Positions 1 through 64,000 of a stretch of DNA of 64,000 nt are shown here, in pieces. Source of the DNA: Croceivirga thetidis. GTDB taxonomy: Bacteria; Bacteroidota; Bacteroidia; Flavobacteriales; Flavobacteriaceae. The notes under the pieces were generated by a model. It saw only the letters and a list, made by a program, of their open reading frames with translations. It was not told where the DNA came from and ran no database searches. The stretch's first letter is position 1. Each line of letters begins with the position of its first letter. Both the position numbers and the translations under genes were made by a program. Location: NCBI RefSeq assembly GCF_012272815.1, contig NZ_JAAWWL010000002.1:1146280-1210279 (forward strand). Reading direction: 5' to 3'.

Positions 1-1
1 T

Positions 2-88
2 TTGGGGTATGGTGATAACGACTACGGACCCATTCCTGGTGGGTCAACCCTAGTATTTGATTTAGAGGTTACTGGAATAGCACAATAA
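2..88 (+). CDS. FKBP-type peptidyl-prolyl isomerase, C-terminal end (partial)
   Basis: Only the last 28 residues lie in the window. They read as the closing beta strands of an FKBP domain: a Tyr-Gly motif, then Ile-Pro-Gly-Gly-Ser-Thr-Leu-Val-Phe and a final acidic strand ending Leu-Glu-Val-Thr-Gly-Ile. Such domains speed cis-trans isomerisation of prolyl bonds; Bacteroidota often have secreted lipoprotein forms, but the N-terminus is outside the window, so location is unknown. The stop lies four bases before the start of the next gene, so the two are probably co-transcribed. The identification rests on a short tail. Confidence 0.72.
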   Translation: MGYGDNDYGPIPGGSTLVFDLEVTGIAQ

Positions 89-92
89 CCAC

Positions 93-1160
93 ATGAAGCC
101 AAAATTGAAAAATGGAATTGCACTAAGCTTGATTCCACAGATAATTTTGGTGAAATGGTTAGGGAGCTATCCCGAATTGATTGAGAGATACTATTCCGAA
201 GGAATTTATCCTGTTATTTCAAAGTTTTTGCGGCTTTTAACGGGATGGATTCCTTTTTCTGTAGGGGACATTTTATATACAGTTCTTGTTTTATTGGCTT
301 TTCGATATCTCTATCGAAACTGGAAAAAAATTAAAAGCCAGCCCCTATTTTTTCTACGTGATATCGGTGTGGTACTTTCTTTAGCTTATTTTATTTTCCA
401 TTTATATTGGGGTTTGAATTACTATCGTGTGCCCCTAACCGAAAAATTAGACTTTCAAGCTGACTATACGCAAGAAGAACTTCTAGAGTTCACCATGAAA
501 ATGGTGCATACGACGAATGTTTTACAGTTGCAATTGACCAAAGATGTAGAAAAACCAGTTGTTATTCCCTACACAACGGAAGAGGTATATGAAATGACCT
601 TAAATAGCTACAAAAGAGCATCTCGGGTATTCCCAATTTTCACATACAAACAACCAAGCTTAAAGTCCTCATTGTTTTCATTGCCTTTGACCTACATGGG
701 ATATGGGGGCTATATAAATCCATTCACGAACGAAGCTCAAGTCAACTATAAGGTTCCTATTCTTCGTTTGCCTTCAATAAGTGGTCATGAGGTTGGCCAC
801 CAGATTGGATACTCCTCTGAAAGTGACACAAATTTCATAGGATTAATTGTGACCTCTGCCAATAAGGATGTTTATTTTCAATATGCAGCCCAGTCACATG
901 GTCTTGCCTATTGTCTTTCTGATTTGCGCCGAAAGGACGAAAAAGCATATAAGACAGTGCTAGAAAAACTTAATCCCGGTGTTCTGGCGAACTTTAGGGA
1001 ATTAAGTGAGTTCTGGAACAGATATGAAAATCCTACAGAACCCATTTTTAAAGCTGTTTTTAATGCTTTTTTAAAGGCTAACAACCAAAAAGATGGTATT
1101 CAGAGCTATAATGCTGTCGTTGGCCTGATGATTGGTTACGATAGGGCGTATGGTTTCTAA
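93..1160 (+). CDS. DUF3810 family membrane zinc-metalloprotease-like protein
   Basis: A 355-residue protein with three hydrophobic segments near residues 8-25, 50-70 and 90-110, then a soluble domain. A zinc-protease motif His-Glu-Val-Gly-His lies at residues 232-236, followed by Gln-Ile-Gly-Tyr and an acidic Ser-Glu-Ser-Asp segment that may hold the third ligand. Length and layout match the DUF3810 family common in Bacteroidota. No substrate is established to my knowledge; a membrane-anchored peptidase role is inferred from the motif. The ATG at 93 follows the previous stop by four bases, which suggests an operon with the FKBP isomerase. Confidence 0.85.
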   Translation: MKPKLKNGIALSLIPQIILVKWLGSYPELIERYYSEGIYPVISKFLRLLTGWIPFSVGDILYTVLVLLAFRYLYRNWKKIKSQPLFFLRDIGVVLSLAYFIFHLYWGLNYYRVPLTEKLDFQADYTQEELLEFTMKMVHTTNVLQLQLTKDVEKPVVIPYTTEEVYEMTLNSYKRASRVFPIFTYKQPSLKSSLFSLPLTYMGYGGYINPFTNEAQVNYKVPILRLPSISGHEVGHQIGYSSESDTNFIGLIVTSANKDVYFQYAAQSHGLAYCLSDLRRKDEKAYKTVLEKLNPGVLANFRELSEFWNRYENPTEPIFKAVFNAFLKANNQKDGIQSYNAVVGLMIGYDRAYGF

Positions 1161-1165
1161 AAGCC

Positions 1166-1196
1166 TTGTGCTTTCCTTCGGTATGCACTATCTTTC
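1166..1196 (+). promoter_or_regulatory. Bacteroidota-type promoter for the amidohydrolase pair
   Basis: TTG at 1166-1168, a 20-base spacer and TATCTTTC at 1189-1196 fit the TTG-N17-23-TAnnTTTG consensus of Bacteroidota with one mismatch. The ATG at 1225 lies 28 bases further on. No ribosome binding site is evident, as is usual in this phylum. Confidence 0.6.
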
Positions 1197-1224
1197 AAAC
1201 TAGCTAATTCAAAAGACTTTTGAA

Positions 1225-4173
1225 ATGAAATTGAGGTTATTCAGCCTTGCACTCCTTTTGTGTGGGGGACTAACGTTTTCACAAGATTATTTTCCAGAAA
1301 ATGAGGGTATAAAATCAAAGAACAATAACTATAGGGCGTTTACCAATGCTCGGATATATGTTTCTGCTAATGAGATTATTGAGAATGGTACCCTACTAAT
1401 AAAAAACGGAAAGATTGTACAGGTAGGAGCTTCCGTATCAATACCAAAAAACACGGTTATTGAAGATGTAAAAGGACTTTCTATTTATCCATCCTTTATC
1501 GAAGTTGTTTCAGGTTTTGGAGTTGATAAACCAAAGCGTGCTCCGAGAGATGGTCGATCCGCACAATACGGCCCTGATCGAGAAGGCTTTTATTGGAATG
1601 ACCACATTAGGCCAGAGAATAACGCCGTTGAGAAATTTAAGTATGACCAGAAGAAAGCTGAAACTTTAAGAAAAGTTGGTTTTGGATTGGTTAACGCGCA
1701 TATTGAAGATGGTATCGCACGAGGTTCAGGTGTATTGATAGCACTCAATGACGAAGGCAACGAAGGGGAAAGGGTCATTGATACCGAATCTGCCCAATAT
1801 TTTTCTTTTTCTAAGAGCATTGCGAGCAAACAATCCTACCCCACATCACTAATGGGTGCCACGGCACTCATGCGCCAATTACACCACGACCTCAGATGGT
1901 ACGAAGCAGGTAATGCAGTTACTACCGATCGTTCTTTAGAAGCTTTAATTGCAAATAAAAACCAGGCACAGCTATTTTTGGCTGGTGATAATGGCAATGT
2001 TATTCGGGCAGATAAAATTGGTGACCAATTCGGTGTCAACTATACCATTTTAGGTGGTGGTGATGAGTATGAGCGTATCGATGCCATAAAAAAAACCAAT
2101 GCCACTTTGGTAGTACCTATAAACTTTCCAAAAGCCTACGATGTCTCTGACCCATATGCTGCCAGTTACGTAAATCTGGCTGAAATGAGACATTGGAATT
2201 TAGCCCCTTCGAATCCAAAAGTATTGGAAGATAATAGCGTAAACTTTGCGTTGACCACTCACGAGTTGAGTTCGCCATCAGATTTTGCAAGTATGCTGCA
2301 AAAAGCTCTCAGCCGAGGCTTATCCAAAGAAAAAGCTCTCGAAGCACTTACAACGGTCCCAGCCAAAATATTGGGCAAAAGTGACCAAATAGGTTCACTT
2401 AAATCAGGTGCCATGGCTAATTTCTTACTTACATCAGGTGACATCTTTGACCAAAACACCACAATTTTCGAAAATTGGGTACAGGGAGTGAAGCATACTT
2501 TAGCAAACAAAGATTTGGTTGACATTCGTGGAACCTACAATCTGCGGGTAAATGGAACTTCTTATAACTTGAATATTAAGGGAAAGGCCTCAAAACCAAA
2601 CATCGAGATAAAAAAGGATAGTATAAAAATTCCATCTAAAATTACTTATACAAATGATTGGTTCAACATGTCCTTCAGCACTGATGGAGATACCAAAACC
2701 TATGTATTGAATGGTCTTGCTCAATCTGGTTCAGAAAATTTAAATGGAAAAGTAATTTATCCTGATGGTAGAGAAACAACTTTTATTGCCACTAAAAGCT
2801 CCGGTCCTGAGGATATGAAAGGAGAGAAGGCGACACAAGAAACGACCCATTCGTTAATGACTGTGACGTATCCAAATATAGGCTATGGCAATACTGCCAA
2901 ACCGAAACCTCAAAATTGGCTTTTTAAGAATGCAACTGTTTGGACGGGAATTGAAAAACTCGAAAATACTGATGTCCTGGTCAAAAACGGAAAAATAAGC
3001 AAGGTTGGTAAAGATTTAAAGGCTAATGGTGCAACTGAAGTTGATGCAACCGGAAAACATTTAACCGCAGGGGTTATTGATGAGCATTCTCATATTGGAG
3101 GGTTGTCTATAAACGAAGCTGGACAAAATTCTTCTGCAGAGGTTCGTATGACCGATGTACTTGATCCTAAAGACATCAATTTATATAGAAATCTAGGTGG
3201 TGGAGTGACAACGTTTCAATTATTGCATGGTTCTGCAAATCCAATAGGTGGGCAATCGGCCATCATTAAATTAAAATGGGGCGAGGACGCTGAAGGACTT
3301 CAATTTCCTGATATGCCCAAGTTTATCAAATTTGCCTTAGGTGAAAATGTAAAACAAAGTAATTGGAGCAGCTATGCCCGTTTTCCGCAGACTAGAATGG
3401 GGGTTGAACAGGTTTTCGTGAACTACTTTCAGCGTGCCAAGGAATATGACACTAAAAAGAAAAGTGGACAACCTTATCGCGTTGATGAGGACTTAGAAGC
3501 TCTAGCGGAAATATTAAATGGTGAGCGCTTTATTAGTTGCCATAGTTATGTGCAAAGTGAAATCAACATGTTAATGAAAGTTGCCGATCAGTTTGGAATA
3601 ACAGTAAATACGTTCACACATATACTTGAAGGATACAAAGTTGCAGACAAAATGGCCGAACATGGCGCAGGTGGCTCAACTTTTAGCGATTGGTGGGCCT
3701 ATAAATATGAGGTTAAAGACGCCATACCCTACAATGCCAAGATTATGGCCGATCAAGGCGTTGTAGTAGCTATTAATAGTGATGACCGAGAAATGAGTAG
3801 ACGTCTGAACCAAGAGGCTGGTAAGACCATAAAATATGGAGGGATGTCTGAAATAGAGGCTTGGAAAACAGTAACCTTGAACCCGGCCAAACTATTGCAT
3901 ATTGACCATCGCGTAGGCAGCATTAAAGAAGGTATGGATGCCGATTTAGTGCTTTGGAGTGATTACCCTATGAGTATTTATGCAAAAGCAGAGAAAACCA
4001 TTATAGAAGGTGCTGTTTATTTCGATTTGGAAAAAGACAAAGCCCAAAGAGCTGCCATTCAAAAAGAAAGGGCAACTTTGATACAAATGATGCTAAATGA
4101 AAAAGCTAGTGGCGGAAAAACCCAAAAGCCAAAAATGCGCAGCAAACGTGATTTTCACTGTGAAACCATTTAA
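1225..4173 (+). CDS. secreted two-domain amidohydrolase-family protein
   Basis: A 982-residue exported protein with a signal peptide at residues 1-20 (hydrophobic Leu-rich core ending Phe-Ser-Gln). It carries two amidohydrolase-like units. The N-terminal unit (about 35-430) has the small beta-sandwich start and a Leu-Lys-Ser-Gly-Ala-Met-Ala-Asn-Phe closing motif but no His-x-His metal site after its Tyr-Pro-Ser-Phe-Ile turn. The C-terminal unit (about 565-965) has His-Ser-His at 621-623, further histidines and an Asn-Ser-Asp-Asp near 851-854, so it probably binds metal and hydrolyses an amide or peptide-like bond. The substrate is unknown; relatives include imidazolonepropionase-like enzymes. 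A smaller amidohydrolase-fold gene follows after 36 bases. Confidence 0.85.
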   Translation: MKLRLFSLALLLCGGLTFSQDYFPENEGIKSKNNNYRAFTNARIYVSANEIIENGTLLIKNGKIVQVGASVSIPKNTVIEDVKGLSIYPSFIEVVSGFGVDKPKRAPRDGRSAQYGPDREGFYWNDHIRPENNAVEKFKYDQKKAETLRKVGFGLVNAHIEDGIARGSGVLIALNDEGNEGERVIDTESAQYFSFSKSIASKQSYPTSLMGATALMRQLHHDLRWYEAGNAVTTDRSLEALIANKNQAQLFLAGDNGNVIRADKIGDQFGVNYTILGGGDEYERIDAIKKTNATLVVPINFPKAYDVSDPYAASYVNLAEMRHWNLAPSNPKVLEDNSVNFALTTHELSSPSDFASMLQKALSRGLSKEKALEALTTVPAKILGKSDQIGSLKSGAMANFLLTSGDIFDQNTTIFENWVQGVKHTLANKDLVDIRGTYNLRVNGTSYNLNIKGKASKPNIEIKKDSIKIPSKITYTNDWFNMSFSTDGDTKTYVLNGLAQSGSENLNGKVIYPDGRETTFIATKSSGPEDMKGEKATQETTHSLMTVTYPNIGYGNTAKPKPQNWLFKNATVWTGIEKLENTDVLVKNGKISKVGKDLKANGATEVDATGKHLTAGVIDEHSHIGGLSINEAGQNSSAEVRMTDVLDPKDINLYRNLGGGVTTFQLLHGSANPIGGQSAIIKLKWGEDAEGLQFPDMPKFIKFALGENVKQSNWSSYARFPQTRMGVEQVFVNYFQRAKEYDTKKKSGQPYRVDEDLEALAEILNGERFISCHSYVQSEINMLMKVADQFGITVNTFTHILEGYKVADKMAEHGAGGSTFSDWWAYKYEVKDAIPYNAKIMADQGVVVAINSDDREMSRRLNQEAGKTIKYGGMSEIEAWKTVTLNPAKLLHIDHRVGSIKEGMDADLVLWSDYPMSIYAKAEKTIIEGAVYFDLEKDKAQRAAIQKERATLIQMMLNEKASGGKTQKPKMRSKRDFHCETI

Positions 4174-4209
4174 GACTGAAACTAAATTAAATTTTACAAG
4201 ACTTAAAAA

Positions 4210-5562
4210 ATGAAAAATTATAATAGATATAAAGGCATTTATAGCAGTAAATATAGTTTTGGTCTGCAAGTCCAAAAATTTGCTTTTTTGGTACTGATGT
4301 TACATTGGCAATTCAATATTGCCCAGCAGACACCAGGTGCTCCCCAAAGTGAACCTATTAGTATTGAAGGAGTTATTGCCCATTTAGGAAATGGTGAGGT
4401 CATTGAGAATGCATTGCTCATGTTCAATGAAGGCAAACTTACTTTTGTGGGCAGTGCCAATAACAAAATTGCACGTCAAGGACGCATAATCAATGCTCAA
4501 GGCAAACATGTTTATCCAGGATTTATTGCTCCTGCTAAATCACTTGGTCTCATAGAAATCAATGCCGTAAGGGCCACTAACGACCAAGATGAAATTGGTG
4601 ATTTGATTCCACATGTTCGCAGTCTAATCGCCTATAATGCCGAATCTCAGGTGGTTGAAAGTATGCGTCCGAATGGTGTATTGATTGGCCAAACCACTCC
4701 CCTTGGGGGCATAATCTCAGGTACCTCGTCAATAGTACAATTTGATGCTTGGAATTGGGAAGATGCAGCCATCAAAATCGATGATGGTATACATTTGCAT
4801 TGGCCTGATTCTTTTAGGAGAGGACGCTGGTGGATGGGCGAAGACCCAGCATACAAGCCGAATAAAAATTATCAAGGAGTGGTCGACAGAATAAAGACTT
4901 TCATGGCCAATTCTACAGCATATGGGCAAGTTGACCCCCAAGAAGAAAATCCCGCATTTGCTGCTATGCAAGGTTTATTTGACGGTTCTAAAAAACTATA
5001 TATATATGCAGACCCTGAACGCGAAATCATTGACGCCATTTCAACCGCCAAAGGAGCTGGGGTGAAACATGTAGTTATCGTTGGGGGTTATGAATCACAT
5101 AAAATTACAGACTTTTTAAAACAACATGATGTTGCGGTCCTTGTCAGACGAAGCCATAGCCTACCAGCTCGAGAAGACGATGACTATGACCTACCCTATA
5201 AACTTCCTAAATTATTGATGGATGCAGGGGTTTTGGTAGCTCTACAAAATGAAGGTACCAGTAATTTTCAAACCCGCAACCTGCCTTTTTATGCAGGTCA
5301 GGTGGTTAACCATGGATTGAACAAAGAGGCCGCATTACAATTGATTACAGGTAATACCGCAAAAATTCTAGGTATTGATAGTTCTTATGGCACAATAGAA
5401 GTTGGTAAAAGCGCAACCTTGTTTATTTCTGAAGGAGACGCGTTGGACATGCAAGGGAATAGTCTTACCAACGCTTTTATTGATGGACGTGAAATTTCAT
5501 TGGAAACCTACCAAACGGCACTTTGGAAAAGGTATGCCGAAAAGTACGAAGCTCAGAAATAA
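4210..5562 (+). CDS. amidohydrolase-fold protein without the His-x-His site
   Basis: A 450-residue protein with an N-terminal hydrophobic stretch around residues 25-38 ending Ile-Ala-Gln-Gln, read as a signal peptide with a long basic lead. It has the amidohydrolase flanks: an N-terminal beta-sandwich, Val-Tyr-Pro-Gly-Phe-Ile at the place where the metal-binding His-x-His should follow, and a C-terminal Ile-Glu-Val-Gly-Lys-Ser-Ala-Thr-Leu-Phe motif. The expected His-x-His is Ala-Pro-Ala-Lys instead, so it may be catalytically dead or use other ligands. It resembles the N-terminal half of the preceding protein, suggesting duplication and a joint complex. A strong terminator hairpin follows. 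Confidence 0.82.
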   Translation: MKNYNRYKGIYSSKYSFGLQVQKFAFLVLMLHWQFNIAQQTPGAPQSEPISIEGVIAHLGNGEVIENALLMFNEGKLTFVGSANNKIARQGRIINAQGKHVYPGFIAPAKSLGLIEINAVRATNDQDEIGDLIPHVRSLIAYNAESQVVESMRPNGVLIGQTTPLGGIISGTSSIVQFDAWNWEDAAIKIDDGIHLHWPDSFRRGRWWMGEDPAYKPNKNYQGVVDRIKTFMANSTAYGQVDPQEENPAFAAMQGLFDGSKKLYIYADPEREIIDAISTAKGAGVKHVVIVGGYESHKITDFLKQHDVAVLVRRSHSLPAREDDDYDLPYKLPKLLMDAGVLVALQNEGTSNFQTRNLPFYAGQVVNHGLNKEAALQLITGNTAKILGIDSSYGTIEVGKSATLFISEGDALDMQGNSLTNAFIDGREISLETYQTALWKRYAEKYEAQK

Positions 5563-5582
5563 TATATAGAAATTTTGTTCTG

Positions 5583-5621
5583 AATAGGGATGGCAAGTAC
5601 TTGCCATCCCTATTTTATTTT
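5583..5621 (+). terminator. rho-independent terminator after the amidohydrolase pair
   Basis: Bases 5583-5614 form a perfect 32-base palindrome with arms AATAGGGATGGCAAGT and ACTTGCCATCCCTATT, followed by TTATTTT. As RNA the central four bases would form the loop of a roughly 14-bp stem. It sits 20 bases past the amidohydrolase stop and before the bestrophin gene. Confidence 0.85.
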
Positions 5622-5666
5622 CAAAAAATTTCCAATTCATATCTTTAGTTCAAATCTTTACTTAAC

Positions 5667-6728
5667 ATGTATACTAAAAAAGTGTATAGGGCCAAAGACA
5701 TGGCCAAATGGACTCGTTTTGAGACCTTTCTATTCCTGATAATAATCAGTGTTGTAGTTTCCCTATATTTTTTTCTTGACCTTCATTGGTTGAAGATTCC
5801 GTGGACACCACTAGCATTGATAGGCACAGCAGTAGCATTCGTTATTGGTTTTCAAAACAATTCTGCATACGGTAGAATCTGGGAAGCGAGAAAAATTTGG
5901 GGCGGAGTTGTTAATACTTCACGAACATTCGGAATGTTTGTTCAAGATATGGTGACCAATGAGTATTGTGATGATGATTTCACTGAAGATGACCTAAATA
6001 AAGAAATAAAAATATTGACTTACCGTCATATCGCATGGATGGTTGCGCTGAGACACTCAATGCGTTCACCAAAACCTTGGGAGACAGTTATGAACGAACG
6101 GACCAATAGGGAGTGGTCAAAATTTATCCAACCACCCGAACGCACCTCTACTTTGGAAATTGACCTGGAACCTTACATTTCTGAAAAAGATATGGAGTAT
6201 ACCCTTTCAAAAGGAAATAAACAAACAGCACTACTTTATTTGCAATCCCATCATTTAAGGAAATTGAAGGAAAAAGGCCTAATCTGGGAATTTGCATTTT
6301 TACAACTAGAGGGTGTTTTAGAAGAACTTTTTACCCTTCAAGGTAAATCTGAACGAATCAAAAATTTTCCCTATCCAAGGCACTTCGCAACACTAAACCA
6401 CTACTTTATGTGGGTTTTTGTACTGTTACTACCTTTTGCACTTGTGCCTCAATTTGGAGAAATCGGCAATGAAATAGCTGAAAGTTTTCCGCTTATAGGT
6501 CGGCATTTTGTATGGCTTTGTATTCCTTTTTATGTAATTGTTGCTTGGGTTTTCCATACAATGGAAAGAATAGGAAGGACTGGGGAAAATCCGTTTGAAG
6601 GTTCAGCAAACGACGTGCCTATTTCAACCATTGCAAGAGGAATAGAAATAGACCTGCGCCAAAATCTTGGAGAATCCCATGAAGAAATACCGGAGCAATT
6701 TCCTATGGTCTATGACACCCAGATGTAG
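5667..6728 (+). CDS. bestrophin family ion channel
   Basis: A 353-residue membrane protein of the bestrophin (UPF0187) family, which forms pentameric chloride or cation channels in the inner membrane. Seen here: an early membrane helix near residues 18-38, a second near 45-60 followed by the family signature Gln-Asn-Asn-Ser-Ala-Tyr-Gly-Arg-Ile-Trp-Glu-Ala-Arg, and two late helices near 245-265 and 280-305. The C-terminal Asn-Pro-Phe-Glu motif is also family-typical. A TATCTTTA element at 5640-5647 may be its promoter. The gene stands alone between a terminator and a convergent gene. Ion selectivity cannot be read from the sequence. Confidence 0.9.
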   Translation: MYTKKVYRAKDMAKWTRFETFLFLIIISVVVSLYFFLDLHWLKIPWTPLALIGTAVAFVIGFQNNSAYGRIWEARKIWGGVVNTSRTFGMFVQDMVTNEYCDDDFTEDDLNKEIKILTYRHIAWMVALRHSMRSPKPWETVMNERTNREWSKFIQPPERTSTLEIDLEPYISEKDMEYTLSKGNKQTALLYLQSHHLRKLKEKGLIWEFAFLQLEGVLEELFTLQGKSERIKNFPYPRHFATLNHYFMWVFVLLLPFALVPQFGEIGNEIAESFPLIGRHFVWLCIPFYVIVAWVFHTMERIGRTGENPFEGSANDVPISTIARGIEIDLRQNLGESHEEIPEQFPMVYDTQM

Positions 6729-6844
6729 TTATCAAAAGTTTGTAAGTTACTTCTAGGTATTCGTTGCACTAAGCAAATATCTTTAAAAGCAACTTTAGTT
6801 AATGTACCTGCCAATACTTTTGGTTTGATAGTAAAAAGCCTGCC

Positions 6845-7642
6845 TTATTCTGGCCTAACAAAATATTCAGCTTCAATAGGTTTGGCGTAAAATGAATCAG
6901 ATTTAGATTTACTTGAAAGGGTAATTTCTTCAAATTCTACGGTATTCCTTAAATCTTTGATTTCACGACCTTCATAATTATACCATGAAATCGAATTCGG
7001 AAGAATCAGACCGTCGAAATTTCCCCAATCATTGTATCGTATCCATTTAATATTATCTGAATCTTCTCCCGTTCTGTATGTCACCGTATAACCCAACCAT
7101 TCCATTTTATGTGATTCTGGGTTGTAATGAATATAATATTCATCTTTTGGTGAAGTACCTACACCAGAATTGTACGTTATCTGTATGCCCGGATATTCTT
7201 TGCCTTCAAATCTCAGGACTTCAGCCTCTGCATAATTTATTCCATCATCAGCTAAAACAAATGGCATTGCATAGAAATAGAACATTAGGTTATGATAAAA
7301 TTCAGGATTACCCTTGTACGCTCCTGATGGGTCTAAGAGCCAAGTCTTACCATCATAACCCATACTGATATCATTCATTTCAATTCTATCGAAACGTGTC
7401 CACAAATCCGTGATATGAGTTTCAGGTTTATCTGGTCTAGCTAATACATAAGATAGCGTTCGTTGATTTTTCCAAAGGTCCAAACCGCCATGGGCTTCTA
7501 AAACCATAACCAATTCTTCTGGATAAACCTTTTCTTGAGTTCCCTCTTCCATGGTAGTTTGTAACTCTTGGTCATTTTTTGCTGGTTTTGGTTTACAACC
7601 AATTATAATTAAAGAAAGTACCGCAGCTAATAGATGTCTCAT
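6845..7642 (-). CDS. lipoprotein of unknown function (DUF6503-like)
   Basis: A 265-residue lipoprotein: the N-terminus has a hydrophobic core and the lipobox Ile-Ile-Ile-Gly-Cys (Cys near residue 16), so it is expected to be anchored in a periplasm-facing membrane leaflet. The mature part begins with a charged linker and then a beta-rich domain with many Tyr, Trp and Asp residues, similar to the Bacteroidota DUF6503 proteins as I remember them; that family name is tentative. No catalytic motif is apparent. It is transcribed divergently from the TrmH-type methylase and convergently to the bestrophin gene, with no operon partner. Confidence 0.7.
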   Translation of the reverse strand: MRHLLAAVLSLIIIGCKPKPAKNDQELQTTMEEGTQEKVYPEELVMVLEAHGGLDLWKNQRTLSYVLARPDKPETHITDLWTRFDRIEMNDISMGYDGKTWLLDPSGAYKGNPEFYHNLMFYFYAMPFVLADDGINYAEAEVLRFEGKEYPGIQITYNSGVGTSPKDEYYIHYNPESHKMEWLGYTVTYRTGEDSDNIKWIRYNDWGNFDGLILPNSISWYNYEGREIKDLRNTVEFEEITLSSKSKSDSFYAKPIEAEYFVRPE

Positions 7643-7708
7643 TTATTTTGATTTTAATCTTTGTCGATTCTTTTAAACTCAATTTACAATATTGGTTACT
7701 TTTATTCA

Positions 7709-8494
7709 GTGGATAAAAGAACACCCCTTTCCAGTTTACAGAACCCTTTGGTAAAAAAGCTTTTAAGCTTAAAAGAAAAATCAAGGGAACGAAAGAAAAC
7801 CGGACTTTTTGTGATTGAAGGAAAGCGAGAGTTAGAACTTGCTATTTCGGGCGGATATCAAATCGAATCAATTTTTATCTGTAAGGACATCAATACCGAA
7901 TTGGATGTACATTCCAATTTTCCTGTCATTGAGATCAGCCGTAAGGTATATGAGAAATTGGCACATCGCAGTACGACAGAGGGTGTGTTGGCAATTGCCC
8001 ACGCTAAATCACATACTTTGAACGCTATTGCACTCTCTAAGCGTCCACTTATCCTTGTGGCAGAAGCACCAGAAAAACCAGGAAACATTGGTGCATTATT
8101 GCGAACGGCCGATGCCGCAAATCTCGATGCTGTTTTAATTGCAAATCCGAAAACTGATTTGTACAATCCTAACATAATTCGTTCAAGTGTTGGTTGCTTG
8201 TTTACCAATAAAATAGCGGTGGGTTCCAGCGATGAAATCATTGCATATCTCAAAGAAAATAATATCTCAATTTATTGTGCAGCCCTTACTGCTTCTAAAA
8301 ACTACGATGAATTGGATTATAGAAATCCTAGTTCAATAGTTGTTGGAACCGAGTCCAGCGGACTGACATCTGAATGGCTTGAAAATTCAGACCAAAATAT
8401 AATCATACCAATGCAAGGTCAAATTGATTCAATGAATGTTTCGGTATCAGCTGCAATACTTATATTTGAAGCCAAACGCCAACGCGGATTTTAA
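7709..8494 (+). CDS. TrmH/SpoU-family RNA 2'-O-methyltransferase
   Basis: A 261-residue SPOUT-class RNA methyltransferase using S-adenosylmethionine. The N-terminal part (1-95) is the substrate-binding domain with Asn-Pro-Leu-Val-Lys-Lys-Leu and Phe-Val-Ile-Glu-Gly. The catalytic domain shows the three SPOUT motifs: Asn-Ile-Gly-Ala-Leu-Leu-Arg-Thr-Ala near 121-130, Gly-Thr-Glu-Ser-Ser-Gly-Leu, and Ile-Pro-Met-x-Gly ending in Ser-Met-Asn-Val-Ser. The open frame extends back to a TTG at 7661, but homologues begin close to Lys-Arg-Thr-Pro-Leu-Ser-Ser, and a promoter-like TACTTTTA lies at 7698-7705, so GTG 7709 is preferred. Target RNA unknown (rRNA or tRNA). Confidence 0.88.
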   Translation: MDKRTPLSSLQNPLVKKLLSLKEKSRERKKTGLFVIEGKRELELAISGGYQIESIFICKDINTELDVHSNFPVIEISRKVYEKLAHRSTTEGVLAIAHAKSHTLNAIALSKRPLILVAEAPEKPGNIGALLRTADAANLDAVLIANPKTDLYNPNIIRSSVGCLFTNKIAVGSSDEIIAYLKENNISIYCAALTASKNYDELDYRNPSSIVVGTESSGLTSEWLENSDQNIIIPMQGQIDSMNVSVSAAILIFEAKRQRGF

Positions 8495-8497
8495 CTT

Positions 8498-9730
8498 TTG
8501 GATAGCACTACCCTATTTTATCTGATTATTGGAATTTTATTGTTCCAATTTATAATGGACACTTGGTTGGATTACCTCAATGCCAAGAAATTTGGTGAAC
8601 CAGTGCCCGAGGTATTGAACGATATCTTTAATAGCGATGATTATCAAAAATCTCAGGCCTACAAAAGGGAAAACTATCAATTTGGATTGTTAAGCGACTC
8701 TTTTTCCACTGTATTGACTTTATGTTTTCTATTATTTGGAGGATTTGAATTTATTGATCAATTGGTGCGGGGTTTATCAGACAATAGAATTGTACAAGCG
8801 TTATTATTTTTCGGAATACTTGGCTTTGGCAGTAACCTCATTGGTTTGCCTTTTTCATACTATCAAACTTTCGTGATAGAAGAAAAATACGGCTTTAACA
8901 AAACATCGAAATCAACTTTTGTACAGGATTTGATTAAAGGGTGGATTTTAGTTGCAATTGTCGGTGGAGGTTTACTGGCATTGGTTATCTGGTTTTTGCA
9001 GTGGGCAGGTTCCAATTTTTGGCTATATGCTTGGGGTATTTTTATCTTACTGATGGTTTTTATAAATCTATTCTACAGTAAGCTAATTGTGCCGTTATTT
9101 AACAAGCAGACCCCTCTAGAATCAGGAAGTCTTAAGAACTCCATTGAAAAATATGCCAAGAAAATCGGATTTGAATTGGAGAATATTTTTGTAATTGATG
9201 GATCAAAAAGAAGTACCAAATCAAATGCTTATTTCTCGGGTTTCGGTAAACAAAAAAGAATAACGCTTTTTGACACCTTAATCAATGATTTACAAGAAGA
9301 TGAAATTGTTGCGGTTCTTGCACATGAAGTAGGGCATTACAAAAGAAATCATGTTATAATAAACCTAACGGCAAGTATACTCCTAACAGGTTTCACCTTG
9401 TTTTTACTGTCTCTTTTTGTGAATAATCCGCAACTATCTTTGGCTATTGGTGTTTCACAACCCAGTTTTCATGCCGCATTGATTGGGTTTGTTTTATTAT
9501 ACAGCCCAATATCGACTGTTACCGGATTGGCTATGAATTACTTATCGCGAAAATTTGAATTCCAAGCTGATGATTATGCAAAAGAGACCTTTGCTGCAGA
9601 ACCGCTCATAACTTCATTAAAAAAACTCTCTAAAAACAGTTTGAGCAATCTTACACCACATTCTGCTTATGTTTTTATGAACTATTCACACCCACCGCTG
9701 GCTGAGCGCATCCGTAATTTAAGGGCATAA
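8498..9730 (+). CDS. M48 family (Ste24-type) membrane metalloprotease
   Basis: A 410-residue integral membrane zinc protease of the Ste24/CAAX prenyl protease type. Multiple hydrophobic segments lie before the active site; His-Glu-Val-Gly-His is at 276-280, and the third ligand is probably Glu354 in Phe-Glu-Phe-Gln-Ala-Asp-Asp. Length and the late helices fit the family, which in bacteria is linked to membrane protein quality control rather than prenylation. It starts with TTG at 8498, three bases after the methylase stop; no ATG lies nearby and the N-terminal Thr-Leu-Phe-Tyr helix begins at once, so the TTG start is well supported. Probably co-transcribed with the methylase. Confidence 0.9.
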   Translation: MDSTTLFYLIIGILLFQFIMDTWLDYLNAKKFGEPVPEVLNDIFNSDDYQKSQAYKRENYQFGLLSDSFSTVLTLCFLLFGGFEFIDQLVRGLSDNRIVQALLFFGILGFGSNLIGLPFSYYQTFVIEEKYGFNKTSKSTFVQDLIKGWILVAIVGGGLLALVIWFLQWAGSNFWLYAWGIFILLMVFINLFYSKLIVPLFNKQTPLESGSLKNSIEKYAKKIGFELENIFVIDGSKRSTKSNAYFSGFGKQKRITLFDTLINDLQEDEIVAVLAHEVGHYKRNHVIINLTASILLTGFTLFLLSLFVNNPQLSLAIGVSQPSFHAALIGFVLLYSPISTVTGLAMNYLSRKFEFQADDYAKETFAAEPLITSLKKLSKNSLSNLTPHSAYVFMNYSHPPLAERIRNLRA

Positions 9731-9736
9731 TTTTTG

Positions 9737-9767
9737 TTGTTTCCAAACAAAGATTATGATACTTTTA
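9737..9767 (+). promoter_or_regulatory. promoter for relA/spoT
   Basis: TTG at 9737-9739, a 20-base spacer and TACTTTTA at 9760-9767 match the Bacteroidota consensus with one mismatch in the last base. The ATG of the (p)ppGpp synthetase follows at 9775, giving a very short leader. Confidence 0.6.
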
Positions 9768-9774
9768 ATTTACA

Positions 9775-11979
9775 ATGACTGAGGTTGCAATAGAAAAAGA
9801 AAATAAGGAAATCGCTAGGCAGTACAAAGAACTGCTTAGGATCAGCTATCAAACTTTGTCTGCAGAGGACAAAAAGTTGATACGTTCCGCCTTCGATGTT
9901 GCCGTGGATGCACACAATGGGCAAAGACGCAGGTCAGGTGAAGCTTATATCTTTCATCCTATTGCGGTAGCAAAAATTGTAGCTTCTGAAATTGGATTGG
10001 ATGCAGTTTCGATTGCCTCTGCACTATTGCATGACGTTGTTGAAGATACCTCATATACTCTTGATGATATTGAACGGATTTTTGGCGAAACCGTAGCTAG
10101 AATTGTCAATGGTCTTACCAAAATCGCCCATCTTAAGAAGGATAAAAACATTAGTCAACAAGCCGAGAATTTTCGGAAAATGTTACTCACACTTCATGAT
10201 GACGTTAGGGTAATCATCATTAAGATTGCTGACCGTTATCATAATATGTTGACTATGGATGCCATGCCTGAGGGCAAACAAGTAAAAATTGCATCTGAAA
10301 CCTTATACATATATGCACCATTAGCCCATAGGATAGGCTTATACAACATTAAAACACAACTAGAAGACCTTAGTTTAAAATACACTGAACCTGAAGTATA
10401 TAATGATATCTTCAATAAAATTGAGGATACTGAAGACGAACAACAACAATATATTGAAGACTTTTCAAACGTAATTAGGCAATCTCTCAATAAAGAAGGC
10501 CTCAATTATGAGATCAAGGGACGTATGAAATCCATCTTTTCTATCCGAAGAAAGATGAAAAAGCAGAATGTTCCATTTGATGAAGTTTACGACAAGTTCG
10601 CTATTCGAATTATTTATCAGTCTGATCGCGCAAATGAAAAATTCCTTGCATGGAAAATTTACTCCATTGTAACGGACCACTTTACTCCAAATCCTGTTAG
10701 ACTTCGAGATTGGATAACATCTCCTAAATCAACAGGCTACGAAGCCTTGCATATTACGGTTATGGGACCCATGGGGCGTTGGGTCGAAGTTCAGATTCGA
10801 AGTCAACGAATGCATGAAATTGCAGAAAAAGGATATGCAGCCCACTTTAAGTATAAGCATGGCGAACAAAAGGAACTGGGTATTGAGGAATGGTTAAATA
10901 GGCTGCAAGAGGCTTTGGAAAATGCTAATGGTAATGCGGTTGATTTTGTTGAAGAGTTCAAACTAAACCTATACTCTAAAGAGATTTTTGTTTTTACTCC
11001 TGACGGTGAACTAAAATCATTGCCTAAGGGTGCTTCACCACTAGATTTTGCCTTTCATATTCATACCGAAATAGGAATGAAAACAAGAGGTGCAAAAGTC
11101 AATGGAAAGTTGGTTCCTCTGAACACTACCCTTAATAGTGGTGACCAAGTAGAAATAATCACTTCGGAATCTGCGAAACCCAATCAGAATTGGCTTGATT
11201 ATGCACATACGGCAAGGGCTAGGGCTAAAATAAAGTCTTCTCTTAGGGAAGAGAAAAAAGAGGTTGCAGAAGAAGGTAAAGAAACACTTCGAAGAAAACT
11301 AAAATCACAAAAAATCACATTGAATGAAGATGTGGTAAATAAGATGGTTTTGCATTTTAAGCTGAAGACAAGCTTAGATTTATTCTATCGCGTAGGAAAC
11401 GGTGCTATAGATAACCAAAAAATTAAGGACTTTGCTTCTTCTTACAATAACGCTTTTATAAGCTTTTTCAAAAATAAAATACGAAGGAACCCTGTTCCCG
11501 ATGACATTGACAAGCCTGAAATAACACCAAAGTACGATATGCTCGTTTTTGGGGTTGAGGAAGAAAAATTGAACTACAAACTTTCAAAATGTTGTAATCC
11601 AATTCCGGGAGATGATGTGTTCGGATTTATTAGTGTCAATGACGGTATCAAGGTGCACAAAAAAAATTGTCCAAACTCCATTTCTCTACAAAGTAATTAT
11701 GCGTATCGGATTATCTCTGCAAAATGGATTGATTCAACTCAAGAAGATTTTTCAGCAGAAATTGAAATTACTGGCATTGACAATCTTGGCTTGGTAAATG
11801 AAATAACCAATCAGATTTCCGAAAATATGCATGTCAATATGCGTAATCTTAACTTTTCTGCTGATGGTGGCACCTTTAAAGGTAAGATTACCCTTATCGT
11901 TAAAAACAATACCATTCTCAATAAAATTATTCAAAACCTAAAGCAAATAAATGGAATTGATCGGGTTAGCCGTATTTAA
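9775..11979 (+). CDS. relA/spoT: bifunctional (p)ppGpp synthetase/hydrolase
   Basis: A 734-residue cytoplasmic RSH enzyme that makes and degrades the stringent-response alarmone (p)ppGpp. Domain order: HD hydrolase (about 45-200, with His-Asp-Val-Val-Glu-Asp intact, so hydrolysis is expected), synthetase (about 235-350, with Leu-Arg-Asp-Trp-Ile-x-x-Pro-Lys-Ser-Thr-Gly-Tyr), TGS (about 400-460), a helical/zinc-finger-like region with Cys-Cys-Asn-Pro-Ile-Pro-Gly-Asp, and a C-terminal ACT domain (about 655-734). Full length for a Rel/SpoT protein. It has its own promoter and heads a same-strand run that continues with fur, purA and the pab genes. Confidence 0.95.
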   Translation: MTEVAIEKENKEIARQYKELLRISYQTLSAEDKKLIRSAFDVAVDAHNGQRRRSGEAYIFHPIAVAKIVASEIGLDAVSIASALLHDVVEDTSYTLDDIERIFGETVARIVNGLTKIAHLKKDKNISQQAENFRKMLLTLHDDVRVIIIKIADRYHNMLTMDAMPEGKQVKIASETLYIYAPLAHRIGLYNIKTQLEDLSLKYTEPEVYNDIFNKIEDTEDEQQQYIEDFSNVIRQSLNKEGLNYEIKGRMKSIFSIRRKMKKQNVPFDEVYDKFAIRIIYQSDRANEKFLAWKIYSIVTDHFTPNPVRLRDWITSPKSTGYEALHITVMGPMGRWVEVQIRSQRMHEIAEKGYAAHFKYKHGEQKELGIEEWLNRLQEALENANGNAVDFVEEFKLNLYSKEIFVFTPDGELKSLPKGASPLDFAFHIHTEIGMKTRGAKVNGKLVPLNTTLNSGDQVEIITSESAKPNQNWLDYAHTARARAKIKSSLREEKKEVAEEGKETLRRKLKSQKITLNEDVVNKMVLHFKLKTSLDLFYRVGNGAIDNQKIKDFASSYNNAFISFFKNKIRRNPVPDDIDKPEITPKYDMLVFGVEEEKLNYKLSKCCNPIPGDDVFGFISVNDGIKVHKKNCPNSISLQSNYAYRIISAKWIDSTQEDFSAEIEITGIDNLGLVNEITNQISENMHVNMRNLNFSADGGTFKGKITLIVKNNTILNKIIQNLKQINGIDRVSRI

Positions 11980-11989
11980 TTTTTAGGTG

Positions 11990-11997
11990 TAACTTTG
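11990..11997 (+). promoter_or_regulatory. -7 element before the Fur-family gene
   Basis: TAACTTTG is an exact match to the Bacteroidota -7 consensus, 22 bases before the ATG at 12020. No well-spaced TTG is seen upstream, so the promoter may be weak or need an activator. Confidence 0.45.
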
Positions 11998-12019
11998 TTT
12001 TTTATATCCACTCCCACCT

Positions 12020-12475
12020 ATGGAGAACACTAAAAACCAAGAGATTGTAAAAAGCGTATTTACTCAATTTTTAGAGGATAATGGGCATAGAAAAACGCCT
12101 GAGCGTTATGCTATTTTACAAGAAATTTATGATAGTGACGATCATTTTGATGTTGAGTCCCTCTACATAAAAATGAAAACCAAAAACTATCGCGTAAGCC
12201 GGGCAACTTTATACAATACAATTGAATTGTTACTTGAAAGTAAGTTGGTCAGGAAACATCAGTTCGGGAGTAACCAAGCGCAATATGAAAAGTCTTATTT
12301 TGACAGGCAGCACGATCATGTCATTTTAACCGATACAGGTGAAGTGGTTGAGTTTTGTGATCCTCGTATCCAATCCATAAAAAAGACTATCGAAGAGGTT
12401 TTCGATATAAAAATCAATACGCATTCGCTATACTTCTATGGCACAAGAAACAAAGAAGAAAACGTAACAGAATAA
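12020..12475 (+). CDS. Fur-family transcriptional regulator
   Basis: A 151-residue Fur-superfamily repressor. The winged-helix DNA-binding domain covers about 1-85, with Lys-Thr-Pro-Glu-Arg-Tyr-Ala-Ile-Leu and recognition-helix residues Ser-Arg-Ala-Thr-Leu-Tyr-Asn-Thr. The dimerisation domain has the metal-site signature His-Asp-His followed by Glu-Phe-Cys-Asp-Pro-Arg-Ile. The usual structural zinc Cys-x-x-Cys right after His-Asp-His is replaced (Ile-Leu-Thr-Asp-Thr-Gly), and no C-terminal Cys pair is present. It is probably an iron- or peroxide-responsive regulator; which cannot be decided here. It lies 40 bases after relA/spoT and 11 bases before purA. Confidence 0.88.
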
Positions 12476-12486
12476 GCAAACATTTC

Positions 12487-13755
12487 ATGGTAGATTTATT
12501 GTTGGGCCTTCAATGGGGAGATGAAGGAAAGGGGAAAATTGTTGATGTTCTTACCAAAGATTACGACATAATTGCCCGTTTTCAAGGTGGTCCGAATGCA
12601 GGACACACTCTTGAATTTGATGGTATCAAACATGTTTTACACACTATTCCATCGGGTATTTTCCATAAAAATGCGATTAATATCGTAGGCAACGGAGTTG
12701 TAATCGACCCTGTTATTTTTAAAAAGGAACTCGATAACCTTGAAAAATTCAATATTGACTTTGTGTCAAAATTATTGGTGTCAAGAAAGGCCCATTTGAT
12801 TCTTCCTACCCATCGCCTTTTGGACGCAGCTTCGGAAGCTTCTAAAGGAAAGGCGAAGATAGGTTCGACATTAAAAGGCATTGGTCCAACTTATATGGAC
12901 AAAACTGGTCGAAATGGTATGCGGGTCGGTGATTTGGAATTTGATAATTGGAAGGACAAATATCGAGCCTTAGCGAATAAACATGAAGACCTATTGGGCT
13001 TTCATAATATCGAAATACAATACGACCTAAACGAGCTTGAGGAAGAATTCTGCGAGGGAATTGAAACTTTAAAGAAGTTGAAATTTATAGATAGTGAGCA
13101 ATATATGTTTGACGCTATGGCTGCTGGCAAAAAAATATTGGCCGAAGGCGCACAAGGATCATTATTAGACATTGATTTTGGAACTTATCCGTTCGTGACT
13201 TCGTCAAATACCACTGCGGCTGGTGCCTGCACTGGTCTAGGAGTGGCACCAGGTAAAATTGGCAGCGTTCTAGGGATTTTTAAAGCGTATACAACTAGAG
13301 TTGGGAGCGGACCATTCCCAACAGAGCTTTTTGACAATGACGGTGAAACCATGGGAAGGGTCGGTAATGAATTTGGTGCAACAACCGGTAGACCAAGACG
13401 TTGTGGTTGGCTAGATTTGGTTGCACTCAAATATGCTGTGCAAATCAATGGTGTCACCGAACTTATGATGATGAAAGCAGATGTGTTGAGTGGTTTTGAT
13501 AAAATTAAAGTGTGTACGGCCTATAAATACAAAGGGCAAAACATCAATCATCTTCCCTATAACATTGAAGAAGATAATGTTACCCCTATTTACGAAGAGT
13601 TGGAAGGTTGGGCAAAAGACCTTACTAAAATGACCAAACCCGAAGAACTTCCATCCGCTCTTATGGATTATATCTCTTTCTTAGAAAAAGAATTGAATGT
13701 TCCCATTAAAATCGTTTCTGTTGGCCCCGACAGAACGCAAACGATTCATCGATAG
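12487..13755 (+). CDS. purA: adenylosuccinate synthase
   Basis: A 422-residue cytoplasmic enzyme of normal length that joins IMP and aspartate using GTP in the first committed step of AMP synthesis. The N-terminus Leu-Leu-Gly-Leu-Gln-Trp-Gly-Asp-Glu-Gly-Lys-Gly-Lys carries the catalytic Asp and phosphate loop; Gly-Pro-Asn-Ala-Gly-His-Thr with the catalytic His follows near residue 36-42. The Gly-x-Gly-Pro-Phe-Pro-Thr-Glu and Thr-Gly-Arg-Pro-Arg-Arg-Cys-Gly-Trp signatures are present further on. It begins 11 bases after the Fur gene and ends four bases before the pabB start, so these are probably one transcript. Confidence 0.97.
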   Translation: MVDLLLGLQWGDEGKGKIVDVLTKDYDIIARFQGGPNAGHTLEFDGIKHVLHTIPSGIFHKNAINIVGNGVVIDPVIFKKELDNLEKFNIDFVSKLLVSRKAHLILPTHRLLDAASEASKGKAKIGSTLKGIGPTYMDKTGRNGMRVGDLEFDNWKDKYRALANKHEDLLGFHNIEIQYDLNELEEEFCEGIETLKKLKFIDSEQYMFDAMAAGKKILAEGAQGSLLDIDFGTYPFVTSSNTTAAGACTGLGVAPGKIGSVLGIFKAYTTRVGSGPFPTELFDNDGETMGRVGNEFGATTGRPRRCGWLDLVALKYAVQINGVTELMMMKADVLSGFDKIKVCTAYKYKGQNINHLPYNIEEDNVTPIYEELEGWAKDLTKMTKPEELPSALMDYISFLEKELNVPIKIVSVGPDRTQTIHR

Positions 13756-13759
13756 GAAC

Positions 13760-14737
13760 ATGTCTGAGGAAGATTTTAAAATGAAAACAACAAGGTTTCT
13801 TAGAAATAAGGAACCTTTTTTCTTTATGGTAAACTTTGAAGGAACAAAACTACATGTCTACTCGTTTGATGAAGCCTCTGAAAACAGACTAAAATTTGAC
13901 ATTAACGGTGTTCGAAATTACCAAGTTTTGGATTCAGCAAATTGCGGGACAATAGAACCTATTGAGGCTGAACCGTACCCGTTTAAAGACTATTTAAAGA
14001 GCTTTGAAGAAGTAGTTTCAAACCTGAAAAATGGCAATAGTTTTCTAGTCAACTTGACCTTTCCAAGCAGAATTAAAAATAAGGTTGACCTAGCTAAGAT
14101 TTTTCACTGTTCTAAAGCCGGTTATAAATTGTTGAATGAGGATAAATTCGTATGCTTTTCGCCAGAGTGTTTTGTGAAAATTGAAAATGACTTTATCTAT
14201 TCCTATCCAATGAAAGGGACCATTGATGCCAATTTAGAAAATGCAGAAAGTATTCTTTTGAACGACCCTAAAGAAGAACAGGAACACAATACCATAGTTG
14301 ATTTGATTCGTAACGATCTTTCATTGGTATCAAAAGAAGTAACGGTTACGAAATTTCGATATGTAGAAAAAATTAAGTCTGCTCGAGGTAATATTCTTCA
14401 AACGAGTTCTGAAATTAGAGGTAAACTTTCAGCGGATTGGAAAAACAATTTTGGTGAGCTACTTTTAAAAATGCTCCCAGCAGGCTCCATCAGTGGTGCC
14501 CCTAAACCCAAAACCGTAGATATTATCAAGAAATCAGAGAACTATGACCGTGGTTACTATACAGGTGTTTTCGGAGTGTTTGATGGAAATTCTATAGATT
14601 CTGCCGTGGCTATTCGTTTTATTGAGAAGAATGATGGGGTATTTTGGTACAAAAGTGGCGGTGGTATAACACATCAAAGCAACGTGAAAGAAGAATATAT
14701 TGAACTTCTCAAAAAAATATATGTTCCCACTATTTGA
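13760..14737 (+). CDS. pabB: aminodeoxychorismate synthase component I-like (chorismate-binding) enzyme
   Basis: About 325 residues of the chorismate-binding fold shared by PabB, TrpE and menaquinone isochorismate synthases. Seen are Gly-Asn-Ser-Phe-Leu-Val-Asn-Leu-Thr, Ser-Pro-Glu-Cys-Phe, Pro-Met-Lys-Gly-Thr-Ile-Asp, Leu-Ile-Arg-Asn-Asp-Leu and Gly-Ser-Ile-Ser-Gly-Ala-Pro-Lys-Pro-Lys. It is short, lacking most of the N-terminal extension of TrpE. A pabC-like gene overlaps its end, which supports a role in p-aminobenzoate (folate) synthesis; the glutamine amidotransferase partner is not in the window. ATG 13760 is chosen because it follows the purA stop; ATG 13781 is possible too. Confidence 0.87.
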   Translation: MSEEDFKMKTTRFLRNKEPFFFMVNFEGTKLHVYSFDEASENRLKFDINGVRNYQVLDSANCGTIEPIEAEPYPFKDYLKSFEEVVSNLKNGNSFLVNLTFPSRIKNKVDLAKIFHCSKAGYKLLNEDKFVCFSPECFVKIENDFIYSYPMKGTIDANLENAESILLNDPKEEQEHNTIVDLIRNDLSLVSKEVTVTKFRYVEKIKSARGNILQTSSEIRGKLSADWKNNFGELLLKMLPAGSISGAPKPKTVDIIKKSENYDRGYYTGVFGVFDGNSIDSAVAIRFIEKNDGVFWYKSGGGITHQSNVKEEYIELLKKIYVPTI

Positions 14738-15320
14738 AAGTGTCTGTGTTAGTAATGGAAAAATTCAAAACGCCGATTTCCACCAAAAGCGTTTTGAGCA
14801 GTCTTTCAAAAAATTCTATTGGAAACAGCCTAGTTTCGAATTATTCGATGAAATTTCAATTCCTTCTGATTTTCAAAAGGGGAAGGTCAAATTGCGTATT
14901 TCCTATAACGAAACTCGCAAAAACTTCTCTTTCCAGAATTATAAGGCAAAGAAAATTGAACGTATTCAATTAGTTGAGCATAATACCATTGACTACGAAT
15001 TAAAATTTGAGGATAGAGCGGTTCTGAATGAACTATATGAACAACGTGGGGATTGTGACGACGTTTTGATTGTAAAAAATGGAAATATAACTGATACTTC
15101 GTACGCTAATATTATATTTTACGATGGTGATAACTGGTTAACGCCATCAACGCCGCTTTTAAAAGGCACTAAGAGAGCTCAATTATTAAAGAGTAAATTG
15201 ATTTGGGAAGATGAAATTCTCAAGGAAGACTTAAAATCATTCAAAGGATTTCAGTTGATTAATGCAATGCTAGATTTTAATCCTAGGCACATACTACCAA
15301 TCGAAGCTGTTCAACACTGA
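14721..15320 (+). CDS. pabC: class IV aminotransferase, probable aminodeoxychorismate lyase
   Basis: A 199-residue PLP-dependent fold-type IV enzyme. The candidate PLP lysine is Lys95 in Glu-Leu-Lys-Phe-Glu-Asp-Arg; the later Asp-Asp-Val-Leu-Ile-Val-Lys-Asn-Gly, Thr-Asp-Thr-Ser-Tyr-Ala-Asn-Ile and Thr-Pro-Ser-Thr-Pro-Leu-Leu-Lys-Gly-Thr motifs are family-typical. It is short relative to the roughly 270-residue E. coli enzyme but similar to Bacteroidota homologues as I recall them. The ATG at 14721 overlaps the pabB end by 17 bases, implying translational coupling. Predicted reaction: removal of pyruvate from aminodeoxychorismate to give p-aminobenzoate. A branched-chain aminotransferase role is less likely given the neighbour. 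Confidence 0.85.
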   Translation: MFPLFESVCVSNGKIQNADFHQKRFEQSFKKFYWKQPSFELFDEISIPSDFQKGKVKLRISYNETRKNFSFQNYKAKKIERIQLVEHNTIDYELKFEDRAVLNELYEQRGDCDDVLIVKNGNITDTSYANIIFYDGDNWLTPSTPLLKGTKRAQLLKSKLIWEDEILKEDLKSFKGFQLINAMLDFNPRHILPIEAVQH

Positions 15321-15359
15321 TGCTAATTCACTACCTTGTGTTAAATGCTTGAATTTAAA

Positions 15360-16304
15360 ATGAGGTTTGCGTTAGTATTATTGCTATTAATTTCTATCGG
15401 TTGTAAGCAAGTCAAAACTGAAAGTGCTGTTTCTTCTTCGGATAGAATCGAAAACAAAGTCGAAGCAATAACCCTACTGGGTGATACCCTTCGAACTCCC
15501 GTGGTTACTGAAGGGAAAGCAAAAGAAAATTACCAATCGGCGAAACAACACTATTTGGAAAATGAAAATGACCCAGAATCACTTATCTGGTATGGAAGAA
15601 GAGCTGGGTATGTGGGCCAATTTCAAAAAGCAATCGAAATTTTTTCTGAAGGAATTGAAAAATTTCCAGATGATGCAAGATTTCTTAGACACCGAGGGCA
15701 CAGATATATTTCAACACGCCAATATGATTTAGCCATAATGGACTTCGAAAGCGCGGCCAAACTGGTTGAAGGGCTGCCAGAACAAATTGAACCAGATGGC
15801 CTACCAAACAGCCGTAATGTTCCTCTCAGTACGCTACAAAGTAATATTTGGTATCACCTGGGATTAGCCTATTATCTTAAAGGAGACATGCCAAATGCCT
15901 TAAAAGCTTATCAGAACAGGACGGTTACAAATCGGTATGACGACAACTTGGTCTCAGGAGGTCATTGGTTATATATGATATTTAACCGTTTAGAAAAACC
16001 TATTGAGGCCGAAAGGGCAATTAAAGAAATACATAAGGAAATGGATGTTATTGAGAATACCAGTTACTACAATATGTGTTTGTTTTATAAAGGTGTGCTA
16101 AACGAAGACGAATTGGAAATTGAAACAGTTGGCACTTCTTCTAACGATGTCTATCTGTATGGCTTAGGAAATTGGTATTTGTACAACAAAAAAGACACAA
16201 CCACGGCAAAATCCCTCTACAAGAAACTACTTGAGGAAGGCAATTCCTATTCCTTTGCCTATTTGGCTGCAGAATCTGATTGGAAACGATTCTTTGCGAA
16301 CTAG
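15360..16304 (+). CDS. tetratricopeptide-repeat lipoprotein
   Basis: A 314-residue lipoprotein: hydrophobic N-terminus then Ser-Ile-Gly-Cys (Cys near residue 15). The mature part holds tetratricopeptide-like helix pairs: one around residues 60-110 with Tyr-Val-Gly-Gln-Phe-Gln-Lys-Ala-Ile and Arg-Gln-Tyr-Asp-Leu-Ala-Ile, and another around 155-190 with Tyr-His-Leu-Gly-Leu-Ala-Tyr-Tyr. These repeats usually mediate protein contacts; no enzyme motif is visible. An in-frame ATG at 15345 would add five residues, but 15360 gives a cleaner lipoprotein signal. It follows pabC by 39 bases and is probably the last gene of that run. Function unknown. Confidence 0.8.
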   Translation: MRFALVLLLLISIGCKQVKTESAVSSSDRIENKVEAITLLGDTLRTPVVTEGKAKENYQSAKQHYLENENDPESLIWYGRRAGYVGQFQKAIEIFSEGIEKFPDDARFLRHRGHRYISTRQYDLAIMDFESAAKLVEGLPEQIEPDGLPNSRNVPLSTLQSNIWYHLGLAYYLKGDMPNALKAYQNRTVTNRYDDNLVSGGHWLYMIFNRLEKPIEAERAIKEIHKEMDVIENTSYYNMCLFYKGVLNEDELEIETVGTSSNDVYLYGLGNWYLYNKKDTTTAKSLYKKLLEEGNSYSFAYLAAESDWKRFFAN

Positions 16305-16360
16305 CTTTTCCTGAATGCCAAAGCTTTCTAAAGTAAATCGAAGCATTTGCGCAAAACCGC

Positions 16361-16368
16361 TACATTTG
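16361..16368 (+). promoter_or_regulatory. -7 element that decides the start of the OstA-like gene
   Basis: TACATTTG matches the Bacteroidota -7 consensus exactly. It lies downstream of the first possible start (TTG 16347) and 17 bases before TTG 16386, so the transcript cannot include the upstream start. This supports 16386 as the true start. Confidence 0.6.
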
Positions 16369-16385
16369 ACCAAAATTTCGTTCCC

Positions 16386-18077
16386 TTGAAAAGGATTGTA
16401 TTCATTCTCTTCCTTATTTCAGTGTTAACGGTCAAAGCCCAAACACCTGAAGAACCCCAAAAAAGACAAATTACCTTGGTTTACGGCGCTAACTCCACTA
16501 AGGATGAGGCACAATTTCCAGGTGCCCTGATTTTTCAGAAAGATGACCAAAGACAAGTTCAATTTGAACATCAAGGAGCCGACCTGTGGTGTGATATTGC
16601 AGTTATTTACAATAAAGAGAATAGACTTCGTGCAATAGGAAACGTTCGAATGCAACAAGGGGATTCAATTTTATTGAATAGTGGTCGATTGGATTATGAT
16701 GGTGAAACAAAACTGGCCCGTGCATGGGAAAATGTAGATTTAACTGATGGTCAAATGACTTTGACCACCGACACGCTTTATCTAGATAGAGAAAAACAAA
16801 TTTCATACTACCGAACAAGTGGGAAAGTGGTAGACTCGGTTAATGTTCTTACCAGCATTATTGGTAACTATTTTATGGAATTGAAGAAGGTACAGTTCAG
16901 GGATAGTGTGCATATTGATAATCCTGATTACATCATTGACTCCGAACAATTGGATTACTATCGCCTATCAAAAAATGCATACATGTATGGCCCTTCGACA
17001 ATAGTTGGTGAGGACTATACCATTTATTGCGAACGAGGTTTTTATGATACAAAAATCGAACAGGGTTATGGTGTAAAAAATACCAAAATCAATTATAGCG
17101 ATAGAATAATTGAAGGCGACAGTGTTTATTTTGACAAAGCAACTTCCTTCGCCTCTGCAACTAATAATATTCAAGTTACTGATACCATAAACGATGGTCG
17201 CATTCGAGCACACTATGCTGAAGTTTATAAAGAACTGGATTCTGTTTTCGCAACTAAGAGAGCGGTTGCTGTAAGTATGGTACAGCAAGATTCACTCTAT
17301 ATTCACGGAGATACACTTTTGGTCACCGGCCCAGCAGAAAATAGGGTAATGCGAGCTTTTAGAAATGCCAAATTTTTCAAGAAAGATTTAAGTGGTAAGT
17401 GTGATTCAATCCATTCTGAGGAGAAAACAGGTCTGACCCAATTGATTCGTAATCCCATCTTATGGAACGTAGATAATCAAATGACTGGTGATAGTATTCA
17501 TTTGATTTCAAATTTGGAGACGGAAGCACTCGATTCGCTGAAAGTTATTGACAATGCGTTTGTCATCGCCTTCGATACCATTGGCCAACAGGGGTATAAT
17601 CAGGCCAAGGGAAAAGACTTGTTTGGAAAATTCATTGACAACGAACTTAAAATCATTGACCTAGTAAAAAATACTGAGGTTATCTATTACATGTACAACG
17701 ATGAGGATGAACTTATTGGCATAGATAAAACCATTTGCAGTAAAATAAGAATGCTCATGGCCAATAGTGATATTGAAGAAATTACCTTCTTCACGAATCC
17801 TGATGGCGACGTTTTTCCAGAAAAAGACCTACCTATTGAAAGTCGAAAATTAAAAGGATTTGTTTGGCGTGGAGATGAGAGGTTAATGACCAAAGACGAT
17901 ATTTTCGATGAAGACGATAACAATATAGAATTGGTCAAAATCCGTGGGATTGATGCCCCTGTGGATATAGACACCGAAGAACAAGAACGTAGTGGTGGCA
18001 AAGTTCCAAAAAAGCAATTGACAAAGAGCAAAGCTGTCAAACCTAAACGTACACAATTGAAAAAAGTAGGTTCTTAA
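16386..18077 (+). CDS. OstA-like (LptA/LptD-type) outer-membrane biogenesis protein
   Basis: A 563-residue exported protein with a signal peptide at about 1-20 ending Lys-Ala-Gln. The body is a long series of short beta strands of the OstA/LptA jelly-roll kind, with repeated Gly-Asp-Ser-Ile/Leu, Leu-Asp-Tyr-Asp-Gly and Thr-Asp-Thr-Leu-Tyr-Leu-Asp motifs. LptA-like domains carry lipopolysaccharide across the periplasm; this long Bacteroidota form may combine bridge and accessory roles. The last 50 residues are Lys-rich and likely disordered. The start is TTG 16386, supported by the signal peptide and the upstream promoter element. It sits two bases before an aminotransferase gene. lptB lies 23 kb away in this window. 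Confidence 0.82.
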   Translation: MKRIVFILFLISVLTVKAQTPEEPQKRQITLVYGANSTKDEAQFPGALIFQKDDQRQVQFEHQGADLWCDIAVIYNKENRLRAIGNVRMQQGDSILLNSGRLDYDGETKLARAWENVDLTDGQMTLTTDTLYLDREKQISYYRTSGKVVDSVNVLTSIIGNYFMELKKVQFRDSVHIDNPDYIIDSEQLDYYRLSKNAYMYGPSTIVGEDYTIYCERGFYDTKIEQGYGVKNTKINYSDRIIEGDSVYFDKATSFASATNNIQVTDTINDGRIRAHYAEVYKELDSVFATKRAVAVSMVQQDSLYIHGDTLLVTGPAENRVMRAFRNAKFFKKDLSGKCDSIHSEEKTGLTQLIRNPILWNVDNQMTGDSIHLISNLETEALDSLKVIDNAFVIAFDTIGQQGYNQAKGKDLFGKFIDNELKIIDLVKNTEVIYYMYNDEDELIGIDKTICSKIRMLMANSDIEEITFFTNPDGDVFPEKDLPIESRKLKGFVWRGDERLMTKDDIFDEDDNNIELVKIRGIDAPVDIDTEEQERSGGKVPKKQLTKSKAVKPKRTQLKKVGS

Positions 18078-18078
18078 T

Positions 18079-19272
18079 TTGTTGAAAGAAGACTTTTTAA
18101 AATATCAAGCCCAGACCACACCCCACCCACTTGGTTTAGAAATTTCACATGCCAAAGGAAGTTATATTTATGACTCCAATGGACAAGCACATTTAGATTT
18201 TGTTGCTGGGGTTTCCGCATGCAGCTTGGGTCATTGTCATCCCAAGATAGTCGCTGCAATAAAAGAACAATCCGAAAAGTATCTTCATGTCATGGTTTAT
18301 GGTGAGTATGCACAAAAACCGGCGGTTGATTATTGCAAACTATTGACCGAACAACTACCAGAACATCTCGACTGTGTTTATTTGGTCAATTCTGGCACGG
18401 AAGGAATTGAAGGAGGATTGAAATTGGCACGAAGAGCAACAGGACGTTCGGAAATTATTTCTGCTAATAATGCATACCATGGTAATACCATGGGAAGCCT
18501 TAGTGTAATGGGATATGAGGAACGTAAAAGAGCCTTTCGACCTTTAGTCCCAGATGTGGGCTTTATCAGGTTCAACAACTTGGAAGACTTGGAGAAAATC
18601 ACTGAAAAAACGGCAGGTGTTATTTTAGAGACTATACAAGGAGGTGCGGGGTTTATTCTACCTACAGGTGATTATTTGAAAAAAGTACGAGCACGATGTG
18701 ATGAAGTTGGGGCACTGCTAATTTTGGATGAAATCCAGCCTGGTTTTGGTAGAACCGGGAAACTTTTTGCCTTCGAACACTTCAATTGCACACCCGATAT
18801 TTTGGTCATCGGGAAAGGTATGGCAGGTGGCCTTCCAGTTGGAGCTTTTATAGCATCACATTCGATTATGGCTACACTCCAAGAGCATCCGAAATTGGGC
18901 CACATTACCACTTTTGGTGGTAATCCCGTTATTTCAGCTGCCAGCCTAGCAACTTTAAAGGAAATCTTAGCCACCGATTTAATCAATGAAACATTACATA
19001 AGGAAAAACAATTCCGTACGCTCTTAAAAAATCCATTAATAAAAGAAATTCGAGGTAAAGGATTGATGCTTGCACTGATTTTCGAGAATCCGGAAATTGC
19101 AAATCAACTGGTTCTGAAAGCCGCTAAAAACCATTTAATTTTATTCTGGTTGTTGTTCGAGCCTCGCGCAGTAAGAATATCCCCTCCCCTAACTATTTCA
19201 GAAAAAGAAATTGAGCAAGGATGCTATAAAATTTTGGAAATTTTAGATGAATTAAATAGCGGTGTTAACTAA
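18079..19272 (+). CDS. class III aminotransferase (acetylornithine/GABA type)
   Basis: A 397-residue PLP-dependent enzyme of fold type I, class III. Seen are Tyr-Asp-Ser-Asn-Gly near the start, Leu-Asp-Phe-Val-Ala-Gly-Val-Ser with Gly-His-Cys-His-Pro, Asn-Ser-Gly-Thr-Glu-Gly-Ile-Glu-Gly (cofactor phosphate), Leu-Asp-Glu-Ile-Gln-Pro-Gly-Phe-Gly-Arg-Thr-Gly, and the PLP lysine in Ile-Gly-Lys-Gly-Met-Ala-Gly-Gly-Leu-Pro. The substrate cannot be told: no arginine or lysine pathway gene is adjacent. Start TTG 18079 (or TTG 18082) lies immediately after the OstA-like stop; no ATG is close. Probably co-transcribed with that gene. Confidence 0.9.
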   Translation: MLKEDFLKYQAQTTPHPLGLEISHAKGSYIYDSNGQAHLDFVAGVSACSLGHCHPKIVAAIKEQSEKYLHVMVYGEYAQKPAVDYCKLLTEQLPEHLDCVYLVNSGTEGIEGGLKLARRATGRSEIISANNAYHGNTMGSLSVMGYEERKRAFRPLVPDVGFIRFNNLEDLEKITEKTAGVILETIQGGAGFILPTGDYLKKVRARCDEVGALLILDEIQPGFGRTGKLFAFEHFNCTPDILVIGKGMAGGLPVGAFIASHSIMATLQEHPKLGHITTFGGNPVISAASLATLKEILATDLINETLHKEKQFRTLLKNPLIKEIRGKGLMLALIFENPEIANQLVLKAAKNHLILFWLLFEPRAVRISPPLTISEKEIEQGCYKILEILDELNSGVN

Positions 19273-19358
19273 TTTGTTGATAACCTAAGCAATCGTTACT
19301 CCAAAATCAGCTCATATTAAAGGTAATTTTAAGTCCATAGTAACCTAATCAAGTTTCT

Positions 19359-20759
19359 ATGGCGTTAGATTCTAACGAAAATTCTGAAAAGTTCGTTGCG
19401 AAGTTCGAAGAAATGCTTAAGACCAACGACGTTTATTTCTTCGATTCAGAAGATTTTGAACACATCATCCACCACTATTTGGACATTGGTAAGGTCTCTT
19501 TAGGAAAAAAAGCTATCGAGATTGCCCTGCAACAGCATCCAGGTTCAGCCGAACTAAGACTTCTCAATGTTGAAGTATTGGTATTTGAAGATAAATTTCA
19601 ACCGGCTGAGAAAATACTGAACGAGCTGCAAGAGTTGGATCCCCACAATGAGGAAATATACATTCAACGGGCCAATATTCTTTCAAAACAGGACAATCAT
19701 CTAGAAGCAGTGAATATGCTTTTAGAAGCCCTTCATATCACAGATGATTGCTATGACATTTATTCTCTTTTGGGCATGGAATATCTATTTATGGACAATT
19801 ATGAAATGGCCAAAAAAAGCTTTATTAAATGCATAGAATACGATAACACTGATTATTCAGCGCTTTATAACGTAGTCTATTGTTTTGAGTTTTTATCAGA
19901 TTTTGACGGCGCAATACATTTTCTTAACGAGTACCTTGAACGCAATCCATATTGTGAAGTAGCTTGGCACCAGCTAGGGAAAATGTACATAGAAAAAGAA
20001 TTGCTCCCTGAAGCCCTGGCAGCATTTGACTTTGCCATAATTGCTGATGATGCGTTTATTGGGGCTTACTTTGAAAAGGGCAAAGTCTTAGAAAAGTTAG
20101 GAAAGTTGAACGAAGCAATTATCAATTATGAGCATACTTTAAAAATTGATGATCCTACATCGCATGCATATCTACGGATTGGTAAGTGCCATGAAAAATT
20201 GGGTAATGACGAACTAGCCAAATACTACTTCTATAACACTGTACACGAAGATCCACTTTTAGATAAAGGATGGCTGGCAATTACGGAGTTTTACTACAGG
20301 CAAAAGAACTTTAAAAAAGCCTTGCATTATGCTAATAAAGCAACAAACATTGACTCTGATAATCCACTATATTGGAAAAAGACCGCTAAAATCTACTTAA
20401 AACTTGAAAACTACGAAGAAGCGGATTTTGCTTTTAGACAAGCAGTAAATCTAGGTAATTACGAGCTGGACACCTGGCAAGAATGGTCTTTTGTTTTATG
20501 CAAACTCAAAGATTTTGGTGCTGCAGAACAAGTCTTGCTTCAAGGCTTGGAGTTTTATGAAGAAGATGCGGAGTTGTTGTTCATTTATTCTGGTGTAAAC
20601 TTGAAGTTGAACAACATAAATGAAGCAAAGGAAAAAATAGCCAAGGCTCGACAATTAAACCCAAAAAAGGCAGTTATCTTCATGAAGCTGTTTTCAGAGT
20701 TCTCAAAACTGGACTGGGTCAAAACAGCTGTCAAGCCAAATAAGAAAGCATCTACCTAA
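19359..20759 (+). CDS. large tetratricopeptide-repeat protein
   Basis: A 466-residue acidic protein built almost entirely of tetratricopeptide repeats, about nine or ten, from around residue 40 to the end. Recurrent features are a Gly/Ala at repeat position 8 and Ala at 20, for example in Tyr-Phe-Glu-Lys-Gly-Lys-Val-Leu-Glu-Lys-Leu-Gly and Ala-Tyr-Leu-Arg-Ile-Gly-Lys-Cys-His. There is no signal peptide or membrane segment, so it is probably a cytoplasmic scaffold. A TAATTTTA element at 19324-19331 may be its promoter. It is followed after 22 bases by two lipid-carrier transporter genes. Specific partner unknown. Confidence 0.88.
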   Translation: MALDSNENSEKFVAKFEEMLKTNDVYFFDSEDFEHIIHHYLDIGKVSLGKKAIEIALQQHPGSAELRLLNVEVLVFEDKFQPAEKILNELQELDPHNEEIYIQRANILSKQDNHLEAVNMLLEALHITDDCYDIYSLLGMEYLFMDNYEMAKKSFIKCIEYDNTDYSALYNVVYCFEFLSDFDGAIHFLNEYLERNPYCEVAWHQLGKMYIEKELLPEALAAFDFAIIADDAFIGAYFEKGKVLEKLGKLNEAIINYEHTLKIDDPTSHAYLRIGKCHEKLGNDELAKYYFYNTVHEDPLLDKGWLAITEFYYRQKNFKKALHYANKATNIDSDNPLYWKKTAKIYLKLENYEEADFAFRQAVNLGNYELDTWQEWSFVLCKLKDFGAAEQVLLQGLEFYEEDAELLFIYSGVNLKLNNINEAKEKIAKARQLNPKKAVIFMKLFSEFSKLDWVKTAVKPNKKAST

Positions 20760-20781
20760 CTACTCCTCAAAAATAGATTTT

Positions 20782-21699
20782 ATGGGGCAAAGAAAATTGT
20801 ATGACTATGCCATGATTACCTTGAAGGGAATGGCAATGGGTGCTGCTGATGTCGTGCCAGGCGTTTCAGGTGGAACAATAGCTTTTATCTCAGGTATATA
20901 TGAAGAGCTTATCGGTTCTATAAACAATGTAAAGCCAAAAATGATCGGCGTTTGGCGAAGAGAAGGCTTTAAAGCCTTTTGGCAGCAAATGAATGGAAAC
21001 TTTCTTGCCGCTTTATTTCTTGGTATTTTCATTAGTGTTTTCTCATTGGCGAAATTCTTAAGTTGGCTACTTGAAAATGAACCAGTCCTTTTGTGGTCCT
21101 TTTTCTTTGGATTGGTGACCGCCAGTATTCTGCTTGTAGCTAAAGAAATTAAAAAATGGAGTGCCTTTACAGTTATTATGCTATTAATTGGTACCGCCAT
21201 AGCATATTTCATAACAGAACTCCCTCCAAGCGAAAACGTAGATACTCTTCCCTACTTATTCCTTTCTGGTTCATTGGCAGTTTGTGCAATGATTTTACCG
21301 GGTATATCAGGGGCATTTATTTTGGTATTGCTAGGTTCTTACAAAACGATATTGGACGCTGCTCATGAACGTGATATCAAAATGCTAGCTACTGTTATCG
21401 TTGGAGCCGTTGTAGGCCTTTTAAGCTTTGCAAGACTTCTTAAATGGATGTTCAAGCACTACAAAAACACGACCTTGGCAATTTTAACCGGATTCATTTT
21501 GGGTTCTTTAAATAAGATATGGCCATGGAAGAAAGTATTGGAAACAAAGGTTTTTGATGATAAAACGATTGTCGTCAACGAACAGAATGTTTTACCATCT
21601 GCTTTTGAAGGTGACCCACAATTATTGCTCGCTTTAGTTCTAGCCATCGTTGGATTTTCCCTTATTTTTATCCTCGAAAGGTTTGCCTCTAAAAAATAG
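20782..21699 (+). CDS. DUF368 undecaprenyl-phosphate transporter, copy 1
   Basis: A 305-residue inner-membrane protein of the DUF368 family, with about eight hydrophobic helices. The family signature Met-Gly-Ala-Ala-Asp-Val-Val-Pro-Gly-Val-Ser-Gly-Gly-Thr-Ile-Ala occurs at residues 13-28 and is echoed by Met-Ile-Leu-Pro-Gly-Ile-Ser-Gly-Ala-Phe-Ile in the second half, an inverted-repeat arrangement. DUF368 proteins (PopT) were recently shown to recycle the lipid carrier undecaprenyl phosphate across the inner membrane. A second, divergent copy follows 14 bases on and may be the partner or a specialised form. Confidence 0.92.
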   Translation: MGQRKLYDYAMITLKGMAMGAADVVPGVSGGTIAFISGIYEELIGSINNVKPKMIGVWRREGFKAFWQQMNGNFLAALFLGIFISVFSLAKFLSWLLENEPVLLWSFFFGLVTASILLVAKEIKKWSAFTVIMLLIGTAIAYFITELPPSENVDTLPYLFLSGSLAVCAMILPGISGAFILVLLGSYKTILDAAHERDIKMLATVIVGAVVGLLSFARLLKWMFKHYKNTTLAILTGFILGSLNKIWPWKKVLETKVFDDKTIVVNEQNVLPSAFEGDPQLLLALVLAIVGFSLIFILERFASKK

Positions 21700-21713
21700 G
21701 AGGCTTTTTCTTT

Positions 21714-22751
21714 ATGCATACATCAAGAACGTTTTGGGACAAACTATACCTTGTCATCAAGGGCCTATTTATGGGAGCGGCCAATAAAGTTCCTGGGGTA
21801 TCTGGAGGAATCGTAGCTTTTGTCGGTGGCTTTTATGAAGAATTTATTTATTCACTGCAAAAGATCAACAATAAGGCTTTCAAACTACTTTTTAACGCGC
21901 GTTTTAAAAGTTTCTATCGATACATAAACGGGACGTTTTTAGTTTTACTTTTTACAGGTATGCTCATAAGCTACTTTAGTGTGGCACGGCTAATAGACTA
22001 TTTTCTTCAAAAAAAGGAACTATACGTATGGGCCGCCTTTTTTGGGATGGTTTTGGGGTCTATCTACTATATTTCAAAAGATTATGACCATTGGAATCGT
22101 AAAACGATTTTATGGGGCTTAATAGGCCTAATAGTAGGGGTTTCTATCAGCTTTCTTAGTCCAGCAACAGAAAACGACAATCTGATATTTGTCTTCTTTT
22201 GTGGCATAATAAGTGTTTCTGGTATGACATTGCCAGGACTTTCAGGTTCTTTCATTCTAATACTTTTAGGCAATTATGTTCTGCTATTAGTAGATTCCGT
22301 TAATGCCTTATATGTAAGTATAGCTGAAGTTCTCAAAGGTGATTTCAGCTTTGTCAACAATACCAAGCGTTTAAATACACTTGCAATTCTAGCCGTTTTC
22401 ACACTCGGGTCCTTGACAGGTCTTGTAACGCTTTCCCACCTTTTGGGTTATGTGCTTAAACGCTTTAAAGCAATAACCACTGCTGTTATCATAGGGTTTA
22501 TTACTGGCTCGCTTGGTGTTCTGTGGCCATGGAAACGAACGATTTTTAAATTGAACATTAATGGGGAATATTTGTTGGATTCCAATGGCGATAAGATTAT
22601 AAAAAATTATCAGCGCTATTGGCCTGATATGGTTGAAATGGAAAGTTGGGGAGCAATTTTTTTCATCATATTGGGATTCTTTTTACTATTGAGCCTAGAT
22701 TGGTATGGAAAAAACAGGGAAGCACAAGAAAAGATACGGACTGGTAGGTAG
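21714..22751 (+). CDS. DUF368 undecaprenyl-phosphate transporter, copy 2
   Basis: A 345-residue membrane protein of the same family as its upstream neighbour. It keeps the signature as Met-Gly-Ala-Ala-Asn-Lys-Val-Pro-Gly-Val-Ser-Gly-Gly (Asp changed to Asn) at about 20-32 and Met-Thr-Leu-Pro-Gly-Leu-Ser-Gly-Ser-Phe-Ile in the second half. It has a longer loop before the final helix (about 275-315) with Asn-Gly-Glu-Tyr-Leu-Leu-Asp-Ser-Asn-Gly. The two copies differ enough along their length to suggest an old duplication. Its end overlaps aroE by 47 bases, so aroE translation is probably coupled to it. Confidence 0.9.
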   Translation: MHTSRTFWDKLYLVIKGLFMGAANKVPGVSGGIVAFVGGFYEEFIYSLQKINNKAFKLLFNARFKSFYRYINGTFLVLLFTGMLISYFSVARLIDYFLQKKELYVWAAFFGMVLGSIYYISKDYDHWNRKTILWGLIGLIVGVSISFLSPATENDNLIFVFFCGIISVSGMTLPGLSGSFILILLGNYVLLLVDSVNALYVSIAEVLKGDFSFVNNTKRLNTLAILAVFTLGSLTGLVTLSHLLGYVLKRFKAITTAVIIGFITGSLGVLWPWKRTIFKLNINGEYLLDSNGDKIIKNYQRYWPDMVEMESWGAIFFIILGFFLLLSLDWYGKNREAQEKIRTGR

Positions 22752-23454
22752 AAATATTTCCTATTCGTTTTCCAAAGGCTATTTTTCAAAGAAGTTTGAG
22801 AATTTAGGATTGAATAATCATTCTTATGAAAACTTTGATTTAACCAATATTGAAGAATTCAAAGATTTATTGGTTCAGCATAACCTAAGCGGACTCAATG
22901 TTACTATACCCTACAAGGAACAAGTCATTCCTTTTTTAAATGAGTTGGAAGGAGCTGCTAAAAAAATAGGTGCCGTTAATACCATCAAATTTTCACCAAA
23001 CGGAATCAAGGGTTTTAATACGGATGCTTTTGGCTTTCAAAAGTCCCTTGAGAAAAAATTAAAGTTATACCATAATAACGCCCTTATTCTGGGCACTGGA
23101 GGCGCCTCTAAAGCAGTGGCTTTTGTATTTGAGCAATTGGATATCAATTATAAATTTGTTTCTAGAGCAGCCTCTGAGGAACAATTTTCATATGAAGAAT
23201 TGGATGAAGACATCATAACTTCCCATCAAATAATAGTTAATTGTACGCCTTTGGGTACCTATCCAAATATCGAAGATAAACCTGACATCCCATATAAATT
23301 TTTAAATTCAAGTCATTTCTTATTCGACTTAATTTACAATCCAGATAAAACTGCATTCTTAAAATCAGGTGAAGCCGCAGGAGCTCAAATTCAAAATGGT
23401 GCCCTGATGCTTCAGTATCAAGCAGAAGAAGCTTGGCGTATTTGGAATAGTTGA
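22705..23454 (+). CDS. aroE: shikimate dehydrogenase
   Basis: A 249-residue NADP-dependent enzyme reducing 3-dehydroshikimate to shikimate in aromatic amino acid synthesis. Seen are Gly-Leu-Val-Gly-Arg-Asn-Ile-Ser-Tyr-Ser-Phe-Ser (substrate binding), Leu-Asn-Val-Thr-Ile-Pro-Tyr-Lys with the catalytic lysine, Gly-Ala-Val-Asn-Thr, Asn-Thr-Asp-Ala-Phe-Gly with the catalytic Asp, and the nucleotide loop Leu-Gly-Thr-Gly-Gly-Ala-Ser-Lys-Ala. Slightly shorter than the E. coli enzyme. ATG 22705 lies within the DUF368 gene; no other in-frame ATG precedes the conserved N-terminus, so the 47-base overlap appears real. Confidence 0.94.
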   Translation: MEKTGKHKKRYGLVGRNISYSFSKGYFSKKFENLGLNNHSYENFDLTNIEEFKDLLVQHNLSGLNVTIPYKEQVIPFLNELEGAAKKIGAVNTIKFSPNGIKGFNTDAFGFQKSLEKKLKLYHNNALILGTGGASKAVAFVFEQLDINYKFVSRAASEEQFSYEELDEDIITSHQIIVNCTPLGTYPNIEDKPDIPYKFLNSSHFLFDLIYNPDKTAFLKSGEAAGAQIQNGALMLQYQAEEAWRIWNS

Positions 23455-23499
23455 ATTTTGAATCCCATCCCCAAGATACTGTTACAAAAGTAGAATCAC

Positions 23500-23507
23500 T
23501 ACTTTTG
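23500..23507 (+). promoter_or_regulatory. -7 element before the DUF349 gene
   Basis: TACTTTTG is an exact Bacteroidota -7 match, 64 bases before the ATG at 23572. It forms the right arm of a 9-bp inverted repeat (23485-23493 and 23499-23507) with a five-base loop. No TTG is well placed upstream. Confidence 0.45.
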
Positions 23508-23571
23508 CTTTAGTGGTTTAAGTAGAAATTTAAACCTTGACCATCTACCTGAAATTAACAAATATTGACTG

Positions 23572-25680
23572 ATGGATTCAAATGAGCAAAAACCACAGGA
23601 AACTGTAGGAGGGGAAAACAAGGAATCAACGAATACCAACGCTGAAAAAAACGCAACGGTTTCTGAAAACGAGACTTCACAATCTTCAGAAAAAGTTATT
23701 AATTCCACAGAAAATCAAGCATCTGAAGTAACCAATCCTATTGAGGAGGAGGCATCGTTAGCTGAAGAAAAAGTTGATAATAAAATTTCCGAAGAATCTT
23801 TGATTGAAGAAGATTCAGACTCAGAAGAATCCAATAAAGAACCGCAAGAGGAAATAGATGAAGAAAATGCCGAAGATGCTGAGGATAGTGACAATCAGAA
23901 GCGGCATTTTATTCCAATGCTTGATTACCATGCCATGTCAATAGAAAACTTGGTTGGTGAATTACAGCGACTGGTCAAAAATGAAAAAATACAGGCCATA
24001 AATAAGCACGTTGGTTCAATCAGGGATGAGTTCAATCAGAAGTACAACGAAATTTTTGAACAAAAGAAAGAGGAATTCATTGAAGGCGGTGGTAATGAAA
24101 TTGATTTCAGATATAGTTCAATTGCAAAAAGACAATTCAATGAGGTGTATCGTGAATACCGTGAAAAGCGGGATAGCTATTATAAAGATTTAGAAAAAAC
24201 TTTAAAGTTAAATCTAGAAAACAGGCTCGCGATTATTGAAGAATTAAAAGCATTGGTAAATGTGGAGGAAGATATGAACACCACATATACCAATTTCAAA
24301 GATCTTCAAGAACGGTGGCGAAACGCAGGTCCAGTTCCAAGAACGAGCTATAATGATGTTTGGAGAACATACCATCACCACGTAGAAATTTTCTACGATT
24401 TTCTTCATCTAAATCGAGAATTGAGAGATTTAGATTTTAAGCACAACCTCGAGGAAAAGACCAAACTTGTTCTTCGCGCAGAAGAACTGACACAAGAACC
24501 TGACCTCGGTAAAGCCTTTAGGGAATTACAAACCCTTCATAAGATTTGGAAAGAAGAAATCGGTCCGGTAGCAAAGGAACAACGTGAAGAGATTTGGGAA
24601 CGGTTTAGTAATGCCACCAAGACATTACATCAAAGAAGAAAAGACAATCAACTCGAAATTGAAGCTTCCTACGAAAAAAATCTATTGAAGAAGCAAGGGT
24701 TGATTGCCGAAATAATTAATGTGGCCAATACGGTTACTGATAATCATAGGGGTATTCAAAAACAAATAAAAGAGATTGAATCCCTTCGAGAAGCTTTCTT
24801 CAAAGCTGGACGTGTGCCACAAAAGGTGAATGAAGAAACTTGGTCTGCTTTTAAGGAAGCTGTTCGAGGTTTTAATCGAAAGAAAAATTCCTTCTATAAA
24901 AATTTAAAAAAGGACCAACACGAAAATCTAGAAAAGAAAAAGGCTTTGCTTGGTCTCGCTGTCGCCTTGAAAGATAGCGATGACTTTGATATGGCAACTC
25001 CTGAGATGAAGCGAATTCAGGCCGAATGGAAAAAAATTGGTCATGTCCCTAGAAAATATTCAGATAAAATCTGGAAAGAATTCAAAGATGCATGCAACCA
25101 TTATTTTGACCGCATTCACTCCAAAAGAAATGCTTCGCAGCAAAAAGAATTTGAAAATCTTCAGAAAAAAACGGAATGCTTAAATCGCTTAAAGGACTTT
25201 GTTCTTACTGGCGATTCTAAAAAGGACATGGAAACCGTGAAGGGTTTTATTGAGGAGTGGAAAGGGTACGGACACATTCCCTATAATAAAAGACATATCA
25301 ACTCCAAGTTCAACAAAATCATTGATGCCCTATTCAAAAAGCTGAATATCAGTAGACATGAAGCTGAACTCATGAAGTATGGGGATAGAATCAAGCAATT
25401 GGCCAATACGGAAGATGAATCGGCAATTAGAAGTGAACGAAGCTATATCAAAAAGAAAATAGAAGAAAGTAAGGCCGAAATAAGGCAACTAGAAAACAAC
25501 CTTCAATTTTTCAGCAATGCTTCTGAGGATAACCCTTTGGTAAAAGATGTTATAAAAAACATCAATAAGCAGAAAGATGCTCTGGAAACTTGGCAAGGCA
25601 AACTTAAGAATCTAAATATCTTAAAAAACAATATAGGCAAGGAATCAGCCAAGCCTGAAAATCATTCCGAAGAAGAGTAA
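23572..25680 (+). CDS. DUF349 repeat protein
   Basis: A 702-residue, strongly charged cytoplasmic protein. Residues 1-115 are acidic, rich in Glu, Ser, Asn and Thr, and probably disordered. From about 160 to 640 come six or so DUF349 helical repeats, marked by the recurring Trp-Lys-x-Ile/Glu-Gly-x-Val-Pro-Arg and Trp-x-x-Phe-x-x-Ala patterns (for example Trp-Arg-Asn-Ala-Gly-Pro-Val-Pro-Arg). The last 60 residues form a coiled coil. DUF349 proteins are common in Bacteroidota and have no agreed function. It ends 18 bases from the convergent rny stop. Confidence 0.9.
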   Translation: MDSNEQKPQETVGGENKESTNTNAEKNATVSENETSQSSEKVINSTENQASEVTNPIEEEASLAEEKVDNKISEESLIEEDSDSEESNKEPQEEIDEENAEDAEDSDNQKRHFIPMLDYHAMSIENLVGELQRLVKNEKIQAINKHVGSIRDEFNQKYNEIFEQKKEEFIEGGGNEIDFRYSSIAKRQFNEVYREYREKRDSYYKDLEKTLKLNLENRLAIIEELKALVNVEEDMNTTYTNFKDLQERWRNAGPVPRTSYNDVWRTYHHHVEIFYDFLHLNRELRDLDFKHNLEEKTKLVLRAEELTQEPDLGKAFRELQTLHKIWKEEIGPVAKEQREEIWERFSNATKTLHQRRKDNQLEIEASYEKNLLKKQGLIAEIINVANTVTDNHRGIQKQIKEIESLREAFFKAGRVPQKVNEETWSAFKEAVRGFNRKKNSFYKNLKKDQHENLEKKKALLGLAVALKDSDDFDMATPEMKRIQAEWKKIGHVPRKYSDKIWKEFKDACNHYFDRIHSKRNASQQKEFENLQKKTECLNRLKDFVLTGDSKKDMETVKGFIEEWKGYGHIPYNKRHINSKFNKIIDALFKKLNISRHEAELMKYGDRIKQLANTEDESAIRSERSYIKKKIEESKAEIRQLENNLQFFSNASEDNPLVKDVIKNINKQKDALETWQGKLKNLNILKNNIGKESAKPENHSEEE

Positions 25681-25698
25681 ATCTTTTCTTATTTCATT

Positions 25699-27270
25699 TT
25701 ACTTGGCCACGTTGACAGCCCTTGTTTCGCGTATAACGGTGACCTTGACTTGACCAGGGTAGGTCATTTCAGTTTGAATCTTCTGAGAGATATTAAAGGA
25801 TAATTCTGCCGCTTGGTCATCATTTACCTTTTCACTTTCTACGATTACACGAAGTTCTCTACCCGCTTGAATGGCATAAGCTTTTTGAACTCCATTGAAT
25901 CCAAATGCAACATCTTCTAAATCTTTTAATCGTTGAATGTATGAATCAAGAACTTGTCGTCTCGCACCGGGTCGTGCCCCACTGATTGCATCACAAACTT
26001 GAACAATCGGTGAAATCATACTGGTCATCTCAATTTCATCATGGTGGGCCCCAATTGCATTGCACACCTCTTTATTTTCACCATATTTTTTCGCCCAATC
26101 CATACCTAAAATAGCATGTGGCTTCTCAACTTCAGTTTCTAAAATTGGAACCTTTCCTATATCGTGTAATAGTCCAGCCCGCTTAGCCAATTTAGGATTT
26201 AAACCAAGCTCAGAGGCCATTACGGAACATAATTTGGCTACTTCTCTTGAGTGTTGCAATAAATTTTGCCCGTAGGAAGAACGGTATTTCATGCGCCCAA
26301 CGGCCTTGATAAGTTCAGGATGAAGGCCATGAATACCTAAGTCAATAACTGTTCTCTTACCAATTTCAACAATTTCTTCATTGATTTGTTTCTCGGTCTT
26401 TTTGACCACCTCTTCGATTCTCGCCGGATGAATTCGACCATCAGTAACCAATCGGTGCAAGGATAGACGGGCAATTTCACGTCGTACGGAATCAAAGCAC
26501 GAAAGTATAATCGCTTCAGGGGTATCATCAACAATGATTTCAACACCTGTAACAGATTCAATCGCCCGGATATTTCTACCTTCCCTGCCTATAATACGAC
26601 CTTTGACATCATCAGACTCAAGATTGAAAACTGAAACGCAGTTATCAATTGCCTCTTCGGTACCTATTCGTTGAATGGTATTAATTACAATCTTTTTTGC
26701 TTCTTGTTGTGCAGTAAGTTTTGCTTCTTCAAGCGTGGATTGCAAATAGGCCATTGCATCGGTCTTCGCCGTTTCTTTTAATGACTCCATCAACTGCGAT
26801 TTGGCATCCTCTGCCGAAAGTCCTGAGATTACTTCAAGTTGTTTAACTTGACTACGGTGTAGCTTATCAACTTCCGCCTGTTTACGTTCAAGGATTTCAG
26901 TTTTATGTTCAAAGTCCTTGATTTTATCCTCTAGGCCTTGATTGAGTTTTTTGTTCTTTGATAATTCGTTGCTTATTTGCGATTCTTTATCACGTGTACG
27001 TTTCTCCGCTTCGGCAATTTTTTTGTCTTTAGTTATAATTACCTTTTCGTGCTCGGCCTTTAATTCCAAAAACTTTTCTTTGGCTTGGAATATTTTGTCC
27101 TTTTTTATGCCTTCACCATCCTTCTTAGCATCTCGAATTATGTTTGAGGCCCTTTTCTCTGCTCTTGCTATTGTTTTTGCCGCTTTGCCCTTTTCAAGAG
27201 CTTTTGCAATTGCAAAACCGATAATTAATCCTACAAGGGCCACTATTATAGTTAGAATAGTAGTATCCAT
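25699..27270 (-). CDS. rny: ribonuclease Y
   Basis: A 523-residue membrane-anchored endoribonuclease that starts mRNA decay. Order: a transmembrane helix at about residues 4-24, a long coiled coil rich in Lys, Glu and Ala (25-205), a KH domain (about 210-275, with [10 protein letters not shown]), an HD domain (about 335-435, with Leu-Leu-His-Asp-Ile-Gly-Lys) and a C-terminal domain. The frame extends to 27360, but that would place the start inside the RNA gene below and add 30 residues before the membrane anchor; ATG 27270 gives the family-standard N-terminus. Lies downstream of zapA and the 6S-like RNA on the same strand. Confidence 0.95.
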
Positions 27271-27288
27271 TACTTTATAATTGGTTAT

Positions 27289-27457
27289 AAAAAAAGCCCA
27301 CATTGGGCGAAGTTTTGTACAAACTCCTAATAACAGGTTTAGGGCTAACAGGCTGCTCAAAAATCCCTATGCGAGTAGGGCACGCTTTTACAACCTAAAC
27401 TCACCCTTTTTAAATGCAATAATGTTGAGTTTGTCAAAAAATAATACCAATGTGGGC
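27289..27457 (-). ncRNA. ssrS: 6S-like RNA (6S-Flavo type) between zapA and rny
   Basis: About 162 nt folding as one long rod. Nested perfect helices: closing stem 27296-27306 with 27447-27457 (11 bp), then 27319-27326 with 27427-27434 (8 bp), 27337-27343 with 27394-27400 (7 bp) and an apical hairpin 27365-27369 with 27376-27380. The large internal loop resembles the open-promoter mimic by which 6S RNA binds RNA polymerase. The 3' end on the minus strand is a local hairpin (27296-27308, GCCCA-CAT-TGGGC) followed by seven U, which sets the strand. The zapA-adjacent position matches the well-known 6S location in proteobacteria. A flavobacterial 6S family is known in Rfam; membership needs a covariance search. 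Confidence 0.75.
27296..27308 (-). terminator. terminator hairpin of the 6S-like RNA
   Basis: A 5-bp GC-rich stem (GCCCA/TGGGC) with a three-base loop, followed on the minus strand by seven U (27295-27289). The hairpin reuses bases that also form the 3' arm of the long closing stem, so the two structures exclude each other. It lies 18 bases before the rny start. Confidence 0.65.
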
Positions 27458-27473
27458 AGTAACAATAATTATT

Positions 27474-27779
27474 TTAAAGAACGTTTTCTGAATCCAAACT
27501 GCCTTTGAGTTTTTCCTCAAGTGCTTTTAAGCGTCTGGTTGCAGATTTTATATTTTCAGCTTCATTTATTCCTCCCTGTTCAATTTTGCTAGCAAATTGT
27601 AGTGCACACATAGCCAGAACATCTTGCTTGTCTCGAACAGCGTAACTTTGCTCAAATTTCTTCGCCAAAACTTCAATGTTTTTAGCTGCTTTTCTCAATC
27701 CTTCTTCTTGTCTTGGGTCGATTGTTAATGGGTAGACCCTATCCGCAATTGAAAGCTTGATTTTGAGCTTTTCGTTCAT
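27474..27779 (-). CDS. zapA: cell division protein ZapA
   Basis: A 101-residue cytoplasmic protein that binds and bundles FtsZ filaments. It shows the ZapA N-terminal strands with Ile-Ala-Asp-Arg-Val-Tyr-Pro-Leu-Thr-Ile and Glu-Glu-Gly-Leu-Arg-Lys-Ala-Ala-Lys, followed by a long amphipathic helix that forms the dimeric coiled coil. Length fits the family. Just upstream (nine bases) is a coiled-coil gene and just downstream the 6S-like RNA, then rny. All read on the minus strand from one promoter near 28103-28133. Confidence 0.9.
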   Translation of the reverse strand: MNEKLKIKLSIADRVYPLTIDPRQEEGLRKAAKNIEVLAKKFEQSYAVRDKQDVLAMCALQFASKIEQGGINEAENIKSATRRLKALEEKLKGSLDSENVL

Positions 27780-27788
27780 CCACTAAAT

Positions 27789-28079
27789 CTATTCGGCCAA
27801 TTGTGCAATACAATGATCAATTTCCCTAATCATTGCATTTATTTTGAGCTTGGCCTCTGTTTTGTTTGTATTACTGCCAAGCATTGAATTCGCCAATTTC
27901 AAGGAGTTAAATTTTTCCTCCCATTCATTAATGGACTGGTCACTTTCTAACTTTTGTTCTTTTAGTGCTTCAACCTCCTTCGAAAGATTCCTATTTAAAA
28001 GTTGTAAGTCTTCTATTTTACCAAGAAGACGATTAACCTTTAGTTCAAGGGAGTCAACAATTTCAACAAGTTCGCCCAT
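27789..28079 (-). CDS. small coiled-coil protein, possible ZapA partner
   Basis: A 96-residue protein that is almost wholly predicted coiled coil: heptads rich in Leu, Val, Glu, Lys and Asn from residue 5 to 60, then a short tail with Lys-Leu-Lys-Ile-Asn-Ala-Met-Ile-Arg-Glu-Ile-Asp-His-Cys-Ile. There is no signal peptide. It is the first gene of the transcript that holds zapA nine bases later. Size, coiled coil and position suggest a ZapB-like linker of the division ring, but this is inference from context. ATG 28079 is preferred over the slightly longer frame. Confidence 0.75.
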   Translation of the reverse strand: MGELVEIVDSLELKVNRLLGKIEDLQLLNRNLSKEVEALKEQKLESDQSINEWEEKFNSLKLANSMLGSNTNKTEAKLKINAMIREIDHCIAQLAE

Positions 28080-28102
28080 TAGCAAATTGCAATGCGTCTA
28101 AA

Positions 28103-28133
28103 CAAATTTAACCATCTTGATACAACATAACAA
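28103..28133 (-). promoter_or_regulatory. strong promoter for the coiled-coil/zapA/6S/rny run
   Basis: Read on the minus strand: TTG (28133-28131), a 20-base spacer, then TAAATTTG (28110-28103), an exact match to the Bacteroidota consensus. The first ATG is at 28079. It is the best-formed promoter seen in the window. Confidence 0.75.
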
Positions 28134-28233
28134 CTCTTTTTGCATTTAATAGTTGAAGTTTTACTTTAATATCTACATCTTTTAGCATGTGAGGTGTATT
28201 GTTTACTTTCGAAATAAAATCCAACTAATATCT

Positions 28234-29928
28234 ATGCGCCCCAGCTTATTGCTCCTCGCTATTTTGGTTTGCTCGAATTTATTCCCACAAGACAAATATC
28301 CTCAAGACGAATTTCGTTCTCCAGTAGATATTCCCATTGTATTGGCAGGCACGTTCGGAGAATTGCGCTCAAATCATTTTCATTCAGGAATAGACATCAA
28401 AACCCAGCGAAGACAGGGTTTGCCGATGTATGCAATTGGAGATGGCACTATTACAAGGATAAAAATCTCGCACTGGGGGTTTGGTAAAGCACTCTACATT
28501 GCCCACCCGAACGGGTATACCTCAGTTTACGCCCACTTACAAAAATTCGGCCCTGAAATTGAAGAATACATTAAGTCCATTCAATATAAAAAGCAATCAT
28601 ACGAAGTCGAAGTTTTTCCTGATTTCGGTGAAATCGAAGTAAAAAAAGGCGACGTTATAGCCTTTGGCGGTAATACTGGAAGTTCAGCCGGCCCCCACTT
28701 GCATTTTGAAATTAGAAGCAGCATCACAGAAAAACCCACCAATCCACTTTTGTATGGCTATGAAGTGGCTGATGCGACCGACCCTAGCTTTATTAGTCTT
28801 TATGGGTACCCCCTATCTGAAGGGGCCCATATTAATCAAAGTGGAAAGAAAACTAAACTTAACTTTTCAAAACAACCAGATGGCACTTTATTAGCTAGCA
28901 AGGTCTCTGCGCATGGAACAATAGGTTTTGGTTTTGCAGGTTTTGATCGCCAAGATTTGGCAGCGAATAAAAATGGTATATACAGTCTCAAGCAGACGGT
29001 CAATGGTAAGGTGTATACCGAATATGATTTTGAAACATTCTCTTTCGGTGAAACCAGATACATAAACACGCTTATTGATTATGAACATTTTCGAAAATAT
29101 CGTCAACGAATTCAAAAATGTTTTAAAGAGAATTCAAATAAACTTAGTATTTACAAAAAGTTATACTTGGACGGGAAAATTCCGGTTGTGGAAGGCATGT
29201 CATACAATGTAGAATTATTGTTAACCGATATAATGGGGAACGAGACCAAAGTAATCATACCTGTTGAAGGTGAAGTCAAACCGATTAAAATATTCCCAGA
29301 AAAAGAGATAACGGAATATTATGTTGAACGCAAAAAACCAGCCAGCTTTGATCTTGGTCTAGCCAAAGTGTATTTCCCTGCTAACACCTTTTATAAAGAT
29401 TTTTATTTGGACCTTGAAAAAGGAAATGATACCATTCGAGTTCATAATAAAACTGTAGCCGCCCACAGAAATTTTACTTTGAACTTCAATGTGTCAAAAT
29501 ATTCCAGCGATGAGAAAAAGAAACTATTTGTCGCTCGATTGGATGAGGATGATTTGGAAGCCAATTATACCAAAACCTATAAGAAAGGTGATGTTTTTGT
29601 TACACGAACAAGAAATTTTGGCCTATACACACTTGCAATGGACTCGATTGCCCCTACTGTTAAACCAAGAAATTTTAGGGAAAAAGAATGGTTAAGCAAC
29701 TACAGATACCTCAGCCTTGAAATTTCAGATGATTTAAGTGGTATTAACGAATACAATGCCTATTTAAACGGGAAATGGATTTTAATGGAGTATGAACCAA
29801 AAAACAGGACACTTACTTACAATTTTGCAGACGATATTGCTAAAGAACCCAAATGTGAATTAAAGGTTATTGTAACCGATAATGTGGGTAACTCAACTAC
29901 TTTTGAGAGCACTTTCTTTAGAAAATAA
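28234..29928 (+). CDS. M23 family metallopeptidase (LytM/peptidoglycan endopeptidase type)
   Basis: A 564-residue exported protein with a signal peptide at about 1-19. The M23 zinc domain occupies residues 30-185: His50 and Asp54 in His-Ser-Gly-Ile-Asp, and His155 and His157 in Gly-Pro-His-Leu-His-Phe-Glu, a complete ligand set, so it should cleave peptidoglycan cross-links. The remaining 370 residues are beta-rich and contain Ig-like or Big-like stretches (about 205-330 and 480-560, with Tyr-Arg-Tyr-Leu-Ser-Leu-Glu-Ile-Ser-Asp-Asp). ATG 28234 is chosen because the signal peptide starts there. It ends three bases before a TonB-dependent receptor gene. Confidence 0.9.
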   Translation: MRPSLLLLAILVCSNLFPQDKYPQDEFRSPVDIPIVLAGTFGELRSNHFHSGIDIKTQRRQGLPMYAIGDGTITRIKISHWGFGKALYIAHPNGYTSVYAHLQKFGPEIEEYIKSIQYKKQSYEVEVFPDFGEIEVKKGDVIAFGGNTGSSAGPHLHFEIRSSITEKPTNPLLYGYEVADATDPSFISLYGYPLSEGAHINQSGKKTKLNFSKQPDGTLLASKVSAHGTIGFGFAGFDRQDLAANKNGIYSLKQTVNGKVYTEYDFETFSFGETRYINTLIDYEHFRKYRQRIQKCFKENSNKLSIYKKLYLDGKIPVVEGMSYNVELLLTDIMGNETKVIIPVEGEVKPIKIFPEKEITEYYVERKKPASFDLGLAKVYFPANTFYKDFYLDLEKGNDTIRVHNKTVAAHRNFTLNFNVSKYSSDEKKKLFVARLDEDDLEANYTKTYKKGDVFVTRTRNFGLYTLAMDSIAPTVKPRNFREKEWLSNYRYLSLEISDDLSGINEYNAYLNGKWILMEYEPKNRTLTYNFADDIAKEPKCELKVIVTDNVGNSTTFESTFFRK

Positions 29929-29931
29929 GTT

Positions 29932-32400
29932 GTGAACCGGTCTAAATTAGTTTTCTGGTTAGTATTCGTTATCACTACAACGGGCCTTTGGGCTCAAAAC
30001 GCAGTAGTAACAGGTGTTGTTTTTGATGAAGACCAGAAACCATTGGCCAACGTCAATGTAAGAGTGGGTGAGATCGGAACTTCTACCGATGAAAATGGTT
30101 TTTACAAAATCGAAATAATCGCTGAGAAAAAGACTTCCATAACTTTCTCGCACATTGGTCATAAAGAGATAGTTCTAAACGACCTAATCTTAAACACTAA
30201 CGAAACCTTTGAATTCAACCCAATACTGAATACCAAAGTAGTTCAAATGGATGAAGTTGAAGTAACTCCCTTAGGAAGAAAAACGGTTGAAGGTATCACA
30301 ACGATTTCCCCAGAAGTAGTTCGTAAAATCCCAGGGGCGAATGCTGGGGTAGAAAATCTATTAAAATTGTTGCCGGGGGTTTCTTTTAACAATGAATTGA
30401 GTACGCAATACAATGTTCGTGGTGGCAACTTTGATGAAAATTTGGTCTACATCAATGGAATAGAAGTGTACCGGCCATTCCTAATTCGTTCTGCACAACA
30501 AGAAGGCTTTAGTTTTATAAATAGTTCAATGGTTGCTAATGTCGATTTTTCAGCTGGTGGTTTTCAAGCCAAATATGGTGATAAACTTTCCTCTGTTCTA
30601 GATATAACTTATAAAATACCGAGTTCATATGCATTACAGGTTGATGGCAGTTTATTGGGAGCGGGACTTACTCTTGAAACTACTTCTAGCGACAATTCTT
30701 TTACCAGTATTTCTGGAATTAGATACCGCAACAATTCATTACTTGTTAATACCCAACAAACACAGTCAAACTTTCAACCCTCGTTTTTAGATGCCCAATC
30801 TTTTTTAAAATATCATTTCTCAAAAAAATGGAATATGTCGTTTCTGGGTAATTTTTCTTTGAACGACTACCAGAACGAACCTATTTCTAGACAAACAAAT
30901 TTTGGTTCTTTATTGGAACCTCGTGCTCTAGTTGTTGAATATGAAGGAAATGAAAATAATAAGTACCAAACTGAATTTGCAGCTCTTCAAGCGCAATTCA
31001 ATCCTAATCAAGATATACAATTAGGCCTTACAAGTTCAGTATATCATACCGCTGAAGAGGAATTTTCTGATGTGATCGCAGAATATGAATTGGGTGATGT
31101 TGATACAAACTTGGGCAGTGAAAACTTTGGCGAAATTATTAATCCTGGTAGTGCTGGTGGTCAAATCATTAGGGCTCGAAATCAATTGGATATCTTAATC
31201 TTCAATATTTCACACAAAGGAAGAATCAAAAAAGATAATAGCTCATTACAGTGGGGGCTTAAATATACATTTGAAGATGTGAGGGATGATTTACGCGAAT
31301 CTGAATTTTTGGATTCGGCTGGTTTTTTCATTCGTCCAAACACTCCTGAATTTATCAATAACCAACCAGCAGAACCCTTCGATGGCGATATCGTGCCTTT
31401 TGAAAGTGCAAGAGCTAGAAATTTTGTTTCAACTAATAGGATATCAGGATTTCTACAATATGATAAAAATACTACTTGGGGTAATACCAATATCTATTAC
31501 AATTTTGGAATTCGGGCCCAGTATTGGTCACTTTCCGGTGAAGACATCGTTTCAAATTCCCAGTTTCTTGTTAGTCCGAGAGCACAATTGGCCCTTAAGC
31601 CAGATTGGGAAAAAGACATGCTTTTTAGATTGGCCATCGGTAGTTATCAGCAACCACCATTTTACAGGGAATTACGTGATATCAACGGGCTTGTGAATCC
31701 TGAGGTAGAGGCTCAAAAATCAATTCATATTGTTCTGGGTAATGAATATAGCTTCAACTTATGGGACAGGCCCTTTCGACTAACCAGTGAAGCTTATTAT
31801 AAAAACCTGTACAATATAAACACCTATACCCTTGAAGATGTTAGAATCAGATATCGAGCAAATAACAAAGCCGAGGCTTATGCTTATGGTATTGATTTTA
31901 GGCTAAACGGAACACTACTTCCTGGAGAAGAATCCTGGTTGAGCATAGGTTATCTAAAAACCGAGGAAAACCAGAATGGCAGGGGCTTTATTTCACGACC
32001 TTCTGATCAACGATTAAAGCTGGGTATTTTATTTCAAGATCACATGCCAACAATTCCAAATCTAAAACTATATGTGAATTTGGTCTACAATACTGGGGTT
32101 CCCGGAGGCTCTCCCAATAATGCCGATCCCTATAATTTTCAGAATAGATTAAGAGATTACAGACGAGCCGATTTAGGAATTTCATATATTTTTGTCGACA
32201 ATCAAAACCAATACCCTCGAGGACATTGGTTGCATCGATTTAAAAATTTTAATGTGGGGTTTGAAATTTTCAATTTATTCAACAATCAAAATTCAATTAC
32301 CAACACTTGGGTTCGCGACGTGGAGACACAGCGACAATTTGCAATACCAAATTTTTTGACCTCACGCATTTTGAACTTAAAATTTGGCTTGAAATTTTGA
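29932..32400 (+). CDS. TonB-dependent outer-membrane receptor
   Basis: An 822-residue outer-membrane active transporter. Signal peptide at 1-22 (ending Leu-Trp-Ala-Gln); a carboxypeptidase-regulatory-like beta domain at about 24-105 (Val-Thr-Gly-Val-Val-Phe-Asp-Glu-Asp-Gln-Lys-Pro-Leu); a plug domain at about 115-225 with Val-Arg-Gly-Gly-Asn-Phe-Asp-Glu-Asn-Leu; then a beta barrel ending in the Phe residue expected of outer-membrane barrels. No SusD-like partner is next to it, so it is not a classical Sus pair. Start is GTG 29932, three bases after the M23 stop. The substrate is unknown. Confidence 0.9.
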   Translation: MNRSKLVFWLVFVITTTGLWAQNAVVTGVVFDEDQKPLANVNVRVGEIGTSTDENGFYKIEIIAEKKTSITFSHIGHKEIVLNDLILNTNETFEFNPILNTKVVQMDEVEVTPLGRKTVEGITTISPEVVRKIPGANAGVENLLKLLPGVSFNNELSTQYNVRGGNFDENLVYINGIEVYRPFLIRSAQQEGFSFINSSMVANVDFSAGGFQAKYGDKLSSVLDITYKIPSSYALQVDGSLLGAGLTLETTSSDNSFTSISGIRYRNNSLLVNTQQTQSNFQPSFLDAQSFLKYHFSKKWNMSFLGNFSLNDYQNEPISRQTNFGSLLEPRALVVEYEGNENNKYQTEFAALQAQFNPNQDIQLGLTSSVYHTAEEEFSDVIAEYELGDVDTNLGSENFGEIINPGSAGGQIIRARNQLDILIFNISHKGRIKKDNSSLQWGLKYTFEDVRDDLRESEFLDSAGFFIRPNTPEFINNQPAEPFDGDIVPFESARARNFVSTNRISGFLQYDKNTTWGNTNIYYNFGIRAQYWSLSGEDIVSNSQFLVSPRAQLALKPDWEKDMLFRLAIGSYQQPPFYRELRDINGLVNPEVEAQKSIHIVLGNEYSFNLWDRPFRLTSEAYYKNLYNINTYTLEDVRIRYRANNKAEAYAYGIDFRLNGTLLPGEESWLSIGYLKTEENQNGRGFISRPSDQRLKLGILFQDHMPTIPNLKLYVNLVYNTGVPGGSPNNADPYNFQNRLRDYRRADLGISYIFVDNQNQYPRGHWLHRFKNFNVGFEIFNLFNNQNSITNTWVRDVETQRQFAIPNFLTSRILNLKFGLKF

Positions 32401-32405
32401 GGATT

Positions 32406-33053
32406 TTGAAAAATACAATCATCATCTTGTTTTTCTTTTTTGCTGCCTTTCTGCAAGGCCAAAAGAACATTTATGAAAGTAATCGGTTTGATGAATTGAC
32501 TGAAGAACATGAAATTTTAGCCATAATTCCTTTTGTTACCCAGCTGGAACTTGATAATGCTGAATCAAAGGAAAAACTACGCCAATTGGCTGAGCGTGAA
32601 GGTTACGCGGTACAAAATGCACTTGAAACCTACTTTTCGAGGCGAAAAAAAAGAAAAAAGTTCAATGTTGATTTTCAAAATGTAGAAAACACGAATGCCC
32701 TTTTGGCAAAAGAAGGCATAACCTATAGTGATTTGGACATCTACACTACAAAACAGCTTTGTAAGATTTTAAAAGTCGACGGTATTATCAGTGGATCCCT
32801 TGACCTGAACATTCTTCTTTCCAAGGGAGTACCTACCAATTTTACTTTCTTGGATTATTTCTCAGAGTCCAATTATGGGAGAATAGGTATAAAAATAAGC
32901 GATGGCGAAACTGGCAAATTACTTTGGAAGTATGAAAAGTCCATCACCAAAAAAACCGGGAAGGATACCGATGAAGTTATTGATAAAATGATGAAAGCGG
33001 CCTCTCGTAAATTTCCATACGATAAAGAAAGAAGGCGTAAGCGTAAAAATTAG
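32406..33053 (+). CDS. exported protein with a CsgG/LpoB-like core
   Basis: About 215 residues: a signal peptide (Leu/Phe-rich, ending Gln-Gly-Gln), then a domain with Glu-Ile-Leu-Ala-Ile-Ile-Pro-Phe, an Ala-Leu-Glu-Thr-Tyr-Phe helix, Asn-Ala-Leu-Leu-Ala-Lys-Glu-Gly-Ile, Leu-Cys-Lys-Ile-Leu-Lys-Val-Asp-Gly-Ile-Ile-Ser-Gly and a Gly-Lys-Leu-Leu-Trp-Lys strand. That succession is what CsgG, LpoB and GNA1162-type periplasmic proteins show, but no lipobox is seen; the family is inferred. The tail is Lys/Arg-rich. TTG 32406 starts just past the receptor stop (TTG 32397 is possible). It overlaps the convergent cysteine desulfurase by four bases. Confidence 0.65.
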   Translation: MKNTIIILFFFFAAFLQGQKNIYESNRFDELTEEHEILAIIPFVTQLELDNAESKEKLRQLAEREGYAVQNALETYFSRRKKRKKFNVDFQNVENTNALLAKEGITYSDLDIYTTKQLCKILKVDGIISGSLDLNILLSKGVPTNFTFLDYFSESNYGRIGIKISDGETGKLLWKYEKSITKKTGKDTDEVIDKMMKAASRKFPYDKERRRKRKN

Positions 33054-34198
33054 CTCACTGCAAATTCTTTCAACACCTGTATTACATAGTCTAATTCTTC
33101 TATGGTGTTGTAGTGCGAAAAAGAGAACCGGATTGAAGGCTTTTGCTGTTCTTCTTCTGATAAAATACTAGTTAGAACATGAGAACCTTTGTTACTACCG
33201 GATTGACAAGCACTGCCTTTTGAACAGGCTATCCCTTTCAAATCCATATGAAATAAGAGCATAAGTGCCTTTTGGGTGTCAAAAGGCAAACGAGCATTCA
33301 CCAAGGTATAGGTACTTTTCGTAAGGTCACCAGAAAGTCCGTTGAACTCAATACCTGGCAAGGCTTGTTTCAAGTTCTTGATGAAATGTTTTTTTAGCCC
33401 GGTTACATAAGCCCGTTCTGATTCCATGCTTTGGTAGGCCGCATTAAAAGACTCTTCTAGTCCTACAATATTATGGAATGCTTCTGTACCGGCCCTAAAT
33501 CCACGTTCTTGGGAGCCGCCGACTATCAATGGCTTAAGACCGGAATTTTTACGGATAAAAGCAAAACCAATACCCTTTGGTCCATGAAATTTATGGGCTG
33601 CCGCTGTTAGGAAATCAATCGGAGTCGATTCTAAATCCCACTCAAAATGCCCAATCGATTGTACAGTATCAGAATGAAAAAGAGCATTGTTTTCCTGACA
33701 TAGACCACATACTGTTTCTAAATCCAACAAATTACCTATCTCATTGTTGACATGCATCAAACTAACCAATTTCTTGGTATCGTCTTGCTTTAGTAATTTG
33801 TCCAAATGATTTAAATCTGGATTTCCGTTTTCATCTAGATTTACAAATTCAAGTGAAATGCCGTACTCTTCGGCTAATTCTTCACAGGTATGAAGCACCG
33901 CATGATGTTCAATTTTTGAGGTGATTAGGGTTTCTACTCCCAAATCTCTGACGGCACAACGCAAAATCATATTATCAGCTTCTGTACCACCAGATGTGAA
34001 GATTATTTCAGACGCTTGGCAGTTCAACTGTTTTGCGATGGTCTTTCGGGCACTTTCAATATGGGATTTTGCAGTTCTACCAAAACTATGGGTAGAAGAA
34101 GGATTACCATAAACTTCTCCCAAAGCCTTCTGCATTTTTTCAATGACTTCTGACCTTACTTGCGTAGTCGCTGCACTATCTAGATATACTTTTTGCAT
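33050..34198 (-). CDS. cysteine desulfurase (NifS/IscS-like)
   Basis: A 382-residue PLP enzyme that takes sulfur from cysteine for iron-sulfur clusters or tRNA thiolation. Visible are Tyr-Leu-Asp-Ser-Ala-Ala-Thr-Thr at the start, Thr-Ser-Gly-Gly-Thr-Glu-Ala-Asp-Asn, the PLP lysine in Ala-Ala-His-Lys-Phe-His-Gly-Pro-Lys-Gly, and the active-site cysteine in Gly-Ser-Ala-Cys-Gln-Ser-Gly-Ser, the longer-loop arrangement of the NifS/IscS group. No scaffold or thiolation gene is adjacent, so its sulfur acceptor is unknown. A promoter with perfect -7 element precedes it. Confidence 0.93.
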   Translation of the reverse strand: MQKVYLDSAATTQVRSEVIEKMQKALGEVYGNPSSTHSFGRTAKSHIESARKTIAKQLNCQASEIIFTSGGTEADNMILRCAVRDLGVETLITSKIEHHAVLHTCEELAEEYGISLEFVNLDENGNPDLNHLDKLLKQDDTKKLVSLMHVNNEIGNLLDLETVCGLCQENNALFHSDTVQSIGHFEWDLESTPIDFLTAAAHKFHGPKGIGFAFIRKNSGLKPLIVGGSQERGFRAGTEAFHNIVGLEESFNAAYQSMESERAYVTGLKKHFIKNLKQALPGIEFNGLSGDLTKSTYTLVNARLPFDTQKALMLLFHMDLKGIACSKGSACQSGSNKGSHVLTSILSEEEQQKPSIRFSFSHYNTIEELDYVIQVLKEFAVS

Positions 34199-34223
34199 TT
34201 TTGAATGGCTAGAATACGATGGG

Positions 34224-34257
34224 CAAAAATAGCGATTGCAGCGTTAATTTATGCCAA
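34224..34257 (-). promoter_or_regulatory. promoter for the cysteine desulfurase
   Basis: Minus-strand TTG (34257-34255), a 23-base spacer and TATTTTTG (34231-34224), an exact -7 match, 25 bases before the ATG at 34198. Confidence 0.6.
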
Positions 34258-34295
34258 AAAGGAAATGTTGATTCGCACTAAATTTGGAATTCAAT

Positions 34296-34303
34296 TAACT
34301 TTG
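34296..34303 (+). promoter_or_regulatory. -7 element before the small lipoprotein gene
   Basis: TAACTTTG matches the -7 consensus exactly and ends five bases before the ATG at 34309. A second exact match, TAAATTTG, lies at 34279-34286. With such spacing the transcript from the nearer element would be almost leaderless. Confidence 0.45.
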
Positions 34304-34308
34304 ACGAC

Positions 34309-34812
34309 ATGAAAAAAACATTTCTTGTAGTTCTGTTGGCCTCGCTTATTTCATGTAGCGATGGTGATTTGCAAATAGAAACCTTAGATTTTGATAGCGC
34401 CAGTTTGGACCAGTGCGGAACTGCAGGCTTAACCACTGATTTATTCTTTAAAATCAATCAAGAAGAAGCATTAATTCTTGAACTACCGGCGGATTTATTT
34501 CTAAACGAAATATCCACCGAGACGATTTCCAGAACAATTCCGAGCCAGGCTCAACTCACATATCGGGTTTTTAATGATAATGTTAGTAATAGCTATTTCT
34601 GTAGTGATTTCCCTCCTGCAACCCCAATTGTTACTGAAGAGATAGAAGCAGATTCCGGAACGGTCTTAGTAACAACAACCCAAGAAGACGATACAACTTT
34701 TAGACATACAATTCAATTGGATAATATTCAATTGGTAAATGCTGCTGGAGAACGAATTACCGATTTGACAATTAATGAGTTTGGGTCTTTTACTACAACC
34801 GTTTCCAACTAA
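34309..34812 (+). CDS. small lipoprotein of unknown function
   Basis: A 167-residue lipoprotein with lipobox Leu-Ile-Ser-Cys (Cys16). The mature chain is acidic and Thr/Ser-rich, with alternating hydrophobic residues typical of an immunoglobulin-like beta sandwich, and contains two further cysteines near residues 36 and 101 that could pair. I do not recognise a family. It stands alone between a divergent desulfurase gene and a convergent Smr gene, sharing its last four bases with the latter. Confidence 0.75.
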   Translation: MKKTFLVVLLASLISCSDGDLQIETLDFDSASLDQCGTAGLTTDLFFKINQEEALILELPADLFLNEISTETISRTIPSQAQLTYRVFNDNVSNSYFCSDFPPATPIVTEEIEADSGTVLVTTTQEDDTTFRHTIQLDNIQLVNAAGERITDLTINEFGSFTTTVSN

Positions 34813-35348
34813 GGGTTTTGGAAAATGTAGACCTCTGTAGCTCCCAGTCCATACTTTTTGTATTCCGCATCGTAGAACTTTAGGTTTTCGTATTTGTTGA
34901 AAAGGTATTTTAGTTCTTCTTTGAGCACCCCCTCGCCCACTCCGTGGATGAAAACGACTTTTTGTATTCTATTTCGAATTGCAAATTCCAATTGCCGCCT
35001 CGCCGTTTGCAATTGAATCTCTAGCATATCAAAATTACCCATTCCTTTAGTTGACTTAACCAATTGGTGAATATGCAGGTCAACCTCCATTTTTGGAGCA
35101 TTCCGTTCTTTTGGTTTTACAACCTTAGCTTGCTTTTTTTTAGGAAGTTCTTTTTGTTTTTTGATTTGGGCAACCTCATAATTACTTACTTGAATCTCAT
35201 CTGTAATTTTCACAAGTTGCTGAGGCCGATATCTAAAAGTGAATCCATCTTCTGTTACTACTTCTATTTCGTTTCCTTCGAAACCCATAACTTCTCCTCG
35301 TAAGGCTTCATCCAATACCTCAACTATGTCACCGACTTTAAATTTCAT
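34809..35348 (-). CDS. Smr-domain protein (MutS2-C-like nuclease domain)
   Basis: A 179-residue cytoplasmic protein. The N-terminal 60 residues are a small beta barrel (Lys-Val-Gly-Asp-Ile-Val-Glu-Val-Leu-Asp), similar to the segment before Smr in MutS2, followed by a basic linker. The Smr domain covers about 95-175, with Val-Asp-Leu-His-Ile-His at its start and Ile-His-Gly-Val-Gly-Glu-Gly-Val-Leu-Lys, which carries the nucleic-acid-binding loop. Smr domains nick branched DNA or RNA; here MutS ATPase parts are absent, so it is a stand-alone form. Related to the Bacteroidota DUF2027 proteins but shorter. Confidence 0.85.
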   Translation of the reverse strand: MKFKVGDIVEVLDEALRGEVMGFEGNEIEVVTEDGFTFRYRPQQLVKITDEIQVSNYEVAQIKKQKELPKKKQAKVVKPKERNAPKMEVDLHIHQLVKSTKGMGNFDMLEIQLQTARRQLEFAIRNRIQKVVFIHGVGEGVLKEELKYLFNKYENLKFYDAEYKKYGLGATEVYIFQNP

Positions 35349-35427
35349 TTGTCAAATGAAAAATGATACTAATCAATATTCAATGTTCAAAAATAATAGT
35401 ATTTTCAGCCATAGTTAGCTAACCGAT

Positions 35428-35742
35428 ATGCGTATTAAACTTTTGCTTCTTCTTATCGTCTTAGAAGACTATATGCTGCCATGCTTTAGCAAGCAGCTCT
35501 TTGGCATCGATTGCCCAGGATGTGGATTACAAAGGTCAGTTGCTTTTTTGATCAGAGGGGATTTTGTTGAGGCCTTTAAAATGTATCCGGCGATTTATAC
35601 TTTGATTCCCCTGGCATTGATCTTAATAACAAATCGATTTATTACCATAAAGTACTATAACAACTTGGTGATTGCACTAAGTATTTCATCCGTTCTATTG
35701 ATTTTAACCAACTATATTTTAAAACTTTTACACTTACACTAA
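35428..35742 (+). CDS. DUF2752 small membrane protein, copy 1
   Basis: A 104-residue membrane protein. The DUF2752 signature Cys-Pro-Gly-Cys-Gly-Leu-Gln-Arg-Ser follows Phe-Gly-Ile-Asp near residues 29-40, then two hydrophobic helices (about 53-71 and 78-98). The conserved Cys pair could bind metal or form a disulfide; the family has no established function. It opens a run of four very short membrane proteins, with the next gene 11 bases on. A second DUF2752 protein closes that run. Confidence 0.85.
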   Translation: MRIKLLLLLIVLEDYMLPCFSKQLFGIDCPGCGLQRSVAFLIRGDFVEAFKMYPAIYTLIPLALILITNRFITIKYYNNLVIALSISSVLLILTNYILKLLHLH

Positions 35743-35753
35743 ATATTTCACTT

Positions 35754-36092
35754 ATGGAACAACAAAAATTACCAAACGTTACAATATCGTTAGTACTCGG
35801 AATTATATCCTTTTTTTGCTGCTGCTTAAGCTCTGGCTTAGGTGGTGTAATCATGTCTGGAATCGCCTTTTTCCTTTTGAAAAAAGATGAAAAGACATAT
35901 CAACAAAATCCAGAAAACTACAGCAATTTCAGCCAACTTAAAACAGCTAAAATAATTGCAATCATAGGTCTCGTTTTAGGAGCTTTGACCCTTATCTGGT
36001 CAATATACCAAATCTATCAGATGGGTGGTATTGAAGGATATATGGAAAAAACCAAAGAGGTTTACGAACAAATGGGTATTGAAATCGAATAA
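35754..36092 (+). CDS. CCC-motif small membrane protein
   Basis: A 112-residue protein with two hydrophobic helices (about 9-40 and 64-85) and a soluble acidic tail. The first helix carries Phe-Phe-Cys-Cys-Cys-Leu-Ser-Ser-Gly-Leu-Gly-Gly, the triple-cysteine motif that names this Bacteroidota group; such cysteines beside a membrane may be lipid-modified, as in eukaryotic CD225 proteins (inference). The pattern of helix, short loop with Tyr-Gln-Gln-Asn-Pro-Glu-Asn-Tyr, helix, is related to the CD225 protein that follows. Confidence 0.8.
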   Translation: MEQQKLPNVTISLVLGIISFFCCCLSSGLGGVIMSGIAFFLLKKDEKTYQQNPENYSNFSQLKTAKIIAIIGLVLGALTLIWSIYQIYQMGGIEGYMEKTKEVYEQMGIEIE

Positions 36093-36127
36093 ATTCAAAA
36101 TCTTTTAATAATATCTAGTAATCGTTT

Positions 36128-36406
36128 ATGGATAACTCAATTAACCAACCACCGAAACCAGATAATTATCTGGTATGGGCAATTTTAAGTACTGTATTGT
36201 GCTGTATCGTTACTGGCATACCCAGTATTATTTATGCCTCTAAAGTGAACGAAGCCTATGAACGTGGCGAATATGAAATTGCTCAAGAAAATTCCAGAAA
36301 GGCCAAGAATTGGGCTATTGCTGGACCAATAATTGGCATAGTAGTTTGGTTACTTTACATACTTGTTTTTGGTGGCTTAGCTTTCATGGGAGCGTTGAAT
36401 GGTTAG
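36128..36406 (+). CDS. CD225/dispanin family membrane protein
   Basis: A 92-residue protein of the CD225 family, which includes eukaryotic interferon-induced transmembrane proteins. It has Pro-Pro-Lys-Pro-Asp-Asn-Tyr before the first helix, Leu-Ser-Thr-Val-Leu-Cys-Cys-Ile (membrane-proximal Cys pair) then Gly-Ile-Pro-Ser-Ile-Ile-Tyr-Ala-Ser-Lys-Val-Asn, the loop Tyr-Glu-Arg-Gly-Glu-Tyr-Glu-Ile-Ala, and a second helix. Bacterial members have no established role. Its last eight bases overlap the next gene. Confidence 0.88.
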   Translation: MDNSINQPPKPDNYLVWAILSTVLCCIVTGIPSIIYASKVNEAYERGEYEIAQENSRKAKNWAIAGPIIGIVVWLLYILVFGGLAFMGALNG

Positions 36407-36791
36407 CCAGAGACAACTAAAAATTGTTCTTATTGGAGTGTCTCTCGTTGCGGGGGCACTCCTTTTTTTTCTATTTAATCCCAGTGGACAGTTCTTTTTT
36501 CCAAAATGCCCAATTCATGACCATTTAGGCATCTATTGTTCGGGATGCGGTAGCCAAAGGGCCATTCACGACCTTTTACACCTTCGCATTTACGATGCGG
36601 TAAGTCATAATCTATTACTTATTCCAGCATTAATTACAATTGCAATTGAGCTTTCGATGCGGTTTTTTTATCCGCATAAAAAAAGCATATTCTATTATAA
36701 ATACACTCCCTTAATTGTACTTGGAATAATCGTAATATTTATGATTTTGAGAAATATTGACCAAAGTCCCTTTAACTGGCTGGCCCCTTAA
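36399..36791 (+). CDS. DUF2752 small membrane protein, copy 2
   Basis: A 130-residue membrane protein with helices at about 8-26, 67-85 and 101-120. The DUF2752 signature is Gly-Ile-Tyr-Cys-Ser-Gly-Cys-Gly-Ser-Gln-Arg-Ala near residues 44-55, preceded by a further Cys in Phe-Pro-Lys-Cys-Pro-Ile-His-Asp-His, so it has three cysteines and two histidines close together, a plausible metal site. It differs clearly from copy 1. Its ATG overlaps the CD225 gene by eight bases (translational coupling) and its stop overlaps recQ by four. Confidence 0.87.
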   Translation: MVSQRQLKIVLIGVSLVAGALLFFLFNPSGQFFFPKCPIHDHLGIYCSGCGSQRAIHDLLHLRIYDAVSHNLLLIPALITIAIELSMRFFYPHKKSIFYYKYTPLIVLGIIVIFMILRNIDQSPFNWLAP

Positions 36792-38980
36792 TTGGCTACT
36801 TCACTGATAAATTTCAATCGGTACAATCGAAGTTCATCTTCTTCATAGTCCCCATCAAATTCTTCTTGTGCTGCTGAAATGGAGTCTGTCTCTGCCTCTA
36901 GAAAGTAATCGTGTATTTCTTCTTGTTGGTCCTCATCCAAAATTTCATCCACCCAGTATTGCAGATTCAATTTGGTACCACTAAAAACAATTTGTTCCAT
37001 TTCTTTAATGAGGTCTGTTAACTCTAGCCCTTTTGCTGAAGCTATATCATCCAAGGGCAATTTTCTATCTACATTTTGAATGATATACAATTTAAGACCT
37101 GAATTGGCTCCTGTACTTTTAACGACTAGGTCATCAGGACGGGTAATTTCGTTTTCTTCGACATACTTGGAGATAAATTCAATAAATGGTTTTCCATACT
37201 TTTTGGCTTTTCCCTCGCCTACGCCATGAACATTTGCCATTTCGTCAAGACTAATGGGATATTTAAGGACCATATCATCCAAAGAAGGATCTTGGAAAAC
37301 TACAAAAGGAGGTACTTCATGCTTTACCGCCTCTTTCTTTCGTAAGTCCTTAAGCAATTTGAGAAGTTTAGTATCGGCTGCCGCACCACCTGATTTCTGT
37401 TCGGCTACAATGGCATCATCATTTTCTTGACTATACACATGATCATGCGTCATCATAAATGATGTTGGGGCATTTAAAAACTCTTTGCCGGAATCCGTGA
37501 TATGAAGTATACCGTATTGCTCGATTTCCTTTTTTAATAGTCCAGCGACCAGTACTTGACGAATTAGGGCCATCCAATAACTTTCGTTTTTTCCACTGCC
37601 TGACCCAAAAACGTCTTTTTCATGAGCTTTATGCGATGTTACCAGAGCATTGGTCTTTCCAACTAACGTTTTTACAACTTCTTTGCTCTTGAACTTTTCC
37701 AAGGTAGCTTGAACTCCTTTTAAGAGAATGACTACGTTATCCTTGGCTTCTTCCTTAGGTTTAGGATTTCGAACGTTATCATCCATATCACCTCCCTCGC
37801 CGGTCTCCGTATCAAACTCCTCACCAAAATAATGCAGGATGAACTTTCTTCTAGACATAGAAGTTTCGGCATAGGCTACAATTTCTTGCAATAAAGCATT
37901 ACCTACTTCTTGTTCTGCTACTGGCTTACCTGACATGAATTTTTCTAGCTTTTCGACATCCTTATAAGAGTAGAAAGCCAGACAGTGACCTTCTCCCCCA
38001 TCTCGACCAGCTCTTCCGGTTTCCTGATAATAGCTTTCAATACTTTTCGGTATATCATGGTGAATTACAAAACGTACATCTGGCTTATCTATACCCATTC
38101 CAAAGGCTATTGTTGCCACGACTACATCAACATCCTCCATCAAAAACATATCTTGATGTTTTGCCCTTGTTTTGCCATCAAAACCAGCATGGTATGGCAC
38201 AGCGCTAACACCATTCACTTGAAGTATTTGAGCTAATTCTTCTACCCTCTTTCTACTTAGACAGTAAATAATTCCTGATTTGCCTTGGTTTTGTTTAACA
38301 AAGCGGGTAATATCAGCGTCAACATTTTTTGTTTTCGGTCGTACCTCGTAGTAAAGGTTGGGTCTATTAAACGAGGCTTTAAAAACCTGAGCGTCTGTCA
38401 TCCCCAAATTTTTGGTAATGTCTTCCTGTACCTTAGGGGTGGCCGTAGCAGTTAAAGCGATTATGGGAATGTTATCTCCCAACCTATTGATAATGCTTTT
38501 TAAATTGCGGTATTCAGGTCTAAAATCGTGGCCCCATTCAGAAATACAATGTGCTTCATCTACAGCTACGAATGATAGTGGAACGGTTCTTAAAAACTCA
38601 ATGTAATCTTCTTTGGTAAGTGACTCGGGAGCGACATATAATAATTTAGTGACCCCACAGCTAATGTCGTCCATTACCCTTTTTACTTCCGTTTTGGTAA
38701 GGGAGGAATTCAATACATGTGCCACGCCAGTCGACTCAGAGACACCTCTCATGGCATCTACCTGATTTTTCATTAAGGCGATTAAAGGTGATACCACTAT
38801 TGCAGTACCTTCTTTCATCATGGCTGGAAGTTGATAACAAAGTGATTTGCCGCCCCCTGTGGGCATAATGGCAAAGGTGTCTTTGTTTTGCATGATGCTC
38901 TTAACTACATCTTCCTGAAGCCCTTTAAATGTGGTAAAACCAAAGTACTTCTTCAATGCAGCATTCAAATCCATCTTCAT
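36788..38980 (-). CDS. recQ: ATP-dependent DNA helicase RecQ
   Basis: A 730-residue 3'-5' DNA helicase of recombination and repair. Helicase core at about 10-345, with Met-Pro-Thr-Gly-Gly-Gly-Lys-Ser (Walker A), Asp-Glu-Ala-His-Cys-Ile-Ser-Glu-Trp-Gly-His-Asp-Phe-Arg and Gln-Glu-Thr-Gly-Arg-Ala-Gly-Arg-Asp-Gly. The RQC winged helix follows, then an HRDC domain (about 530-610) and an extra C-terminal domain. The zinc-binding cysteines of typical RecQ are absent: the expected Cys before Arg-Arg-Lys is Ser, and the Cys-x-x-Cys-Asp-x-Cys loop reads Gly-Gly-Asp-Met-Asp-Asp-Asn-Val. It is divergent from kdsD. Confidence 0.95.
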   Translation of the reverse strand: MKMDLNAALKKYFGFTTFKGLQEDVVKSIMQNKDTFAIMPTGGGKSLCYQLPAMMKEGTAIVVSPLIALMKNQVDAMRGVSESTGVAHVLNSSLTKTEVKRVMDDISCGVTKLLYVAPESLTKEDYIEFLRTVPLSFVAVDEAHCISEWGHDFRPEYRNLKSIINRLGDNIPIIALTATATPKVQEDITKNLGMTDAQVFKASFNRPNLYYEVRPKTKNVDADITRFVKQNQGKSGIIYCLSRKRVEELAQILQVNGVSAVPYHAGFDGKTRAKHQDMFLMEDVDVVVATIAFGMGIDKPDVRFVIHHDIPKSIESYYQETGRAGRDGGEGHCLAFYSYKDVEKLEKFMSGKPVAEQEVGNALLQEIVAYAETSMSRRKFILHYFGEEFDTETGEGGDMDDNVRNPKPKEEAKDNVVILLKGVQATLEKFKSKEVVKTLVGKTNALVTSHKAHEKDVFGSGSGKNESYWMALIRQVLVAGLLKKEIEQYGILHITDSGKEFLNAPTSFMMTHDHVYSQENDDAIVAEQKSGGAAADTKLLKLLKDLRKKEAVKHEVPPFVVFQDPSLDDMVLKYPISLDEMANVHGVGEGKAKKYGKPFIEFISKYVEENEITRPDDLVVKSTGANSGLKLYIIQNVDRKLPLDDIASAKGLELTDLIKEMEQIVFSGTKLNLQYWVDEILDEDQQEEIHDYFLEAETDSISAAQEEFDGDYEEDELRLYRLKFISEVAN

Positions 38981-39052
38981 CTATCCTTGATTAGGTAACA
39001 TAAAATTCAACAAACGGTTTGGCATTAAAAACGAATAAGTCTTCAGTTTGTT

Positions 39053-39060
39053 TAATTTTG
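39053..39060 (+). promoter_or_regulatory. -7 element before kdsD
   Basis: TAATTTTG is an exact -7 match, 36 bases before the TTG start at 39097, in the gap divergent with recQ. No correctly spaced TTG is seen. Confidence 0.45.
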
Positions 39061-39096
39061 TAATCTTAAATATAACACATTCTTTCAGCAAATCAA

Positions 39097-40083
39097 TTGA
39101 AGAATCCCAAGAATACTTTGAATATTAATAGTAGTGCTATCGACATTGCTAAACGCACATTTCAAAACGAAAGTACGTCCATTGCGAATTTAGCCAACCT
39201 GCTTAACAATCAATTTGAGTTAGCTGTAAAATGTATCTTACAATCTAAGGGAAGGGTTATTATTTCTGGTGTAGGAAAAAGCGCGTTGATTGCCTCAAAA
39301 ATTGTTGCAACCCTTAATTCTACTGGGACTCCTGCAATTTTCATGCATGCAGCCGATGCCATACATGGTGACTTGGGTACTATTTTAAAAGACGACGTTG
39401 TTATTTGTATTTCAAAAAGTGGAAATACTGAAGAAATCAAAATGTTGATTCCTTTAATAAAAAGAGGTAAAAACAAACTGATTGGTCTAACCGGCAATCT
39501 TGATTCTGTATTAGCAAGGCAGGCTGATTTTGTATTGAACACTCATATTGAAAAGGAAGCTTGCCCTAACAATTTGGCTCCAACAACAAGTACAACAGCC
39601 CAACTGGTTATGGGAGATGCATTGGCCATTGCCTTATTGGAAATTCGGGGATTTAGTAGTGAGGACTTTGCAAAATACCATCCGGGGGGATCGTTAGGAA
39701 AACGCCTCTACCTGCGTGTGGAAGACATTGTAAGTAATAATTTAAAACCACATGTGACGCTTGACACACCCGTGAAAAAAGCAATTGTTGAAATATCTGA
39801 AAAAATGTTGGGTGTAACCGCAGTAACCGACCAAGGTAAAGTTGTTGGCATTATAACTGATGGTGATATTAGAAGAATGCTAAATCAGCACGATAATATT
39901 AAAAATTTGACTGCTAGTGATATCATGACTAAAAATCCAAAAACCATTTCCTCAGATGTATTGGCGATTAAAGCGATGGAAATGTTGCGGGAAAATGGAA
40001 TTTCACAACTCTTGGTTTTAGATAAAGGCAAATATCGAGGGGTAATACATATCCATAATTTGATTAATGAAGGTCTAGGATAA
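39097..40083 (+). CDS. kdsD: arabinose 5-phosphate isomerase (KpsF/GutQ family)
   Basis: A 328-residue cytoplasmic sugar isomerase converting ribulose 5-phosphate to arabinose 5-phosphate, the first step of Kdo synthesis for lipopolysaccharide. The SIS domain (about 40-175) has Ser-Gly-Val-Gly-Lys-Ser and Cys-Ile-Ser-Lys-Ser-Gly-Asn-Thr-Glu-Glu; the Pro-Thr-x-Ser-Thr-Thr and Tyr-His-Pro-Gly-Gly-Ser-Leu-Gly motifs follow. Two CBS domains fill about 205-328. Start is TTG 39097; there is no nearby ATG. It overlaps tatC through TAATG. Confidence 0.93.
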   Translation: MKNPKNTLNINSSAIDIAKRTFQNESTSIANLANLLNNQFELAVKCILQSKGRVIISGVGKSALIASKIVATLNSTGTPAIFMHAADAIHGDLGTILKDDVVICISKSGNTEEIKMLIPLIKRGKNKLIGLTGNLDSVLARQADFVLNTHIEKEACPNNLAPTTSTTAQLVMGDALAIALLEIRGFSSEDFAKYHPGGSLGKRLYLRVEDIVSNNLKPHVTLDTPVKKAIVEISEKMLGVTAVTDQGKVVGIITDGDIRRMLNQHDNIKNLTASDIMTKNPKTISSDVLAIKAMEMLRENGISQLLVLDKGKYRGVIHIHNLINEGLG

Positions 40084-40919
40084 TGGCTAAAGTGACAAAA
40101 GACCCAAATGAAATGTCCTTTTTGGACCATTTAGAAGAATTACGGTGGCATCTTATACGGTCCATAGGTGCAATCATAATAGTTGCCACGGTGGCATTTG
40201 TAATGAAAGATTTTATTTTCGGAATTATTTTCGGCCCTAAAAATCTTGACTTTCCAACATATCGATTCTTCTGCAACATAGCGACCTTTTTCGGGATCAC
40301 CTCTGATTTCTGCGGCGATGAATTACCGTTTACCATTCAGAGTCGATTAATGGCTGGACAATTCTCTGCCCATATCTGGACTTCAATTTGGTCAGGTTTC
40401 ATAATTTCCTTCCCCTATGTCCTTTGGGAATTATGGCGATTTATTAGTCCAGGGTTACATGCCAACGAAAGAAAGTATTCCCGAGGATTCATTTTTGCAG
40501 CCTCCACTTTGTTTTTTATTGGAGTACTGTTCGGATATTACGTTGTCGCTCCACTTTCAATTAATTTTTTGGGTACGTATCAAGTTAGCGATGTAGTAAA
40601 TAATGAAATTGATTTGGGCTCATACATTGGTACCGTTAGAGCATCAGTAATTGCGTGCGGAATTATGTTTGAACTCCCAATCATTATTTTCTTCTTGACT
40701 AAAATCGGTTTGGTAACACCAGAGATTTTAAAAAAATACCGAAAAATTGCATTGGTAGTTGTATTAATTGTTGCCGCGGTAATAACACCCCCTGATGTTA
40801 CCAGTCAGATTATAGTCGCAATACCGGTTTTGGTCTTATATCAAATTAGTATATACATTTCAAAACTCGTTTTAAAACGGGAAGCTAAAAGAGAAAAAGC
40901 ACTAAAAAATGCCAAATAA
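40083..40919 (+). CDS. tatC: twin-arginine translocase subunit TatC
   Basis: A 278-residue inner-membrane protein with six helices, the receptor for twin-arginine signal peptides in export of folded proteins. Seen are the N-terminal Met-Ser-Phe-Leu-Asp-His-Leu-Glu-Glu-Leu-Arg signature, Phe-Pro-Tyr-Val-Leu-Trp-Glu-Leu-Trp-Arg-Phe-Ile-Ser-Pro-Gly-Leu, and Ala-Val-Ile-Thr-Pro-Pro-Asp. The insert with two cysteines before the second helix (about 60-80) is longer than in E. coli. tatA/B is not in the window. The start shares one base with the kdsD stop; the end overlaps the next gene by 11 bases. Confidence 0.95.
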   Translation: MAKVTKDPNEMSFLDHLEELRWHLIRSIGAIIIVATVAFVMKDFIFGIIFGPKNLDFPTYRFFCNIATFFGITSDFCGDELPFTIQSRLMAGQFSAHIWTSIWSGFIISFPYVLWELWRFISPGLHANERKYSRGFIFAASTLFFIGVLFGYYVVAPLSINFLGTYQVSDVVNNEIDLGSYIGTVRASVIACGIMFELPIIIFFLTKIGLVTPEILKKYRKIALVVVLIVAAVITPPDVTSQIIVAIPVLVLYQISIYISKLVLKREAKREKALKNAK

Positions 40920-41259
40920 AGTTGAAGAGTTCAATGCCTACAGGCAAAAGATGAATGAAAAGCTCTTAGCAGAAAACAACAAACTTATCAAACGGATTTT
41001 CAACTTAGACACCAATGCCTACATGGAAGGTGCCCTAGATGTAAAAACCAAAGAATTACTTGGCCTGGTTGCCTCTGCGGTACTTAGATGTGATGATTGT
41101 GTAAAATACCATTTAGAAAGCTCTAAGAAGGAAGGCGCGAGCAAAGAAGAGGTTATGGAAACCCTTGGCATTGCTACCCTCGTTGGTGGAACCATTGTGA
41201 TTCCCCATCTAAGAAGAGCCTTTGAATTTTGGGAAGAACTCGAAGCGATGGAAGCCTAA
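40909..41259 (+). CDS. carboxymuconolactone decarboxylase family protein (AhpD-like)
   Basis: A 116-residue all-helical protein of the AhpD-like fold. The redox motif Cys-Asp-Asp-Cys-Val-x-Tyr-His lies near residues 61-68, the Cys-x-x-Cys plus His of alkylhydroperoxidase-type members, then Gly-Ala-Ser-Lys-Glu-Glu-Val-Met-Glu-Thr-Leu. A thiol peroxidase or reductase role is more likely than decarboxylation, since catalytic cysteines are kept. It starts inside tatC and is followed by lptB after 54 bases; this gene order is one I know from Flavobacteriaceae. Confidence 0.88.
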   Translation: MPNKVEEFNAYRQKMNEKLLAENNKLIKRIFNLDTNAYMEGALDVKTKELLGLVASAVLRCDDCVKYHLESSKKEGASKEEVMETLGIATLVGGTIVIPHLRRAFEFWEELEAMEA

Positions 41260-41313
41260 ATATTTCAAAAATATAGAATTGGGGGAATCATTAATGGTTA
41301 GCTTTGAGCGTTT

Positions 41314-42054
41314 ATGAAACTTAGTGCAGAAAACATAATGAAGGCCTATCGAGGCCGTAAGGTGGTAAAAGGAATTTCGCTTGAAGTCAATCAAGGTGAG
41401 ATTGTCGGATTGCTTGGACCAAATGGTGCTGGGAAAACCACTTCGTTTTACATGATTGTTGGGCTGATAAAGCCAAATGGCGGAAAGATTTTTTTGGATG
41501 ATATGGAAATCACTGAATTTCCTATGTACAAAAGGGCACAGAATGGTATCGGCTATTTAGCCCAAGAAGCCTCAGTTTTTAGAAAATTGAGCATTGAGGA
41601 TAATATTTTAAGTGTTTTACAGACCACTAACCTTTCCAAAAGGGAGCAGCATATAAAGATGGAATCATTAATTGACGAATTCGGGTTGGGCCATATTCGA
41701 AAAAACCGGGGCGATCTATTATCTGGTGGTGAACGCAGGCGAACGGAAATTGCCCGAGCACTTGCTACCGACCCAAAATTCATTTTATTGGATGAACCAT
41801 TTGCTGGTGTGGACCCCGTAGCCGTTGAAGATATACAACGTATTGTAGCCCAGCTTAAAAATAAGAATATCGGTATTTTAATAACGGACCATAACGTACA
41901 AGAAACTTTGGCCATTACCGAACGTTCCTATCTTATGTTTGAAGGAGGGATTTTAAAAGCAGGGATTCCTGAAGATTTAGCACAGGACGAAATGGTTCGT
42001 AAAGTTTACCTAGGTCAAAACTTTGAACTTCGTAAAAAGAAATTGGAATTTTAA
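41314..42054 (+). CDS. lptB: LPS export ABC transporter ATP-binding protein
   Basis: A 246-residue ATPase that powers extraction of lipopolysaccharide from the inner membrane with LptF and LptG. Walker A is Gly-Pro-Asn-Gly-Ala-Gly-Lys-Thr-Thr (about 37-45), the signature is Leu-Ser-Gly-Gly-Glu-Arg-Arg-Arg, and Walker B is [11 protein letters not shown], followed by the switch His in Ile-Thr-Asp-His-Asn-Val. [12 protein letters not shown] is typical of LptB. LptF, LptG and LptC are not in the window. It overlaps the convergent pssA by four bases. Confidence 0.93.
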
Positions 42055-42773
42055 TTCTTAGGCTGCACTAATAACGAAGTAAAAATATAGAGGGCTATTA
42101 CAATTGGTATGGCCAAAAACCTCATCAATATCAATAGGATCAAACTTCCAATAAGAAAAAGGTATTTTATTCCATTGTCCTTAAAACTATAGTTCTCCAA
42201 CTTTAACGAAAAGAGATTTATTCTCGAGTTAAGTAGAAATGCGCTTAATACTGTCACTCCCATTAAAAACCAAGGGTTTAGAATGATATTATTAAGAATT
42301 GGTGTATTCTGATGCATCAATATCATTGGCAAGGACAAAATTAGTAAGGCATTTGCCGGAGTTGGCAAACCTTTGAAAGATGTGACTTGATTTTCATCAA
42401 CATTGAAAATTGCCAAACGATAGGCTGAGGCCATGGTTATCAAAAAGCCAAATAAGGGTAAAATACCAACTTCAGAGTGCATTCCGAACATATCCAAGTT
42501 CCAACCATCTTTTTCAGCCATGGTGAGCAATTGGAACATTACAATTCCAGGCACCAAACCACTTGTTATCATATCAGCCAGAGAATCCAACTGTAACCCA
42601 ATTTCGCTATAAGCCTTTAGTAGTCTTGCGGCGAGACCGTCTAAAAAATCAAATAGAATCCCTAAGAAGACAAAAAGAGCTGCCAAATCTAACTTGTTTT
42701 GAACCGCTAGAACCGTTGCAATACAGCCGCTTAGAACATTCAAAAGTGTAATAAAGTTGGGTAGGTGTTTCAT
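42051..42773 (-). CDS. pssA: CDP-diacylglycerol-serine O-phosphatidyltransferase
   Basis: A 240-residue membrane enzyme making phosphatidylserine, precursor of phosphatidylethanolamine. The CDP-alcohol phosphatidyltransferase motif reads [11 protein letters not shown], then [14 protein letters not shown] (about 42-72), with all catalytic Asp residues. Four or more later helices complete the fold. The Phe-Gly-Met-His-Ser-Glu loop and overall length fit the Gram-positive/Bacteroidota class II subtype. No decarboxylase gene is next to it. Confidence 0.92.
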
Positions 42774-42951
42774 GGTTGGTTTTTGTTGACTTTAACCTTT
42801 CGAGTGTCACGCCCGCAAAAAGGAAATCTTTTTCTGATTCGACGTAGAGCTCATATTTAATATTCACGAATATCGATAAAAAATACTTTTTTAGATTTTG
42901 TGAAGAGTTCACTTGAAACCAAAATGTGATATTTGCAAGGCAAATCTTGAT

Positions 42952-44142
42952 ATGGGAAAACGTTTCTTTCTAATCGTATTTTTTCTGGCGCAACTTTTTG
43001 CTTATTCGCAAGTACCAAAACTATCAGACAAGGCAGAAATCAGTGTAATGACTTGTGCCGGAGATCCAAGCGTTCTTTACTATGCTTTTGGGCATACAGC
43101 ATTTCGGGTTCATGACCCGATAAGAGGTATCGATGTTGTATACAACTACGGTACATTTGATTTTGGCCAACCCAATTTCTACTTGAATTTTACCAAGGGT
43201 CGGTTATTGTATTCACTAAGCAGAAGCAGTTTTGAAAGGTTTTCGTTTACTTATGAAATGGAAGGAAGATGGGTAAGGCAACAAGTTTTAAACCTGACAC
43301 CTGAAGAAACCAATCAAGTTTTTCAATTTTTTGAATCAAATTTCTTGCCTGAAAACAGGGAATATCTCTATGACCCATTGTTTGATAATTGCTCAACGGT
43401 CATGGCAAAAATCTTGACTGAAAATTTCGGCGATGAAATTTTATTTGAACCACCAAAAGATGAGACATTAACCAAAGAAAAGAGTGCACAACCGACGTTC
43501 AGAGATTTGGTTAAAAGTCATCTACAAACGAATTCATGGGGTGATTTTGGAATAAACCTGGCCTTCGGTGCGGTAGTAGACCGCAAAGCTACTTTAAGAG
43601 AACGAATCTTTTTACCCTACCAAGCAATGTACCAAGTTCGGGCTGCCAAAAAGGATGGCAAACCGCTATTACGAAAAGAAGAAATCGTCGTTGATTTACC
43701 AGAAATAAAGGATAATTCTTCCTTTTTTACCACACCTTGCTTTGTATTTCTTTTGCTACTGGCCTTCATTGCATGGATAACCTTTAAGGACCATCGCAAT
43801 TCGTATCACCGTAAATGGCTTGATTTTAGCTTGTTATTTATTTCAGGGTTTATTGGTCTTTTTTTGATGGTATTATGGTTTGCAACAGACCATGTGTATA
43901 CAAAGAGTAATTGGAATGTCTTATGGTTATTGCCGGTGAATATGATAATGGCATTTGTTGTAGTTCGAAAAAATCTAATGCCCGTGTGGTTCAAAAAATA
44001 TCTTTGGTTAGCAATTGGTTTGATGGGGCTTACCATTATGCTCTGGATTTTTAAGGTTCAGGTATTTTCGCCGCTTAACCTGATTTTAATGACAATTTTG
44101 AGTGTTCGTTATTGGTTTATGTTAAAATTTAAATCTGCATGA
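42952..44142 (+). CDS. DUF4105/Lnb-type lipoprotein N-acyltransferase-like protein
   Basis: About 396 residues: an N-terminal signal sequence or membrane helix (Phe-Leu-Ile-Val-Phe-Phe-Leu-Ala), a periplasmic domain of the DUF4105 family (about 20-260) and four or five C-terminal helices (about 265-390). The periplasmic domain has His48 in Ala-Phe-Gly-His-Thr-Ala-Phe-Arg and Cys147 in Asp-Asn-Cys-Ser-Thr, the candidate catalytic pair of an NlpC/P60-like fold. A Bacteroides relative, Lnb, adds the N-terminal acyl chain of lipoproteins, replacing Lnt; this protein may do the same. ATG 42952 is chosen as it begins the signal sequence. It overlaps the ABC-F gene by four bases. Confidence 0.8.
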   Translation: MGKRFFLIVFFLAQLFAYSQVPKLSDKAEISVMTCAGDPSVLYYAFGHTAFRVHDPIRGIDVVYNYGTFDFGQPNFYLNFTKGRLLYSLSRSSFERFSFTYEMEGRWVRQQVLNLTPEETNQVFQFFESNFLPENREYLYDPLFDNCSTVMAKILTENFGDEILFEPPKDETLTKEKSAQPTFRDLVKSHLQTNSWGDFGINLAFGAVVDRKATLRERIFLPYQAMYQVRAAKKDGKPLLRKEEIVVDLPEIKDNSSFFTTPCFVFLLLLAFIAWITFKDHRNSYHRKWLDFSLLFISGFIGLFLMVLWFATDHVYTKSNWNVLWLLPVNMIMAFVVVRKNLMPVWFKKYLWLAIGLMGLTIMLWIFKVQVFSPLNLILMTILSVRYWFMLKFKSA

Positions 44143-46007
44143 ACCTACTTACCGTTGAGAATATTTCAAAATCATATGGAGAAGTTGAATTGTTTTCCAA
44201 TATTTCTTTTGGCATAAATGAGGGGCAAAAAATTGCGTTGGTCGCTAAAAATGGTACTGGTAAAACCTCTATTTTAAATATCATTTCAGGTAAAGATGCT
44301 ACCGAAAAAGGCCAGGTAACCAAACGTAAGGGAATTCGAATCTCATTTTTAGAACAAGAACCTGATTTGAATCCTGAGCTTACCATTGAAGAAACGATTT
44401 TCGATTCGGATAATGAAATTCTAAGTGTTATTGCCCGATACGAGGAGGCCCTGCAAAATCCCGAAGACCAAGAAAATTATCAAAAAGCATTCGAGGCCAT
44501 GGAGCAGAATGGTGCTTGGGATTTCGAAACACTTTACAAGCAAATTCTGTTTCGTTTTAACCTCTCTGAACTAAACCTTAAAGTCAGTGTGCTTTCAGGA
44601 GGACAGAAAAAAAGATTAGCCCTTGCCAATGCCTTAATAAACAAACCTGACCTTTTAATTCTAGACGAGCCTACCAATCATTTGGACTTAGAGATGATTG
44701 AGTGGCTTGAAGATTTCTTTAAAAAGGAAAAAATTACCCTGTTCATGGTCACGCACGACCGATACTTTTTGGAACGGGTTTGCAATGAAATTTTAGAACT
44801 GGATAACAACCAATTATATGGTTACAAGGGGAATTATTCATACTATTTGGAAAAACGGGAGGCACGCTTAGAAAGAGAAACCGTTGAGCAACACAAGAAC
44901 AAAATACTATACAAAAAAGAACTGGATTGGATGCGTCGGCAACCAAAAGCCAGAACTACTAAATCAAAATCTCGTATTGACGACTTCTTTGAAATAAAAT
45001 CCAAGGCCAAACAACGTAGAAAAGACCATGAGGTTCAACTAGAATTGAACATGGAGCGATTAGGCAGCAAAATTGTAGAACTGCACAATCTTTCCAAGTC
45101 TTTCGGTGATAAAATCATGCTTGAAAAATTCAACTACAATTTCTTGCGTGGTGAACGAATCGGCATAATTGGTAAAAATGGAACTGGCAAGTCAACATTT
45201 TTGAACCTCTTGACAGGAAGTGAGTCTTCGGACTCAGGAAAGGTAGTTATAGGTGAAACGGTCAAGTTTGGTTACTATACTCAAAAAGGGATTGAAATAA
45301 AGGAAGGTCAGAAAGTAATTGATGTTATTCGAGAATTTGGAGACTACATTCCATTAAAAAAAGGTCGGCAAATCTCAGCGCAACAGTTGTTGGAGCGGTT
45401 CCTTTTCGATAGAAAAAAACAATATGATTTCGTTGAAAAACTTAGTGGTGGGGAGCGCAAACGTCTTTATTTGTGTACAGTCTTGATACAGAATCCTAAT
45501 TTTTTGATTTTGGATGAGCCCACCAATGATCTGGATATTGTAACCCTGAATGTACTGGAGAGCTTTTTACTCGACTTTCCTGGTTGTTTGCTAGTAGTAT
45601 CGCATGACCGTTACTTTATGGATAAGATTGTGGACCACCTTTTCGTCTTCAAAGGAAACGGTGTTGTTGAGGATTTCCCTGGAAATTATTCTGATTACAG
45701 GGTCTATGAAGACAGTCAAGAAGTATCCTCTTTAACTATAAAAGAAAAGGTTTCAGAGGAAAAAGTGGAATGGAGGGATAAAGAAAACTCACGCAAACTT
45801 TCCTACCACGAACAGAAAGAATTCAAACTATTAGAACGAGCCATTGAAAAGTTGGAGCAAAAGAAAAAGGAACTTCAAGACCAATTTTCAGATGCAAGTC
45901 TCGATGGGGAGGCCATCAACAAAATTTCTATAGAATTAGGTGAACTTGATAGTGAATTAGAACAAAAAACAGAACGTTGGTTTGAACTTTCATCTTTAAT
46001 GGAATGA
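44139..46007 (+). CDS. ABC-F family ATPase (Uup-like)
   Basis: A 622-residue soluble protein with two ATPase domains and no membrane segment. First domain: Gly-Thr-Gly-Lys-Thr-Ser (near 40), Leu-Ser-Gly-Gly-Gln-Lys-Lys-Arg, Ile-Leu-Asp-Glu-Pro-Thr-Asn-His-Leu-Asp; linker with a charged P-site-tRNA-interaction-like helix pair (about 235-300); second domain: Gly-Lys-Asn-Gly-Thr-Gly-Lys-Ser-Thr, Leu-Ser-Gly-Gly-Glu-Arg-Lys-Arg. The last 75 residues are a coiled coil like the C-terminal domain of Uup, which binds nucleic acid. ABC-F proteins act on the ribosome. Whether it confers antibiotic protection cannot be judged. Confidence 0.93.
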   Translation: MNLLTVENISKSYGEVELFSNISFGINEGQKIALVAKNGTGKTSILNIISGKDATEKGQVTKRKGIRISFLEQEPDLNPELTIEETIFDSDNEILSVIARYEEALQNPEDQENYQKAFEAMEQNGAWDFETLYKQILFRFNLSELNLKVSVLSGGQKKRLALANALINKPDLLILDEPTNHLDLEMIEWLEDFFKKEKITLFMVTHDRYFLERVCNEILELDNNQLYGYKGNYSYYLEKREARLERETVEQHKNKILYKKELDWMRRQPKARTTKSKSRIDDFFEIKSKAKQRRKDHEVQLELNMERLGSKIVELHNLSKSFGDKIMLEKFNYNFLRGERIGIIGKNGTGKSTFLNLLTGSESSDSGKVVIGETVKFGYYTQKGIEIKEGQKVIDVIREFGDYIPLKKGRQISAQQLLERFLFDRKKQYDFVEKLSGGERKRLYLCTVLIQNPNFLILDEPTNDLDIVTLNVLESFLLDFPGCLLVVSHDRYFMDKIVDHLFVFKGNGVVEDFPGNYSDYRVYEDSQEVSSLTIKEKVSEEKVEWRDKENSRKLSYHEQKEFKLLERAIEKLEQKKKELQDQFSDASLDGEAINKISIELGELDSELEQKTERWFELSSLME

Positions 46008-46486
46008 AATTGATTTCCTATTTGAAATTCCTCTTAAAATCAACGAACCATCATGGCGTACACTCCCCTTTCGTATTTAAGTATTTGACGGAGTGTGTTT
46101 ATAAGAAACCACAAGTATCCCAAATAAAAACCCAAGATATATTACTTAAAAGCATCGCTTTTTTTGAGTTTAAAAATATCTGGTTGGAAGAGAGTCGAGA
46201 GGTTCAGCAGCTAATAGAAGATGATTTCCCGAATGTTCATCTAAATGATGAAAATCCTGATTTTGTATATTACCCATCCCCTTTGATTGCACAAATCCCC
46301 TTCAACAAGCTTCACAATGACGGTATGATTTTAATTGATAAAATTCACAATTCCACCAAGAATTATTCGTCATGGCTTGAACTTGTCAAATCTTCAGATA
46401 TTAGTGTTAGTATCGATTTCTACAATTGCGGAGTTCTTTTTATTCGTAAAGAACAAGAAAAGGAGCATTTCTATTTACGCCCTTAA
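46004..46486 (+). CDS. shortened SAM-methyltransferase relative lacking the SAM site
   Basis: A 160-residue protein whose two ends match a flavobacterial O-methyltransferase-like family of about 230-260 residues (as I recall it): N-terminal Leu-Lys-Phe-Leu-Leu-Lys-Ser-Thr-Asn-His-His-Gly-Val-His-Ser-Pro-Phe-Val, and C-terminal Val-Ser-Ile-Asp, Leu-Phe-Ile-Arg-Lys-Glu-Gln-Glu-Lys-Glu-His-Phe. The middle, where the family has Glu-Leu-Gly-Thr-Ser-Leu-Gly for SAM binding, is shortened to Trp-Leu-Glu-Glu-Ser-Arg-Glu. It is therefore unlikely to methylate and may be a degenerate or repurposed copy. Overlaps the ABC-F gene through ATGA. Confidence 0.65.
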   Translation: MKLISYLKFLLKSTNHHGVHSPFVFKYLTECVYKKPQVSQIKTQDILLKSIAFFEFKNIWLEESREVQQLIEDDFPNVHLNDENPDFVYYPSPLIAQIPFNKLHNDGMILIDKIHNSTKNYSSWLELVKSSDISVSIDFYNCGVLFIRKEQEKEHFYLRP

Positions 46487-46524
46487 TGGCATATTTTTAT
46501 AAGGAATAATTAATGTGACAAGGC

Positions 46525-46656
46525 ATGAATAATATCATTTATATCGTTTTTGGTGTTTTAGCTGTCATTTACCTATACATTCTTCTAAAGAATAGAAAAA
46601 ACAACAAGAAGAGAAAGTCACGCAATTTTATGGACGGGAAACGAAGGCACAATTAA
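46525..46656 (+). CDS. 43-residue single-helix membrane peptide
   Basis: A short frame with ATG at 46525 and TAA at 46654-46656, which shares a base with the start of the next gene (TAATG). The product is one hydrophobic helix at residues 3-21 (Ile/Val/Leu/Tyr-rich) followed by a basic tail with about ten Lys/Arg. Length, helix-plus-basic-tail layout and the stop/start overlap support a real gene translationally coupled to the adenosyltransferase. No family recognised. Confidence 0.6.
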   Translation: MNNIIYIVFGVLAVIYLYILLKNRKNNKKRKSRNFMDGKRRHN

Positions 46657-47210
46657 TGAAAATCTATACTAAAACCGGCGACAAGGCAACAACCTCATTA
46701 TTCACGGGAACACGTGTACCTAAACACCATATTCGTATTGAGAGTTATGGAACCCTTGATGAATTGAACTCATATTTGGGTTTGGTTAGAGATCAAGAAA
46801 TTAATTTGCATTACAAATCAGTACTTGAGAAAATTCAGGACAAGCTCTTTACGGTTGGAGCAATTCTTGCGACGGAACCTAAAAAAGATGAAAGACTCAA
46901 AATTGAGCGTATTGATGCAGTGGACATTAATTTGCTTGAAGAGGAGATAGACGCAATGAATGAAGAACTCCCACCAATGACGCATTTTGTAATACCTGGG
47001 GGTCACACTACCGTGTCATACTGTCATATTGCGCGAACTGTCTGTAGAAGGGCCGAACGAATGATTTCCTATCTCAACGAAAACGAACCTATACCCGATG
47101 CTGTTCTGGCCTACATAAATAGGCTTTCCGACTACCTATTTGTCTTGGCACGAAAATTGTCCTCGGACTTAAATGCAGAAGAAGTCAAGTGGATTCCTCA
47201 AACGAAATAG
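46656..47210 (+). CDS. PduO-type ATP:cob(I)alamin adenosyltransferase
   Basis: A 184-residue cytoplasmic trimeric enzyme that makes adenosylcobalamin from cob(I)alamin and ATP. Seen are Lys-Ile-Tyr-Thr-Lys-Thr-Gly-Asp-Lys-Ala-Thr-Thr-Ser-Leu at the start (ATP binding), Tyr-Gly-Thr-Leu-Asp-Glu-Leu-Asn-Ser, Phe-Val-Ile-Pro-Gly-Gly, Cys-Arg-Arg-Ala-Glu-Arg (conserved Arg) and Asn-Arg-Leu-Ser-Asp-Tyr-Leu-Phe-Val-Leu-Ala-Arg. Its product is the cofactor of methylmalonyl-CoA mutase, and the mutase chaperone meaB lies at 62.9 kb, so both probably serve the same pathway. Confidence 0.94.
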   Translation: MKIYTKTGDKATTSLFTGTRVPKHHIRIESYGTLDELNSYLGLVRDQEINLHYKSVLEKIQDKLFTVGAILATEPKKDERLKIERIDAVDINLLEEEIDAMNEELPPMTHFVIPGGHTTVSYCHIARTVCRRAERMISYLNENEPIPDAVLAYINRLSDYLFVLARKLSSDLNAEEVKWIPQTK

Positions 47211-47279
47211 GAATAAATCACTTCTTTTTGCGTTAGAATTCACAAAATGAAAATATTTTTTAAATAAATCAGTTTTCAC

Positions 47280-47309
47280 TTGACTGGTATCATTTAAAAA
47301 TTATTTTTG
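47280..47309 (+). promoter_or_regulatory. promoter for the DUF2795 gene
   Basis: TTGACT beginning at 47280, a 19-base spacer after TTG, and TATTTTTG at 47302-47309, an exact -7 match, 28 bases before the ATG at 47337. Confidence 0.7.
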
Positions 47310-47336
47310 CAAAAATTTTAAAATCAGACCATTACT

Positions 47337-47561
47337 ATGTATTGGACATTAGAGTTAGCATCCTACTTAAGCGACGCCCCTTGGCCCGCCACAAAGGACG
47401 AATTAATTGATTACGCCATACGTACTGGCGCACCTTTAGAAGTGGTCGAAAATCTTCAATCAATGGAAGAAGAAGGAGGAGAGATTTATGAATCCATTGA
47501 AGAAATTTGGCCTGATTATCCTACTGAAGAAGATTACCTCTGGAATGAGGATGAATACTGA
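47337..47561 (+). CDS. DUF2795 small acidic protein
   Basis: A 74-residue protein, highly acidic at the C-terminus (Glu/Asp/Trp/Tyr-rich from residue 43). The N-terminal two thirds match DUF2795: Leu-Ala-Ser-Tyr-Leu-Ser-Asp-Ala-Pro-Trp-Pro-Ala-Thr-Lys-Asp-Glu-Leu-Ile-Asp-Tyr-Ala, Gly-Ala-Pro-x-Glu-Val-Val-Glu-Asn-Leu. No signal peptide and no known function. It has its own strong promoter and terminator, so it is a single-gene unit and is probably well expressed. Confidence 0.87.
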   Translation: MYWTLELASYLSDAPWPATKDELIDYAIRTGAPLEVVENLQSMEEEGGEIYESIEEIWPDYPTEEDYLWNEDEY

Positions 47562-47582
47562 TAAAACAAGTTAAACACGTTT

Positions 47583-47610
47583 AAAAAGCCTCTTAATTGA
47601 GGCTTTTTTT
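47583..47610 (+). terminator. rho-independent terminator after the DUF2795 gene
   Basis: A 10-bp stem AAAAAGCCTC/GAGGCTTTTT with a six-base loop TTAATT, running into a T tract. The mirrored A and T tracts mean it could work in both directions. Confidence 0.88.
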
Positions 47611-47613
47611 CTG

Positions 47614-47621
47614 TAATTTTG
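47614..47621 (+). promoter_or_regulatory. -7 element before secA
   Basis: TAATTTTG is an exact -7 match just past the terminator and 75 bases before the secA ATG. A TTG at 47597-47599 is only 14 bases away, closer than usual. Confidence 0.4.
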
Positions 47622-47695
47622 GCAGCTTTCCGGTATTAAAAACACGCTTTCCAAATACTGGAACAGCTTTTGAGCCATCAAACTAAAATTCAAGC

Positions 47696-50600
47696 ATGAG
47701 CATTGTCAATTCAGTACTAAAGGTATTTGTCGGAGATAAATCGAAGAAAGACGTAAAGTCATTGCAACCTTTGGTCAATAAAATAAAGTCTTTTGAAAGT
47801 GAATTAGAACAACTATCACATGATGAGTTACGTCAAAAGACCGTTAGCTTCAAGGAGCTGATTCTAGAAAACCGTAAGGTCGTAGATGACAAAATAGCTC
47901 AACTGAAAGAAGAAGTTGCCAATTCTTCTGATATAGATAGAAATGAGGAAATCTACACAGAAATTGATAAGCTAGAAGAAGAAGGTTATGAACTTTCAGA
48001 AAAAACACTTAACGAGATATTACCTGAAGCCTTTGCCGTTGTAAAGGAAACCGCCAAACGTTTCGCAAAAAATACATCGCTCACAGTACAAGCGACTGAA
48101 TTCGACAGAGCTTTGTCAGGTGATAAAGATTATGTGACTTTGCAAGCCGATAATGCAATTTGGTCAAATTCATGGGATGCTGCCGGTAAGGAAGTTACTT
48201 GGGATATGATCCACTATGACGTTCAATTAATCGGTGGTATTTCATTGCACCAAGGAAAAATTGCAGAAATGCAGACAGGTGAAGGTAAGACTTTGGTAGC
48301 TACCCTCCCACTCTATTTAAATGCTCTTTCTGGTAAAGGTGCTCACCTTGTAACCGTTAATGATTATTTGGCAAAGCGGGATAGTGCTTGGATGGCCCCA
48401 ATATTTGAATTTCATGGACTATCGGTTGACTGTATTGATAAACATCGTCCAAATTCCGATGGCCGCCGTGCCGCCTACAATGCTGATATCACATATGGAA
48501 CCAATAATGAATTCGGTTTTGATTATTTGCGCGATAACATGGCACATACACCGACTGATTTGGTTCAACGTCCACATCACTATGCCATAGTTGACGAAGT
48601 GGATTCGGTTTTGATTGATGACGCCCGTACTCCTTTGATTATTTCAGGTCCCGTGCCTGAAGGTGACCGACACGAATTCAACGAACTAAAACCTAAGGTT
48701 TCAGATATCGTTCAAAAACAACGTCAACATTTAACCGGTGTTCTGGCTGAAGCTAAAAAACTAATCAAAGAAGGAGACACGAAGGAAGGTGGATTTTTAC
48801 TACTTAGGGTCTATCGCGGTTTACCAAAGAACAAGGCACTTATAAAATTCTTGAGTGAGGAAGGTGTAAAACAACTACTTCAGAAAACGGAGAATTTCTA
48901 TATGCAAGACAACAATCGTGAAATGCCAAAGGTAGACGAAGACCTGTTGTTTGTAATTGAAGAAAAGAACAATCAAATTGAGCTAACCGATAAAGGGGTT
49001 GAATATATTTCTGGTAATGAGGATAAGGACTTTTTCGTTTTACCTGATATCGGTGGTGAGATTGCTCAGATTGAAAATCAGGGATTGGACATTGAAAAGG
49101 AAGCCGAACTCAAGGAAGAACTTTTCAAAGAATTTGCAGTAAAAAGTGAGCGAATTCACACCATGACCCAATTACTAAAAGCCTACACCCTCTTTGAAAA
49201 AGATGTGGAATATGTGGTGATGGACAATAAGGTCATGATAGTAGACGAGCAAACCGGACGTATTATGGATGGTCGTCGTTATTCTGATGGGTTGCACCAA
49301 GCGATTGAAGCAAAGGAAAATGTAAAAATTGAAGCACTGACTCAAACCTTTGCAACAATTACGTTACAGAACTATTTCAGAATGTACAATAAACTAGCGG
49401 GTATGACCGGTACAGCGGTCACTGAAGCTGGCGAATTCTGGGAAATCTATAAGTTGGATGTAGTTGAAATTCCTACCAATAGACCTATTGCCAGGGACGA
49501 TAGAAACGATTTAATCTATAAAACCAAACGCGAAAAATACAATGCAATAATCGAAGAAGTTACGGAACTTTCAAAAGCAGGTAGGCCAGTTTTAATTGGT
49601 ACTACATCAGTTGAAATATCAGAACTTTTATCGAAACTGCTAAGTGTTCGTAAAATTCCGCACAACGTGTTGAACGCGAAACTGCACAAGAAGGAAGCTG
49701 ATATCGTGGCAGAAGCAGGTAAAGGAGGTATTGTTACAATCGCAACCAATATGGCGGGTCGTGGAACTGATATTAAACTATCCGATATAGTAAAGGACGC
49801 TGGAGGATTGGCCATTGTAGGAACCGAACGGCACGATTCGAGAAGGGTCGACCGTCAGTTAAGAGGTCGTTCCGGTCGTCAAGGAGATCCAGGAAGTTCG
49901 CAATTCTATGTTTCATTGGAAGACAACTTAATGAGACTCTTCGGGTCGGAGCGGGTAGCCAAAGTTATGGACCGTATGGGCTTGGAAGAGGGAGAGGTTA
50001 TCCAACATAGCATGATGACCAAATCCATAGAACGTGCACAAAAGAAAGTTGAAGAGAACAACTTTGGTATTCGAAAACGTCTCCTAGAATATGATGATGT
50101 AATGAACGCCCAAAGAGAAGTTGTTTACAAAAGAAGGCGGCATGCACTGCAAGGCGAAAGGCTCAAGGTGGATATTGCAAATATGATTTATGATACCTGT
50201 GAGGTCATTTCGGAAACCAATAAAATGGCCGATGATTTCAAGAATTTTGAATTTGAGCTTATAAAGTACTTCTCTATTACCTCACCGGTTTCTGAAGAAG
50301 AATTCAATAAAACCGGTTTTCAAGAACTTGCGAACCAAGTATATGTTGAGGCGTACAAGCATTACCAAGAAAAGATGGAGCGTAGTTCAGAAACTGCGTT
50401 CAAGGTAATAAAGCAGGTATACGAAGATCAGAGTAATAAGTTTGAAAGAATTGTAGTGCCATTTACTGATGGGATAAAAACGCTTAATGTTGTAACCAAT
50501 TTGGAGCAAGCTTACAGCTCTAGTGGAAAACAGTTGGTTAACGATTTTGAGAAGAATATCACTTTGGCGATAATTGATGATTCTTGGAAGACCCATTTGC

Positions 50601-51061
50601 GTAAAATGGATGAATTGAAACAATCAGTCCAACTTGCTGTCCATGAACAAAAAGACCCCCTTCTCATTTATAAATTTGAAGCTTTTGAACTGTTCAAAAG
50701 TATGATTGAAAAAGTGAATAAGGAAGTTGTTTCTTTCCTCTTCAAAGGAGAACTACCAAATCAAAACACCAATCAAATTCAAGAAGCCAGAAACGTTAGG
50801 CGACCTAAGGAAAAGCTTAAGATGTCTAAAGAAGAAATTCCCAACAGTGACGAATTGGCCGCACAAAACCGAGCTGCAGGTCAAACTCAAAGTCAGCGCC
50901 CCCAAATTACAGAAACTATTGTCAGAGAAAAACCAAAGATTGGACGTAATGAGCGGGTCACCATCAAGAATGTAATGTCAGGTGAAAGTAAAGTGGTGAA
51001 ATACAAACAAGCAGAGCCACTTATCGACAAGGGTGAATGGGTACTAATTGAAGAAAGCTAG
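47696..51061 (+). CDS. secA: preprotein translocase ATPase SecA
   Basis: An 1121-residue motor that pushes unfolded proteins through SecYEG. Walker A is Gln-Thr-Gly-Glu-Gly-Lys-Thr (about 199-205), followed by [16 protein letters not shown], [11 protein letters not shown] and [10 protein letters not shown]. It is over 200 residues longer than E. coli SecA: the extra lies in the N-terminal part (about 70-100) and in a charged insert at about 340-480, both usual in Bacteroidota. The C-terminal zinc-binding Cys motif is absent; the end instead has a small beta segment. Confidence 0.97.
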
Positions 51062-51168
51062 AAAAAAGACAAAATATCCTAGAATTTAATGCGATTTATG
51101 TTTTGTTTTTAGGCAAATCACAATACTTAAGGCTATTGTAACGTTGCTTATTAGCCAGTTGTTTATCA

Positions 51169-52371
51169 ATGACACCCCCGACCAAACGAAACCAATACAG
51201 CAATAAGGCTAAACTTCTAGTTTTAGTTAGTCAATATGCTTCCATATTTGCGGTAGTTTTTGGTGTTATATGCTACTTCTTTTTAAACATAAAGGGCATT
51301 ATTCCCCTTTCGTTTTTTACTTATGCTCTTCTTTTGTTTATCAATGTACTTGCATTGAAAAAACATGAAAACTTATTATTAACCTACAATATTGCCTCAA
51401 TCCTAACAACCATTAATGGTATTGTAATCACACTGGCAAGCGGGGGAATTCAAAGCCCTTTCATTTTTGTTTTAGGCGTAGTGGTTTTTGCAGGGTTTGT
51501 GAACACCAAAGTTTACGGTGGGTATTACCTATTGATTAATCTTTTATTGATATCACTTATTTTCTTGCACGATTTAAGTGATTTTCGATTACTTGCCAAC
51601 ACGGTTCCAGAAGAATCAGGAAATTGGTTTGCATTTTTAAGTGTATTGGCCTCGATTTATCTTTTAGGTGGTGTTTTCGGGAAGAATTTGCTAGAAGCTC
51701 ATCATAATTTATACAAATCCCAAAAAGAAATTGCATCACGAATCGAGGAAAAGGAAACACTTTTAAAAGAAGTCCATCATAGGGTAAAGAATAACCTTCA
51801 AACCATCTCAAGTCTGCTTAACATGCAATCTAGAAATATAAAGGATGAAGAGATTAAAACTCTTTTTAAAGGCAGTCAAAACAGGGTGGTCTCTATGGCA
51901 ATTGTCCACGAAATGCTTTATGGACAAGACGAGTCGTTATCAAAAATAGCTGTTAAACCCTACGTTCAGGAACTATGTGATTATTTGTTTAGGTCATTGA
52001 AAGTGCACTCGAAAAATATAGAATCAGAATTTGATATTCCTGATATTTCGCTAAGCATAGATACAGTAATCCCTCTAGGGATTATAATTAATGAAACGGT
52101 AACAAACGCTTTAAAATATGCTTTCCCCGAAAATCGCTCAGGTAAAATCAAAATAAAAATAAAGGAAGGGCCTGAAGGAAAATATACTTTAGGAATCAGG
52201 GATAATGGTGTAGGGTTTTGCGATAAGGTGGTCAACAAAAAAAGAGATTCGCTGGGGTTGCGCCTAATTAATAACCTAACACGACAGTTAAAAGGAAATA
52301 TTAAAAGAACCAACAAAAAAGGAACCCGATACAAAATTCAATTTGAGGAAATTATCGAAAGTATTTCTTGA
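51169..52371 (+). CDS. membrane sensor histidine kinase (HisKA_2 type), copy 1
   Basis: A 400-residue inner-membrane kinase. Residues 15-170 hold about six hydrophobic helices with no extracellular domain, so it may sense the membrane itself. A short coiled coil leads to the HisKA_2 box Glu-Val-His-His-Arg-Val-Lys-Asn-Asn-Leu-Gln-Thr, with phospho-acceptor His204. The HATPase domain has Asn-Glu-Thr-Val-Thr-Asn-Ala (N box) and Asp-Asn-Gly-Val-Gly-Phe (G1). No response regulator is adjacent. A paralogue with a reduced membrane part follows after 116 bases. Confidence 0.92.
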   Translation: MTPPTKRNQYSNKAKLLVLVSQYASIFAVVFGVICYFFLNIKGIIPLSFFTYALLLFINVLALKKHENLLLTYNIASILTTINGIVITLASGGIQSPFIFVLGVVVFAGFVNTKVYGGYYLLINLLLISLIFLHDLSDFRLLANTVPEESGNWFAFLSVLASIYLLGGVFGKNLLEAHHNLYKSQKEIASRIEEKETLLKEVHHRVKNNLQTISSLLNMQSRNIKDEEIKTLFKGSQNRVVSMAIVHEMLYGQDESLSKIAVKPYVQELCDYLFRSLKVHSKNIESEFDIPDISLSIDTVIPLGIIINETVTNALKYAFPENRSGKIKIKIKEGPEGKYTLGIRDNGVGFCDKVVNKKRDSLGLRLINNLTRQLKGNIKRTNKKGTRYKIQFEEIIESIS

Positions 52372-52453
52372 TACTCCGTTCTAAAATTGAATTCAAATCC
52401 TATTTCTAAGACATCACCGACAGGATTTTTTTTATAAAATTCAAAAAGTTAAC

Positions 52454-52488
52454 TTGGTAAACCCAAAAATAGCCAAGATTTACTTTTG
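52454..52488 (+). promoter_or_regulatory. promoter placing the second kinase on a near-leaderless transcript
   Basis: TTG (52454-52456), a 24-base spacer and TACTTTTG (52481-52488), an exact -7 match. The frame's GTG at 52488 overlaps this element and cannot be the start, so ATG 52497 is chosen; transcription would begin only a few bases before it. Confidence 0.55.
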
Positions 52489-52496
52489 TGCCAGGA

Positions 52497-53375
52497 ATGA
52501 AAAAAAACAAGGGAGATAGCCAAAGGCTAGTCATCCAAAATCAAATTGTAGAAATAGTCAACTATTTCGCTTCAGCAATTACCATTGCTTTTGTCCCATA
52601 CCTGTGGTCAAGGGGCCAGCATTTTGTAATACTAATTGTCGTTTTTCTTCTTGGTCTTTTATTTTTAGCTAACGGACTCTACACAAGAAGAAAATCGTCA
52701 TATAAATTCACAAAAAGTGATGTTGAAGATAAGTTAGAGGAAAAAGAAATGCTTCTTAAGGAAGTCCACCATAGGGTAAAAAATAATTTACAGACGGTCT
52801 CTAGCTTACTAAGCTTACAATCACGTGCAGTTGCCGACGAAAATATTGAACGAATAATCGTTGGGAGTCAACACAGAGTGGTTTCAATGTCGATGGTTCA
52901 TGAAATGTTGTACAAGCGAGATGACTATACTTCCGAAATAGAGGTAAAATCTTATATAAAGGAGCTCTGCGAATATCTAATACGTTCAATAAAGGGCAAC
53001 GAGAACAACATTTCAACCAATCTTGATTTGGGAGATTTCAAATTAAGCATTGACACCGTAATACCCTTGGGGCTCATTATCAACGAAACGGTTACCAACT
53101 CGCTTAAATATGGTATACCCGCAGATGAACCAGGTGAGATTAAAATAAGTCTTAACAAGAAAGCTGGCGATTCATATGAAATGTACCTCGGTGATAATGG
53201 GATAGGCTTTCCTGAAGACTTAGACCCAAGAAGCACCAACTCACTAGGACTCAAATTAATACACAATCTAGCTAGACAATTAAAAGGAACAATTGCTCGC
53301 GATTTAAAAGCTAAGGGAACCTACTACCAAATTAATTTCCAAGAAATTACCCAAGAATTCAAAACTGTTAATTGA
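52497..53375 (+). CDS. sensor histidine kinase (HisKA_2 type), copy 2
   Basis: A 292-residue kinase, clearly a paralogue of the gene before it from the HisKA_2 box to the end: Glu-Val-His-His-Arg-Val-Lys-Asn-Asn-Leu-Gln-Thr (phospho-acceptor His92), Met-Val-His-Glu-Met-Leu-Tyr, Asn-Glu-Thr-Val-Thr-Asn-Ser and Asp-Asn-Gly-Ile-Gly-Phe. The membrane part is cut to about two helices (18-60), so it may respond to a different signal or form mixed dimers with copy 1. Start ATG 52497 is fixed by the promoter element that overlaps the upstream GTG. Confidence 0.9.
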   Translation: MKKNKGDSQRLVIQNQIVEIVNYFASAITIAFVPYLWSRGQHFVILIVVFLLGLLFLANGLYTRRKSSYKFTKSDVEDKLEEKEMLLKEVHHRVKNNLQTVSSLLSLQSRAVADENIERIIVGSQHRVVSMSMVHEMLYKRDDYTSEIEVKSYIKELCEYLIRSIKGNENNISTNLDLGDFKLSIDTVIPLGLIINETVTNSLKYGIPADEPGEIKISLNKKAGDSYEMYLGDNGIGFPEDLDPRSTNSLGLKLIHNLARQLKGTIARDLKAKGTYYQINFQEITQEFKTVN

Positions 53376-53419
53376 TTGGATTGGTTTATATTTAGTAAAC
53401 CAACCTTTGCATTAGCGTT

Positions 53420-55933
53420 ATGTTCAAAAAATCATTACTGATAATCATTCTTTTATCAGCTACCTTATCCGCTCAAGACTATTTTTTAAAAAAATACCAT
53501 CCATTCGACGAAAGCATTCCTTCACCCGCAGAATTTCTGGGATATGATGTAGGGAGACATCATACAAGGCATGACTTAATTGTGGCCTATTTTAATAAGC
53601 TGGCAGAGGTTTCTGACAGGGCATCCATCTACAATTATGGTAAAACCCATGAGGGCAGAAAACTTGTAATACTAACCATATCTTCAACTGAAAATCTTCA
53701 GAATCTCGAGAGCATAAAACAAAAACATTTGGCGTTTGTAGATCCCTCAAAATCTGTTTCAAATTATAATGAGGTTCCAATTTTCATCAATTTGGGTTAC
53801 AACGTACATGGCAATGAACCTTCCAGTTCTGAGGCAGCAATGCTCGCTGCCTACACTTTTTGTGCATCCAATAGTCCTGAGGTTCTGAAATACATCACCA
53901 ATGCCGTAATAATGGTGGACCCCACAATTAACCCTGATGGTCGCGATCGTCATACTCAGTGGGCTAATATGTACCAAGGTAATCCTCAAGTTAGTGACCC
54001 TCAAGATGCCGAACATAATGAATATTGGCCAGGGGGGCGTACAAATCATTTTTGGTTTGATTTGAATAGGGATTGGCTTTTAGGTATTCATCCCGAAAGT
54101 CGTGGAAAACTTAAATGGTACCACAGTTGGTATCCAAATGTTGTCACTGATTTTCATGAAATGGGTTCCCAAAGCTCTTATTTTTTCGAACCCATGAAGG
54201 ATAATGCTTCACTAAATCCTATTATGCCCAAGGAGAATTATGTGGATTTAAATAACCTATTTGGCGATTACTTCTCTAGTGCATTGGACAGCATTGGTTC
54301 ATTCTATTTCACTAAAGAGGTTTTTGACGGCACTTACCCAGGGTATGGTTCTTCCTATCCAGACTTACAAGGTGCACTTGCCCTCTTGTTTGAACAAGCT
54401 AGCTCCAGGGGGCATGTTCAGAAAACGGCCTTCGGTGAAATAACATTTCCTTTTACGATAAGAAATCAGTTTGTTTCAAGCATTACCACAGTCAAAGCGG
54501 CTGTTGAGAACAAAGATTATCTGAGAAAGTATCAGCAAGAGTTTTTTAAAAGTGCTTTGAGCAATGCTACCAAAAGTCGAGTCAAGGGATATTCCTTTAA
54601 AGAAGATTTCGATAAAAATCGAACAAAAGCATTCATTGATAAACTGTTATTACACAAAGTTGATGTTTACAGGTCAAATGATTCTTATTTGGTGCCAACT
54701 AACCAACCACAATACCGAATGGTTCAGACATTTTTTGAGACATACAATAAATATCGAGATAGTGTTTACTATGATGCTTCAGCATGGTCAGTTGCAAATT
54801 TTTACAACATGAAGTACAGACCGGTAACAAGTCTTAATCTTGGAGAAAAAATATCTTCAACTGAAGGACTGGTTCCTATAACACCTGTACAACAAACAGA
54901 TTACGCATATATAATTGACTATGATGATTACAACGCCAATGCGGTCTTGAATTTTTTGCAAGCAAATGGAATAACCGTTTCTAGTTCTTTCAAACCTTTC
55001 ACTGCTAAAACGACACTTGGTAAAAAATCCTTTAATTATGGAGCTTTAGTTGTTCCCGTATCTCTTCAAAAAAAGGACGCAGTTGAAGTTTTTGAATTGG
55101 TACAAAAAGCACAAAAGAAATATCATGTCCCAATGTTTTCAGTGGCTACAGGTTATAATGCTAAGGGCATTGACCTAGGAAGTCGCTATGTAAGTCCAAT
55201 TACAAAACCCAAGGCCGCAATGCTTATCGGTACAGGTGTGAGATCTTATGAAGCTGGTGAAATATGGCATTTGCTTGATACTCGCGTTCACATGCCAATT
55301 ACAAAAATTCCCTTACGAAATTTTAATCGGGTGAATTTTGACAAATACAACACTCTTGTCATGGTCTCTGGCAGATATAACCTCACCAAGAAACAACAAG
55401 AAGTTCTAAGTGATTGGATAAAAAAAGGAAACACGCTTATTACTATTGGCAGTGCCTCAAAATGGGTAATTGATAAGGAGATAGTAAAAGAAAAAATCAT
55501 AGAAAATAAAAAGGATTCAACCAAAGTTGCAAATAGAAAACCCTATGTCGACGCTCCTGAAAATATCGGGAAGGAAGAAGTTGGAGGCATAATATTAAAT
55601 GTAGATTTAGATGTGACGCATCCATTGGCCTTTGGTTATCGAGATAACCAGATTCCAGTTTATAAAAATAACTCCGTATGGCTGAAACCGAGTGAAAATG
55701 AATACTCAACGGTAGCTCGATATTCTAAAAATGCACTGGTTGATGGTTTTATTACCAAAAAGAATACGAATGAATTCTTAAATAAATCAGCTTCCCTAAT
55801 TGTTAGCAAATTAGGTGGCGGCCGAGTCATAATGTTTGCAGACAACCCAAATTTTAGAGGTTCATGGTATGGTACCAATAGGTTATTCTTGAATGCAATT
55901 TTTCTTGGAGATAAAATACGAATACCAGAATAG
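53420..55933 (+). CDS. M14 family zinc carboxypeptidase, secreted
   Basis: An 837-residue exported peptidase with a signal peptide at 1-18 (ending Leu-Ser-Ala-Gln). The M14 domain spans about 25-330: Val-His-Gly-Asn-Glu-Pro-Ser (His and Glu zinc ligands), Asp-Pro-Thr-Ile-Asn-Pro-Asp-Gly, Trp-Phe-Asp-Leu-Asn-Arg-Asp-Trp and Thr-Asp-Phe-His-Glu-Met-Gly with the third ligand. The C-terminal 400 residues are a beta-alpha region resembling the glutamine-amidotransferase-like domain often found in this large family. It cuts C-terminal residues from peptides outside the cytoplasm. An amidohydrolase gene follows after six bases. Confidence 0.92.
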   Translation: MFKKSLLIIILLSATLSAQDYFLKKYHPFDESIPSPAEFLGYDVGRHHTRHDLIVAYFNKLAEVSDRASIYNYGKTHEGRKLVILTISSTENLQNLESIKQKHLAFVDPSKSVSNYNEVPIFINLGYNVHGNEPSSSEAAMLAAYTFCASNSPEVLKYITNAVIMVDPTINPDGRDRHTQWANMYQGNPQVSDPQDAEHNEYWPGGRTNHFWFDLNRDWLLGIHPESRGKLKWYHSWYPNVVTDFHEMGSQSSYFFEPMKDNASLNPIMPKENYVDLNNLFGDYFSSALDSIGSFYFTKEVFDGTYPGYGSSYPDLQGALALLFEQASSRGHVQKTAFGEITFPFTIRNQFVSSITTVKAAVENKDYLRKYQQEFFKSALSNATKSRVKGYSFKEDFDKNRTKAFIDKLLLHKVDVYRSNDSYLVPTNQPQYRMVQTFFETYNKYRDSVYYDASAWSVANFYNMKYRPVTSLNLGEKISSTEGLVPITPVQQTDYAYIIDYDDYNANAVLNFLQANGITVSSSFKPFTAKTTLGKKSFNYGALVVPVSLQKKDAVEVFELVQKAQKKYHVPMFSVATGYNAKGIDLGSRYVSPITKPKAAMLIGTGVRSYEAGEIWHLLDTRVHMPITKIPLRNFNRVNFDKYNTLVMVSGRYNLTKKQQEVLSDWIKKGNTLITIGSASKWVIDKEIVKEKIIENKKDSTKVANRKPYVDAPENIGKEEVGGIILNVDLDVTHPLAFGYRDNQIPVYKNNSVWLKPSENEYSTVARYSKNALVDGFITKKNTNEFLNKSASLIVSKLGGGRVIMFADNPNFRGSWYGTNRLFLNAIFLGDKIRIPE

Positions 55934-55939
55934 TAGGTT

Positions 55940-57499
55940 ATGAAAAATGTTTATTTGACTATAGTTGGTCTCTTATTGACCTTTGGGTCTTATTCCCAAG
56001 AAGATTTAAAAGAGGGTCCCTTTTCCCAGTTAATTATAAGGGGTGTAACACTGATAAATGGTAATGGTGCTCCGCCAAGAGGCCCCATAGACATTGTCGT
56101 AGAAGCCAACAAAATTGTTGACATTCAAGTAGTGGGTTATCCAGGTGTTGAAATTGACGACACCAAAAGACCGCAATTAAAACCTGGTGGTAAAGAACTG
56201 GATTGTTCAGGAATGTACCTTCTACCGGGTTTTATTGATATGCACACCCATATAGGAGGTAATGCTCAAGGTGCGGATTCTGATTACGTATTTAAACTTT
56301 GGATGGCCCATGGAATAACGACAATAAGAGAAGTCGGCGGACGAGGTTTGGATTGGTCAAATGACCTAAAGAAAAAAAGCTTAGAAAATAGCATTATTGC
56401 TCCCAGAATCATTACACATACCGTATTCGGTCAGGCGAGTGACAAACCGCTTAGCACTCCTGAGAGAGCAAGGGAGTGGGTTCGAAAAAATGCTGAAAAT
56501 GGTGCTGATGGAATTAAATTTTTTGGAGCACCACCAGAAATTATGGCTGCAGCTTTAGATGAAAACAAAAAGTTAGGTCTTCGCTCTGCTTGTCACCACG
56601 CCCAAATGGATGTTGCAAGGTGGAATGTTTTGCATTCTGCAAGGGCCGGCCTCACCTCGATGGAACATTGGTATGGTCTGCCAGAAGCTTTGTTTGAAGA
56701 TAAAACGGTACAACATTACCCTTTGGATTATAATTATCAGAATGAGCAACATCGATTCGAAGAGGCTGGTAAACTTTGGGAACAAGCTGCCAAACCTTAC
56801 TCCGAACATTGGAACAAGGTAATGGATGAATTGATTGCACTCGATTTTACCATAGACCCAACATTCAATATTTACGAGGCCAGTAGGGATTTACATAGAG
56901 CACGTAGAGCAGAATGGCATGAAGAATATACTTTGCCATCATTATGGGAGTTCTACCAACCCAGTAAAATAAGTCATGGTTCGTATTGGCATGATTGGGG
57001 AACCGAACAAGAAGTTGCTTGGCGTAAAAATTACCAATTATGGATGACCTTCATCAATGAGTATAAAAATAGAGGTGGTAGGGTGACTACAGGTTCCGAT
57101 TCAGGATTTATTTTTCAACTCTACGGTTTCGCTTATATAAGAGAGATGGAACTTTTAAGGGAAGCTGGTTTTCATCCTTTAGAGGTAATTCGTTCTTCAA
57201 CATTAAATGGAGCCGAAGCTTTAGGCATGGACGATAAAATAGGCACTGTAGCTATTGGTAAGATGGCAGATTTTGTCGTTGTCGAAGAAAATCCCTTAAA
57301 AAATTTGAAAGTTTTATATGGTACGGGTGCAATACGGTTGACAGAAGAAAATGAAGTCGTTCGTGTTGGGGGTGTGAAATATACTATAAAAGATGGTATT
57401 ATCTACGACGCAAAAAAGCTCTTACAAAGTGTAAAAAACATGGTATCGAAACAAAAGCAAATATCAAACTACAAATTAAAGCAACCTGGCTTGGAATAG
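55940..57499 (+). CDS. secreted amidohydrolase family enzyme
   Basis: A 519-residue exported hydrolase with a signal peptide at 1-19 (ending Gly-Ser-Tyr-Ser-Gln). Unlike the amidohydrolase-fold protein at 4.2 kb it has the metal site Asp-Met-His-Thr-His-Ile-Gly near 101-107, later His-His in Ala-Cys-His-His-Ala-Gln, Glu-His-Trp, and Thr-Gly-Ser-Asp-Ser-Gly with the catalytic Asp, followed by the Gly-Lys-Met-Ala-Asp-Phe-Val-Val closing motif. It is probably a peptidase- or imidazolonepropionase-like metal hydrolase. With the M14 peptidase six bases upstream it likely completes breakdown of short peptides. Confidence 0.9.
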   Translation: MKNVYLTIVGLLLTFGSYSQEDLKEGPFSQLIIRGVTLINGNGAPPRGPIDIVVEANKIVDIQVVGYPGVEIDDTKRPQLKPGGKELDCSGMYLLPGFIDMHTHIGGNAQGADSDYVFKLWMAHGITTIREVGGRGLDWSNDLKKKSLENSIIAPRIITHTVFGQASDKPLSTPERAREWVRKNAENGADGIKFFGAPPEIMAAALDENKKLGLRSACHHAQMDVARWNVLHSARAGLTSMEHWYGLPEALFEDKTVQHYPLDYNYQNEQHRFEEAGKLWEQAAKPYSEHWNKVMDELIALDFTIDPTFNIYEASRDLHRARRAEWHEEYTLPSLWEFYQPSKISHGSYWHDWGTEQEVAWRKNYQLWMTFINEYKNRGGRVTTGSDSGFIFQLYGFAYIREMELLREAGFHPLEVIRSSTLNGAEALGMDDKIGTVAIGKMADFVVVEENPLKNLKVLYGTGAIRLTEENEVVRVGGVKYTIKDGIIYDAKKLLQSVKNMVSKQKQISNYKLKQPGLE

Positions 57500-57651
57500 A
57501 TTCTAACATGAAATTGAAATTTTAGGGTTGTTTTCAAAATTTCAAATTTCATATTGATGTTCTCAACTATAGATAACTTAAAACTATAGTAACAGTGCTC
57601 ACGTAGTTATACTAACTATGGAAAAAACGAAATATTTTATCGAAATCGCAA

Positions 57652-57759
57652 TTAATCTCTATTTGTTATTCTAATTGTTTTCACATTAAGAACAATGCCA
57701 GCTATAGCAAAAGCTATACTTACAGAAAAGGTGGAGAGTATCAACAAGTTTTCAATCAT
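57652..57759 (-). CDS. 35-residue hydrophobic peptide
   Basis: ATG at 57759 to TAA at 57652-57654, starting two bases after the stop of the small exported protein upstream. The product is a single hydrophobic helix (residues 3-25, Leu/Ile/Ala/Val-rich) with a short Lys/Arg/Thr tail. Tight spacing suggests translational coupling. Too short for family assignment; could be a chance frame. Confidence 0.4.
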   Translation of the reverse strand: MIENLLILSTFSVSIAFAIAGIVLNVKTIRITNRD

Positions 57760-57761
57760 GG

Positions 57762-58001
57762 TTAAGCTAATTTAGATTTGTTTTTCTTTGTCTTAAATTT
57801 CAGTTCTTTCTTTATCCTAGAATTTTTGTACAGATAAACTCTAGTTATTTTTTGCTGCTCAGAGGCCTTTTTTTCTTCTAAATTCTCAATCTCAATCAGC
57901 TTTGGTTTTTCTTCAATTTTCTTTTCTCCATCCACTTGCGCAATCGAAGGGGTACCAATAGCAAGAATCAATATGAGTGTTAGGAAAGCTTTCATTTTCA
58001 T
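57762..58001 (-). CDS. small exported basic protein
   Basis: A 79-residue protein with a signal peptide at about 1-21 (ending Ser-Ile-Ala-Gln), then a charged mature part of under 60 residues: Glu/Lys-rich in the middle, Lys-rich at the end. No cysteine, no known domain. It has an exact -7 element 18 bases before its ATG, which supports expression. It may act as a small periplasmic or surface peptide; function unknown. A 35-residue hydrophobic peptide follows on the same strand. Confidence 0.7.
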   Translation of the reverse strand: MKMKAFLTLILILAIGTPSIAQVDGEKKIEEKPKLIEIENLEEKKASEQQKITRVYLYKNSRIKKELKFKTKKNKSKLA

Positions 58002-58018
58002 TTACCGTTTGTCTACAG

Positions 58019-58026
58019 CAAATGTA
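58019..58026 (-). promoter_or_regulatory. -7 element before the small exported protein
   Basis: Minus-strand TACATTTG is an exact consensus match, 17 bases before the ATG ending at 58001. No well-spaced TTG is seen. Confidence 0.5.
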
Positions 58027-58049
58027 TTTTCGCCTATACTTTTTCGATA

Positions 58050-58181
58050 TTTATCTCGCCCTACGGAATACTTTTATCGGTCAATGAACCACCCTTCGAT
58101 GAAGTGCTAAAAATCTCCGATTATGGTTTTGAATTCAATAAACTACATACCGAAACATTAGTGCATTTAATCGATTATTCA
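58050..58181 (+). pseudogene. possible remnant of a GNAT acetyltransferase
   Basis: The plus strand of this short gap keeps an open frame reading Asp-Glu-Val-Leu-Lys-Ile-Ser-Asp-Tyr-Gly-Phe-Glu-Phe-Asn-Lys-Leu-His-Thr-Glu. It lines up by eye with the helix-strand segment of RimJ-type GNAT N-acetyltransferases (Glu-Ala-Leu-x-x-x-Ile-Asp-Tyr-Gly-Phe-x-x-Leu-x-Leu-His-Thr-Ile-Glu). There is no start, no acetyl-CoA loop and no C-terminal part; the frame then runs antisense through the M23 gene. Could be chance. Confidence 0.3.
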
Positions 58182-58182
58182 A

Positions 58183-58851
58183 TTACAATCCCAACAGAAG
58201 GTTTGGGTTTGGACAATTTTTACTGTAGAATTCCAAATCATCTTGACGACATACTCCGGGATAATCACCAAAATAACCTTCAATATCCATAACTAATTGA
58301 AAATGAAGATGTGGAGCATAATTTACATTAATTTCTGGCCTACCTAAATTGGCAATAGTTTGATTTGCTTTGATCTCTTGACCAACTAATAGTCCTTCTA
58401 AACTTTCAACGGATAAATGACCATAAAGAGAATAAAACACTTCTCCAAAAATAGAATGTTCCAAAATTATAGTAGGACCGTAGTCGCCTAGTTCCGAGTT
58501 GTTTTTAAAACTATGTATCCTCCCATCCAAAGGTGCCAAAACCTCAGTACCTACAGAACACCAAAAATCCAAACCCAAATGAATATTTCTTTGGTTGTGA
58601 CCAGAGAACAATTGTGATTCTTTATATAAATTTCGACGTTCCAAGTAACCGCCATATGCCACCTTCGCCCCACTATTTTTCAAGATCAGATCTATATAAT
58701 TTTGACATTCTTCTGGGTTTGAAATATTGACATAATCCAAGTCTTTGTTCGAATCTGATAAATCAATTGGATAATACTCAGAAATTGGAATATTGGCATC
58801 CAAAATTGAAATCGATTTATCCCTTTTAATGTTCTTAAATAAATGCTCCAT
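58183..58851 (-). CDS. M23 family peptidase, short form without a visible signal peptide
   Basis: A 222-residue protein whose M23 domain fills about 85-215: His-Leu-Gly-Leu-Asp (His and Asp ligands), Pro-Leu-Asp-Gly-Arg-Ile-His-Ser-Phe, Tyr-Gly-His-Leu-Ser and Ala-Pro-His-Leu-His-Phe. The ligand set is complete. No signal peptide is seen at the N-terminus; instead there is an 80-residue lead with Tyr and Asp residues, so the protein may be cytoplasmic or the export route non-standard. Such forms occur in Flavobacteriaceae, role unclear. Its C-terminus faces a possible GNAT remnant. Confidence 0.85.
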   Translation of the reverse strand: MEHLFKNIKRDKSISILDANIPISEYYPIDLSDSNKDLDYVNISNPEECQNYIDLILKNSGAKVAYGGYLERRNLYKESQLFSGHNQRNIHLGLDFWCSVGTEVLAPLDGRIHSFKNNSELGDYGPTIILEHSIFGEVFYSLYGHLSVESLEGLLVGQEIKANQTIANLGRPEINVNYAPHLHFQLVMDIEGYFGDYPGVCRQDDLEFYSKNCPNPNLLLGL

Positions 58852-58958
58852 TCAACCAAAATCAACAAAAGATAGTATTCGATAACATGGTTTAACAATT
58901 TTTTACACAGATTTTGTAATGCAACCACTTAACTTCCTACCAAAAGAAAAATATTTAG

Positions 58959-59633
58959 ATGAAAAAGGTTATTCTACTTGTGGCACTGATTTTTGCAACC
59001 AGCTGTCAGACCAATACAAAAGCACAAAATGAAAAGGCTATTGCCCACCAAATCCCAGAAAAAGAAGTTTTTTCAAATGAACAATTGCAAGACTTTGAAA
59101 CCGCTTATTTTGCAAGTGGCTGTTTTTGGTGCGTTGAGGCAATTTTCGAAAGTGTGAAAGGCGTAAAAGAAGTAGTTTCTGGCTATTCCGGTGGTAAAGA
59201 GGCAAATCCAACCTATGAAGATGTTGGTTATGGTAGAACTACCCATGCCGAAGCAGTTGAAGTCTATTATGACCCACAACAAATATCTTTTTTGGCATTA
59301 GTACAGGTATTTTTTGGCTCGCATGACCCCACATCGTTAAATAGGCAAGGACCTGATAGAGGACCACAATACCGTTCTATTGCTTTTTATAAAAACGAAA
59401 ATGAAAAAAAGGTAATTGAACAGTACTTAGAATTGCTAGAATCTAGTAATGTATATGACAGACCTATTGTGACGGAGGTTACCAAATTTGACACCTTCTG
59501 GAAGGCCGAGGAATATCACCAAGATTTTGAACGCAAGAACCCAAACAACTCATATGTCAGGGCAGTTTCCATTCCTCGCTTAAACCGATTTAAAGAGAAT
59601 TTTCGGGAATACCTTAAGGAAGAGGCACATTGA
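58959..59633 (+). CDS. msrA: peptide methionine sulfoxide reductase MsrA, lipoprotein form
   Basis: A 224-residue enzyme that repairs oxidised methionine (S-sulfoxide) in proteins. A lipoprotein signal ends Ala-Thr-Ser-Cys (Cys16), placing it outside the inner membrane, unlike cytoplasmic MsrA. The catalytic domain starts near residue 47 with Ala-Ser-Gly-Cys-Phe-Trp-Cys-Val-Glu-Ala, followed by Gly-Tyr-Ser-Gly-Gly and His-Asp-Pro-Thr-Ser. Tyr-His-Gln-Asp near the C-terminus is also typical. It stands alone between a divergent M23 gene and a convergent operon. Confidence 0.93.
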   Translation: MKKVILLVALIFATSCQTNTKAQNEKAIAHQIPEKEVFSNEQLQDFETAYFASGCFWCVEAIFESVKGVKEVVSGYSGGKEANPTYEDVGYGRTTHAEAVEVYYDPQQISFLALVQVFFGSHDPTSLNRQGPDRGPQYRSIAFYKNENEKKVIEQYLELLESSNVYDRPIVTEVTKFDTFWKAEEYHQDFERKNPNNSYVRAVSIPRLNRFKENFREYLKEEAH

Positions 59634-59682
59634 TTTAGAAAAGTAGAGGTGCATTTATAGAAATAGAGTTTATCCCCTAGAA

Positions 59683-61140
59683 TTATTTAATTACCACTTC
59701 ACTAAATGAAGCTTTGACTTCGAAGGTGGGGTTGTTATTTTTCTTCGCGTTCACGCATCCTTGAATTTCGTATCCGTTGGAAGTTTTGACCACGTTGGCA
59801 TTTATAGTGTTGGGATAGCTGACATCAGACAACCTATCTATAATGTTTACATTACAATCAGCTTTGGGCAGAACGGCATTCAACTGCCCATTTTTTAAGG
59901 ATACGTAAACACTTTTAAAATTGTCATCAACAGAATTAATGATGGTATTACCCAAATCATTCACGATGTAAACATCGTTCAATACCCTGTCAATAGTAAT
60001 ATTAGATGAAGTGGAAGTCAAGTTCAAATCCTTTACACTAGTCAACTTTACCTTATCAGAATACTTGGTGCTTAGTTTACCTGCGTTCCATCGTTCAATA
60101 ACCATAGGTGAATAGGCAGCATCTATATTAGTGTATTTTCCGCTGATATCAGAAGCTAGCAAGCTTGCATATCGCAAGCTTGCATTTATCTGTTTTGTAT
60201 TCGCGGCCAATTTAACCTCCCCGTGCTTCACATTCATTTTAAGTTTAACCGACTTTGGCATTTTGATTTTTATGGTCTTCTTTACTTCATACTTTTTTCC
60301 CATGCCATCAGAAGAAAAGTAAAATATGCTCGGAGAATCACCTTCTGCCCATTCCCATCGATTTCCCAGCTTTTCCAAACGTTTAGCCTCGGCTTCATGT
60401 CGCTTCTCCATGGCCTCTTCTCGTTCTTTAATTTGCTCTTCTCGTCTTTTCTCTCGCTCTGCCTGACGTTTTTCCATTTCAGCGGCACGCTCTTCCATGC
60501 GTTTTTCCATTCGTTCCAAACGGTCAGCATTTCGTTCTTCCCATTCTTGGGCTTGTTCTTCCATTCGTTTGCCCCACTCTTCCATCTCTTTTTGGTAGTC
60601 TTCACCAAAACTCTCTTCAAAATTCTCGGCCCATTCTTTTAAATAATCCTCTCCCTCTTTTTGATATTTTGAATAATCAAAATTGAATTTGATTGGAGGT
60701 ATTGAGGGCAAAGCAGGCATTTCGGGTAAAACTGCCAGTTCTGGAAGATTAGGTAATTCTAAATCCAAGACTAATGGCTCTAATCCAAAATCAATATCCG
60801 CAAATTCAAATCCATTGGAAGAGTTACTAAAAAGCCAGCTATTTTTAACTCCAGTGGTAATATCAATTTCTTTACTGTTACCCTTTATTTCAAAATCAAG
60901 GTTCTTAAAATAATCTTCAGCTTCTTCATCGGTCGCTCCTTCCAAAGTTATCACGGCTTCAATTTCAACCTGATTTTTATTCCAGGTTTCAAATTCTATA
61001 TCTGCATGGCTGGTGTTGATATTCAACACTGCATCGTTGCCGACGGAAAAGGACTCGTTAAAGGTCTTCGATTTTTGTGCGAATAACCCTGTAGTTATCA
61101 ACAGGGCTAAGGCGCTAAATAATATTTGTCTCTTGTTCAT
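59683..61140 (-). CDS. exported DUF4097-like protein with a long charged helix
   Basis: A 485-residue exported protein with a signal peptide at 1-22 (ending Leu-Phe-Ala-Gln). Residues 30-110 are beta-rich. A segment at about 165-270 is dominated by Glu, Arg and Lys with repeated Arg-Met-Glu-Glu, Glu-Lys-Arg and Ala-Glu patterns, predicted to be a single long alpha helix. The C-terminal 190 residues are a repeated beta pattern (Asn, Ser, Asp, Val) like the DUF4097/DUF2807 bacterial adhesin fold. It ends an operon with an ECF sigma factor and its likely anti-sigma factor; the ORF start overlaps the anti-sigma end by 26 bases. Probably an envelope-stress target; inference. Confidence 0.75.
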   Translation of the reverse strand: MNKRQILFSALALLITTGLFAQKSKTFNESFSVGNDAVLNINTSHADIEFETWNKNQVEIEAVITLEGATDEEAEDYFKNLDFEIKGNSKEIDITTGVKNSWLFSNSSNGFEFADIDFGLEPLVLDLELPNLPELAVLPEMPALPSIPPIKFNFDYSKYQKEGEDYLKEWAENFEESFGEDYQKEMEEWGKRMEEQAQEWEERNADRLERMEKRMEERAAEMEKRQAEREKRREEQIKEREEAMEKRHEAEAKRLEKLGNRWEWAEGDSPSIFYFSSDGMGKKYEVKKTIKIKMPKSVKLKMNVKHGEVKLAANTKQINASLRYASLLASDISGKYTNIDAAYSPMVIERWNAGKLSTKYSDKVKLTSVKDLNLTSTSSNITIDRVLNDVYIVNDLGNTIINSVDDNFKSVYVSLKNGQLNAVLPKADCNVNIIDRLSDVSYPNTINANVVKTSNGYEIQGCVNAKKNNNPTFEVKASFSEVVIK

Positions 61141-61690
61141 TTTTTGATGATTTTAATTGATTCAACTTTTCATTCAATTTTTGCAACAATTGTGCTCTTA
61201 ACTGCAGATTTTGCACCATCGCTGCGATAGTTTGGTCATTTGGACCAATTTCATTTAGTTCTTTATTTAGTTCTTGATATTCCTTGTTCAATTCTTCTAG
61301 ACGTTCCAAGTAACCGTCAACAATTTCTTTATTGTCGTCAGAGACTTGAAGATTTGCCAAGGCCACATTAATGTTGGTAGTGTAATAGGTTTCTATTTTT
61401 TGAAGTTCAGGTGATAGGTCACCTAAACCAATGCCCGTATTTTGCTCTACCACAATGGTCTTTATTCCTTCTTCAACCGGAGCCGATGGTATTAAAAAAT
61501 AAGTCCCAAGTGCTACTAGAAGAACAACCGAAGCAGCAATACCAATCCAGGAATATTGCTTTTTTCTTACTTTTTTGGCTGGAAGTTTTTCATCAAGCAA
61601 ATCCAGAAAGCGGTCTTCATGACCTTCACGCATTGTATAGCGTTGTGATTTACGTTCTTTAGCGAATAAGTCCCTAAGATCCTGTGCCAT
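61115..61690 (-). CDS. membrane-anchored anti-sigma-factor-like protein
   Basis: A 191-residue protein with a cytoplasmic N-terminus (about 1-42, with Asp-Leu-Arg-Asp-Leu-Phe and Asp-Arg-Phe-Leu-Asp-Leu-Leu), one transmembrane helix (about 46-67) and a periplasmic coiled-coil tail. It starts inside the sigma-factor gene (17-base overlap) and ends inside the next gene. The layout is that of an anti-sigma factor holding its sigma factor at the membrane, although no zinc motif (His-x3-Cys-x2-Cys) is present. The exact family is not recognised. Confidence 0.75.
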   Translation of the reverse strand: MAQDLRDLFAKERKSQRYTMREGHEDRFLDLLDEKLPAKKVRKKQYSWIGIAASVVLLVALGTYFLIPSAPVEEGIKTIVVEQNTGIGLGDLSPELQKIETYYTTNINVALANLQVSDDNKEIVDGYLERLEELNKEYQELNKELNEIGPNDQTIAAMVQNLQLRAQLLQKLNEKLNQLKSSKNEQETNII

Positions 61691-62213
61691 AATTTAATTC
61701 CTTTAATAATTCCTTCAGCATTCCCTTGCCCCTTAACAATCTTGTTCTGGATGCGGTCTCACTAATATTCAATATTTCAGATATCTCAGCATGATCGTAG
61801 CCCTCAATAAGAAACAGCTGAACCACATATTTATATTTCTCTGGAAGCGATTCGATACTTTTTTTAACCTCATCTAGATGGACTTCTGTTTCTACCTGCC
61901 AATCTTCATCCTCCGAAACATGCATATAACCCTCATCCAATTCTATAGTGCGCTGATGCTTCGACTTTAAAAAATCTATACAACCATTTACTACAATCCT
62001 TTTTAGCCATGCACCAAAAGTCACTTGACCGCTAAATTGCTCAAGTCGCTGAAAAGCCTTGATAAAAGATTCTTGCAAAACATCTTCAGCATCATCTTGG
62101 TTCTTTAAAAACCGCATAGCAACGCAGAACATACCATCACAATATTTACGGTAAAGCTGCATTTGCGCTTTACGATTGTTTGCCTTGCACAGTTCTATGA
62201 GTTCCAGTTGCAA
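61674..62213 (-). CDS. ECF-type RNA polymerase sigma factor
   Basis: A 179-residue sigma-70 factor of the extracytoplasmic-function class. Region 2 is at about 20-90 (Arg-Phe-Leu-Lys-Asn-Gln-Asp-Asp-Ala-Glu-Asp-Val-Leu-Gln-Glu-Ser-Phe-Ile-Lys-Ala-Phe) and region 4 at about 120-175 with the helix-turn-helix His-Ala-Glu-Ile-Ser-Glu-Ile-Leu-Asn-Ile-Ser-Glu-Thr-Ala-Ser-Arg-Thr-Arg-Leu. It overlaps the anti-sigma gene and heads that operon; autoregulation is typical of the class but not demonstrable here. Confidence 0.92.
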   Translation of the reverse strand: MQLELIELCKANNRKAQMQLYRKYCDGMFCVAMRFLKNQDDAEDVLQESFIKAFQRLEQFSGQVTFGAWLKRIVVNGCIDFLKSKHQRTIELDEGYMHVSEDEDWQVETEVHLDEVKKSIESLPEKYKYVVQLFLIEGYDHAEISEILNISETASRTRLLRGKGMLKELLKELNYGTGS

Positions 62214-62296
62214 AATGGTTGGTTTGATGTTCTTGCTTTATAGACTGAAGTAAAATTCAGATGTGGCAAAATAGTTTGATTTTAACACTATTTAAC

Positions 62297-62327
62297 AAAA
62301 AACCCGTTTCGAATGGACAAAACGGGC
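62297..62327 (-). terminator. rho-independent terminator after ohr
   Basis: Minus strand: CCCGTTT (62326-62320), a 10-base loop, AAACGGG (62309-62303), then a run of T (62302-62297). It lies 29 bases past the ohr stop. Confidence 0.75.
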
Positions 62328-62355
62328 ATTTGATAAATTCTGAATTCATAAAAAT

Positions 62356-62781
62356 TCAGTCGTCTAGTAACAAATTCAAGTGTACGGTAATATTATCTCT
62401 AGTTGCCTTACTGTAAGGACATATTTCATGAGCAGCGTTAATTAGTTCTTCTCCTTTTTGCTTATCTACAGTTGGTAAATAAGAATCCAAAATAGCTTCT
62501 AGATAAAAACCATCCTCATCTTGATTAAAGGATATGGTAGCCGAAACACTAAAATCTCCTAAATCATTTACTCCTGATTCTTTTGCCACGTGTTGTAATG
62601 CCCCTGCGAAACAGGTTGAATAAGCAGCTGCAAACAACTCTTCAGGATTGGTGGTTCCTTCTTTCTGCCCTTTTTCAGGTGACGGCATTCGGATATCAAA
62701 ATCCAATGTTCCTGAATCACTTATCACATGTCCATTACGACCACCGGTATTTGTGGCGTTCGTTTCGAATATCATTTTCAT
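62356..62781 (-). CDS. ohr: organic hydroperoxide resistance protein (Ohr/OsmC)
   Basis: A 141-residue cytoplasmic thiol peroxidase that reduces organic hydroperoxides. The OsmC fold shows Gly-Arg-Asn-Gly-His-Val, Gly-Thr-Thr-Asn-Pro-Glu-Glu-Leu-Phe-Ala-Ala-Ala-Tyr-Ser-Thr-Cys-Phe with the peroxidatic Cys, and Ile-Cys-Pro-Tyr-Ser-Lys-Ala-Thr-Arg with the second Cys. Both cysteines and the Pro-Tyr-Ser-Lys-Ala motif mark the Ohr subgroup. It is usually controlled by OhrR, which is not in the window. Terminated by a hairpin just beyond the stop. Confidence 0.93.
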   Translation of the reverse strand: MKMIFETNATNTGGRNGHVISDSGTLDFDIRMPSPEKGQKEGTTNPEELFAAAYSTCFAGALQHVAKESGVNDLGDFSVSATISFNQDEDGFYLEAILDSYLPTVDKQKGEELINAAHEICPYSKATRDNITVHLNLLLDD

Positions 62782-62895
62782 AATTGTTCTATTTATAATC
62801 CAAAAAAATAAGATTTACAATCGGATGACCACAGCTTAGCCTATTAAATTTATGTGAAACTTCATACATTCGATAAATCAGAAATCATCTGAATT

Positions 62896-63930
62896 TTGGC
62901 AATAGAGAAAAATAGGGCAAGTCAAATTCAAAATATCAAATCGAAAAGAATCGAAAAAGTCTCGGTAGATGAATTATTTGATGGAATTTCTAAAGGCCAA
63001 TATCCTGAACTTGCAAAAGGGATTACCCTTATAGAAAGTACCAGACCGGAAGATTTCGAAATGGCTAATTTGTTACTCACAAAATGCCTATCAATTCAAA
63101 ATTCATCTTTGAGAATAGGTATAACGGGAGTACCAGGGGTGGGGAAGAGCACTTTTATAGAATCTTTCGGCTCTTACCTGACCAAGATGGGTAAAAAGGT
63201 TGCCGTATTGGCCGTTGACCCAACAAGTTCTATTAGCAAGGGAAGCATCTTAGGAGATAAAACAAGGATGGAGGCATTGGTAAAAGACCCAAATGCTTTT
63301 GTAAGACCTTCCCCTGCAGGAGACAGTCTTGGTGGAGTTTCTAGAAAAACACGGGAAAGTATTGTGCTTTGTGAAGCGGCCGGATTTGAAATTATTCTAA
63401 TTGAAACTGTCGGTGTCGGTCAAAGTGAAACCCTGGTGCACAGCATGGTCGATTTCTTTTTACTGCTTAAGCTTGCAGGAGCAGGAGATGAATTACAAGG
63501 AATCAAAAGGGGAATCATTGAAATGGCCGATGCAATAATTATTAACAAAGCAGATGGCGACAATGTTAAAAAGGCAAAACTTGCCAAAACAGAATTCGCA
63601 CGAGCCTTGCATTTATACCCTCCTAAAGAGAATGGATGGATTCCCACTGTTTTAATGGTTTCCTCAATAGAAAGTTCAGGTTTGAATGATGTATGGAGCC
63701 TGTTAAAGAAATTCTTTGAAGAATCTGAGGGTAATGGTCATTTGAGCAAAAACCGTTTCGAACAAAATAGAAAATGGTTTGAGCAAAATTTAGAAAATGA
63801 GCTCAAATTTCGGTTTTTTAAAAATCCTCACTTACAAAAGGACATAGCTGAAACCCTGCTAAAAATTGAAAAAAATGAGGTTTCTCCTTTTCATTCAGCA
63901 AAGCTTCTGGTCAAAAAATTTCTAAAATAA
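62896..63930 (+). CDS. meaB: methylmalonyl-CoA mutase-associated GTPase MeaB
   Basis: A 344-residue G3E GTPase that loads adenosylcobalamin into, and protects, methylmalonyl-CoA mutase. The P-loop is Gly-Val-Pro-Gly-Val-Gly-Lys-Ser-Thr (about 77-85), Asp-Pro-Thr-Ser-Ser-x-Ser-Lys-Gly-Ser follows, then Glu-Thr-Val-Gly-Val-Gly-Gln-Ser-Glu (switch region) and Asn-Lys-Ala-Asp (base specificity). Start is TTG 62896; no ATG is near. The mutase genes are not in the window, but the PduO-type adenosyltransferase at 46.7 kb is consistent with the same B12 pathway. Confidence 0.94.
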   Translation: MAIEKNRASQIQNIKSKRIEKVSVDELFDGISKGQYPELAKGITLIESTRPEDFEMANLLLTKCLSIQNSSLRIGITGVPGVGKSTFIESFGSYLTKMGKKVAVLAVDPTSSISKGSILGDKTRMEALVKDPNAFVRPSPAGDSLGGVSRKTRESIVLCEAAGFEIILIETVGVGQSETLVHSMVDFFLLLKLAGAGDELQGIKRGIIEMADAIIINKADGDNVKKAKLAKTEFARALHLYPPKENGWIPTVLMVSSIESSGLNDVWSLLKKFFEESEGNGHLSKNRFEQNRKWFEQNLENELKFRFFKNPHLQKDIAETLLKIEKNEVSPFHSAKLLVKKFLK

Positions 63931-63935
63931 AAGCC

Positions 63936-63943
63936 TAAATTTG
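63936..63943 (+). promoter_or_regulatory. -7 element before the gene at the window end
   Basis: TAAATTTG is an exact -7 match, starting five bases after the meaB stop and 21 bases before an ATG at 63965. Confidence 0.5.
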
Positions 63944-63964
63944 CCCCGATTTTAAGTGTAACCT

Positions 63965-64000
63965 ATGCCTCCCGTTACTAATGCATTGCTTTCTGTTGTC
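63965..64000 (+). CDS. start of an unidentified gene (partial)
   Basis: Only twelve codons are visible, beginning Met-Pro-Pro-Val-Thr-Asn-Ala-Leu-Leu. The exact -7 element upstream supports the start. The product cannot be named from this. Confidence 0.45.
   Translation, partial: MPPVTNALLSVV

Follow-up and report, generated by a model that had tools for sequence, protein, structure and literature searches.

The window, by which we mean the whole 64,000-nucleotide stretch of Croceivirga thetidis DNA that was analysed, carries on its minus strand an RNA element set between zapA and the RNase Y gene rny (Table 1). The original prediction had taken this element for a 6S-like RNA. Searching with the Rfam 6S-Flavo model (RF01685) gave a score of 97.9 bits at the element, compared with a gathering score of 85 (E = 7.2e-16 for the 64-kb window), and the match runs the full length of the model with the consensus helices. 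This search was the check named along with the prediction, and it confirms the proposed identity. The minus-strand element is a flavobacterial 6S RNA, of an ordinary and already known kind, and its membership of the family makes it probable that it also functions as one. The detection of a 6S RNA in Flavobacterium psychrophilum is reported in part of one study (PMC9723704), and passages of another describe a 6S RNA with evidence for pRNAs in Bacteroides thetaiotaomicron (PMC7366714). Just before zapA lies an open reading frame with a weak resemblance to zapB, and the order of zapB-like gene, zapA and 6S RNA in the window is the one reported for the beta- and gamma-proteobacteria.

Table 1. Genes and RNA features of the zapA-rny region, in window coordinates.
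Feature	Position	Strand	Remarks
98-aa ORF just before zapA	27789-28085	-	weak Pfam ZapB match, 8.7e-5, under cut-off
zapA, upstream gene	27474-27779	-	Pfam ZapA, 5.5e-17
6S-Flavo RNA, outer stem to outer stem, 162 nt	27296-27457	-	Rfam match, with flanks added from the conserved closing stem
Closing stem, 5' arm, GCCCACATTGG	27447-27457	-	pairs with 27306-27296
Inner helix, 5' strand, TTTTGACAAACTC	27427-27439	-	pairs with 27326-27313
Core matched by RF01685 (bubble and apical arm)	27321-27430	-	model positions 1-108 of 108
Inner helix, 3' strand, GAGTTTGTACAAAA	27313-27326	-	one bulged A in helix
Local hairpin, GCCCAAUGUGGGC (GCCCA-AUG-UGGGC)	27296-27308	-	-6.2 kcal/mol; competing terminator of the original prediction
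Closing stem, 3' arm, CCAATGTGGGC	27296-27306	-	pairs with 5' arm
U7 tract, directly 3' of the 3' arm	27289-27295	-	at least 4 U there in 90 of 91 genomes
rny (RNase Y), downstream gene	25699-27270	-	NCBIfam TIGR03319, 2e-191; start codon 25 nt past closing stem

RF01685 has a single match in the window's own genome and, among 199 genomes of its bacterial family, matches 194, once in each matched genome, with 182 of the 194 matches exceeding the gathering cut-off. The RNA was found in all 11 genomes searched in the window's genus. A sample of the order gave matches in 59 of 148 genomes (11 above the cut-off), and 21 of these 59 belong to the window's own family. The 12 matched family genomes out of 194 that fall under the 85-bit cut-off mean that annotation relying on this threshold will miss some of these RNAs. 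For the alignment we used 91 of the 194 matched genomes, composed of 30 matches given as loci (among them L031, from the same genus), 60 from the other listed matches and the window itself; this family sample was drawn only among the matches listed.

The gene neighbourhood is nearly constant. zapA lies upstream on the same strand at 110 of 111 loci, the exception having just 93 bases before the match, and the spacing from zapA to the RNA is roughly 3-48 nt across the 110 loci. Downstream, rny is on the same strand at 107 of 111 loci, and the distance from the closing stem to its start is 18-136 nt in the 86 of 91 loci that were measured, being 59 nt or less in 77 of the 86. RNase Y immediately downstream was likewise part of the original prediction and holds in the window. 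A conserved GTTACT precedes the closing stem. We found no sigma-70-like promoter at the 6S locus, and the best upstream matches to the sequence TAnnTTTG agree at 4 of the 6 letters and sit at -10 or -9 in no more than 30 of the 91 loci. The idea that the 5' arm is itself part of a TAnnTTTG promoter, and so lies outside the RNA, was ruled out by its covariation with the 3' arm.

Taken from stem to stem, the 162-nt RNA has a predicted fold of -56.1 kcal/mol. With the U-run it reaches -57.3 kcal/mol, compared with a mean of -37.0 kcal/mol for shuffled sequences (z = -5.43), and none of 200 shuffles was equally stable. The predicted fold has the shape that characterizes the 6S class, a rod with a closing stem, a large central bubble and an apical stem, for which pair counts over 90 distinct sequences cover the closing stem and the inner helix only, the core helices coming by way of the Rfam match. 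Four nested perfect helices around a bubble, as originally described, proved generous: the large bubble is present and the closing stem of the window consists of 11 perfect pairs, but the next helix is split into 8 + 5 pairs by a bulged A, and small internal loops interrupt the apical part. The sequence AACTCAAC, located at the bubble's 5' edge (columns 36-43 of alignment A1), is invariant in 91 of 91 sequences and is a candidate initiation region for pRNA.

The 11-bp closing stem is missing from RF01685, whose consensus has both flanks (the ACUC and GGAGU ends) unpaired. Across the 90 distinct sequences, 99.3% of cells in the closing stem are paired and double changes occur in 7 of the 11 pairs, and the inner helix is 98.4% paired with double changes at 4 of 13 pairs. 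Together the two helices contain 112 double-change cells, compared with a mean of 20.2 in shuffles, and 0 of 500 shuffles reached 112; covariation across the Flavobacteriaceae had been named as a check, and both outer helices show it. Further, 98.8% of their cells are paired in register, as against at most 47.1% when the strands are slid by 1-3 columns. The closing stem is 11-13 bp long in most genomes, and in the window its outermost pair has an equilibrium probability of 0.976. Pairing with the 5' arm brings a gain of 11.0-22.9 kcal/mol and beats the best local fold before the U-run in all 91 genomes. Uridines follow the stem directly, at least four of them in 90 of 91 genomes, at least five in 89 and at least six in 86, giving the GC-containing stem in contact with a U-run that is expected of an intrinsic terminator. 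The outer stem is strongly conserved, covaries and is left out of the public model. That the public flavobacterial 6S model omits both this strongly covarying stem and the U-tract may be a useful point for others.

Stems next to U-runs were also found beyond the family, in the order and in the class. Within the order, 19 loci taken from seven other families all have a stem, which varies in sequence and stands 0-1 nt away from a U-rich run. The same is true of a twentieth order-level locus, from the window's family; for these order-level stems (19 + 1 loci) the best placement was taken, with no control. A covariance model built from the 91-locus alignment, R1, which includes the closing stem, was searched against 295 genomes of the class and matches 36, of which 25 lie outside the window's order. 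Since R1 contains the closing stem, the class-level loci are not independent of it. Both zapA and rny are present at 29 of 30 loci from the R1 search, the window's own included. A match to the Acido-Lenti-1 model at L123 lay below gathering and was set aside. Out of 51 order- and class-level loci entered, several of which are second copies of one genome's locus, 49 were scored, L108 and L134 having no T-run by the rule of the script. The stem lies 0-1 nt from the U-run in 44 of the 49; at L093, L115, L128, L140 and L141 the script settled on a different T-run, for which reason they yielded no closing stem. Own stems had a mean score of 26.9 versus 16.6 with the 5' regions of other loci (49 loci), and at 21 of the 49, the five stemless loci included, the 5' region of some other locus, often a relative, outscored the locus's own.

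We also looked at 40 Bacteroidia genomes without an R1 match (L156-L195), in 39 of which zapA lies directly upstream of rny. Where the gap between the two genes is at least 230 nt, 8 of 9 gaps show a stem with a loop of 129-174 nt, 0-1 nt before a U-run, each of the 8 stems scoring above its 20 shuffles. The other 31 of the 39 gaps yielded no long-range stem ahead of a U-run. Two of the eight (L180 and L181), which lack a CTCA element close to the 5' arm, are less secure as 6S RNAs. The conserved zapA-rny gap points to putative 6S-like RNAs unlisted by the R1 search.

At the 3' end of the window RNA, the original prediction had placed a compact hairpin that would act as terminator and compete with the closing stem. 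The coordinates of the two arms, the U7 tract and the hairpin all hold, and in the window the hairpin and the closing stem do share the bases of the 3' arm and are mutually exclusive. Forcing the hairpin costs about 11.6 kcal/mol (-44.5 vs -56.1 kcal/mol), and the equilibrium probability of its pairs prints as 0.0 to five decimals. A pattern scan for terminators on both strands of 421 bases returned 3 sites where shuffles average 0.2; one is the local hairpin and one its plus-strand reading. As a general mechanism the competition found no support in the comparison with relatives: a hairpin of -5 kcal/mol or better with a loop of 3-8 nt occurs in 1 of 91 genomes, the window's own, and the compact hairpin is absent in 10 of 10 other genomes searched in the window's genus. 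Uninterrupted hairpins with loops of 3-8 nt that end at the U-run and fall below 0 kcal/mol occur in 20 of 91 genomes, the second strongest having -3.6 kcal/mol. When genomes from 84,980 species were scanned for an exact 19-base match, a scan which may leave out records near the window's genome, 9 further stretches with the compact hairpin came up. All 9 lie in records named Muricauda, Allomuricauda or Flagellimonas, and each of them coincides with a 6S 3' end. Some species of this lineage carry the compact hairpin, which is not conserved in the family.

Other local folds before the U-run are variable. Uninterrupted hairpins of -2 kcal/mol or better with loops of up to 16 nt occur in 35 of 91 genomes and are mostly of an 8-bp GU-rich type. 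If interrupted folds within about 40 nt are counted as well, 64 of the 91 reach -2 kcal/mol, 53 reach -4 and 16 reach -6.2, and 6 have no local fold. The 8-bp GUUUAUAC/GUGUAGGC type of local hairpin has 89.3% of its cells paired. Both this pairing and GGAGUUU/AAACUUC were rejected as alternative 3' hairpins, neither showing covariation beyond shuffles. An alternative hairpin conserved or covarying in relatives, the mark of a terminator switch, was not found. Elsewhere in the family, local folds that are weaker or have longer loops may compete to some extent with the closing stem.

The most economical reading of these sequences, to which we give about an even chance, is that the closing stem and the U-tract together would form the 6S RNA's own intrinsic terminator. 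A long-range stem as terminator is the simplest reading because the stem and U-tract are constant and covarying, while the local folds vary, are weaker and, in the types tested, do not covary. If it behaves like the 6S RNAs that have been studied, the RNA would fold as a rod with an open bubble and engage RNA polymerase carrying the primary sigma factor, coming free once the bubble has served the enzyme as template for a short pRNA. Here the ends of the RNA zip into a closing stem that runs straight into the U-tract, and on this reading the closing stem would be the terminator stem and the folded 6S body its "loop". If transcription stops at this point and does so because of the long-range stem, the RNA would fold and form its 3' end in one and the same step, placed beside an RNase gene. 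The compact hairpin may help termination as a lineage-specific overlay in the window species and in some relatives of the Muricauda/Flagellimonas group. Several points speak against the closing stem as terminator. A loop of about 140 nt is unusual for a terminator, local folds of -4 kcal/mol or better are common ahead of the U-run (in 53 of 91 genomes), 5 of 49 order- and class-level loci gave no such stem, another T-run having been taken, and the mature 3' end could arise by processing.

The switch that the original prediction had in mind, in which the compact 13-nt hairpin ends transcription and the closing stem forms afterwards by refolding, has in its favour that the window RNA can adopt either fold but not the two at once, and that the hairpin recurs at the 6S 3' end in 9 genomes of the Muricauda/Flagellimonas group. 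Further, a short hairpin should form faster than a closure over 140 nt. However, its presence in 1 of the 91 family-sample genomes and in 0 of 10 congeners implies that it is not needed for 6S biogenesis in general, and the 9 genomes also share most of the neighbouring bases outside the hairpin and uninvolved in it, as common descent would give. We consider such a switch decidedly unlikely.

It is also conceivable that the closing stem is kept only for polymerase binding or pRNA release, and that the U-tract terminates through some local structure that varies among lineages. The 53 of 91 genomes with a local fold of -4 kcal/mol or better, interruptions allowed within about 40 nt, would fit this reading, as would the closing stem that also belongs to the 6S consensus of lactic acid bacteria according to part of PMC8414754. 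Yet 56 of the 91 genomes are without an uninterrupted hairpin of -2 kcal/mol or better even with loops of up to 16 nt, and the two alternatives tested do not covary, and we regard local termination of this kind as doubtful. A further possibility is that zapA, 6S and rny form one transcript from which the 6S RNA is cut, so that the stem would protect the ends only and would be no terminator. The close spacing, with zapA roughly 3-48 nt upstream and the rny start at 59 nt or less in 77 of 86 loci, leaves little room for separate promoters. The failure to find a sigma-70-like promoter and the poor TAnnTTTG matches, in a fixed place in only 30 of 91 loci, point the same way, as does the processing of E. 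coli 6S RNA from a dicistronic transcript, described in part of PMC7641849. Processing alone would nevertheless leave unexplained why the U-tract adjoins the stem exactly in 90 of 91 genomes and why further families in the order and class retain it, and we judge it unlikely that the RNA is made in this way without a terminator.

If the closing stem is indeed the terminator, a broader proposal can be made, although we think it rather improbable as a whole: the 6S RNA of the Bacteroidia would terminate itself, only correctly folded RNA would stop transcription, and failure of the stem would give read-through into rny, so that folding would set the supply of RNase Y. The arrangement would have been kept since a zapB-zapA-6S order that is also present in the proteobacteria. 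With the rny start codon about 30 nt downstream, there is little room for rny to have a promoter of its own.

Compared with known systems, the window RNA is closest to the 6S-Flavo family described, in the relevant part of the paper, by Weinberg et al. 2010 (PMC2864571). It has the same core helices and bubble with all 108 positions of RF01685 matched, and differs in that the Rfam model ends before the closing stem and U-tract. The Bacteroidales-1 model (RF01693, "6S-Bacteroidales RNA suggested") gives a weak whole-model match to the window of 30.9 bits, under its gathering score of 60. Of 14 RF01693 loci, 12 have neither zapA nor rny in the flanking sequence covered, which reaches no further than about 1.5 kb on either side. 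All 11 untruncated loci examined allow a closing stem to be drawn, with a less clean U-run, in a set that leaves out L155 (truncated) and L152 and L153 (copies of flavobacterial loci). One distant locus, L131, scores 53.7 bits with R1 and 90.3 bits with RF01693 and has no zapA or rny in the available flanks. This double match suggests that the 6S-Flavo and Bacteroidales-1 families of Rfam are one. The 6S RNA of proteobacteria (ssrS) is a rod with a bubble, like the window RNA. Termination of E. coli ssrS is reportedly Rho-dependent, going by the title of a 2011 paper by Chae et al., whereas in the window a U-tract follows the closing stem. In the beta- and gamma-proteobacteria, ssrS is placed directly after zapA with zapB before it, according to the pertinent passages of PMC7641849, and the zapA neighbourhood of the window echoes this location as had been proposed. 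Those passages have FAU1 or EVE genes following ssrS (PMC7641849), whereas the gene that follows in the window is rny.
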